Assembly (NCBI GenBank): GCA_030550115.1
Contig: JAUQPY010000031.1
Span: 1-41,174 of the forward strand
DNA length: 41,174 bases
Reading direction: 5' to 3'
DNA from: Microcaldota archaeon
GTDB taxonomy: Archaea; Micrarchaeota; Micrarchaeia; Anstonellales; J096
The position numbers and the translations under genes are program-made. Positions within the stretch are counted from its first letter, which is position 1, and each line of letters begins with the position of its first letter. The notes under the pieces were generated by a model. It was not told the DNA's origin, did no database searches, and saw only the letters and a list, made by a program, of their open reading frames with translations. Positions 1-41,174 of this stretch are shown here, in pieces.

Positions 1-4
1 ATAG

Positions 5-619
5 ATAAGGAGAAAGGATAAGAAATATTTATTAAAACCATCTCCAGGTCCACATCCAAAAGATGATAGTATTAGTCTTGGCGTGTTGCTAAGAGATTAT
101 ATGGGCATAGCAGCTAATATGAGAGAGGTGAGATATATATTAAGAAATGGTAGGATTAAGGTTGATGGAAGAATTGTAAAAGAGCCTAAATTCCCTATAG
201 GTTTTCAGGATATAGTCGATATTGATGGAGTTGGAAAGTATATTATAGATATAGACTCACATGGCTATTTTGTACCAAGAGATTATAATGGAAATTCTCA
301 GATACTTAAAGTTATTAGAAAGACTAAGGTTAAAGGAGGAAAGCTCCAATACACTTTCCATAATGGTAGAACTCTACTATCAGAAGATTCTTCTATAAAG
401 GTTGGTGATTCTGTGGTTTATGATGTGAATAGCAAAAGTATATCAAAAATAATCTCTCAAGATCTAAATAGAGAATGTATAGTGCTAAGAGGAAAACACA
501 GAGGTTTCAGAGGAAAGATAAAACAGGTTTTGAATATAGGTAAGAGAGTTGCAGATGTGGTTAATGAGAAAGGGGAGAGCGTAAGGACAGATTACAAGTA
601 TCTATTCCTATTAGGGTGA
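5..619 (+). CDS. rps4e: Ribosomal protein eS4 (S4e); 5' end uncertain, in-frame TAG at 2-4 and no ATG/GTG/TTG before the conserved PSPGPHP motif
   Basis: Frame upstream of the tracked start (83) reads (I)RRKDKKYLLKPSPGPHPKDDSISLG..., the conserved S4e N-terminus; then LLRDYMGIAANMREVRYILRNGRIKVDGRIVKEPKFPIGFQDIVDI and a KOW-like RGKHRGFRGKI. Confidence 0.9.
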   Translation: MRRKDKKYLLKPSPGPHPKDDSISLGVLLRDYMGIAANMREVRYILRNGRIKVDGRIVKEPKFPIGFQDIVDIDGVGKYIIDIDSHGYFVPRDYNGNSQILKVIRKTKVKGGKLQYTFHNGRTLLSEDSSIKVGDSVVYDVNSKSISKIISQDLNRECIVLRGKHRGFRGKIKQVLNIGKRVADVVNEKGESVRTDYKYLFLLG

Positions 620-624
620 GGAGA

Positions 625-1134
625 ATGGGTAAGATCACAGATGTTAAGATTGATAAAGTTGTTCTGAATATAGGGGTTGGTCAGCCTGGAGAGCGACTTG
701 ATAATGCAAAGAAGCTATTAGAGATTATTACTGGAAAGAAAGCAATCTATACTAAGGCAAAAGAGAGAAACCCTACATTTAAGATTAGACCAGGATTAGA
801 GATAGGTGTGAAAGTAACACTAAGAGGTAAAGATGCTGAAGAGATCTTAAGGAGAGCATTTGGGGCTCTGAAGAATACTATAAGAAAAAGTATGTTTGAT
901 AAGACTGGTAATCTATCTATTGGAATAAAAGAGTATATTGATTTCCCAGGGGTTAAATATATGCCTGAAATAGGAGTTATGGGATTTGATGTAGTGGTTA
1001 GATTAATCAAGCCTGGGTATAGAGTGGCTAGAAGAAAACGAAAACCTGGGAAGATTGGTAAGAAACAAAGAGTTACAATTGAAGAGGCTATTGATTTTAT
1101 ATCTAAGAAATTTGATGTTAAGGTGATATCATGA
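625..1134 (+). CDS. rpl5: Ribosomal protein uL5 (start likely ATG 625, not GTG 616)
   Basis: [56 protein letters not shown]; position after eS4; SD-like ggtgagg before ATG 625. Confidence 0.95.
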
Positions 1135-1280
1135 AAATAGATAATGCTAGAGGAAAAGGAGAGAGAAAGTGCAAGATATGCGGAACTACTAGAGGACTGA
1201 TAAGAAAGTATGGTATTTACATATGCAGAAGATGCTTCAGAGAACATGCTGAAAAGCTCGGATTTAAGAAATATCATTGA
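1131..1280 (+). CDS. rps14: Ribosomal protein uS14, zinc-binding type, 49 aa
   Basis: Not in ORF track (short). Translation [49 protein letters not shown] with CxxC...CxxC; conserved position between uL5 and uS8. Confidence 0.95.
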
Positions 1281-1292
1281 GGGTGAGATAAG

Positions 1293-1685
1293 ATGTCTGT
1301 AGATCCATTTGCAGAGGTTGTTAATCAGATCAAAACTTCTGCCAGAGTAGGAAAACGTGAGATTATTCTAAAGAGGAATAATAGATTGATTAGAAATGTG
1401 CTGAACGTTCTAAAAGAAGAGGGGTATATACAGGGATTTGAGTTAATAGGAGATGGATACCTACAGATGCTCAAAGTCACCCTGATACCTGAAAGAATTA
1501 GAGAGTTTCAAGTAGTTAATCCTAGAACTCCTGTTAAGTATTTAGAGATAATACAGAAAGAGATGCAATATTTACCTTCATATGTAGAGGGGATATTGAT
1601 ATTAACAACTCCCAAAGGAGTTATGAGTAATAGAAAGGCTAAGGAATTAAAAATTGGTGGTAGAATTATTGCTTATATATTCTGA
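1293..1685 (+). CDS. rps8: Ribosomal protein uS8
   Basis: Length 130 aa, C-terminal LTTPKGVMSNRKAKELKIGGRIIAYIF typical of archaeal S8; synteny. Confidence 0.95.
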   Translation: MSVDPFAEVVNQIKTSARVGKREIILKRNNRLIRNVLNVLKEEGYIQGFELIGDGYLQMLKVTLIPERIREFQVVNPRTPVKYLEIIQKEMQYLPSYVEGILILTTPKGVMSNRKAKELKIGGRIIAYIF

Positions 1686-1696
1686 GGTGATAACAG

Positions 1697-2182
1697 ATGA
1701 GAGATATAAGAGTTGTGGTGGATAGTTCTGTTAGGGTTGAAGATAATAAGGTCATAATAGGAGATTACGAGTTAAAATTCAAGGGGGAAGGTTTGAGAAT
1801 ATGGATTGAAAATGGAGAGTTAATGGTGGAGGCAAAGAATAGAGCTATGATAAATACTGTAAAGAGGAAGGTGTTAAATCTACTCAAAGGCATCAAGGAA
1901 CCTTATAGAATAGAATTGGTAGCAAGGTATCTACACTTTCCTATAAAACTCGTATACAAGGACAATGTGCTAGAGATACAGAATTTTCTAGGTGAGAAAA
2001 AACCCAGATATGCAAAGATACCTAAAGGAGTAAAGGTAGAGATTAAAGGTCAGAATATCATCCTATCTTCTCCGGATAAAGAATTGCTAGGACAGGCTTA
2101 TACCAATATAAAGAGGGCTGTGTTTATTAGAGAGAAAGATAGGAGAGTATTCCAAGATGGTATTTATAAGGTGATATTATGA
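1697..2182 (+). CDS. rpl6: Ribosomal protein uL6
   Basis: NFLGEKKPRYAKIPKGVKVEIKGQNIILSSPDKELLGQ and ...VFQDGIYKV; synteny. Confidence 0.95.
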   Translation: MRDIRVVVDSSVRVEDNKVIIGDYELKFKGEGLRIWIENGELMVEAKNRAMINTVKRKVLNLLKGIKEPYRIELVARYLHFPIKLVYKDNVLEIQNFLGEKKPRYAKIPKGVKVEIKGQNIILSSPDKELLGQAYTNIKRAVFIREKDRRVFQDGIYKVIL

Positions 2183-2550
2183 AGAAGAAAAAGGTTCCTG
2201 AATTTAAAAATATTGGACCTAGTGATGGTCATAGGATGAAGAGAAGAATAAAGGATAGCTGGAGAAAGCCTAGAGGTATTGATAATAAGAAACGAGTAAG
2301 GGCTAAGCAATACGGTAAATCCCCTAATATAGGATACAAGAATCCTGAAGAATTAAGAGGCATGCATCCTTCTGGATACTTTGAGATTTTAGTAGAGAGA
2401 GTTGAACAGTTGAATGATTTGGATAGAAATAGATATGCAATTAGATTGAGCGGTAGATTGGGTAAGAAGAAAAAGCTCGAGATTCAGAAGAGAGCCCAGG
2501 AATTAGGAATTCACATATTGAATCCTGTTAAGGAGGTGAGTTCAAAATGA
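2179..2550 (+). CDS. rpl32e: Ribosomal protein eL32
   Basis: SWRKPRGIDNKKRVRAKQYGKSPNIGYKNPEELRGMHPSG; synteny; 4-nt overlap with uL6. Confidence 0.95.
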   Translation: MKKKKVPEFKNIGPSDGHRMKRRIKDSWRKPRGIDNKKRVRAKQYGKSPNIGYKNPEELRGMHPSGYFEILVERVEQLNDLDRNRYAIRLSGRLGKKKKLEIQKRAQELGIHILNPVKEVSSK

Positions 2551-2975
2551 ATATCACTACATTTAAGAGGCTTTTAGCAGATATCAAAGGTGTGGGGACT
2601 AATAGAATTAGGATTAAACCAGGTAGGGAGATTTTAGAGATTATTAAAACTAGTCTTGTGACTAGAAATGATGTTAAGCAGAGATGGAAAGAGGTTGCTG
2701 ATATAGTACCTGAAAAGAAGTTGCTTAGAAAGAGAGAGAAGAGAAAGAGAGGACAGGGTAGTAGAAGAGGAGCTAAGTATTCTAGATTATCCAAAAAAAG
2801 AAGATGGATGATAAAAGTAAGAGCTCTTAGAAAGCAAGTAAAGATATTGAAAGAAGAAGGTAAGATTGATAATGCAACTAAGAAATTGTTGTACAGAAAG
2901 ATCAAAGGAGGGGAGATCAAGAGCAAGAGATCTATGATGGAATTTCTATCTAGGTTGGGTGGTTTGAATGGCTAG
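2547..2975 (+). CDS. rpl19e: Ribosomal protein eL19
   Basis: KRLLADIKGVGTNRIRIKP, GQGSRRGAKYSRLSKKRRWMIKVRALRK; synteny. Confidence 0.95.
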   Translation: MNITTFKRLLADIKGVGTNRIRIKPGREILEIIKTSLVTRNDVKQRWKEVADIVPEKKLLRKREKRKRGQGSRRGAKYSRLSKKRRWMIKVRALRKQVKILKEEGKIDNATKKLLYRKIKGGEIKSKRSMMEFLSRLGGLNG

Positions 2976-3468
2976 AGCTACTGGACCTAAGTATAGGGTT
3001 CACTTTAGGAGAAGGAGAGAGGGAAAAACTAATTATGCTAAGAGACTTAGATTGCTCAAATCTGGTCTTCCCAGATTAGTTGTTAGAAAAACCAATACTA
3101 GAGTTATAGCAAGTATAGTAAGATTTGCAGAGAAGGGGGATATTACTGAGATCTCTGTTGATGGGAAACATCTTAGAAAGATGGGTTGGAAAGGCAGTTT
3201 GAAGAGTATAGCTGCAGCATATTTGATCGGTCTAAAGATAGGTAAGGAAGCTGTTAGTAGAAACATACAGAAAGCTGTATTAGATATTGGATTGCATACA
3301 CCTACTAAGAACAATTTCTCTTTCTTTGTTGCCTATGGTGCTAAAGAGGCAGGATTAGATGTGAAAGTACCTGAAGATTTAGACATGAGTAGAATTGAGA
3401 AATCGAAAACTTTCGATAAGAATGCATTTGAAAATATTAGAAAAATGATACTTGGTGATGTTAAATGA
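2968..3468 (+). CDS. rpl18: Ribosomal protein uL18
   Basis: YRVHFRRRREGKTNYAKRLRLLKSGLPRLVVRKTNT; synteny. Confidence 0.95.
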   Translation: MARATGPKYRVHFRRRREGKTNYAKRLRLLKSGLPRLVVRKTNTRVIASIVRFAEKGDITEISVDGKHLRKMGWKGSLKSIAAAYLIGLKIGKEAVSRNIQKAVLDIGLHTPTKNNFSFFVAYGAKEAGLDVKVPEDLDMSRIEKSKTFDKNAFENIRKMILGDVK

Positions 3469-4049
3469 TGGAAGATTGGGTACCTAAGACCGAACTTGGT
3501 AAGGCAGTTAAAGCAGGAACATATAAAAATATAGATGAAGTGCTAGCTACAGGTAAACCTATATTAGAGCATGAAATTGTAGATTATCTATTACCAAATC
3601 TTAAATCTGAGATATTAGAAATTAGAGCTACTCAGAGAGTTACTGATTCCGGAAGGAAAACTGCATATAAAGTATTAGCTGTAGTTGGAGATGAAAATGG
3701 ACATGTTGGTTATGGAATTGGGAAATCTGCTGAGTTAGCAATTGCCAGAGATAAGGCTGTGAATAACGCTAAGAGAAATATAATATCTATTAAAAGAGGA
3801 TGCGGATCTTGGGAGTGTAGATGTGAATTGGAACACTCTATTCCAAAGAAAGTATCCGCAAAAGTTAGTGCTACTTATGTAGAATTGTTACCAGCTCCTA
3901 GAGGTCTTGGTCTAGCAGCTAATGATAACCTAAAGGTGATCCTATCTTTAGCAGGAGTAAGAGATATATGGAGTAGTGTTAGAGGGTCCAAATCTAACAT
4001 TCAGTCTTTAGTGGCTGCAACTTTCAAAGCTCTTAAACAATTATATTGA
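3465..4049 (+). CDS. rps5: Ribosomal protein uS5
   Basis: KVLAVVGDENGHVGYGIGKSAELAIARDKAVNNAKRNII, LLPAPRGLGLAANDNLKVILSLAGVRDIWS. Confidence 0.96.
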   Translation: MMEDWVPKTELGKAVKAGTYKNIDEVLATGKPILEHEIVDYLLPNLKSEILEIRATQRVTDSGRKTAYKVLAVVGDENGHVGYGIGKSAELAIARDKAVNNAKRNIISIKRGCGSWECRCELEHSIPKKVSAKVSATYVELLPAPRGLGLAANDNLKVILSLAGVRDIWSSVRGSKSNIQSLVAATFKALKQLY

Positions 4050-4060
4050 GGTGAATTGTT

Positions 4061-4465
4061 ATGATAGCTATCATTAGAGTTAGAGGTAGATTTGGTCTGA
4101 AACCTAAAATCGCAGAAACTTTGAGATTGCTCAGATTGAATAAACCAAATCACTGTGTTGTATACAAAGACAGTGAATCTCTAAGAGGTATGTTAAAGAT
4201 AGTAGAGAATTATGTTGCTTATGGGGAGATTAATGAAATTACTCTTAGGGCTCTGATTAGTAAAAGAGGTGAGATAGGTAGTAAAAGTGTTGATAATGTT
4301 GATGAGGTTATTGAACACTTCAAGAACACTGGTAAATGGATTATAGATCCTGTATTTAGATTACACCCTCCAAGAGGAGGATGGAAGTCCATAAAGGAGA
4401 GATACCCTAGAGGTGCTTTGGGTAAACGTGATGATATGGATGATCTGTTAAAGAGGATGATGTGA
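4061..4465 (+). CDS. rpl30: Ribosomal protein uL30
   Basis: IAIIRVRGRFGLKPKIAETLRLLRLNKPNHCVV; FRLHPPRGGWKSIKERYPRGALG. Confidence 0.95.
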   Translation: MIAIIRVRGRFGLKPKIAETLRLLRLNKPNHCVVYKDSESLRGMLKIVENYVAYGEINEITLRALISKRGEIGSKSVDNVDEVIEHFKNTGKWIIDPVFRLHPPRGGWKSIKERYPRGALGKRDDMDDLLKRMM

Positions 4466-4466
4466 T

Positions 4467-4886
4467 ATGGTCAAAAGAGTGAAGAAAACTAAGAAGACTA
4501 AAAAACTAGGGCATAGGACATTTGGTAGAGGTAATGTTAAGAATAGGAGAGGATCTGGTAACAGGGGTGGATTTGGTAAAGCAGGATTCTGGAAGCATGA
4601 GAAAACCGCATGGTTGAAGGATAAGGAAGAATTTCTCAAACAGAGAAAAGGATTTGTATCCAAGCGGGAGAAGCTACCTTCGATAAATCTATACCATATT
4701 CAGAGGATGATAGAGAGAGGAGAAGTAGAGAGGGAAGGAGATGTTTATAAATATAGATTTGAGGGAAAATTACTAGGTACAGGTGAATTAGACTATCCTG
4801 TTGTTATAGAGGTTATATCTGCTTCCAATAGGGCAAGAGAGAAAGTTCAGAAAGCTGGTGGAAAAGTAGTTGAGATAGGTAAATGA
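4467..4886 (+). CDS. rpl15: Ribosomal protein uL15
   Basis: GHRTFGRGNVKNRRGSGNRGGFGKAGFWKHEKT; synteny. Confidence 0.95.
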   Translation: MVKRVKKTKKTKKLGHRTFGRGNVKNRRGSGNRGGFGKAGFWKHEKTAWLKDKEEFLKQRKGFVSKREKLPSINLYHIQRMIERGEVEREGDVYKYRFEGKLLGTGELDYPVVIEVISASNRAREKVQKAGGKVVEIGK

Positions 4887-6283
4887 TAGAGACTCTAGCA
4901 AAATTCCATAAATACCTACCAGCCATAGCATCCCCTAAATTGCCACCAAGTTTAGTGGATAAATTCAAATATACTGCTATCATCTTGTTTTTGTATTTTC
5001 TCATGTATCATACTTTTGTAATAGGTGTTAAGGGAATAGATACAAATGTAAATATAATCTCTACTCTAACAGCATCTAGAATAGGAACACTGTTAACCCT
5101 AGGAATTGCACCTATGATAATAGCTAGCCTATTATTACAGCTATTAGTTAAAGGAGGAGCTATACAATTTGATCTCTCTAATACCAAGAACCAGAAGATC
5201 TTCCAGGAAGCTCAGGTTACATTCGCAATAATAATCGCAATCTTCCAAGGAATATTCTCAAGTGTTTCAATGGTTGGATTTGATGGATTCGGTCCATTTG
5301 TTGCTGATAGTTTCAGGGGAAATTCTATTGTGTTTTTGATAGTTCTGATTCAGATAGTTCTTGGAGCTGTAATAGTAATATATTTGGATCAGATATCTAC
5401 TAAGTATGGACTTACCTCAGGAATATCACTATTCATAGCTGCTGGAGTTTCTTATTCAATATTATCTCTCCTCGGATATCTAATGCTGGATGAGTTCATA
5501 GGTATAATTCCAAATCTATTGTCTCAAGCAGGTATAGACAGATTGCAATTTATAATTATACAATTTATACCCATCTTAACTACATTCTTGGCAATATATG
5601 TAATAGCTTATATTCAGTCTTACAAGCTTCCCATACCTATTAACATAGCTGGGCAGAGCAGAAAGATAGAACTACCTTTTTTCTATCTAACTACAATTCC
5701 AGTAATATTCAGTTCTGCACTTCTATTCATATTCTATCAATTAGGCGTATCAATGATAAGTGTACCTGGAGAGGGATTGTTAGTTGATATCGTAAGAATA
5801 ATTGGAGGTGTTCTTTATATCTTAGGTCCTGTGGTTCATAGCTATAATATGTCTGAGTATATAGCAATTCTATTTACAGCAAAAACACCTATATTAGGAT
5901 TGCCAGAATATTTACACCTGATTATACATATCATCGCTATGGCATTGTTGAGTATGGTATTTGGAGTTATATGGGCTGAAACCACGGGTCAGGATGGGAA
6001 ATCTGTTGCAAAACTCCTATCAAACAATCCAAACATAAGCTTAGAGGGATATAGGAGAGATCCAAGACTCCTAGAGCGAAAAATTACTGAATACGTAGAT
6101 GGTCTAATAAGGTTGAGCTCATTTACTATAGGTTTAATAGCTGGAATAGGAGATGCACTTCTGGTTCTAGGAACGGCTACAGGAATACTTTTGATGATAT
6201 CTATTTATGATAGAATGATTCCTCAGATGAAAGAATTCCTAAAGATATATTATCCGCCATTGATTAAGATACTTGGTGAGTGA
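4883..6283 (+). CDS. secY: Preprotein translocase subunit SecY (Sec61 alpha)
   Basis: Polytopic 466 aa, RIGTLLTLGIAPMIIASLLLQLLVKGG, RRDPRLLERKITEYVDGLIRLSSFTIGLIAGIGDAL; synteny after uL15. Confidence 0.97.
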   Translation: MIETLAKFHKYLPAIASPKLPPSLVDKFKYTAIILFLYFLMYHTFVIGVKGIDTNVNIISTLTASRIGTLLTLGIAPMIIASLLLQLLVKGGAIQFDLSNTKNQKIFQEAQVTFAIIIAIFQGIFSSVSMVGFDGFGPFVADSFRGNSIVFLIVLIQIVLGAVIVIYLDQISTKYGLTSGISLFIAAGVSYSILSLLGYLMLDEFIGIIPNLLSQAGIDRLQFIIIQFIPILTTFLAIYVIAYIQSYKLPIPINIAGQSRKIELPFFYLTTIPVIFSSALLFIFYQLGVSMISVPGEGLLVDIVRIIGGVLYILGPVVHSYNMSEYIAILFTAKTPILGLPEYLHLIIHIIAMALLSMVFGVIWAETTGQDGKSVAKLLSNNPNISLEGYRRDPRLLERKITEYVDGLIRLSSFTIGLIAGIGDALLVLGTATGILLMISIYDRMIPQMKEFLKIYYPPLIKILGE

Positions 6284-6284
6284 T

Positions 6285-6872
6285 ATGATTATTGTGATTA
6301 CAGGTTTACCTGGAGCAGGTAAGACTACTACTATAAATGAAGTTGTGAAGAGATTAGGGGATAAGATAGTGGTGATATCTTTTGGTACAGAGATGATGAG
6401 AATTGTTGAGGATAGATATGGGATCAAGCACAGAGATGAGATTAGAAAGAAACTAACCCCCCCTCAGATTGAAGAGGTTCAGATAGAAGTTGCTAGAAGA
6501 ATTCAGGAAATAGCTAATACTACTAAAAAATTAATCCTTGTAGATACTCATGCAGCAATTAAAACTGAATTTGGATACATGCCTGGAATTCACGATGCAA
6601 TGCTAAACAATATGGAAATTGCATCTTTTATCTATATAACTACTAAATACGAGGAGATATTGCTAAGGAGGGCTAAAGATAGTTCAAGATATAGAGATGA
6701 GGAAGACAAGGTTGAGATATCGTTGCATAATGAAATGAACCTAGCAGTTCTAAGCTCCTGTTCTATCAAAACAGGTGCTCCGGTGAAGATAATTATAAAT
6801 AGAGATGGTGAATTAGAAAGGGCTGTTGAGGATCTACAGGAATATCTGCTAAAATGGATTCACCAGAGCTAG
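6285..6872 (+). CDS. adkA: Archaeal adenylate kinase (AdkA type)
   Basis: P-loop TGLPGAGKTTT; FGTEMMRIVEDRYGIKHRDEIRKKLTPPQ; DTHAAIKTEFGYMPGI; synteny after SecY; ATG at 6285 preferred over 6273. Confidence 0.93.
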   Translation: MIIVITGLPGAGKTTTINEVVKRLGDKIVVISFGTEMMRIVEDRYGIKHRDEIRKKLTPPQIEEVQIEVARRIQEIANTTKKLILVDTHAAIKTEFGYMPGIHDAMLNNMEIASFIYITTKYEEILLRRAKDSSRYRDEEDKVEISLHNEMNLAVLSSCSIKTGAPVKIIINRDGELERAVEDLQEYLLKWIHQS

Positions 6873-7441
6873 ATCTCTGGATCATATTTTTATTAGCTCT
6901 TATTTACTCTTCGATTTCTGTATTTTTTATAGCTAGGCAAGATTTCTACAAGAAGTACCAAGAGGGTAATAAGAGATATTGGGAAGAATATGTAAAGTTT
7001 CTGAAAGATGGATTAAAAATGACTCCTGAACAGATTGAGGAACGTAAGAATTTGTTGAATTTGCTATTGATGGAGCAATTTAAAAATATGCTAAAGATAA
7101 GTGTGGTATATTTAATAATGTTCTTAGGTGCAGCAAGTATAATACAGTTCCTGATTGTAGAATCCCCAGCCAATCATCCATATGGAAGCATATGTATTGT
7201 TGATAATAAATATATATATGAGAACGGTGTTTATAAAGTTCCAGATTTATTTCATGATCAGATTGTTCAAGATATCAATCCAGAGAGCTATGTATGTCCT
7301 AGAGCAATTCTCTATCTACCTTTTCCTATACTAAATCTTCGATACGTGGTCGGTGAGATTAAGATATTTATATTTTTTGTCATAATTATATCAATAGTCT
7401 TAGGTATATTAAAGAAAAGAATTATGAAGATGGGCCCTTAG
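6854..7441 (+). CDS. DUF106 / EMC3-TMCO1-like membrane insertase (Oxa1 superfamily)
   Basis: Position after SecY-Adk; N-terminal TM then charged coiled coil (DFYKKYQEGNKRYWEEYVKFLKDGLKMTPEQIEERKNLLN) then TM segments; stop codon lies inside tRNA-Ala. Confidence 0.8.
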   Translation: MDSPELDLWIIFLLALIYSSISVFFIARQDFYKKYQEGNKRYWEEYVKFLKDGLKMTPEQIEERKNLLNLLLMEQFKNMLKISVVYLIMFLGAASIIQFLIVESPANHPYGSICIVDNKYIYENGVYKVPDLFHDQIVQDINPESYVCPRAILYLPFPILNLRYVVGEIKIFIFFVIIISIVLGILKKRIMKMGP

Positions 7442-7503
7442 ATCAGTGGTAGATCGCTCCCTTGGCATGGGAGAGGCCGGGGGTTCGAATCCCCCAGGGT
7501 CCA
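7432..7503 (+). tRNA. tRNA-Ala (anticodon GGC)
   Basis: Full cloverleaf GGGCCCT/AGGGTCC with G3.U70; anticodon stem-loop CTCCC-TTGGCAT-GGGAG; T-arm GGGGG-TTCGAAT-CCCCC; CCA not encoded. Confidence 0.97.
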
Positions 7504-7555
7504 ATATATCTATAAATAAGATTTATTATTTCCGATAACAAATCAATCTGGATAA

Positions 7556-7629
7556 AGCCTCAGGAGGGATTTGAACCCTCGACCTACCGCTTACGAGGCG
7601 GTCGCTCTGCCAGGCTGAGCTACTGAGGC
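7556..7629 (-). tRNA. tRNA-Thr (anticodon CGT)
   Basis: Reverse complement GCCTCAG TA GCTC AGCCTGGCA GAGC G ACCGC CTCGTAA GCGGT AGGTC GAGGG TTCAAAT CCCTC CTGAGGC T. Confidence 0.96.
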
Positions 7630-8141
7630 ATAGATATCGATTCCTTATAATATCTTATATTTTCCTTTAAAATCTCTAACAGAGTTTTTCTGTAATTTTC
7701 CATAACCGAATCTATATCTCTATAAATTATTGGATTGTATCTCGAGCGTATTTCTAATATATCACCAATCTTATCATCGTAATTTATCACTATACGCTTC
7801 AACCTACTGTCATCTGAAATTATCTTACGTCGTATCAAATCGATTGCAATTCTTGATGAACTATCCTTTTTTAATACATACATAAGATCCTCTAAGAATT
7901 CTAATATATTTTGTATGAAATATTCCATATAGATAACTCTATGGATTGCAACATTGTCTTCAAGAGTAACCTCTCTTATCTGCTTATTAAAATTCTCACG
8001 GATTGAATTTAATCTCTCTATAGCATCTCTGACTGGAATGCTCTTATCCTGCACACTCTCTAGAGTTCTTTTTATCTCTGTGTAAGTATCTAGAAACAGT
8101 TTTTCCCTTGTGATATTATTATTCAATTCTCTTCTATTCAT
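7620..8141 (-). CDS. Uncharacterised helical protein, 173 aa; stop codon inside tRNA-Thr
   Basis: Open frame downstream of and overlapping the 660-aa gene by 8 nt; highly charged, no recognisable motif. Confidence 0.75.
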   Translation of the reverse strand: MNRRELNNNITREKLFLDTYTEIKRTLESVQDKSIPVRDAIERLNSIRENFNKQIREVTLEDNVAIHRVIYMEYFIQNILEFLEDLMYVLKKDSSSRIAIDLIRRKIISDDSRLKRIVINYDDKIGDILEIRSRYNPIIYRDIDSVMENYRKTLLEILKENIRYYKESISMPQ

Positions 8142-10116
8142 AGAAAGTTACTCCAAAGGAATTACCGCTTATGGGCTCAGCCTGACGCAAGAATCTCAGA
8201 TTCAAGCCTGCAGCCCTACTCTCCAAATATTTATCCCCTATTTCTACATAAGGTACTTTTAGATTTTCATAGGCAGAACTGTAATATAGATTATTTCTGC
8301 TCAATACTAACTCTCCATTCAACAACGCCAATCTAAATATAACTCTGGCTACAGGTTTACTAAATTTTTTGCTCTCTATTACTAGAACTTTACTATTAGG
8401 ATCTGCTGCCAATCCAAATAGTTCTAGTCTCTTCTCAAGATGCCCATCATATCTTAAACATGAATTACTATTATTCAGTATCTCCTGTATTCTAAGGATC
8501 CTCTCAAAATCCCCTATTTCATATATCCGTATCCAAAACTGATCTATACTATCGATTATTTCTCTTATCCTACTATTCTGACGCTTTGTTACACTTTCTA
8601 TAACATTCATCATATTATTCAAATAGTTTTTCATTATCTGAATACCTTGGGGATCTGTAGGTTTAGTTAAGAGAATTTCCCTAAATTTATTCAAATTCTC
8701 CCTGTATTTTCTTCTCTGTTCTTCACTGATATTTGATCGATTCAGAAATAACTGATTATATGATTCTAGTTCAGAGATCACTCCTAAGTTAATCTGTTCG
8801 AATGCATCCCAATAGAACATATAATCTTTCTCTTTATCATCTATCCAATCTTTAGGATTCTTCAATCTTAGATATAGTAGATTTTCTCTGTTTAGGAATC
8901 TGTTATCGTATCTGAATAGGTGCCTATTCTCTGCCTTTTTATAATCCCTAACGTAATCCTGCATTATATTAAAATTATTTATAACGTACATATTATCCAG
9001 TTCTAATTGAACATCACCCTTTTGAGTTATAAACCTAAATATAATATCGACCATCTCGATATCTCTCGTATTGAGCTGCGTTCTAAGCTCTTCTAATATA
9101 TCGTTTTCATCTCTAATAGTTCTGGTATATTCATTTAATCCATATAGTTTAGCTACATCTATAGCAAGAGCTAATAGTCTTGGAGGAATCTTATGGTTTT
9201 TGGTTAGGATACTATAAGAAATTGAGATATCTTTTGTGATAGTATGGAATAATTCTCTATTAAATGTGTTCTTTGAATAGTAATCACCTGTTATTTTTAA
9301 TATCGATTCCACCATAGACATTTCCTGATCAGATTTAATATGAGTTAATAGAGTTGCAACCAGAGATATATTCTGAGTAATTTCCATTAATCTAATCATA
9401 TATATAATAGATTTAGAATTATCCAGATCGAGCAGACTCAAGTGATTGTTAGATACTACGTATTCGATTAATTTCTCCTTGTCATAAGGATAGTCTTGTA
9501 TTGCTCTATAGAAACTTATAACCTTTCTCAACCCTACTTTTGAGTTTGTGATTCCATAATTCAGCAATCTTATTAGTGTATAGTCTTCTGACTCCAATCC
9601 TAATTTTAAATAATCTTCTATAAATGTTTTAACCCAGTTCTCACCTACGCTGGATATAAAACCTAAATCCCTGAACATCAATCTGTAATGTAGTGTCGTG
9701 AGCTGAGATTTTATATCGTTATACAATCTACCAAATGTATATTTGGGTCTTATAGAGAGTTCTTCCTCTAGTGCTATATTGAGCATAGGTATAAATAGTT
9801 CGGGTATAGCAAGCCCATATTTTATTCTCTCTGGCCAATCAAACAATCTCATTGTTCCATAGCCTAATATCAATAATTTAAAGAAGTTATATTCAGATTG
9901 CTTGAGTCGCAAATCTCCTTTAGAATATATATCTAATATATGCCTATAAACTCTTCTCATGTTCTCAGTTGGTAACACAGAGAAGGCCATTAATTCTCTC
10001 GAATTATACTCTCTCTTTTTAATAGCATGGTTTTCTATAAAATTTGCTATGTATCTGTTATTTAATAGTATTGGTGGGGCGTAATCAACCAGTGCTCTAT
10101 ACACAGCTTCCCTCAT
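8134..10116 (-). CDS. Uncharacterised large helical protein (660 aa) with a more globular C-terminal region
   Basis: Long uninterrupted ORF; helical/charged body, then CLRYDGHLEKRLELFGLAADPNSKVLVIESKKFSKPVARVIFRLALLNGELVLSRNNLYYSS. Confidence 0.85.
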   Translation of the reverse strand: MREAVYRALVDYAPPILLNNRYIANFIENHAIKKREYNSRELMAFSVLPTENMRRVYRHILDIYSKGDLRLKQSEYNFFKLLILGYGTMRLFDWPERIKYGLAIPELFIPMLNIALEEELSIRPKYTFGRLYNDIKSQLTTLHYRLMFRDLGFISSVGENWVKTFIEDYLKLGLESEDYTLIRLLNYGITNSKVGLRKVISFYRAIQDYPYDKEKLIEYVVSNNHLSLLDLDNSKSIIYMIRLMEITQNISLVATLLTHIKSDQEMSMVESILKITGDYYSKNTFNRELFHTITKDISISYSILTKNHKIPPRLLALAIDVAKLYGLNEYTRTIRDENDILEELRTQLNTRDIEMVDIIFRFITQKGDVQLELDNMYVINNFNIMQDYVRDYKKAENRHLFRYDNRFLNRENLLYLRLKNPKDWIDDKEKDYMFYWDAFEQINLGVISELESYNQLFLNRSNISEEQRRKYRENLNKFREILLTKPTDPQGIQIMKNYLNNMMNVIESVTKRQNSRIREIIDSIDQFWIRIYEIGDFERILRIQEILNNSNSCLRYDGHLEKRLELFGLAADPNSKVLVIESKKFSKPVARVIFRLALLNGELVLSRNNLYYSSAYENLKVPYVEIGDKYLESRAAGLNLRFLRQAEPISGNSFGVTFYE

Positions 10117-10228
10117 GATCTCACGTCTGACATATGATTACAATACCTATAGGGCAACATTCACTGATAATCTGAGCTACTACCATTTTTGATAACATAT
10201 ATATCATATTAATTATATCTGTTTGAAT

Positions 10229-10239
10229 ATTTTTAAAAT
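10229..10239 (+). promoter_or_regulatory. Archaeal TATA-like box (tatttttaaaa) for tRNA-Ile/eL40
   Basis: A/T box centred about 28 nt upstream of tRNA-Ile 5' end. Confidence 0.5.
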
Positions 10240-10261
10240 GTTTTGTTTTAGAATAAATTAA

Positions 10262-10336
10262 GGGCCTGTAGCTCAGCTAGGTACGAGCGCTCGACTGATA
10301 ATCGAGAGGTCGTGGGTTCAAATCCCACCAGGCCCA
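10262..10336 (+). tRNA. tRNA-Ile (anticodon GAT)
   Basis: GGGCCTG...CAGGCCC acceptor; anticodon stem-loop CTCGA-CTGATAA-TCGAG; T-arm GTGGG-TTCAAAT-CCCAC. Confidence 0.97.
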
Positions 10337-10349
10337 TTGGTGATGTGAT

Positions 10350-10502
10350 ATGGGTAAAATACCTGAGGCAAATGCAGAATTATTAGCTATAAAGATATGT
10401 TTAGATTGCAAAACTAAAAACAATATAAACGCAACTAGATGTAGAAAATGTGGTGGAACTAAGTTCAGGAAGAAGGACTTAGCACCAAGAGTTAAGAAAT
10501 AA
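10350..10502 (+). CDS. rpl40e: Ribosomal protein eL40, 50 aa
   Basis: Not in ORF track. MGKIPEANAELLAIKICLDCKTKNNINATRCRKCGGTKFRKKDLAPRVKK with CxxC...CxxC zinc motif. Confidence 0.95.
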   Translation: MGKIPEANAELLAIKICLDCKTKNNINATRCRKCGGTKFRKKDLAPRVKK

Positions 10503-10558
10503 TTCTTGAAAATTTAGTAGTAAATATAAATAAAAAAAGATTGGTTGTTAGAATTAAT

Positions 10559-11521
10559 ATGACCTCAAAGTTTTCAAATAAAGTTATCGAAGAAGCTTCA
10601 GAGAGAATAGTTAAAAAGTTAGAATATGTTATCTCCAAGGAGAATGAAGGTAGAATCAAAGAACCAAAAATAGATATTTCTAAAAATAGGGAGATGATCA
10701 AAAGCATGTTTAGAGAAATGCTCCAGAAATCTAAGGAGGATGCATATAGAAACTATTCAGGATTGATTAGCAACGATCGTAGAAAATTTGAAAATCTATA
10801 TGATGGCTTAATGAAAGAATTGTTCATAAATAGTAATGATGATCTAAGACCAAATATAAGGATAGGACATGATCTTATGATATTCAATCTCACATATGTA
10901 TTCCAGCTCTATCTAGCAAAATTAGAGAAAAATCCCCGAGAGTATTTGATAAAAACTATGGAATTATTAAAGATGATTAATAATGTAAACTCTTATATGT
11001 ATTCAATTATATCCAGATATGCTTCTAGGCTGGACGAGAGGAAATTAGATAAAATAAATATATTCAGTGATAATGAAATTGTTGTTCTGTCTTTTTCTGT
11101 AAACTTTAACAAAAAATATTTAGAACTAGTTACACCTGATCTCTTTCAGACCGAAACCATCAACAATAAATATCCAAAAGAAAATGCCAAAAATATAAAT
11201 CTCACAAAACTAAAAAATTATTCTGTAATACATTTATCAACCACTACTTATGACTCTCTGATCAAACTAGCAAAACAGATCAAGAAACTAGAGAATCTAG
11301 ATTTAAATCAGATTGCCGTTGCTTATGATGAGAATAATCAGAATATCAAAACTTATAAGAATATAAAACTTATATTCCCTCTTATAAGACGTCTTGGGGA
11401 ACTTGGTAATATGGCTATTCGTATCGAAAAATTGGATGATGTAACTAATCAAGGCATTCTGTATATGAACTTGATGGAATTGGGGTTGGATAATCCTTAT
11501 TCAGACAATATTACAGCATAA
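10559..11521 (+). CDS. Uncharacterised protein (about 320 aa), helical
   Basis: Long ORF with ATG at 10559 downstream of an A/T-rich stretch; no recognised motif. Confidence 0.75.
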   Translation: MTSKFSNKVIEEASERIVKKLEYVISKENEGRIKEPKIDISKNREMIKSMFREMLQKSKEDAYRNYSGLISNDRRKFENLYDGLMKELFINSNDDLRPNIRIGHDLMIFNLTYVFQLYLAKLEKNPREYLIKTMELLKMINNVNSYMYSIISRYASRLDERKLDKINIFSDNEIVVLSFSVNFNKKYLELVTPDLFQTETINNKYPKENAKNINLTKLKNYSVIHLSTTTYDSLIKLAKQIKKLENLDLNQIAVAYDENNQNIKTYKNIKLIFPLIRRLGELGNMAIRIEKLDDVTNQGILYMNLMELGLDNPYSDNITA

Positions 11522-11552
11522 TCTTTTAAATAGAAATATAAAAATAAAATGT

Positions 11553-12293
11553 ATGTTAGAGAGTAATAGGGCATTCGAGGATAATCTGGAAAAAGTGATA
11601 AATGGTATATCTAATAGGATTAAAGAATTTAATATTGATAAAAATGTTGTCAATATTTCTAACTCTATATTGATATTTGATGAACATAAGAAAGAGGTTT
11701 TGAACCGAATTAGAAAGCTATTAGAGGAGAACCGTGATAAATATAGTAGCTTTTTGGACAGATTAACTAAGAGTAATATTCAGGAAATGCATGAGACTAA
11801 TACAGGAGAAATATATGTGATAAATATCCCTTTAGATGATATGATAAAAAGAAGTATCTATCGAGAAGCACTTTACGATAACGTGGGCTCGCAGAACCCT
11901 CAGGAATTGAATTATGAAATCCACAAGTATCTGGTATTAGATCTGCGTATCATACTAAGCTATACTGATTTTCTGATAGATGTCTTTGCCGACAGAGTTA
12001 GAGATGGGAAACTTAAAGACGGATTTGGTAAAAAAGAGGGACATATTCAAACGATCAATTTTCTACTAGACTTTCTATCGCAAGAACTCCCAAAAATGGA
12101 CGGAGAACAGAGAACTCTATTTAGAGAATATCAAAAATTAATAGAAGACAATCTAAAAACCCTTGAAAACCCAGAGTATATTAAGGTTATCAGCAACTAT
12201 AGAGAATTACAGAACAGTATATCGAGACTTAATGCAGAAATAGAAATAATGAGGAAAGTTGAGCCTACATTCATACCTAGACTCAAAGCTTAG
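11553..12293 (+). CDS. Uncharacterised coiled-coil-rich protein, 246 aa
   Basis: Long ORF, ATG start after tttaaatagaaatataaaaataaa; charged helical sequence. Confidence 0.75.
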   Translation: MLESNRAFEDNLEKVINGISNRIKEFNIDKNVVNISNSILIFDEHKKEVLNRIRKLLEENRDKYSSFLDRLTKSNIQEMHETNTGEIYVINIPLDDMIKRSIYREALYDNVGSQNPQELNYEIHKYLVLDLRIILSYTDFLIDVFADRVRDGKLKDGFGKKEGHIQTINFLLDFLSQELPKMDGEQRTLFREYQKLIEDNLKTLENPEYIKVISNYRELQNSISRLNAEIEIMRKVEPTFIPRLKA

Positions 12294-12303
12294 ATTTTTT
12301 AAA
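12294..12303 (+). promoter_or_regulatory. TATA-like box (attttttaaa) for tRNA-Gln
   Basis: About 26 nt upstream of the tRNA-Gln 5' end. Confidence 0.5.
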
Positions 12304-12325
12304 GTATTACATTATTAGTTAATTA

Positions 12326-12398
12326 AGCCCCGTCGTCTAGTGGTCCAGGACACCGGGCTTTGGACCCGGGAACCCAGGTTCGAATCCTGGCGGGGCTA
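12326..12398 (+). tRNA. tRNA-Gln (anticodon TTG)
   Basis: AGCCCCG...CGGGGCT acceptor; CCGGG-CTTTGGA-CCCGG anticodon arm; T-arm CCAGG-TTCGAAT-CCTGG. Confidence 0.95.
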
Positions 12399-12460
12399 TG
12401 CACATATTGTTTTAAAAAGCTTCTATAGATATATAATGAAAATCGATAGGTGGTGAGGTA

Positions 12461-13402
12461 ATGACTGATATTAGAAAACCTAGAAGGGGATCTTTGGCTG
12501 TAAGACCGAGGAAGAGGGCAAAGCAGCTGATTTACAAGCTCAAACATATGAAAGTACCTGATAAATACACCTTATCTGGTTTTATTGGATACAAAGTAGG
12601 TATGGTTTCACTCAGTTTCAAGAAAACGGTTGATAAGATAGTTCAGACTGAAGTAGTAGCTGGAACTGTAATTGAAGTCCCTCCTATATTAGTGTATGGG
12701 ATTAGGTATTACTTAAGTGATGGTAAGGTTGTGGATGAGATAAGTGCTGACGAGAATATAAAGAAATTGCTAGGTATGAAAAGAACTCCTAAGTCAGTGA
12801 ATATCGATCCAAAAACCGTAAAATATGTTAGATTGTTAGTGTTATCAGATCCTACTGCTACTGGGGGAGTGGAGGTAAATCATATATTCAGAGCAGAGTT
12901 GGATATTGGAATGCCCAGAGATTCTGTAGAAGAACAGATAAAACTAGCTAGAAATTATTTGGGAAAGAGTGTGAGATTTGCAGATGTTTTTAAAGTAGGG
13001 GATATGGTTAATGTTGGAGCTGTAACCAAAGGTAAGGGTTGGCAAGGTGAGATCAAAAGATTTGGAGTTGCTAAACAGAGGAGAAAAGCTACTGGAAAAG
13101 TTAGACATGTTGGTACTCTAGGTCCTTGGCATCCTCATTACGTTATGTATTATGTTCCAAGAGCAGGTCAGACAGGTTTTCATAACAGATTAGAACTGAA
13201 CAAAACCATTATGGTAATTTCCTCTTCTGATCTGAATATAAAATTTGATCACTATGGGTTTGTAAAATCTGATTATGTAATAGTTAAGGGTAGTGTTCCT
13301 GGAACTGTTAAGAGACCTGTGATGTTAGGAATTTCTAGACGGGGAATGTCAGAGGGAGCTGGGGTTAAGGAGGAACTCAAAGATATTAAGGTGATACTAT
13401 GA
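12461..13402 (+). CDS. rpl3: Ribosomal protein uL3
   Basis: RKPRRGSLAVRPRKRAKQ, FIGYKVGM, GTLGPWHPHYVMYYVPRAGQTGFHNRLELNK. Confidence 0.97.
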   Translation: MTDIRKPRRGSLAVRPRKRAKQLIYKLKHMKVPDKYTLSGFIGYKVGMVSLSFKKTVDKIVQTEVVAGTVIEVPPILVYGIRYYLSDGKVVDEISADENIKKLLGMKRTPKSVNIDPKTVKYVRLLVLSDPTATGGVEVNHIFRAELDIGMPRDSVEEQIKLARNYLGKSVRFADVFKVGDMVNVGAVTKGKGWQGEIKRFGVAKQRRKATGKVRHVGTLGPWHPHYVMYYVPRAGQTGFHNRLELNKTIMVISSSDLNIKFDHYGFVKSDYVIVKGSVPGTVKRPVMLGISRRGMSEGAGVKEELKDIKVIL

Positions 13403-14124
13403 AAATTGAGATTCTGAACCTTGATGGACAAGTTGTTGATTATTTGGATCTACCAGAACTCAGATATATAAGATCCGATCTTATTAGAAGAGCAGTACTC
13501 AGTGAAGAGAGCTATATGTACCAACCTAAAGGTAATTATAGATGGGCTGGTATGGATACCTCAGCTAGATTTGTAGGTAGAGAAGGCATATATGGTTCTT
13601 TGAAAGATCAGGGTCAGGCTAGATTACCTAGAGAACTTTTAGGTGGAGGTAGATATGGTAGGGTTAGAATAGTTCCTCATTCAGTTAAAGGACGAAGAGC
13701 TCACCCTCCAAAACCTGAGAAAGTATTGATAGAAAAGATAAACAACAAGGAGAAGAAACTAGCTATGCTAAATGCAATAATTGGGGCCAAGCTGTTTGTT
13801 GTTAGAGATTTAGACAGTGTGAGTAAAGTTAAAGATGGGAAAAGAGTTATAGAGAAACTCATAGGGGAAATAGATGTGGACAGGAAGAGGATTACTGGAG
13901 TTAGAAGAAAGAGAAAAACCAGAGCCTACAAGGTACCGGTGAGAGTGACTGTTGTTACTGAAAACAATACTAAAGGTTTTGATAACATCCCTGGGGTTAG
14001 ATGTAGGACTGTGAAAAATCTTATGGTTAGAGATATTGCTCCTGGTGGGGAGATAAAGAATAGGAAACTTGTGATATCCGAGAATGCTATGAGAGAATTG
14101 CTATCTAAACTAATTGATATTTAG
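13399..14124 (+). CDS. rpl4: Ribosomal protein uL4
   Basis: RFVGREGIYGSLKDQGQARLPRELLGGGRYGRVRIVPHSVKGRRAHPPKPEK; synteny. Confidence 0.96.
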   Translation: MKIEILNLDGQVVDYLDLPELRYIRSDLIRRAVLSEESYMYQPKGNYRWAGMDTSARFVGREGIYGSLKDQGQARLPRELLGGGRYGRVRIVPHSVKGRRAHPPKPEKVLIEKINNKEKKLAMLNAIIGAKLFVVRDLDSVSKVKDGKRVIEKLIGEIDVDRKRITGVRRKRKTRAYKVPVRVTVVTENNTKGFDNIPGVRCRTVKNLMVRDIAPGGEIKNRKLVISENAMRELLSKLIDI

Positions 14125-14132
14125 GTGATACT

Positions 14133-14375
14133 ATGATAATTGCTATTCTGAGAACTGAGAAGGCTATGAATGATTTAATGAATAATAAATTGTATTTCAT
14201 CGTAGATCTTAGAGCCACAAAGCCTCAGATCAAAGAGTTTGTCGAGAAGAACTTCAATGTAAAAGTGGAATCTGTGAGAACTCATATAAATATGAGAGGC
14301 GAGAAAATAGCTATAGTGAAGTTAGCAAAGGATTATAATGCTAATGAAATATTGGATAAAATCACTATCGGGTGA
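14133..14375 (+). CDS. rpl23: Ribosomal protein uL23
   Basis: 80 aa; LRTEKAMNDLMNNKLYFIVDLRATKPQIKEFVEKNFNVKVESVRT. Confidence 0.96.
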   Translation: MIIAILRTEKAMNDLMNNKLYFIVDLRATKPQIKEFVEKNFNVKVESVRTHINMRGEKIAIVKLAKDYNANEILDKITIG

Positions 14376-14380
14376 GTTGT

Positions 14381-15091
14381 ATGGGTAAGAGATTAAAACA
14401 GCAGGTTAGAGGTAAGGGAACTGGAAGATACAGAGTTCCAGATACAATCACAAAATATAAAGTAGAACTACCTAAATCAGAGAATGTTTATATAGGAAAA
14501 GTGGTAGACATCATAGATGATCCGGTTAGAACCGCTGTGATCGCAAAGATAGAATATGAAGGAGGAGTGTTCTATGTGCCTGCAGCAGAAGGTATCTATA
14601 CAGGTAGAGAAATAGAGATAAATGGTCAAACTCCGAAGTTAGGGAATATACTTAAATTGGAGAATATCCCAGATGGATACTATGTTTATATGATTGAGAG
14701 AAGAAAGTTAGATGGAGGGAAGTACATAAGATCTGCTGGAGGATATGCAATAGTCCTATCGAGAGATGAGAAAGGAGTTTATGTGAAGATGCCTAGTAGA
14801 AAAGTTATAGTCTTCCCTAAGGATGCTAGAGCAATTGTAGGGGTAGTGTCTGGAGGAGGATATCTAGATAAGCCATTGGTTAAAGCTGGAAATGCATATT
14901 ACAGATTTAGGAAACTGCATAGAATATGGCCTAGAAATAGAGGAGTTAAGATGTCTCCTTATGACCATCCTCATGGAGGTAAGCAGCACCACGAAGGTAA
15001 AGCAACCACTGTATCAAGAAATGCTGCTCCTGGACAGAAGGTAGGACACATCGCCGCTAGATCTACTGGTAGGAAGAAGTCTAAATCATGA
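14381..15091 (+). CDS. rpl2: Ribosomal protein uL2
   Basis: MGKRLKQQVRGKGTGRYRVP; WPRNRGVKMSPYDHPHGGKQHHEGKATTVSRNAAPGQKVGHIAARSTG; ATG 14381 preferred over GTG 14372. Confidence 0.97.
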   Translation: MGKRLKQQVRGKGTGRYRVPDTITKYKVELPKSENVYIGKVVDIIDDPVRTAVIAKIEYEGGVFYVPAAEGIYTGREIEINGQTPKLGNILKLENIPDGYYVYMIERRKLDGGKYIRSAGGYAIVLSRDEKGVYVKMPSRKVIVFPKDARAIVGVVSGGGYLDKPLVKAGNAYYRFRKLHRIWPRNRGVKMSPYDHPHGGKQHHEGKATTVSRNAAPGQKVGHIAARSTGRKKSKS

Positions 15092-15106
15092 TATTGAGGT
15101 GAGAAT

Positions 15107-15526
15107 ATGTATAGTTATCAACCTAATCTTAGAAAAGGATATTCTGAGGATGATCTGAAGAAACTCGATATAGAATCTGCTATGAAGTTGGTTAAGAGCA
15201 GAGCTAGAAGAGCTATTAAGAGAGCTCTGGAAGGGAAATCTATAGAATTTAGAAAATTAATTCTTAAAGTTAGAAAACTTAAGGAGAAAAACTCTAAGAA
15301 ATTGCAAGAGGGTATTAAGACTCATTGTAGAGAGGCAGTCATTTTGCCAGAATGGATAGGCCTGAAATTCTTAGTTTATAATGGTAAGGAATGGAAACCT
15401 GTAGAGATTTCGATGGAAAAGGTAGGACATAGATTGGGAGAATTTGCATTTACAACTAAATTTGAGAAACACGCTGGTCCAGGTATTGGAGCTACTAGAG
15501 GTAGTAAGTTCATAGCTATGAAGTGA
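15107..15526 (+). CDS. rps19: Ribosomal protein uS19
   Basis: AVILPEWIGLKFLVYNGKEWKPVEISMEKVGHRLGEFAFTTKFEKHAGPGIGATRGSKF. Confidence 0.96.
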   Translation: MYSYQPNLRKGYSEDDLKKLDIESAMKLVKSRARRAIKRALEGKSIEFRKLILKVRKLKEKNSKKLQEGIKTHCREAVILPEWIGLKFLVYNGKEWKPVEISMEKVGHRLGEFAFTTKFEKHAGPGIGATRGSKFIAMK

Positions 15527-15531
15527 TGTTT

Positions 15532-15960
15532 ATGAAAATTGCAAGAGCATCTATTGAAGGTGTAGATGCATCATACAAGGATTTAGTGGAAATAGCAAGT
15601 TTTATTAGATACAAAACATTAGTTCAGGCCAGAGAGTTACTTGAACAGGTAATAAGAGGGGAGAGATATGTGCCATATCGTAGGTACAATAAGAAAATGG
15701 GGCATAGGAAACACGGGGAAAAAGGAAGATACCCAAAGAAAGAGGCCAAGATAATGCTGAAGCTTCTGAACTCATGTGCTGCAAATGCTAGACAGGCAGG
15801 AATGGATGAGAACAATCTTAAGATCATACATGTAGCTGCTAATAAGAAAGCGATTTATTACAGAATTCAACCTAAAGGTAAACCTTTCAGACAGAGATAT
15901 GTTTTGTCACGAGCTGAGATTATATTGGGTGAGATAGATGCTAAAGGAGCAAAGGATTAA
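15532..15960 (+). CDS. rpl22: Ribosomal protein uL22
   Basis: KIARASIEGVDASYKDLVEIASFIRYKTLVQARELLEQVI; GRYPKKEAKIMLKLLNSCAANARQAGMD. Confidence 0.95.
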   Translation: MKIARASIEGVDASYKDLVEIASFIRYKTLVQARELLEQVIRGERYVPYRRYNKKMGHRKHGEKGRYPKKEAKIMLKLLNSCAANARQAGMDENNLKIIHVAANKKAIYYRIQPKGKPFRQRYVLSRAEIILGEIDAKGAKD

Positions 15961-16606
15961 ATTCATCAATAACAGGATCTCAGAGATAATTATTGCAGAG
16001 GAACTCAAACACATGCTAAAGAATATAGGTGTAGTAGTTATCAATCTTAGAATTCAGAAGCTACCTATGGAAACCAAGATAAGCTTAGAGTATTTCCCTG
16101 TGAGTAAGGAATATGCGAATAGGAATGATCTAATCCAGAAAATTAGAGAGTTTGTAACCAACACATTCAGAATTCAGAATATAAATGTAGAGGTTAGTAG
16201 AACTAGAAATTATATCATGGAACCCGCTGTAATAGCTACTTTTATAGAAGAAGCTTTACAGACAAACAAACCAATTAGAAATATAATATATAGGTATCTC
16301 TACAAAATCAAAGAAGCAGGAGCTATAGGAGGGGAGATATACGTTAAAGGTAAGTTGGGTGCTAGAGGAGCTAAGGCAAGGAAGATCAAAGCATCTTTTG
16401 GGTTTATCCCTAAGGCAGGAGATTTGAGAAAATATGTTAAAATGATTAATTATCAAGCGGTAACCAAAGCAGGAGTAGTAGGAGTAGAGGTTATGATAAC
16501 TCCTCCAGAAGTGGAGCCATATTTGAAACCTCAACAGAAAGAGAAAGTCAAGAGAGAGATAGAGATCAAGCCAGATGAAGATATAGATGAATCATCTGAA
16601 GAATAG
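15938..16606 (+). CDS. rps3: Ribosomal protein uS3
   Basis: RIKFINNRISEIIIAEELKHMLKNIGVVVINLRIQKLPMETKI; GAIGGEIYVKGKLGARGAKARKIKASFGFIPKAGD. Confidence 0.95.
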   Translation: MLKEQRIKFINNRISEIIIAEELKHMLKNIGVVVINLRIQKLPMETKISLEYFPVSKEYANRNDLIQKIREFVTNTFRIQNINVEVSRTRNYIMEPAVIATFIEEALQTNKPIRNIIYRYLYKIKEAGAIGGEIYVKGKLGARGAKARKIKASFGFIPKAGDLRKYVKMINYQAVTKAGVVGVEVMITPPEVEPYLKPQQKEKVKREIEIKPDEDIDESSEE

Positions 16607-16618
16607 ATTTTTAAAATG
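16607..16618 (+). promoter_or_regulatory. TATA-like box (atttttaaaatg) upstream of uL29
   Basis: About 29 nt upstream of the uL29 ATG (16641). Confidence 0.45.
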
Positions 16619-16640
16619 TTTTTCCTATAAATAAATCAAT

Positions 16641-16808
16641 ATGAAACCTAAAGAACTAAGAGATATGAGTAATGATGAACTGCTTGCTCTTGAGAGAAAT
16701 CTGCGATTGTTACTTCTTAAAACAGATAGAATAAAGAGAAGGCCAATACGAAGAGAGATAGCTAGGGTTCTAACTGTCCTAGGTGAAAGGGGAATAAAAA
16801 TTGGCTAA
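16641..16808 (+). CDS. rpl29: Ribosomal protein uL29, 55 aa
   Basis: Not in ORF track. MKPKELRDMSNDELLALERNLRLLLLKTDRIKRRPIRREIARVLTVLGERGIKIG; synteny between uS3 and aIF1. Confidence 0.93.
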   Translation: MKPKELRDMSNDELLALERNLRLLLLKTDRIKRRPIRREIARVLTVLGERGIKIG

Positions 16809-17097
16809 GATTAACATCCCTGGATTTGATAATGAGATTGATTTTGAGAAAGAGGATATCTCAGTAAGAATTAAAATATACACAGAAACTTCAAAATTCA
16901 ATAAACTAGTTACAGTGATTTCTGGAGTAGGCAAGAAAAATTTAGAGGAGGTAGCAAAGTTTCTGAAGAAAAAATTGGCGTGTGGTGGTACTATCAGAGA
17001 TGATGGGGCGATAGTATTACAAGGAGATCATAAAAAGAGAGTACCTGGATTGCTGAAAGAATTCGGTTACAAAGAGGAACAGTTTGAATTATTGTAA
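16801..17097 (+). CDS. Translation initiation factor aIF1 (SUI1 family), TTG start
   Basis: FNKLVTVISGVGKKNLEEVAKFLKKKLACGGTIRDDGAIVLQGDHKKRVPGLLKEFGY. Confidence 0.95.
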   Translation: MAKINIPGFDNEIDFEKEDISVRIKIYTETSKFNKLVTVISGVGKKNLEEVAKFLKKKLACGGTIRDDGAIVLQGDHKKRVPGLLKEFGYKEEQFELL

Positions 17098-18912
17098 TTT
17101 ATAAACATACAGAGATCTGTTCTGATAAATAAGTTTGTAATTATCATCTATTTTAATTCTTTCATAGTTCCTATAATCAATTATGTAAATTCTAAATGTT
17201 TTGATATAGAATTCTCTTATAGCAGGGTCTAACCAACCATCTGCGGTTATATATGAAATTCTATTTGCATCTAATTCAGATTTACATTCTAAACAGATCA
17301 GAGGATCTCTTATGTATTGTCTGTATTCGTACCTAGATAAGTGTTTTATATTGGGTATTATCGAACTGAATTCTGATGCGATGAATCCATTCAGATCAAT
17401 AACTATGTATTTTACTCTGTATTTGTTCAATAACTCCTGTGCTAGACTGCGATTTGATGAATATAACATAATAGCAGCGTCTAAATCTCTATTTGAGAAA
17501 TTAAGAAATGGTAAGTGGAATGATTGGGCCCATCTACTTGCTACAACATTGTTTCCCGTGTATGCATTTAGAGCAAAGGCAATAGGTTTATTACTAAGTA
17601 TTACACCTGGATCCTCAGATATTATCCTAATAGCTTCTGCGTATTCTGGAAAGAGATCTGTTAGGGTTAGGTTGTATTTCTTCAAATTTGTAAAGCTGCT
17701 TGTATAAGATTCATACGTAAAGTGGAGCTGTGCTAAGATGAATAATCCTAATAACATACCATATTCTGATTTTCTGTAGGGTATTGATAGCAAAATTAAG
17801 GGTGTTAATACTAGTGAAGTTGTGTAGGTAGGTACGGTATTGAATAGGAATAGATCTAGAATAGGAGATATTAATATTAGAATCGATGTGAGAATTATAT
17901 ATTGGTCAAATTCGTACAATCTCCTATCCTTGAATAGGCTATATAAATACGCCACGATGATCAATATCTTCGGCATCATCCATTCCGGAATATATTTTGT
18001 GTATAGAAACAACATACCCTCAGAATTGGAATACACTGGAAAATCCAATCTGTTTCTAGGAAAGTATTCGTTGAATATATCTAGTCTGTATATCATATAC
18101 AAACCTAGAGGTAATAGCAATAGGATTGGTATTATATCTTTGAATATATTATTTAATCTCTCCTGATTCATTAATCTACGGATGATATCGTATGAAATAA
18201 ATATTAATACATATAGTAGTAGTAGAAAGTGGGATATTGTTGATAGTAGAATAGCTAAAGCGTAATTACGTTTTAATATCAAATACAATACTATTGGACT
18301 GATAATAGATACGGCAAATTCAGTGTATTTTAGTATTACTGGAGTTAGAGACGATGCAACTATAAATACTAACATAGCCACTCCGTAGGATGCTCCTAAT
18401 CTCAAACTGATGTAATACCATATGATAGTTGAATATAATAAGATAGAAGATAGGAGTTTCATAGCTGAAATGCCATCGATATTCATCAATCTCATTGTGA
18501 TTACAACTAACCAGGAGTAGAGTGGGTTATAGGAGAACAATTTTCCCTCGTAATATTGGTTTCCAAAAATATCCAGAGTCCTGTTTACATAATTTATCTG
18601 CCCCAACTGAGCATAGTAATCCCCACCGAATACTGGTGAAGGGAGCTCCTTGAAAGATAGGAGAAATTGATATGAACTAGAGGAAAGAATAGAAGCTATT
18701 ACAAATACAATCCCTGTAAATAACCCTGGGATAAGATTGGATGACTTATAAGAATATATTCCGAGAGTAACTATTGATATAATGATACTTGGATTCAAAT
18801 AGAATATATCATAAATATTGATTGAATTGAAATATAATAAACCTAATGCATTGATGATTATAGATATTACTCCAATCTTTTCCAGATCTGTCCATCGAAG
18901 TATTCTATCCAT
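17089..18912 (-). CDS. Polytopic membrane protein, putative GT-C-fold glycosyltransferase/oligosaccharyltransferase-like
   Basis: 607 aa, about 10+ hydrophobic segments, N-terminal extracytoplasmic loop FGGDYYAQLGQINYVNR, soluble C-terminal domain. Confidence 0.6.
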   Translation of the reverse strand: MDRILRWTDLEKIGVISIIINALGLLYFNSINIYDIFYLNPSIIISIVTLGIYSYKSSNLIPGLFTGIVFVIASILSSSSYQFLLSFKELPSPVFGGDYYAQLGQINYVNRTLDIFGNQYYEGKLFSYNPLYSWLVVITMRLMNIDGISAMKLLSSILLYSTIIWYYISLRLGASYGVAMLVFIVASSLTPVILKYTEFAVSIISPIVLYLILKRNYALAILLSTISHFLLLLYVLIFISYDIIRRLMNQERLNNIFKDIIPILLLLPLGLYMIYRLDIFNEYFPRNRLDFPVYSNSEGMLFLYTKYIPEWMMPKILIIVAYLYSLFKDRRLYEFDQYIILTSILILISPILDLFLFNTVPTYTTSLVLTPLILLSIPYRKSEYGMLLGLFILAQLHFTYESYTSSFTNLKKYNLTLTDLFPEYAEAIRIISEDPGVILSNKPIAFALNAYTGNNVVASRWAQSFHLPFLNFSNRDLDAAIMLYSSNRSLAQELLNKYRVKYIVIDLNGFIASEFSSIIPNIKHLSRYEYRQYIRDPLICLECKSELDANRISYITADGWLDPAIREFYIKTFRIYIIDYRNYERIKIDDNYKLIYQNRSLYVYKLQ

Positions 18913-19883
18913 TTCTCATGGATCACCATTAATATACGATTGGGTTCTTTAGCACATGTTGGTGAATTACACACTATGTATTTTCCACCTAGATCACCAA
19001 GAGTTATTCCTGTAAGAGGATCTACCACATATCCCCAGGTGAGATTCTGATATGATTGGACTGGGATAGATGATATTGCGACACCACAATGTCCAGATTT
19101 TTCTGTGTTAAAACATACTACTACAAAATCATACTCACTAACTTTTGCAAATAGCTGAGGCGTGTATCCTCTTAAAATCACATCTCGATATACTATATAA
19201 TTATAATATGGTGTATCCAGAATGCTCACCGGTCTTGTCCCCTCTAGATACATATTTGGATTCAATGATCGTAATAGTTCTCTCAACATCAATGCATGCT
19301 GTTTACAATCTCCATATCCTTGTTCAATAAACTTTTTCAAGGTATGAAACTCTGATATCCTATTATTATAACCATACTCCATTCTGGTAACATAGACTGC
19401 ACATGGTATCTTTAGATTAAAGCCATCACTACATTCTCTTAGAATTTTGGATCTAAGATAGGGGTCAGGATATTCTGAGTTCTCTCTAAACCATTGTGAG
19501 AGATTTTTAAATATTAACCACTCTTCCTGCTTACTGTGATTTTTCATAATCTCCTCCATAATCTTTAGAGTAGAATTCACCTGTAAGCTCAGGTTGTTAT
19601 ATTTTTGAAGTAGCTCCTGATATTCCATTTCCAATTTCTCCTTCTCATTACTTAATTCTGAATACTGATTAGATAGATTTTTGATTATCTCTGATGCTAA
19701 GAGATTTTGAGACTTTTCCTGTGCTAATTTATCCTGAAGTGAATTTATAGTTATGTAAAGTTCTGTTATTGTAGTATTATATTCATCTCTGATTGAGTCG
19801 ATAGTTGTTAAGTGTAAATAAACAACAGATATAATCGCAGATACCAAGATTGCTATGATTAAGTATATTGACTGATAGTTCAT
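18867..19883 (-). CDS. Membrane-anchored coiled-coil protein with transglutaminase-like (papain-like fold) domain
   Basis: N-terminal TM, coiled coil, then GYGDCKQHALMLRELLRSLN ... GHCGVAIS ... YVVDPLTG consistent with a Cys-His-Asp triad. Confidence 0.75.
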   Translation of the reverse strand: MNYQSIYLIIAILVSAIISVVYLHLTTIDSIRDEYNTTITELYITINSLQDKLAQEKSQNLLASEIIKNLSNQYSELSNEKEKLEMEYQELLQKYNNLSLQVNSTLKIMEEIMKNHSKQEEWLIFKNLSQWFRENSEYPDPYLRSKILRECSDGFNLKIPCAVYVTRMEYGYNNRISEFHTLKKFIEQGYGDCKQHALMLRELLRSLNPNMYLEGTRPVSILDTPYYNYIVYRDVILRGYTPQLFAKVSEYDFVVVCFNTEKSGHCGVAISSIPVQSYQNLTWGYVVDPLTGITLGDLGGKYIVCNSPTCAKEPNRILMVIHEKWIEYFDGQIWKRLE

Positions 19884-19917
19884 GTATTTATAATAAAAAC
19901 ATTTTTATAAAATATCC

Positions 19918-21099
19918 ATGGATCTTACTATTGATCTTCATATACATGGTAAATATTCTAGAGCTACCTCATCTAAGCTTGAACCATACATTCTAGCTAG
20001 AACAGCAGAGCGTAAAGGTATAAATGTGCTTGGAACCGGTGATTTCACCCATCCTAAGTGGTTGGAGATGTTCACAGGTTTAGAGCAAGAAGATGGTCTG
20101 TTAACTATGGGAGATATTAAATTTATGCTAAGTGTAGAGGTGAATAATGTTTTTGAATACAACTCTAAAACTCTTACTATCCACAATGTTATATTAACCG
20201 ATTCTATAGAATCTGCAAAACAAATTGCAGATGCTCTATCAAAATATGGTGATATTGAAGCTGACGGCAGGCCTACTCTTAATATATCTATGCTAGAGAT
20301 GATGGATCTACTAAAGAGCTTAAATCCAAAGACGGAAGTATTCGCTGCACACATATGGACTCCTTGGTTTTCTATACTGGGGGCTAGGAATGGATTGAAT
20401 AGCATTTATGAAGTTATAGATCGTAGACTATTGGCAGTAGAAACGGGTTTGAGCGCAGATCCAGAGATGACTTGGAGTACTCATGCTGGTGATTTTCCAA
20501 TAATATCTAACTCCGATGCTCATAGTCCTGATAATCTGGGAAGAGAAGCTACTGTTATAGATGTGGAGAGAATCACATACAATGAAATAATATCGTCTAT
20601 AAAGAACAGAAAGATAATTAAAACATATGAATTCTATCCTCAAGAGGGTAAGTACTACTATGATGGTCATAGAAACTGTGGGATCTCTTTACATCCGGGG
20701 GAGAGCATTCAGAATATGAATATATGTAGAAAATGTGGAAAGAAATTGACTATAGGGGTTCTCCATAGATGTATGGAATTAAGGGATAATATCTCCAGAC
20801 CTAGGCAGAAGTTTATTTATATAATACCGATTAGAAAAGTGGTATCTTATGCAACCGGTTTGAATGAGAATAGCAAACGTGTGGATGATTATGTAAATAG
20901 ATTGATATCTCTATATGGAAATGAGCTTAGTATATATGAGAAGATTACTAGAGAGGATATGGCTGAATATGGTGAAATTGGTGAGAGAATATACAGAATA
21001 ATAAAAGGAGATATAGAATGGCAGCCAGGCTACGATGGAGTATATGGAACTTTTAAATTAAGAGATAAGAAGGGATTATTTGAACAGTTAAAGCACTGA
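19918..21099 (+). CDS. PHP-domain nuclease, Endonuclease Q (EndoQ)-like
   Basis: DLHIHGKYSRATSSKL, GTGDFTHP, AAHIWTPWFSILGARNG, ISNSDAHSPDNLGREAT and a zinc-binding CRKCGKKLTIGVLHRC segment. Confidence 0.85.
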   Translation: MDLTIDLHIHGKYSRATSSKLEPYILARTAERKGINVLGTGDFTHPKWLEMFTGLEQEDGLLTMGDIKFMLSVEVNNVFEYNSKTLTIHNVILTDSIESAKQIADALSKYGDIEADGRPTLNISMLEMMDLLKSLNPKTEVFAAHIWTPWFSILGARNGLNSIYEVIDRRLLAVETGLSADPEMTWSTHAGDFPIISNSDAHSPDNLGREATVIDVERITYNEIISSIKNRKIIKTYEFYPQEGKYYYDGHRNCGISLHPGESIQNMNICRKCGKKLTIGVLHRCMELRDNISRPRQKFIYIIPIRKVVSYATGLNENSKRVDDYVNRLISLYGNELSIYEKITREDMAEYGEIGERIYRIIKGDIEWQPGYDGVYGTFKLRDKKGLFEQLKH

Positions 21100-21445
21100 T
21101 GTACATCTCAGCTGAAGTGGGAATTCTGTTTCCATAGAATCTAGAGATTAATAAAATTAAGATTACATACAATATCGCAAATATGACTATATCTGAAATT
21201 GAATTCAGTATAATTATAGAATTGGCTAGATGGATATAATCGTCATAATCAATAAACCTGCTTCTTTTCAGATACATAGAAATTTCAAATACTAGAGCTG
21301 TAATCAAGAATGTAATAATCCATATTTGGTATTTACCCAATTCCAATAATAATGTCCCTGTGATCAATAGTGCTAATATATAATTGGATTTTACATATTT
21401 AAGGTCATAATATATCAAGATTGCAATTAGGATTAGAGCTATCAT
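21053..21445 (-). CDS. Small hydrophobic membrane protein, 130 aa
   Basis: Several TM-like segments; 4-nt overlap with dUTPase gene; overlaps EndoQ-like gene 3' end by 47 nt. Confidence 0.6.
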   Translation of the reverse strand: MIALILIAILIYYDLKYVKSNYILALLITGTLLLELGKYQIWIITFLITALVFEISMYLKRSRFIDYDDYIHLANSIIILNSISDIVIFAILYVILILLISRFYGNRIPTSAEMYISALTVQIIPSYLLI

Positions 21446-21921
21446 TTACTCTTCTTGTATATCCCTCTATATTCTCCTAGTAATTTAGTGTTCTTTATAA
21501 ATACGACCTGCCCTATTCTTGCGTTCTCATATATCTCAACACCATTTGGATTGATAACATGCATTAGAACTTCAGCGTATCCTTCAAATCCAGGATCAAA
21601 CAGACCTGCATATATAGCCACCCCATTTCTCAGTAGTGTAGTTCTAGGAAATAGAATACCGATAGTTTTCCTATCAAGTTTAAAATACTCATTTAGCTTG
21701 ATCTTGTATACCCCTGGAGCTATATGTTCTTTTCCTTCTATTTCAATTGGGATTGTTTTTGCTAGTTTTCGATTTTTATTATCCAAATCCAAGCTACCAT
21801 AACCTACGAAATAATGGATTTCTTTAAGAGTTACATCGATTCCAGCCTGTTGAATCTGAAGATCTTTGCTTAAATATTCAGATACTATTCTATCTATAGC
21901 CTGTTCCGGGGGAATTATCAT
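21442..21921 (-). CDS. dUTPase / dCTP deaminase-family nucleotidohydrolase
   Basis: QQAGIDVTLKEI, PRTTLLRNGVAIYAGLFDPGFEGYAEVLMHVINP, ARIGQVVF. Confidence 0.88.
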   Translation of the reverse strand: MIIPPEQAIDRIVSEYLSKDLQIQQAGIDVTLKEIHYFVGYGSLDLDNKNRKLAKTIPIEIEGKEHIAPGVYKIKLNEYFKLDRKTIGILFPRTTLLRNGVAIYAGLFDPGFEGYAEVLMHVINPNGVEIYENARIGQVVFIKNTKLLGEYRGIYKKSK

Positions 21922-21973
21922 AAGTTATGATTTAAGCTTAGGTTTTAAAAATTAATGAATATATTAGAACATA

Positions 21974-22177
21974 ATGGTGGTATCTATGCCTAGCCCTAAG
22001 AAGCCCGAAGATGAGAAAAGACCAGACGAACGAAAACCTTATGAAGATGAGAAGAGAAGACCTAAAAGAGATGAAGATGAAGAAGAGGATTGGGAGGAGG
22101 AAGAGGAGGAGGATTGGGATGAGGATTGGGATGAGTGGGAAGAGGAGGAGGATTGGGAGGAGGAGGAAGAGGAATAG
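21974..22177 (+). CDS. Small extremely acidic, Trp-containing low-complexity protein
   Basis: 67 aa ending EDEEEDWEEEEEEDWDEDWDEWEEEEDWEEEEEE; TATA-like ggttttaaaa upstream; adjacent to PH-domain gene. Confidence 0.7.
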   Translation: MVVSMPSPKKPEDEKRPDERKPYEDEKRRPKRDEDEEEDWEEEEEEDWDEDWDEWEEEEDWEEEEEE

Positions 22178-22657
22178 ATGAGATTTTATTTTTCTTATTA
22201 TTATGAGTTCTTAACTCATGGGTTATTAATATCGTTTTTAGGTCTAATTTTACTGATGCTACCGGAGATCATCACAGGTCTCCGGCTCAATCTTCCATTC
22301 GATTTTCTGTATTTTGAGCAGAATTTTATCTTCTTGAGGATAGTTGGATTATCTCTAATAATTCTTGCGATGATATTTAGCTATTTAAAATTCAAATTCA
22401 GCTTCTTGGATCTAGCTGATGATTATCTGTATTATGAGGAAGGAGTCGTGGCAAAGGTTAGGAAAAAAATTCCATATAAGAGTATCACAGATGTTCAACT
22501 GAAAAGATCTGTGTTGGATACTATTATGGGATGGGATACAATTTATATAAACACTGCAGGCCAGGCTACTTATGAACTGGTGATCAAAGGAGTGTCAATA
22601 GAGCATGGTGATATGATACTAGAGATTCTTAAGAAAAAAACTACATCTAGTAAATGA
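22178..22657 (+). CDS. Membrane protein with bacterial-type PH domain (YdbS/DUF304-like)
   Basis: Two TM segments then DDYLYYEEGVVAKVRKKIPYKSITDVQLKRSVLDTIMGWDTIYINTAG. Confidence 0.8.
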   Translation: MRFYFSYYYEFLTHGLLISFLGLILLMLPEIITGLRLNLPFDFLYFEQNFIFLRIVGLSLIILAMIFSYLKFKFSFLDLADDYLYYEEGVVAKVRKKIPYKSITDVQLKRSVLDTIMGWDTIYINTAGQATYELVIKGVSIEHGDMILEILKKKTTSSK

Positions 22658-23163
22658 GAATAGCTATAACAGGAGTACCAGGAACTGGTAAAACTACACT
22701 GGCAAAGATATTATCCTCTAGATTTGGGTATGATTATATAGATGTTGCAAAGATTGTAAGAGAATATCGTCTGGGAACAAGTGTGGATATTGATAAATTA
22801 CAAACTATACTTGAACAGATCCTCAGATCGAGAAATAATTATGTGATAGAGAGTCATCTGCTAGCTGAATTGGATATGGATTTTGACATCATAATAATCA
22901 CAAGGGCCTCATACAGAGCTCTATTAAGACGCTACGCAAGAAGACGATATGGTAAGAAGAAGATATGGGAGAATATAGCTGCTGAACTTTTGGATTATTT
23001 TCCAATAAAACTAGAGAATAAGAGATTTATACAGATTGATACAACTGGTCTGTCTATAAGAGAATTGGAGAGGAAAGCTATTAAGTATATTCAGCTGGGA
23101 ATTAGTGATGATGTGGATTGGAGTGATGATCTGTTTAGATTAGTGATTCGAGGAAAAATATAG
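22654..23163 (+). CDS. AK6/Fap7-like adenylate kinase
   Basis: MRIAITGVPGTGKTTLAKILSSRFGYDYIDVAKIV; ESHLLAEL; RYARRRYGKKKIWENIAAELLDY. Confidence 0.88.
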   Translation: MRIAITGVPGTGKTTLAKILSSRFGYDYIDVAKIVREYRLGTSVDIDKLQTILEQILRSRNNYVIESHLLAELDMDFDIIIITRASYRALLRRYARRRYGKKKIWENIAAELLDYFPIKLENKRFIQIDTTGLSIRELERKAIKYIQLGISDDVDWSDDLFRLVIRGKI

Positions 23164-23205
23164 TTTTTAAAAGATATCCGATTTATTAATAAAGCGTGAT
23201 TTGTG

Positions 23206-23754
23206 ATGCAGAACAATAAAGAGGAGCTAGAGAAACTGATGAGAGAAAGAAAAGAGCTGTTACATTATCTAAGAGAGGTGGAGGAGAATCTTCTGTATCT
23301 GAGCAAGGAGAAAGAATATTTACAACCTAGTGTCGATAAATTCCATGAGTTAAAATTATTTGATTTGAAGAAGAAGCAGAAGAGAATTGAATACATGCTA
23401 GTCACTCAATCGAAAAATGCTAAGAATGAAAAGAAATATTTGGATAAATTGATAGATATTGAAAGGAAATTGAAGGAGTACTCCCCTCTATTTGAAGCAC
23501 ATGCTAGATATAATATAGTAACCAAACAAATTGAGACATTGGCCAAACAGAGAGATGAGATTAAACAGAAACTTCAAGAGATGGATAATAAAATTAAGGA
23601 GCAGGTGGATAGATTTAGATCCAGTGTGAGAAGGAGAGTGAGAAATAAGGAAGATAAGGAAGGGAATAATGACATACCAAATGATGAGCCAGATCAGGAG
23701 TTAGGAAAGGATTATATTTCATTAGAAGAATTACTAGGGGATAAGTTTAAATAA
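23206..23754 (+). CDS. Coiled-coil protein, function unknown
   Basis: Heptad-like charged sequence throughout; acidic C-terminal tail. Confidence 0.7.
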   Translation: MQNNKEELEKLMRERKELLHYLREVEENLLYLSKEKEYLQPSVDKFHELKLFDLKKKQKRIEYMLVTQSKNAKNEKKYLDKLIDIERKLKEYSPLFEAHARYNIVTKQIETLAKQRDEIKQKLQEMDNKIKEQVDRFRSSVRRRVRNKEDKEGNNDIPNDEPDQELGKDYISLEELLGDKFK

Positions 23755-23789
23755 ATTTGCTATTATGTTATATTTAAGAGGTGAATTGA

Positions 23790-24236
23790 ATGAGTAGTGG
23801 TTCTATTAATCAGTTAAATCTGAGTGTAGAGCGTATTCTAGCTTATGTAGTAGATGTTGTAGTTATGTATGTAGTACTTTTTATTATAAGTATTCTTATA
23901 GGAATAGTATTGGTAATATTCGTTAGTCTGCTAATATTCATTCCAGTGCTCTCGAGTATTATATCATTAGTAGGTCTGCTCATTCAATTGCTACTAGCAG
24001 TAGGATTCCCTATTGTATATTTCTACTTCACAGAGAACAAATACAAGCATACAGTAGGTCATAAATTATTTGGGTTGAAGGTAGAGGGAACAGAATCTGC
24101 TTCTAGAGATGCAAAGATCAAGAGAGCTGTTCTTAAACATCCCTTACTTATGATATTCGTATTTCTAATAGGATTACTGAATGGAGGTAAATTCTATCAT
24201 GAGACTCTGACAGGTATTCGAACCGTAAAGGCGTAA
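23790..24236 (+). CDS. RDD-family membrane protein
   Basis: SVERILAYVVDVVVMYV (R...A...D), GHKLFGLKV, ETLTGIRTVKA. Confidence 0.75.
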   Translation: MSSGSINQLNLSVERILAYVVDVVVMYVVLFIISILIGIVLVIFVSLLIFIPVLSSIISLVGLLIQLLLAVGFPIVYFYFTENKYKHTVGHKLFGLKVEGTESASRDAKIKRAVLKHPLLMIFVFLIGLLNGGKFYHETLTGIRTVKA

Positions 24237-24304
24237 TCTCAGATCACTCTTCTGTTAAACATTTGATCTCTATTTTTTAAATATATCTTTTCATAAAGTT
24301 GACT

Positions 24305-25468
24305 ATGCGAAGAGTTGCTGTTATTGGAATAGGGATTACCAAATTTGGGGAACATTGGGATAAAGGTTTGCGAGAATTAGCTCTGGAAGCTGGTATAAAG
24401 GCTATTACTGATGCTGGATTGGAAGGGGAGAAAATAGATGCAGGATATTTGGGAAACATGGCTGCTGGTAGTTTTGCACTTCAAGAACATCTAGGAGCTC
24501 TGTTAGCTGATCAATTAGGTCTTAATCCAATTCCTGTTACAAAAGTGGAAGCAGCATGTGCGTCAGGAGCAGTTGCATTCAGGCAGGCCTACCTATCAGT
24601 GGCCTCCGGAGCACATGATATTGTTGTTGCAGGAGGAGTGGAGAAGATGACAGACTTGGATACAGAGACAGTTACTAAAATACTAGCTGCTGCTGGAGAT
24701 CAGGAGTGGGAAGCATTTCAAGGAGCAACATTCCCTGCTCTGTATGCTCTAATGATGAGGGCTTATATGTTAAAATATGGGGCCAAGGAGGAAGATTTTG
24801 CATATGTGGCTGTAAAAAACCATAGGCATGCTAAGAATGTAGAATATGCACAATTCAGGAATGAGATTACTGTTGAGCAGGTTATGGAATCAAAGTATGT
24901 CGCTGAACCAATAAAGGTTCTAGATTCATCACCCATCACAGATGGTGCAGCAGCAGTGATATTAGCTCCTCTGGATATAGCCTATTCATATACTTCAGAA
25001 CCTATTGAAGTATTAGCTAGTGCACAGGCTTCAGATACCATAGCACTACATGATCGTGAAGATATAACTTTCCTTAAAGCTACTTCAATAGCCTCTCAGA
25101 AAGCCTATGCTCAGGCGAATATATCCCCTTCTCAAATAGATATAGCTGAAGTACATGATGCATTTACTATAGGTGAGGTACTTGCTCTAGAAGCATTAGG
25201 TATATTCGAAAGAGGTACAGCATACAGAGCAGCTAGAGAAGGATTGACTACTTATGGGGGAAAGATAGTCGTGAATCCTAGCGGGGGTCTGAAGGCTGCT
25301 GGTCACCCTGTTGGAGCTACAGGCATAAAACAGATCTATGAAATAGTACTACAATTGAGAGGTAAGGCAGGAGCAAGACAGGTGAAGAATGCTAGTTATG
25401 GATTGGCAAATAATGTAGGTGGTAGTGGAGCTACATCAGTCGTCCATATATTTGGCAAGGTATATTAG
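24305..25468 (+). CDS. Archaeal thiolase-like acetyl-CoA acetyltransferase
   Basis: VEAACASGAVAFRQAYLSVASGAHDIVVAGGVEKMT; NPSGGLKAAGHPVGATGIKQIYEI. Confidence 0.93.
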   Translation: MRRVAVIGIGITKFGEHWDKGLRELALEAGIKAITDAGLEGEKIDAGYLGNMAAGSFALQEHLGALLADQLGLNPIPVTKVEAACASGAVAFRQAYLSVASGAHDIVVAGGVEKMTDLDTETVTKILAAAGDQEWEAFQGATFPALYALMMRAYMLKYGAKEEDFAYVAVKNHRHAKNVEYAQFRNEITVEQVMESKYVAEPIKVLDSSPITDGAAAVILAPLDIAYSYTSEPIEVLASAQASDTIALHDREDITFLKATSIASQKAYAQANISPSQIDIAEVHDAFTIGEVLALEALGIFERGTAYRAAREGLTTYGGKIVVNPSGGLKAAGHPVGATGIKQIYEIVLQLRGKAGARQVKNASYGLANNVGGSGATSVVHIFGKVY

Positions 25469-25484
25469 ATTTAAAAACATAACT

Positions 25485-25658
25485 ATGAACAATAATAACA
25501 TGAATAAGTTTATAAAAGCTAGAATAATTGGAGCTAGAGCTCTGCAATTATCCTGTGGTGCTGAATCTGAACTCAAGAACAAGGTAAAGGATAGTGTTGA
25601 ATTAAGCTATTTGGAGTTTTCCAAATCAAAAATCCCATTGGAGGTGAGGAAGAGATGA
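25485..25658 (+). CDS. rpoK: RNA polymerase subunit K (RPB6 homolog), 57 aa
   Basis: FIKARIIGARALQLSCGAE...SVELSYLEFSKSKIPLEVRKR matches the RpoK core; ATG 25485 in the frame tracked from 25419. Confidence 0.9.
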   Translation: MNNNNMNKFIKARIIGARALQLSCGAESELKNKVKDSVELSYLEFSKSKIPLEVRKR

Positions 25659-26494
25659 ATCCAATGATATTTATTCTAGGTTTTCTAGTATTGTTATCTG
25701 GATGTATTGATCTGGGGAGTGGATCCGGAAATACAAAGCAGTGTAGTGCTGACAGCGATTGTAAGCCATATCAAACCTGCTCTGGTGGGAGTTGTGTATT
25801 GAAAGCTGGTGCATGCGAATCTGATAGAGATTGTGATTTCTACCAGGTATGTGATAGGAGAAACAATCAGTGTATTGTTAAAGAAGGGTTCTGTGTGGAT
25901 AATAACCAATGTAAGCTCCACCAATTCTGCAATCTTACCACAAAGAAATGTGATGTAAGACCTGGTTTCTGTGAGAAGAATAGTGATTGTGAGAGTTGGC
26001 AAACTTGTGATACCAAGACTTTTAGATGTGTAGCAAGAGCAGGATATTGTGTGAATGATAAGGATTGTCAATCTTGGGAGAGATGCGGATTGATGAATAG
26101 ATGTGAACCTCTGCCTGGTAGATGTAATGTAGATGGAGATTGTAGATCTTATGAAAAATGTGATAAGAAATCTAATAGGTGTGTCCCTAAAGATGGGTTC
26201 TGTAATGTGGATGGAGATTGTAAGAATTGGGAGTATTGTAATAATAATAAATGTGTAGTACTCCCTGGTAGATGTAATTCAAATTCAGATTGTGCCCAGT
26301 GGGAAACTTGTAATATGAGAAAGAATATATGTGAATTGGCTCCAGGTAGATGTGTATCAAATTCAGATTGTCAATCATGGCAATACTGTGATATAGGAGT
26401 TAAAATGTGTAAGCCCCAACCTGGTAGATGTGCAAGCTCTCAGGATTGTAGAGAGGGACAAATATGCGATACAATGACGAACACCTGCAGATAA
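25655..26494 (+). CDS. Secreted lipoprotein with ten tandem four-cysteine modules
   Basis: Signal peptide plus lipobox MNPMIFILGFLVLLSGC; 10 copies of Cx4-5(D/Q)Cx5Cx4-6Cx~5G(R/F/Y). Confidence 0.88.
   Translation: MNPMIFILGFLVLLSGCIDLGSGSGNTKQCSADSDCKPYQTCSGGSCVLKAGACESDRDCDFYQVCDRRNNQCIVKEGFCVDNNQCKLHQFCNLTTKKCDVRPGFCEKNSDCESWQTCDTKTFRCVARAGYCVNDKDCQSWERCGLMNRCEPLPGRCNVDGDCRSYEKCDKKSNRCVPKDGFCNVDGDCKNWEYCNNNKCVVLPGRCNSNSDCAQWETCNMRKNICELAPGRCVSNSDCQSWQYCDIGVKMCKPQPGRCASSQDCREGQICDTMTNTCR
25742..26491 (+). repeat. In-frame tandem repeat, about 75 bp (24-26 aa) x10, Cys-rich modules
   Basis: CESDRDCDFYQVCDRRNNQC / CVDNNQCKLHQFCNLTTKKC / CEKNSDCESWQTCDTKTFRC / CVNDKDCQSWERCGLMNRC / CNVDGDCRSYEKCDKKSNRC / CNVDGDCKNWEYCNNNKC / CNSNSDCAQWETCNMRKNIC / CVSNSDCQSWQYCDIGVKMC ... 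Confidence 0.92.
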
Positions 26495-26967
26495 AAATTT
26501 TAACTCGCAAGAATCTGGATGAAGTAGTGGAATTTTTAGAAGAGGTTCGAGAGTTAGAGTTAGATGAGGATGAAATAAAAGATATAAATGATATTCTAGT
26601 AGAGGGATATAGTTTTGCCGTGTATGACAATGGGGTTCTATATAGTGTCATATTAATGTATGAAGCTAGTTTTGATGGTATACAAATTCTATTTGACGAG
26701 GAACCTAATGCCCTATCTGTAGAGCCCCATATAGACTATTCTTATGAGAATCTTGATGTTTTAGAAAGAGTAATATTCAGAAACATGAATAGAATAGCTA
26801 GTCAGAATGGATTTGAGTTCTTAGTTATACAATTAGCGAGAACCGTTCGGGAGATAAGAGATTCCCCTAATGATATAGTCCAATCTATAATAAGAGCTGG
26901 ATTCAAATTTATAGAGGCTCCTGATGATGTTACTATAGCATTTAGAGAAGTGAAATCAGAAGAGTGA
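26464..26967 (+). CDS. Uncharacterised 167-aa protein, possibly GNAT-like fold
   Basis: LQIKILTRKNLDEVVEFLEEV opening, DVLERVIFRNMNRIASQNGFEFLVIQLA ... AGFKFIEAPDDVTIAFREV; weak similarity to GNAT layout. Confidence 0.6.
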   Translation: MRYNDEHLQIKILTRKNLDEVVEFLEEVRELELDEDEIKDINDILVEGYSFAVYDNGVLYSVILMYEASFDGIQILFDEEPNALSVEPHIDYSYENLDVLERVIFRNMNRIASQNGFEFLVIQLARTVREIRDSPNDIVQSIIRAGFKFIEAPDDVTIAFREVKSEE

Positions 26968-27171
26968 TAGGCTTAGATGTATCACCTTATTATTCTTAAA
27001 CATCTTCCTGTACTGATTATTACTCCAACAATTCTTACATATATTTATTTTCTTTATCATCACATCGTTAGTATTTTTTGATGACTTGATCTTAGATATC
27101 TCTACTACTCTTCCACAGTAATTACATATTTCGGCTTTAGCAACCATCTTACCATCAGATGTCTTGATCAT
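26956..27171 (-). CDS. Small zinc-ribbon protein (CxxC...CxxC), 71 aa
   Basis: AEICNYCGRVVEISKI...INICKNCWSNNQYRKMF; 4-nt overlap with carbonic anhydrase gene. Confidence 0.7.
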   Translation of the reverse strand: MIKTSDGKMVAKAEICNYCGRVVEISKIKSSKNTNDVMIKKINICKNCWSNNQYRKMFKNNKVIHLSLSLF

Positions 27172-27719
27172 ATTCTTTTATTTACAACAATATCTTTTTT
27201 AATCTCCCAGTCCAACTTTACTAAAGATACTTCATTTATATTGTATATATATGCATTTATCTCAAGATTATCAACATCTTTGAAGATCTCTCTAAGTCTT
27301 CTAGCCAATCCAATTACATTTGCCATTTCTAAATCCTCTATATCTGGAGCTTGCCTGATATTTTTATGAATAGCTTGAAATATGGCTGGAAACTCATCAG
27401 AAGCATTTGAAGCATATGCTTTTATAGCTCCACAATCAGTATGCCCTATGATACATATCTCCCTGACCTTTAGATCGTATACAGCGTACTCCAAACTTTC
27501 TAATGCGTAGTTATCCAAACTATTTCCAGCGTTTCTTATAACAAAATTTTCACCAATAAAGCTATCTTTAAAGAGTTCATCTGGAATTCTAGAATCTGAA
27601 CATGTTATAATCACTCTTTTAGGTTTTTGGCCCATCTCTGCAAGATCACGTGCTAATTTGAAATTATTATCTGTAAGACGAGCTCGATTAGTCTCAAAAG
27701 TTCTAATAAGACCGTTCAC
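27168..27719 (-). CDS. Beta-carbonic anhydrase
   Basis: VIITCSDSRIPDELF, FVIRNAGNSLDNYALESLEYAVYDLKVREICIIGHTDCGAIKA. Confidence 0.93.
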   Translation of the reverse strand: MNGLIRTFETNRARLTDNNFKLARDLAEMGQKPKRVIITCSDSRIPDELFKDSFIGENFVIRNAGNSLDNYALESLEYAVYDLKVREICIIGHTDCGAIKAYASNASDEFPAIFQAIHKNIRQAPDIEDLEMANVIGLARRLREIFKDVDNLEINAYIYNINEVSLVKLDWEIKKDIVVNKRI

Positions 27720-27776
27720 GTTTGTGTTGTTTTATAAACATATTTTTTTAAATCTATTCCAAACATAAGTTAAGGT

Positions 27777-28847
27777 ATGTCTAAAATTCGAATTGATTTA
27801 AATGTAAAGTTAGATAATAGAACAGATCTTGCAGAGCATTATACTCCTGGTGTTGGTAAGATTGTGGAGATCCTAAGCCAGGACCCCAATAGATCCTTCG
27901 ATCTAACTTATAGAGGGGATTTTGTATCGATATTATCAAATGGTAGCTCTGTTCTTGGATATGGTGATTTGGGTCCAATACCTATGATGCCTGTTCTCGA
28001 AGGCAAGTCATTGATTCTTAAGAGATTCGGGAGAGTGAATCCAGTACCAATCGCAATTAGAGGTACATACAGAGATATATATGATGTTGCTATGAAAATT
28101 CAGGATAATTATTCATTGATAATGATAGAAGATGTGAAAGGTCCTGATTGTATAGAACTTCATGAGATGTTGAACAGAGATTTGCAGATTCCTGTATTCA
28201 ATGATGATATGTTTGGAAGTACTATTGCAGTTCTATCTATACTGAAAAGGGCTTTACTCAGATTGAATAAATCTAATCCTAGAGTGGTCTTATTAGGAGC
28301 AGGTGCAGCTGGATTAACTGTTGCAAAATACATAAGATTAATAGGTGTTAGAGATGTGGTGGTATTTGATTCCAAGGGCTCTCTTAATGAAAACAGAGAG
28401 GATCTGAATAAGTATAAGTTAGAAATAGCTAAGATGTATAAAGTTCCTGAAATATCTCTAAATGAGGCACTCACTGGAGCAGATGTATTCATAGGATTCT
28501 CCAAAGGAAATATCTTAAATCGTTCCCATATTGATATGATGAATAATGATGCAATAGTATTTGCTCTAGCCAATCCAATACCAGAAATAGGCGAAGAAGA
28601 GGCTAAATCGTCTAAAAAGATCGGTGTATATGCAAATGGGAGGAGTGATAATAGGAATCAGATAAACAATGCATTAGTATTTCCATCTGTAGTATCATAC
28701 ATGGCTCTTAAACAGATTAAGTTGGATGACAAATTGATAACCAGAGCTATTGATGCTATAACCTCCTATAACGCTTCTACCTTAGTTCCAGATATATTCG
28801 ATTTGAGGTTTCATAATTATCTGTTTGATCAGCTCATTAACAAGTAA
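27777..28847 (+). CDS. Malic enzyme family NAD(P)-dependent dehydrogenase (divergent active-site loop)
   Basis: AEHYTPGVGKIVEI, VLGYGDLGPIPMMPVLEGKSLILKRFG, LIMIEDVKGPDCIEL, IPVFNDDMFGSTIAVL, VVLLGAGAAGLTVAKYI, GRSDNRNQINNALVFPS. Confidence 0.88.
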   Translation: MSKIRIDLNVKLDNRTDLAEHYTPGVGKIVEILSQDPNRSFDLTYRGDFVSILSNGSSVLGYGDLGPIPMMPVLEGKSLILKRFGRVNPVPIAIRGTYRDIYDVAMKIQDNYSLIMIEDVKGPDCIELHEMLNRDLQIPVFNDDMFGSTIAVLSILKRALLRLNKSNPRVVLLGAGAAGLTVAKYIRLIGVRDVVVFDSKGSLNENREDLNKYKLEIAKMYKVPEISLNEALTGADVFIGFSKGNILNRSHIDMMNNDAIVFALANPIPEIGEEEAKSSKKIGVYANGRSDNRNQINNALVFPSVVSYMALKQIKLDDKLITRAIDAITSYNASTLVPDIFDLRFHNYLFDQLINK

Positions 28848-30456
28848 ATATATATTCATTCTCCCTGTCTTTTATTACATAACCCAATCTATTTAGATAG
28901 AGTCGATCATTGTTGTAATATTTATCCGATATAACACCTTCGATGATTTCCATGGAATTAGGATTGAGCTCTTCTTCCCCTAAAAACAGTTCTCTGGGAA
29001 TTTTTACTCTTATGGTTTGAGGTTTCTCCACCCAATCTGTGACTGGTAATTGATTATCGGAAGGATAGCTTACAAAAACACCATTAATGTTCTTGACAAC
29101 TCCTAAACCTCTGAGATTCAGAATATCAGAATATTCTTTTTCATCAATATAGAGAGTCCCTTCCCAGAGAAATCTCTCCCCTTCTCTTTCTACTACTATC
29201 CTTGTAGATATCATCTTTGGATTCTTTATGAATGGAATTTTAGGGATATCTTTCATTTTCCTATCCATTATTTCTCGATTTATATTTAGCAACATATCCC
29301 AACCTACTTCGGTCTCCTGCTTACCTGGACCGAATCTAGATATGAACTCTTTTATAGCTGCGGGCAGTATCCCTCTTCTTCTAAGAGCCCTAACCGTAGT
29401 TAGTCTAGGATCATCCCAACCATCTACTATTCCCCTCTCTACAAGTTCTCTAATTTTTCTCTTAGATGTAACACTACCTCTAATCTCCAATCTGGAGAAA
29501 TGTATCAGGATTATATCCCTCAGTCCTAAATCTCTTAAGATAGAATGATAAAGCTCAGTTCTTAGTTCATACTCTTTGGATCTTAAAGCATGAGATACCA
29601 TCTGAATACTATCTAGAATAGGTGTGGCAAAATCGTAAGTTGGCCAGAATTTATACTTGGTCTTGTGTCTATAATGTGGGTGATTCACCACTCGGAACAT
29701 GGTTGGATCCCTCATAACAGTATTACTTGATGTCAGATCACCTTTATATAGTGCAACAATCTCCCCCTCGTCATAATCTCCATTAACAGCTGCTCTGAAC
29801 ATTTCTAGATTCTCCTCTACACTATTATTTCTTTCTGATACGGGAATCCCCTCCTTTCTCATTTTAGATATTTCCTCCTGACTAGCTAGGGTGAGATACA
29901 TTTTATCTGCAGCTATCAATTTCTCCGCATATTTATACAGAACATCCATATAATCTGAGGAATGTGTGACGTCTGAAAATTTGATCTTTAGCCACTCTAA
30001 ATCTTCTATCATAGCTCTTTCAAACTCTTCAGATACTTTCTCCGGATTAGTATCATCAAATCTTAATATCAATTTCCCAGAATACTTTTCTAGGTAGAAT
30101 GTGTTTAGAAAAACAGATTTACAATGTCCTATATGCATATATCCTGAGGGTTCAGGGGCAAATCTTAGTACTATATAGCTAGGATCGTTAGGTAATAAGT
30201 ATCTCTTCTCATCTCTCACATACTCCTGGTAATTATATTGAGCTAGCTCTTTCTCCGCCTCTCCTAGATCCATGTTGTTAACAGAATTAATTATGTTATT
30301 AAGTATTGGTATGATCTCTTTTACTCTTGTTTTTAGCTCTGGATGTTCATATAGAACCCAACTCACCGTAGATTTAAGATCAGCTTTACCATAATCTATT
30401 CTATTCTTGAGCGCCTGTTTTCTAAAATCATTATAATACCTCTCTAAATCATCCAT
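28837..30456 (-). CDS. gltX: Glutamyl-tRNA synthetase, archaeal type
   Basis: RFAPEPSGYMHIGHCKSVFLNTFYLEKYSGKLILRFDDTNPEKVSEEFE; VTSKRKIRELVERGIVDGWDDPRLTTVRALRRRG. Confidence 0.95.
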   Translation of the reverse strand: MDDLERYYNDFRKQALKNRIDYGKADLKSTVSWVLYEHPELKTRVKEIIPILNNIINSVNNMDLGEAEKELAQYNYQEYVRDEKRYLLPNDPSYIVLRFAPEPSGYMHIGHCKSVFLNTFYLEKYSGKLILRFDDTNPEKVSEEFERAMIEDLEWLKIKFSDVTHSSDYMDVLYKYAEKLIAADKMYLTLASQEEISKMRKEGIPVSERNNSVEENLEMFRAAVNGDYDEGEIVALYKGDLTSSNTVMRDPTMFRVVNHPHYRHKTKYKFWPTYDFATPILDSIQMVSHALRSKEYELRTELYHSILRDLGLRDIILIHFSRLEIRGSVTSKRKIRELVERGIVDGWDDPRLTTVRALRRRGILPAAIKEFISRFGPGKQETEVGWDMLLNINREIMDRKMKDIPKIPFIKNPKMISTRIVVEREGERFLWEGTLYIDEKEYSDILNLRGLGVVKNINGVFVSYPSDNQLPVTDWVEKPQTIRVKIPRELFLGEEELNPNSMEIIEGVISDKYYNNDRLYLNRLGYVIKDRENEYIFTC

Positions 30457-30478
30457 GCTATTTTTATAGAATACTTAT

Positions 30479-31306
30479 TTAAAAGTTCAACTCTTCATAG
30501 ATCCTGTTCTTCTCCTCTTTGGGAAGTGCTACTAGGGAGAATATAAGGAGCTTGGATAGATACAAAGCCTGTTCAGTATCGTAGAAAGCCAGTAATCCGA
30601 GGTAAGTACTCTTGATCAATTCTATTAATTTCTGTTTATTTTCTTCTATTTTAGTCTGTATTGCAGGTAAATTTGTTCTATTGATAAGTTTTCTGAGTTC
30701 AATAATTTTCCTATCTAAATAGAATATCTCTAAAAATTTCTCTCTTATGGATTTGGGTAATAGCATAGGATTATAACCTAATGGAAAACTGTAGCTGCCC
30801 AACAGATATTCTATTATTTCTGGCTTATATTCGATATTGTTCTCTAGTGCAAATACAACTGCCTGCATTTTCATTATCCTATCCACTACATCATCGCTAT
30901 AATTGATAGCTCTGTCCACCATACCCTGAATAGCAGATTTCTCAACAACAGTCCCTTTGGATCTGAAGTAATCGTATATTAGATAAACTATCGGATCGTA
31001 TTCCCCCTGCGAATATGGTTTTATGTTATGTATTAGGATCTCTATGTATTCTTTCAATTCTGGACTCTGATTAATACGTTCTAGAAGTTGATTTGCCTCC
31101 TGTATGGTTAATCTTAGCTCTACAAGGATCTGAATTGCCTTTTTTATGTATTCATCATCCAGATGTCTCTGAAAAAGTTTGATATATATGATAGCTAGTG
31201 ATAACTTATCCTCATCAGATAGATGTTTAGCTTTTCTGAATGCATATTCTGCTAACTGTACATACCCATTTGCATATAATACTTTTGCAGCGATATTATA
31301 TATCAT
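30479..31306 (-). CDS. Helical-repeat (TPR-like) protein, 275 aa
   Basis: AAKVLYANGYVQLAEYAFRKAKHLSDEDKLSLAIIYIKLFQRH; 4-nt ATGA overlap with the Rad50-like gene. Confidence 0.65.
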   Translation of the reverse strand: MIYNIAAKVLYANGYVQLAEYAFRKAKHLSDEDKLSLAIIYIKLFQRHLDDEYIKKAIQILVELRLTIQEANQLLERINQSPELKEYIEILIHNIKPYSQGEYDPIVYLIYDYFRSKGTVVEKSAIQGMVDRAINYSDDVVDRIMKMQAVVFALENNIEYKPEIIEYLLGSYSFPLGYNPMLLPKSIREKFLEIFYLDRKIIELRKLINRTNLPAIQTKIEENKQKLIELIKSTYLGLLAFYDTEQALYLSKLLIFSLVALPKEEKNRIYEELNF

Positions 31307-33555
31307 AACAATACTTTACTATAATTTACAGATCCATCCTTGCTCTTTTCTCTGAATACTTGGATAACCTGATTCCACATCACATTATTCTTTAATCTAT
31401 CATCATGTGTTATTATTATAAATTGATCTATATGATCTAAACTCAGTCTATTGATATTGTCTACAAGATTATCTATTGAAGAATCATCTAGATTATGGGT
31501 TGGTTCATCTAGTATTATAACTCTTAATCTCCTAGTGATCAGATTCAGAATGGCCAGTCTCAATGATAGAGCATAAATAGTTTTCTCCCCTCCACTCAAT
31601 CGATCAGCGGAAACCTCATTATCTCCTATGGAGATCTTCAATTCATATCCATCAGATTTATCTACAGCTATCTTTGGATCATTGTAAACTACACCTGCGT
31701 AAAGAGAATTCCAGAATAGACCCATACCTAGATTGATGTTCTGTATATATACTTGTCTATTTTTCGTCTGTAGATCTGAAATTCTATTCTTTATCTCCTC
31801 TAATTCTTTCTGCAAAGCTCTTAATATCTCCACACGCTCTATTTTCCTTTTCATATCTTCAATATCTCTCTCCAGTATCTCTATAGACTTCTGGAACTCT
31901 TTGCTCTGATTAGTTAGTAGGTTTATTTCTGATTTAGTACGTTTTATAGCCTCTTGTAATTCTACATATCTTTTAGACCATTCTCTGTATATTTTATCGT
32001 TTATCTCTAGTGATTTGAGTGTTTGATCTATCGATTCTAAGTTTTTAACAAAATTTTCCAACTCCTGCCTCAACTCTAATAATCTTTTCTGATCTTTCTT
32101 ATAAGATTCTATATTTCCAAGTGCTCTAGATATCTGGTCTCTGCGTCTCTCCAATTCTTTACCATAATCAGAAGGGATTTTACTCATGATATCTTTAAGT
32201 TGTTCGGAGACACTATTCTTATCATTCTTCAATTTCTCCAACTCTTGCTCCAGAACATTTAACTCATTCCGGATAGAACTGATCTCGGCTTCAATCCTTT
32301 TGGTATCATTATTAACTCTTTCTAATTCATTACTCCATCTACTCTTCTGTTCATTGTACTTAATATGAAGATATAATGCTGCTATCCCAAAAACTATAGC
32401 AGGTAATAAGGCAAGATTTATTACAAATATCCCAATTCCAAGAGCACCCATAGCTAAAATTAAAGCTATTATAAAAGTTAAATTTGAGGGTTTGGACCTG
32501 TTCAGTTGTTCCAACTCCTTTCTTAATGTATCTAATTCAAGATTACGCTCCTGCAAGGTTCTATACAAATCTTCTCTATTTCTAAATACACTATCGTACT
32601 TCTGATTGAGCTGATTCTGCAGATCATTCAATTTCATCGATTGATCTGTATATAACCTAAACTGCTCAATCTCCTTCTCTAGCTGCAATCGTTTCTCTTC
32701 TAATACTTCTGGATCCTCTAACTGAGTATTGCTGATTATCTGTTGCAATTTTTTAATATCCTGATTTAACCTATCTATCTTGGTTTCAGTTGCTATTTTT
32801 TTATCTCTGTATTGAATATATGTATTGTATTTCTGTTCTATTGTTTCCTTCTGTTTAGTCATACTCTCATAATCATTCTGCAATGATCTGAATTGTGAGT
32901 TCAACTCCTCTATTCTGGAGAGAGTGGTTTGATATCCTGATTTGAGTCTCTCCAATTCTTTCTGCTTAGTTCTATAACCATCCAAATCAATCTCCGTCTG
33001 CTTTATCTGATCTTTGATCCTATTTATTATCTTAGTTATCTTATCTATTCTATCCTGTATCTCTTCTATTCCCAATACTCTATCTATATTTAGCTTTAGC
33101 TCTTTAGGAGGCATGTTTATTAGCTGATATATATTGTCTTGAGCTCCATAGAATACATTACCAAATAATCTTTCGTCTATATTCAGAACCCGAGTAATAT
33201 GTTTTAGTATTTCATCATCATTTTCAGATATAAGATTTGAGTTATAATATAGCGCAGATCTACTCGGCTTATCTCTATATAAATTCCTAACGATTCTGAA
33301 ATTCTTCCCATCAACAGAAAACTCAATCTCTACCTTTGCAGACTTCTCCCCATCTCGTATGAAATTCCTCCTATTCTGCTTATTAATCCCTCTGTAACTA
33401 GTCTTTACTTCACCGAATAGAGCAAACACAATTCCTTCTACAATACTAGTCTTCCCAGAACCATTCTTACCATGAATTAATATCTTACCATGTCTAAAGG
33501 AGATCTGTGTATCTCGATGAGACATCCAATTCTGCAGTATTAATTTTTGTATCAT
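31303..33555 (-). CDS. Rad50/SMC-like coiled-coil ATPase with mid-protein transmembrane hairpin and no zinc hook
   Basis: Walker A IHGKNGSGKTSI, Q-loop region YGAQDNIYQLINMPP, signature LSGGEK, Walker B LRVIILDEPTHNLDD, H-loop ITHDD; residues about 360-398 FIIALILAMGALGIGIFVINLALLPAIVFGIAALYLHI; no Cys in 750 aa. Confidence 0.93.
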   Translation of the reverse strand: MIQKLILQNWMSHRDTQISFRHGKILIHGKNGSGKTSIVEGIVFALFGEVKTSYRGINKQNRRNFIRDGEKSAKVEIEFSVDGKNFRIVRNLYRDKPSRSALYYNSNLISENDDEILKHITRVLNIDERLFGNVFYGAQDNIYQLINMPPKELKLNIDRVLGIEEIQDRIDKITKIINRIKDQIKQTEIDLDGYRTKQKELERLKSGYQTTLSRIEELNSQFRSLQNDYESMTKQKETIEQKYNTYIQYRDKKIATETKIDRLNQDIKKLQQIISNTQLEDPEVLEEKRLQLEKEIEQFRLYTDQSMKLNDLQNQLNQKYDSVFRNREDLYRTLQERNLELDTLRKELEQLNRSKPSNLTFIIALILAMGALGIGIFVINLALLPAIVFGIAALYLHIKYNEQKSRWSNELERVNNDTKRIEAEISSIRNELNVLEQELEKLKNDKNSVSEQLKDIMSKIPSDYGKELERRRDQISRALGNIESYKKDQKRLLELRQELENFVKNLESIDQTLKSLEINDKIYREWSKRYVELQEAIKRTKSEINLLTNQSKEFQKSIEILERDIEDMKRKIERVEILRALQKELEEIKNRISDLQTKNRQVYIQNINLGMGLFWNSLYAGVVYNDPKIAVDKSDGYELKISIGDNEVSADRLSGGEKTIYALSLRLAILNLITRRLRVIILDEPTHNLDDSSIDNLVDNINRLSLDHIDQFIIITHDDRLKNNVMWNQVIQVFREKSKDGSVNYSKVLL

Positions 33556-34289
33556 ATTTTTCTAATTGATAGAGAAAACTTATTAAAATATAAATTAGCC
33601 CCTAGAATCACAAGGAATGGTACTATTATAAATATGTTTATTATCAACATTATAATTCTAACAATATCCAATGGAAATACTAGACCAAATATGAAGATTA
33701 GAATTAGATTTATTATCAAGCCTATAGCAGAATACATAATAGGATAGATTGCTAGCTCTTTTCTAAAAATATATAGTTTCCTAATTGCTCTATCAAAATC
33801 GACTTCTTCTATAACAATAGCGTATGGTATAAATAGGAATATATAGCTGATTAGGAAGAATATTATAGAGAGTATCATCGGATCCCATGCATTTACATAC
33901 CATAACACTGAGAGATTGAACTGTATCAGAAACCAGATTATAAATATCTTATAAACCTCTGGAAAACTAGAGGTGATGTTTTTTATAAACACACTTGGAT
34001 ATATTCTATCGGCTCTGTATTCTTTGGTAGCTACTGTTAATATAATCAGAGATAGGGTATAGAGTGCAATAACGATCAGAAAAGAGAATAGTGCAAATAT
34101 GAACTCGAGTAGATTTATTTCAGTTATCTTAGATATACGCAGGAATATTCCTGTAACTGAAATATATATGTAATCTTGAAAGGTCAATATTAGAATACCC
34201 GTGACTATAAGTATAACAAATCCTAATAATATGATCAGATCATACGCCTGTTTAAATATCTCTATACTACTTTTAATCTCAAATATCAT
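33552..34289 (-). CDS. Polytopic membrane protein (about 245 aa); start probably ATG at 34289
   Basis: About 6 hydrophobic segments; 4-nt ATGA overlap with the Rad50-like gene; the tracked start 34361 would run through the opposite PDO gene promoter and start. Confidence 0.75.
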   Translation of the reverse strand: MIFEIKSSIEIFKQAYDLIILLGFVILIVTGILILTFQDYIYISVTGIFLRISKITEINLLEFIFALFSFLIVIALYTLSLIILTVATKEYRADRIYPSVFIKNITSSFPEVYKIFIIWFLIQFNLSVLWYVNAWDPMILSIIFFLISYIFLFIPYAIVIEEVDFDRAIRKLYIFRKELAIYPIMYSAIGLIINLILIFIFGLVFPLDIVRIIMLIINIFIIVPFLVILGANLYFNKFSLSIRKI

Positions 34290-34333
34290 ATATATATTAA
34301 AACCTAAGTTTTTAAATATAAACAGGTGATTCC

Positions 34334-34999
34334 ATGAGAAACTTATTAGATGCCGAGACAAGAAAGATCCTAACAGATTATCTGAGCAAGATGGAGAGCC
34401 AGGTAGAACTAGTTGTTATTCTAGATCACAATTCCCCAAATTGTGTTTACTGTAAAGATATACAACAACTGTTTACAGAACTAGCCGAATTGAATATACC
34501 TAAACTGAAGATAACTATATTTGATAAATATCATCCTGAATTTGAGAAGAGATATGGAATACGTGAATCTGATGTTCCTGCTATTGTGTTTGTGAATAAT
34601 AATATAAAAGGACAGATAGTCTATAGAGGCGTTCCATCAGAACAGGAATTTAGTGTATTTATAGAGACTATATTAGAGGTATCATTGGGACACATACATA
34701 TCCCTCAGGAACAAATAGAGAAATTAAATAGAATCGATAAGAAAATTAAGATAAATGTCTATGTAACCCCAACATGTCCATACTGTCCAACAGCAGTAGC
34801 AATGGCATTTGCAACAGCAATGGTTAATCCAAATCTCTCAGCACATGCAGTTGAAGTGACCGAATTTGAGGAGGAGGGAGCTAAATACAATATAAGAGCT
34901 GTACCTACAATAGTTATAAATGATGGAGCAGTTAAATTTGAGGGAGCATTGCCCTTGGATCGATTTATAGCTAAGATTGAGGAAGCTGCAAAGAAATGA
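34334..34999 (+). CDS. Protein disulfide oxidoreductase (PDO), two thioredoxin folds
   Basis: CVYC in the N half and TPTCPYCPTAVAMA in the C half; cis-Pro AVPTIVIND; archaeal PDO layout. Confidence 0.92.
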   Translation: MRNLLDAETRKILTDYLSKMESQVELVVILDHNSPNCVYCKDIQQLFTELAELNIPKLKITIFDKYHPEFEKRYGIRESDVPAIVFVNNNIKGQIVYRGVPSEQEFSVFIETILEVSLGHIHIPQEQIEKLNRIDKKIKINVYVTPTCPYCPTAVAMAFATAMVNPNLSAHAVEVTEFEEEGAKYNIRAVPTIVINDGAVKFEGALPLDRFIAKIEEAAKK

Positions 35000-36036
35000 G
35001 TGATCTAGATAGTAGATTAGAACTATTCAAGAGAAGGCCTACAGAAGAGATAGTTAATGAGGATCTGCTGATTGCTAAACTAGAATCAGGAAAGACACTT
35101 AAGCATTACATAGGATTTGAAGTCTCCGGATTGATACATTTAGGTACCATATCAACATTGCTGAAAGTGAGAGATTTAAAGAGTGCTGGAGTGAATGTAA
35201 ACATATTTATAGCTGATTATCATAGTTGGATAAATCGTAAGTTTGGAGGTGATCTAGATCTTATAAGAAAAGTATCCTCGGAATATTTTAGACCATTTCT
35301 TGAGATTATGGGGATAGAAGCTAATTACATATTAGCATCAGAATTATATGATAACGATTATTGGAGATTGGTTTTGCAAATAGGTAACTCAAGTACTGTG
35401 AACAGAGTAAAGAGAACACTTACTATCATGGGAAGAGAAGAATCTGATAGTAATCCTGTCTCATTCTTCATATACCCTCTCATGCAGGCTGCAGATATAT
35501 TCAAGCTGGAAGTGGATATCGCTCATGCAGGTATGGATCAGAGAAAGGTTCATATGTTAGCAGTGGATGTTGCAGAGAAGATAAACAGAGAGAAACCAGT
35601 GTGTTTACATACTCATCTAATTCCTGCTCTAGATTATGATGGTAGAATGGATATAGTTGATGCAAAGATGAGTAAGAGCAAAGGGAACAGTGCTATATTT
35701 ATACACGACTCTGAGGAGGAAATACGTAGGAAGATAAATGGGGCATATTGTCCTCCAAGAGTCCTGGAGAATAATGTTGTATACGAGATATTGAAATGGA
35801 TTATAATTAGAACGGATACGGAGGAATTTACAATACCTAGAGATATGAAATATGGAGGGGATATAACTCTAACTATGCCTGAGTTTGAGAGATTATACAT
35901 TGAAGGTAAGATCCATCCAATGGATTTGAAGAGATTTGTTTCAGATAGTCTGATAAGAATGCTTGAACCTGCTAGAAAATTAACTGAGCAGAAAATGGAT
36001 CTGGTGAATTTTGTAAAATTATCTAGAACTAGATAA
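34996..36036 (+). CDS. tyrS: Tyrosyl-tRNA synthetase, archaeal type
   Basis: KHYIGFEVSGLIHLGTI, FIADYHSWINRKFGG, YPLMQAADIF, AGMDQRKVHMLA, KMSKSKGNSAIF. Confidence 0.95.
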   Translation: MSDLDSRLELFKRRPTEEIVNEDLLIAKLESGKTLKHYIGFEVSGLIHLGTISTLLKVRDLKSAGVNVNIFIADYHSWINRKFGGDLDLIRKVSSEYFRPFLEIMGIEANYILASELYDNDYWRLVLQIGNSSTVNRVKRTLTIMGREESDSNPVSFFIYPLMQAADIFKLEVDIAHAGMDQRKVHMLAVDVAEKINREKPVCLHTHLIPALDYDGRMDIVDAKMSKSKGNSAIFIHDSEEEIRRKINGAYCPPRVLENNVVYEILKWIIIRTDTEEFTIPRDMKYGGDITLTMPEFERLYIEGKIHPMDLKRFVSDSLIRMLEPARKLTEQKMDLVNFVKLSRTR

Positions 36037-36070
36037 AGGTTTTAAAAACTATTATAATTCTTTAATTAAC

Positions 36071-36478
36071 ATGCACGTACACCAAATAAGAGCAGATGTA
36101 TTAATAAGAAAACTTGCTGATCGATTGAAAAACGAATTACCCAAACCTGAATGGGTTGATTATGTGAAGGCTGGAGTATATGCAGAAAGACCTCCCGAAC
36201 AGGAAGATTTCTGGTGGATAAGAGCTGCGGCTATAATGCGAAAACTATATTTACATGGAGCTATAGGTGTGTCTAGATTGAGAAAAATGTATGGTAAGAG
36301 AAAGAAGAGAGGAGTTAAGCCAGAGCACAAATACCCTGCTGGAGGAAAATTGATTAGAAATATCCTTCAGGGTTTGGAGAGATTAGGATATGTGAGAAAG
36401 GTTCAGAAAGGTAGAGAATTGACTGGCAAGGGAAGAGCTCTATTGGATTCTCTTGCTAAGGAATATGGATCAGGATAA
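36071..36478 (+). CDS. rps19e: Ribosomal protein eS19
   Basis: PEWVDYVKAGVYAERPPEQEDFWWIRAAAIMRKLYLHGAIGVSRLRKMYG. Confidence 0.96.
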   Translation: MHVHQIRADVLIRKLADRLKNELPKPEWVDYVKAGVYAERPPEQEDFWWIRAAAIMRKLYLHGAIGVSRLRKMYGKRKKRGVKPEHKYPAGGKLIRNILQGLERLGYVRKVQKGRELTGKGRALLDSLAKEYGSG

Positions 36479-36743
36479 TAAACCAAAACAGGAACCTAGA
36501 GACAAGGAAGAAGAGATAAAGAGATTATTAGTAATTGCCCTTACTCCTGAGGCATATACAAGATTGATGAATGTTAGAATCGCCAATCCTGAATTTTTTC
36601 AACAGGCTGCATCTGTTGTGTTACAAATCTTCTCCAGATATGGAAAAAAGGTGGATGAGCAGAGTTTGATAGATATTCTTAGAAAACTCAAGGAGAGATC
36701 TGATAGTGATAAGGGCGGAAACATAATCATACGGAGGAAGTGA
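36465..36743 (+). CDS. PDCD5/TFAR19-related DNA-binding protein
   Basis: LLVIALTPEAYTRLMNVRIANPEFFQQAASVVLQIFSRYGKKVDEQSLIDILRKL; follows eS19. Confidence 0.88.
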   Translation: MDQDNKPKQEPRDKEEEIKRLLVIALTPEAYTRLMNVRIANPEFFQQAASVVLQIFSRYGKKVDEQSLIDILRKLKERSDSDKGGNIIIRRK

Positions 36744-36780
36744 TAATTTTTTAAAAAGTGTTTAAATAATATAAAAATAG

Positions 36781-38319
36781 ATGGGAATTATTGATATCAT
36801 AACCAGAAATCTATTAATACTGGCTCTAGGTCTGGGGATCGGCCTAGCTATAGCTGTTTTGATATACTTCTACAATCTTATATTCAAGAAAGATCAGGCC
36901 AAATCCTTGGATGCAGTTAAAGATGTTATTATAGTTGTTTTCTATCTGATATTACTATTTGCAATTGATCTTGCGTATAATCTATTCCTATCGGCATGGT
37001 TAGGTATCCCTGTGGGTCCGGGTGATAATCTGAGGATTGCTGAGGCAGTAATCTACAAGGATATCGATAAATTCAGGGAGACTTTGATGTATATATACGT
37101 AGCAGATTTTGTGATTAATCTCTTTGGATCATTTTCAGCACATCTACATGCAGCAATAAATCCGGAGATGACCAAGTTGCAAGGAGTGTCTGTTCTAAAT
37201 AGAGTAATGGAAGGTATGACTTCATTATTACAAAAGGCTAGTTTGGATCCTTACAAAGCAGAGATGGGTATTGATTATTTCTATAAGATGAATTCTGTAA
37301 TACAACTGCTCTACAATGCCTCATATGGTCTGTTCCTAGTTCTTGTATATAAATATATCAAACTCACAGTTATAACTTACTTACCTCTAATTATGTCTAT
37401 CTTTATTCCTTTAGGTCTAGTTCTGATATTCATACCTATTACTAGAAAGGTAGGAATGACTATTGTTGGGTTGGCAGTAACACTTTACTATCTCTTCCCA
37501 GTGTTTATAATATACTCAGACACTGTTCTTAGGAATATGCCTGATTTTGATCACAGATATATTTCAGCTTATATCTCTCCTACCATAGTAGAATTTTTGG
37601 ATAAGAGTTCAGGATCTAATCCTGCCACAAGAGCAGGTTATAAGTACGCATTTATAGAGAGAGAAAAGGCAATACAGAAATCTCTGGATTACGTATTCCT
37701 AGAACAAGATAGGAGCAATATTATGGAGCCTGATCAGAACAATCCTGTGGGGAAGCTGGAGAAAGAAGGAGTAGGTGTGTTTCATATATATTCATTCGTA
37801 GATGCACAATCAGTATGTGACCCAGGGACCAATGACAGAGAAGTTTGTAGAGAATATCAAACAGCTAACATAGGTGACTACAGATCAGAGAATGTATTAG
37901 CTCCTCTTGGATCTCTGTATGCAAATACAGTAAAATACTCTGCAATAGTTAGAGTAGGAACAGCTATAAAACAGGTTATATCCACAGCATCCATAGTATC
38001 ATCTCTAAATCCATTTGCAGTTGCAATGATAAATATACTTGGAATGGCTGTTAATATGTTCCTGTTTGCAATCCAAATAACTCAGGTTTTACCTATCCCT
38101 GGATTGAGCCAAATCCTATATGGAGCTCTAAATATTCCATTCTTACCATTCCTAATGTTTAGAACTGCATTAGAAGCAGCATTGATAGCTTACAAGATAA
38201 TTATATATGGATCTATAACTATCTTTTTAGATATCTTTCTAATTATCACCGGATATAGAGCAGTAGCATCTGTAATTGGAGCTGAGCAGAGAATACTAGG
38301 TTTGGAGAGGGTGCTGTAG
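36781..38319 (+). CDS. Polytopic membrane protein 1 of array (VirB6/TrbL-like core?)
   Basis: 512 aa, many TM segments, core FIPLGLVLIFIPITRKVGMTIVGLAVTLYYLFPVFII; external-type loop with two Cys; leaderless start after tttttaaaaag. Confidence 0.85.
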   Translation: MGIIDIITRNLLILALGLGIGLAIAVLIYFYNLIFKKDQAKSLDAVKDVIIVVFYLILLFAIDLAYNLFLSAWLGIPVGPGDNLRIAEAVIYKDIDKFRETLMYIYVADFVINLFGSFSAHLHAAINPEMTKLQGVSVLNRVMEGMTSLLQKASLDPYKAEMGIDYFYKMNSVIQLLYNASYGLFLVLVYKYIKLTVITYLPLIMSIFIPLGLVLIFIPITRKVGMTIVGLAVTLYYLFPVFIIYSDTVLRNMPDFDHRYISAYISPTIVEFLDKSSGSNPATRAGYKYAFIEREKAIQKSLDYVFLEQDRSNIMEPDQNNPVGKLEKEGVGVFHIYSFVDAQSVCDPGTNDREVCREYQTANIGDYRSENVLAPLGSLYANTVKYSAIVRVGTAIKQVISTASIVSSLNPFAVAMINILGMAVNMFLFAIQITQVLPIPGLSQILYGALNIPFLPFLMFRTALEAALIAYKIIIYGSITIFLDIFLIITGYRAVASVIGAEQRILGLERVL

Positions 38320-38320
38320 A

Positions 38321-39394
38321 ATGTTGTCGATCATAGATAGTTTTGTTGTAGCGTTGGTAATGATAGTTGCTGGATATATATTGTTACTATTTGTCATGGC
38401 TAGACTTAGTAGTAACGAAGAGTGGAAACAGAATTTCAAGATAGAGTTGCAACAGCTACTATTGAGTTTGCTATTACTAATAGGTGTATACGCGATAGCA
38501 GGTTTTGTTACTATGATCTATCAATACTATACAGGTGGATTGGATGCATTCAACTATCTATCCATTCAACTAATATCCATAATGAAAAACTTACACTTCT
38601 ATGCATCTCATCTAACTCTTTCAGCATCTCTAATGAGAATGTTCGGAGAGTTTACAAATATAGGTTATCCGCATGGTTCTTATGGATCAGCTAGATTACC
38701 TACTACTCCTGGTGTAGATCTGTTAGCATCAGTTACTTTTCAGATCAGAGATCTGCTTATGATAGCTACAGGTGGTTTGGTTATGCAATCTATACTTTTT
38801 GATCTTATAAAGAATCTAGCACTTACTGTAGTATTGCCTATAGGGATTGTTTTGAGAATCTTGCCAATCACTCGACAATTTGGAAATGAACTGATCGGCC
38901 TGAGTGTTTCATCATATATAATATTACCTATTATTTATTTGGTTTTCTTCCAAACCATCCAAGAAGTTGCTAATGAGAGAGGAGGGTTTATAGAGAGGTT
39001 TGTTGATGGATATCTTGCAATAGGTGACACTAGATTGATAGAGCCAGATAAGATAATCGTTGATATACAGAAAGATCACCAGACCAGTATTCAGGACAGT
39101 ATGGATAGATTGAACAACTATTTTGATAGATATAAATCAGAGATTGATTCAGAAGTAATGGGAAGTACTGCTGATGAGCATAGGCTCTACAGATTCTTTG
39201 AAACCTATTTAACTACTGGATTGATATTAGGATTTCTAAATGTAGGATTTCCCATATCATTTCTATTTCTTTACTCCTTATTGCTATATGCCTCAGGATT
39301 CTTAGTATTTGGATTTGGATTACCAGGATTTGCCATAGCAATAACACTGACAGCTGCTAAGAGTATTAGAGATTCTCTGGAGAGATTGGTATGA
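38321..39394 (+). CDS. Polytopic membrane protein 2 of array (same core)
   Basis: 357 aa, VVLPIGIVLRILPITRQFGNELIGLSVSSYIILPIIYLVF. Confidence 0.85.
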   Translation: MLSIIDSFVVALVMIVAGYILLLFVMARLSSNEEWKQNFKIELQQLLLSLLLLIGVYAIAGFVTMIYQYYTGGLDAFNYLSIQLISIMKNLHFYASHLTLSASLMRMFGEFTNIGYPHGSYGSARLPTTPGVDLLASVTFQIRDLLMIATGGLVMQSILFDLIKNLALTVVLPIGIVLRILPITRQFGNELIGLSVSSYIILPIIYLVFFQTIQEVANERGGFIERFVDGYLAIGDTRLIEPDKIIVDIQKDHQTSIQDSMDRLNNYFDRYKSEIDSEVMGSTADEHRLYRFFETYLTTGLILGFLNVGFPISFLFLYSLLLYASGFLVFGFGLPGFAIAITLTAAKSIRDSLERLV

Positions 39395-40578
39395 ACCCAA
39401 TTATAGATGCAGTTGCCCCTATTATAGGGATATCAATTTTAATATACATAATAGCTTATCTCGTTGGGAGAATTCTGAACAAACCTGATATACCTGCCTT
39501 TATCAACATGGAACTCTTATCTCTTATAATTTTCATAGCTCTACTGGTAGTGTTGTTGTATATGTTGGATTTTGCAGTTGATATAACTATATCGAATCTT
39601 AATCCTGATGCAAAATCTGAAGTATGTGATAAATATGGAATATCTATATCAAGATGTCATGTTGCTATAGCAGGATATTTTCTGGAGAGCGTACTTAGGG
39701 AACTTACAGATTATTATATACAGTTAAATGCAGTTCTTCTAACTACTAATTTTGTAAAACAGACTTATTCTGTGAAAGCAATTCAGGGAGATAAATTCGT
39801 AAAGCTAAACATGAATCCATTTATATTCGTACCCTCACTGTACATAGAACCTATAATCGGATTGGTTCAGACGATGTTGCAGTTCGCTATAGCCCAGTTC
39901 ATTGTTCTTTGGTATATCACATCTCCGCAGTTTTTCATAGGTTTCTTGACTTTAGGAATTGTTCTTAGATTATTTGCTGTAACCAAATCGGCTGGTGGAT
40001 TGATAATAGCTCTAGTTATAGGTTTATATTATGTATTCCCAATGGCATATGTTCTGATAGATGTACACTACAGATATTCATATCCTGGTACTTATGGGTT
40101 TGATAAGATAAATACCTATAGAGTTACTGATCATCTCCTATCTACATTTGGAATTCCATTTGGAGATCGATTGGATGCGGCCATAAATGCCATACTGAAT
40201 GTAGAGAGTAAACCTATTGATCCTAATGATCCAGATTCAGTAGTTAGTAGTTTGGGTGCTGCTCTCAGTAACATGGCTAGCATAGCTAAAGCGATTATAA
40301 AGATTGCTACTGTATTAGGTGCCATGCTATCAGTATATACCCTCTCATTTTTACCGCCTGTAGCTATAGGATATACTCTTGTAGGAGATGCTGTTCCAGA
40401 TATAATGAGTAGTATTATTAATATGCCTATTATTCTATTAAACATCTACACTGAATTTTTTATAATATTTGCAGTACTGATATACATATCTCTAATAAGC
40501 ACTGTGGCATTTGTTAAAACACTATCCCCAATATTAGGTGGTGACGTTGAAATTGCTGGTATTACTCGTTTTATATAG
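39391..40578 (+). CDS. Polytopic membrane protein 3 of array (same core)
   Basis: 395 aa, FLTLGIVLRLFAVTKSAGGLIIALVIGLYYVFPMAYVLID; 4-nt overlap with previous gene. Confidence 0.85.
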   Translation: MNPIIDAVAPIIGISILIYIIAYLVGRILNKPDIPAFINMELLSLIIFIALLVVLLYMLDFAVDITISNLNPDAKSEVCDKYGISISRCHVAIAGYFLESVLRELTDYYIQLNAVLLTTNFVKQTYSVKAIQGDKFVKLNMNPFIFVPSLYIEPIIGLVQTMLQFAIAQFIVLWYITSPQFFIGFLTLGIVLRLFAVTKSAGGLIIALVIGLYYVFPMAYVLIDVHYRYSYPGTYGFDKINTYRVTDHLLSTFGIPFGDRLDAAINAILNVESKPIDPNDPDSVVSSLGAALSNMASIAKAIIKIATVLGAMLSVYTLSFLPPVAIGYTLVGDAVPDIMSSIINMPIILLNIYTEFFIIFAVLIYISLISTVAFVKTLSPILGGDVEIAGITRFI

Positions 40579-41174
40579 TATCCTATCATTAGCCTCCTCA
40601 TGTGACGATGGGGGGTTTATTAGTCAGGAGTGTATTGAGAGAGATATTTATGGTAAGTTTGATGAGAATCTTGTATATAATGGATTTAAAAAGGTGTTTT
40701 TAGATGCGAGAAATACTGCTCTAAATATGTTAGACAATCTAATCGTAAATGTGATAGGTCCTTATACATTCTGTAAAAGCACTAATCCTGTAGATGTGTC
40801 CAATCTTTTGAATACAGTCGGAATAATAGTATTCATATCACTACTTCTCATATACATTCTAAATGCTATTGCATCTATCTTTGGATTACAATGGAGAATA
40901 TCTCTGTTGGATGAGGCATTTCAGGCTCTATTAACCATATTAGTAGTAATACTGATAGTAGGGGTTATTAATTACTATACTTATAATAATATATTCATTC
41001 AGGCAAAACAGTATGTAGTTAATATAATTATAAATTTCTCCTTCTTCTCCATGTTGCTCAAGACTATTGAAACTATGTTAGTAGCTCTATCGAATATTAC
41101 AATCCCATTTGGTCCTCCAGATGCTAGAGGAATTTTTGGAGTATCATTCTCCCAATTATTCACAATAGTATTCA
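40547..41174 (+). CDS. Membrane protein 4 of array, partial (runs off window), TTG start, signal-peptide-like N-terminus
   Basis: Not in ORF track. Frame open to window end: (M)KLLVLLVLYSILSLASSCDDGGFISQECIERDIYGKFDENLVYNGFKK...NTVGIIVFISLLLIYILNAIASIFGLQWRISLLDEAFQALLTILVVILIVGVINYY; SD-like ggtggtga upstream. Confidence 0.75.
   Translation, partial: MKLLVLLVLYSILSLASSCDDGGFISQECIERDIYGKFDENLVYNGFKKVFLDARNTALNMLDNLIVNVIGPYTFCKSTNPVDVSNLLNTVGIIVFISLLLIYILNAIASIFGLQWRISLLDEAFQALLTILVVILIVGVINYYTYNNIFIQAKQYVVNIIINFSFFSMLLKTIETMLVALSNITIPFGPPDARGIFGVSFSQLFTIVF

Follow-up and report, generated by a model that had tools for sequence, protein, structure and literature searches.

A Rad50 of the Candidatus Micrarchaeota carries an uncharged hydrophobic hairpin at the point where its relatives carry the zinc hook and, as far as comparison of the genes tells, the hook was exchanged for the hairpin in situ, once, inside one genus. 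The zinc hook normally joins the two Rad50 arms, and its role is still debated between a constitutive dimer clamp, an opening gate and a bridge between complexes. We consider it probable that the protein described here is a membrane-anchored Rad50 whose hook has been replaced by the hairpin and which would still work with Mre11. Its gene lies in the window, by which we mean the whole stretch of 41,174 nucleotides that was analyzed, and which comes from a Candidatus Micrarchaeota MAG (G000) of 575 kb that is 84% complete.

The first-pass annotation had described the 750-aa ORF as a Rad50/SMC-like ATPase with head motifs at both ends, and motifs, profiles and PDB matches all agree with that description. 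The bipartite ABC head is complete in the sequence and in the AF2 model, with a long coiled coil splitting its motifs (Table 1). In profile searches the top NCBIfam match is archaeal Rad50 (195 bits), followed by arcadin-4 (Rkd4; 107 bits), SMC (98 bits) and ASRP (83 bits); the closest PDB structures are archaeal Rad50 heads, and in Foldseek two chains from the Mre11-Rad50-Nbs1 complex of Chaetomium match the model best. Both sequence and fold are nearer to Rad50 than to SMC, ASRP or arcadin-4. Heads, signature, arm length and apex position are the same as in archaeal Rad50 (NCBIfam NF003034/PRK03918, Pfam AAA_23), which also occurs once per genome with Mre11 present, as in the genomes with the hairpin. 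None of the NCBIfam full-length cut-offs is passed, however, and as the one for Rad50 is 700 bits, the name Rad50 rests on the summed evidence. What the protein lacks is CxxC: the hydrophobic hairpin occupies the position that the CPxC zinc hook has in archaeal Rad50. Since this hook was lost inside an orthologous lineage, we regard the protein as a Rad50 ortholog of variant form and not as a standard Rad50, and judged by its sequence the ORF is a bona fide Rad50.

Table 1. Features of the rad50 locus, in coordinates of the window
Feature	Residues	Position	Strand	Basis
rad50 with hydrophobic apex, 750 aa, ATG start		31303..33555	(-)	profile searches, PDB and fold match
Walker A, GKNGSGKTS	29-37	33445..33471	(-)	motif
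Coiled-coil arm 1	about 163-353	32497..33069	(-)	AF2
Apex, uncharged hydrophobic hairpin at the CPxC zinc-hook position	356-398	32362..32490	(-)	alignment, hydropathy, AF2
Coiled-coil arm 2	about 399-618	31702..32361	(-)	AF2
ABC signature, LSGGEK	653-658	31582..31599	(-)	motif
Walker B, RVIILDEPTHNLDD	678-691	31483..31524	(-)	motif
H-loop, THDD	716-719	31399..31410	(-)	motif
F3, 245-aa polytopic membrane protein, overlaps rad50 by ATGA		33552..34289	(-)	
F16, 275-aa helical TPR-like protein, overlaps rad50 end, genus-only		30479..31306	(-)	
Class I glutamyl/glutaminyl-tRNA synthetase, last gene of run		28837..30456	(-)	

It had further been noted that the protein contains no cysteine, so that a CxxC hook is impossible. 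The cysteine count is indeed zero, and both orthologs with the hairpin are without CxxC too. Given the cysteine content of the window, a count of zero is expected by chance at about 0.6%, and the absence of cysteine is on its own weak evidence for loss of the hook. The alignment bears on the claimed replacement directly: the hydrophobic stretch lies on the CPVC columns of the hook forms, the distance from Walker A to the apex is 348-354 residues in hairpin forms compared to 342-360 in hook forms, and the spacing from apex to signature is similar between the two. The location first given, 32356-32484 or residues 358-400, needs a small correction to residues 356-398. These 43 positions (PSNLTFIIALILAMGALGIGIFVINLALLPAIVFGIAALYLHI) include none that is charged, and a charge-free run of at least 43 residues arose in none of 2000 shuffled versions of the protein. 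The highest Kyte-Doolittle mean over 19 residues reaches 2.86, compared to -0.31 to 1.45 for the middle thirds of 46 hook-type relatives. The 15-residue flanks hold 8 positive and 6 negative residues, a net positive charge. Approximate insertion energies favor two short helices in the apex. The AF2 model (3 input sequences, mean pLDDT 75.9, pTM 0.43) shows helices at residues 359-373 and from 377 onward, joined by a turn at 374-376, at the coiled-coil tip with pLDDT about 50. A location inside a soluble globular domain, which would have spoken against a membrane hairpin, is not what this model gives; it places the stretch, at low confidence, in a hairpin at the tip.

Taken by its sequence, the apex is a probable transmembrane helical hairpin. 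The two membrane passes originally proposed are plausible for the window protein, but the uncharged stretch of 43 residues here is 35 residues long in each of the two orthologs, in which a hairpin making two full crossings would have to be short or shallow. These short stretches, together with a weak model of the apex and a transmembrane call made by hydropathy, would count against membrane insertion. Among the three hairpin Rad50s the apex is 26-45% identical with its hydrophobicity kept, and the heads are 52-61% identical; an apex that has diverged yet stayed hydrophobic, next to heads that are more alike, is as expected if only the greasiness of the apex is selected.

The genus was sampled with five genomes (G000 to G004), and the two types of apex are divided among them: the hydrophobic apex without CxxC is present in G000, G002 and G003, and CPVC in G001 and G004. 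In 5/5 of these genomes the rad50 start codon overlaps the stop codon of one and the same membrane-protein gene, F3 (in G004 the F3 end and the rad50 start are both at 249), and this shared overlap indicates that the forms with hook and with hairpin are orthologs by position. In a tree of the heads the Rad50s of the genus group together (100/100), with the hairpin forms in one clade (100/99) beside the two hook-bearing members; as the outgroups bear hooks, this indicates a single loss of the hook and a single gain of the hairpin. The length of both stems suggests that the Rad50 heads also changed quickly. Paralogy of the two forms is ruled out by the shared overlap and the tree. A second Rad50, hook-bearing or other, was not found in the three hairpin genomes, each of which encodes a single Rad50 together with a distinct SMC (about 1020-1050 aa). 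It is from positional orthology, the tree, the single Rad50 seen and the retention of Mre11 and SMC that the exchange is read as having occurred in situ. Close homologs with CxxC at the apex had been named in advance as evidence against the proposal, and G001 and G004 literally provide them, but they strengthen the case instead, because hooks at the same place mean that the exchange took place between orthologs within one genus.

Among the other Micrarchaeota Rad50s that could be read, the hook is constant. A Rad50-family match is present in nearly all of 59 related genomes, and in the sample of the order 46/46 hook-type Rad50s (G001 and G004 included) have CPxC and no TM-like stretch in the middle third; a class-level sample adds 68 Rad50s, all with CPxC, one fragment that stops before the apex (L210) being left out of the count. 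CPxC is therefore found at the apex of 114/114 readable mid-regions of other Micrarchaeota Rad50s compared to 0/3 hairpin forms, so that the view of a hairpin in place of the hook is upheld. In some Micrarchaeota families Rad50 is longer, at 874-896 aa, and its hook lies near residue 450, which means longer arms (L167, L176, L192, L195, L204). The relatives that share the apex are the Candidatus Micrarchaeota MAGs SKYB44 and S1_Bin_METABAT__336_1; GTDB r220 contigs held no hairpin Rad50 beyond these two known orthologs, and searches of plasmid and of phage collections gave no close relative and no match reaching 80% coverage of the query. All genomes compared are MAGs, which raises the question of an assembly artefact or a chimeric ORF; we consider this explanation negligible, as the hairpin form is seen in three independent MAGs, on contigs that were assembled separately yet agree in gene order, with apices that have diverged and are still equally hydrophobic, and with a frame that is open throughout.

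F3 has no Pfam match, belongs to a family found in 54/59 genomes of the order at a single locus per genome, and adjoins rad50 in 5/5 genomes of the genus and nowhere outside the genus among the neighborhoods read. As support for a membrane role it is neutral, since it is linked to rad50 in hook genomes too and the family is order-wide. F16 stands directly behind rad50 in hairpin genomes only, but is probably unrelated to Rad50 and was rejected as a hairpin-specific partner: in G001 it stands directly before gltX, and the G004 contig end holds the start of gltX, which suggests that F16 belongs with gltX. Its identity between hairpin genomes is 67-68% although that of Rad50 is 37-39%. Behind the hook-type rad50 of G004 (L056:2561-4116) lies a tandem pair of related proteins, 240 and 274 aa long, which is absent behind the hairpin type. 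Elsewhere in the window, a run of four polytopic membrane-protein genes (36781-41174, (+); 512, 357, 395 and at least 212 aa) has no Pfam match for the first three, contains two paralogs and keeps its order in G002 (L054) and G003 (L053), and at 17089-19883 (-) a 607-aa protein with 6 TM segments and no Pfam match has as its neighbor a 338-aa protein with a single TM segment.

A surface or defense sensor had been suggested as one role for the protein, and Rad50-like ATPases do occur in conflict systems. The gene, however, shares a run of housekeeping genes with a tRNA synthetase, encodes the one Rad50 found in its genome and occupies the ordinary rad50 locus of the genus as positional ortholog of the normal gene. 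Nothing that we saw hints at defense, and we therefore abandon this suggestion as very improbable.

Mre11 is encoded apart from rad50, on another contig in G000 (G000:C21) and with a gene order common to the three hairpin genomes, and its D-x-H, GD, GNH, H and GHxH residues are intact in 3/3 of them (in G000, D8, H10, D44, N76, H77, H152, H180 and H182). The C-terminal part of Mre11 has diverged in the hairpin clade. NurA was not detected in the hairpin-clade genomes, nor in the hook genome G001; its absence thus says nothing about the apex, but it leaves the repair context of the hairpin Rad50 uncertain. One could take the distant mre11 locus and its diverged C-terminal part, the missing NurA, and the long stems and diverged heads of the genus to mean that a membrane-anchored Rad50 no longer repairs breaks with Mre11 and instead has the task, at the membrane, of tethering or segregating the chromosome. 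We think this quite unlikely, as the catalytic motifs of Rad50 are all retained, the Mre11 active-site residues are intact and the hairpin protein is the sole Rad50 detected; moreover, rad50 and mre11 are also apart in the hook-bearing relatives examined, so their distance is no sign of uncoupling.

A hydrophobic apex in a Rad50-like ATPase is not confined to this genus. Bacterial YhaN-type proteins had been cited as a precedent for TM segments, and the precedent holds: in six readable PF13514 (AAA_27) proteins from a bacterial sample, a double hydrophobic segment lies about 410-500 residues after Walker A in 5/6, CxxC is absent from the part read and a gene for an Mre11-like metallophosphoesterase is directly upstream in 6/6. 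The window protein is similar in being a Rad50-like ATPase without CxxC and with a hydrophobic apex mid-protein. It differs in having 750 aa compared to about 1030-1190 aa, and in having the membrane protein F3 upstream in place of an Mre11-like protein. Membership of the YhaN type was rejected, as PF13514 scores only 16.6 bits (cut-off 22), mre11 is not adjacent and the protein falls outside the YhaN-type clade, whose heads are separate (100/99, in a tree with long branches). The separate heads and the same kind of apex indicate that a hairpin apex arose at least twice in Mre11-Rad50-like systems, a recurrence that lowers the novelty of our finding but supports the mechanism. Membership of the ASRPs (ClsN/Sph), which are likewise SMC-like archaeal ATPases, was rejected as well on the match to NF045487, far below its cut-off of 300 bits; ASRPs mostly retain the zinc hook (PMC9389158), which the window Rad50 is without. 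In the openly accessible literature, searched without the main ABC ATPase classification paper, a report of a membrane-anchored Rad50 was not found.

The hook of fission yeast Rad50 can be replaced by the SMC (MukB) hinge with full function, whereas a Cys-to-Gly hook fails, which identifies the hook as a stable dimerization module (PMC6969161) and indicates that an exchange of the apex is tolerable if dimerization is kept. This parallels our case in that the hook is swapped and function, here probably, kept, but the hinge was engineered and is soluble, and is not a membrane hairpin. In a soluble alternative, two hydrophobic hairpins pack as a four-helix bundle that replaces zinc pairing and does not enter the membrane. 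Such a module would retain stable dimerization of the arms, which is what the hook is known to provide (PMC6969161), and would fit the helical hairpin that AF2 gives at the tip and the stretch of only 35 residues in 2/3 hairpin Rad50s. We nevertheless hold it unlikely, because a bundle needs a polar outside whereas no charge occurs over 35-43 positions, and because the YhaN-type proteins carry the same kind of apex.

A charge-free hairpin with positive flanks would most simply sit in the membrane. In the arrangement we favor, a membrane-anchored Rad50 still working with Mre11, the ATPase heads and arms would be cytoplasmic, with positive residues on either side of the hairpin, and the hairpin would enter the membrane where the arms, of about 190 residues or about 28 nm by helix geometry, end away from the heads. 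Two protomers would pair in the membrane plane via their hairpins, or be held close by confinement, with no Zn-Cys4 bridge; the hairpins may in this way replace zinc-mediated dimerization. DNA ends would then be bound and processed close to the membrane by the heads and the separately encoded Mre11. In its fullest form the proposal is that a complete Mre11-Rad50 machine is membrane-anchored by its apex, that the hook is naturally dispensable, that hairpins took over dimerization, that double-strand breaks are handled at the membrane, and that the exchange happened once within the genus, independently of the YhaN type; for all of this together we can argue only tentatively.

The finding matters first as a natural swap of the hook for an apex that cannot bind zinc, one that has lasted alongside conserved heads. 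With matched Rad50s from one genus, some with the hook and some without, hook function can be compared directly, and together with the YhaN-type proteins they suggest that the design recurs and is more than a curiosity. Our data suggest that the break-repair machine is membrane-anchored in a small group of Micrarchaeota, and if the hairpin is membrane-inserted, these cells, whose genomes are very small, would provide a case of break repair linked to the membrane.
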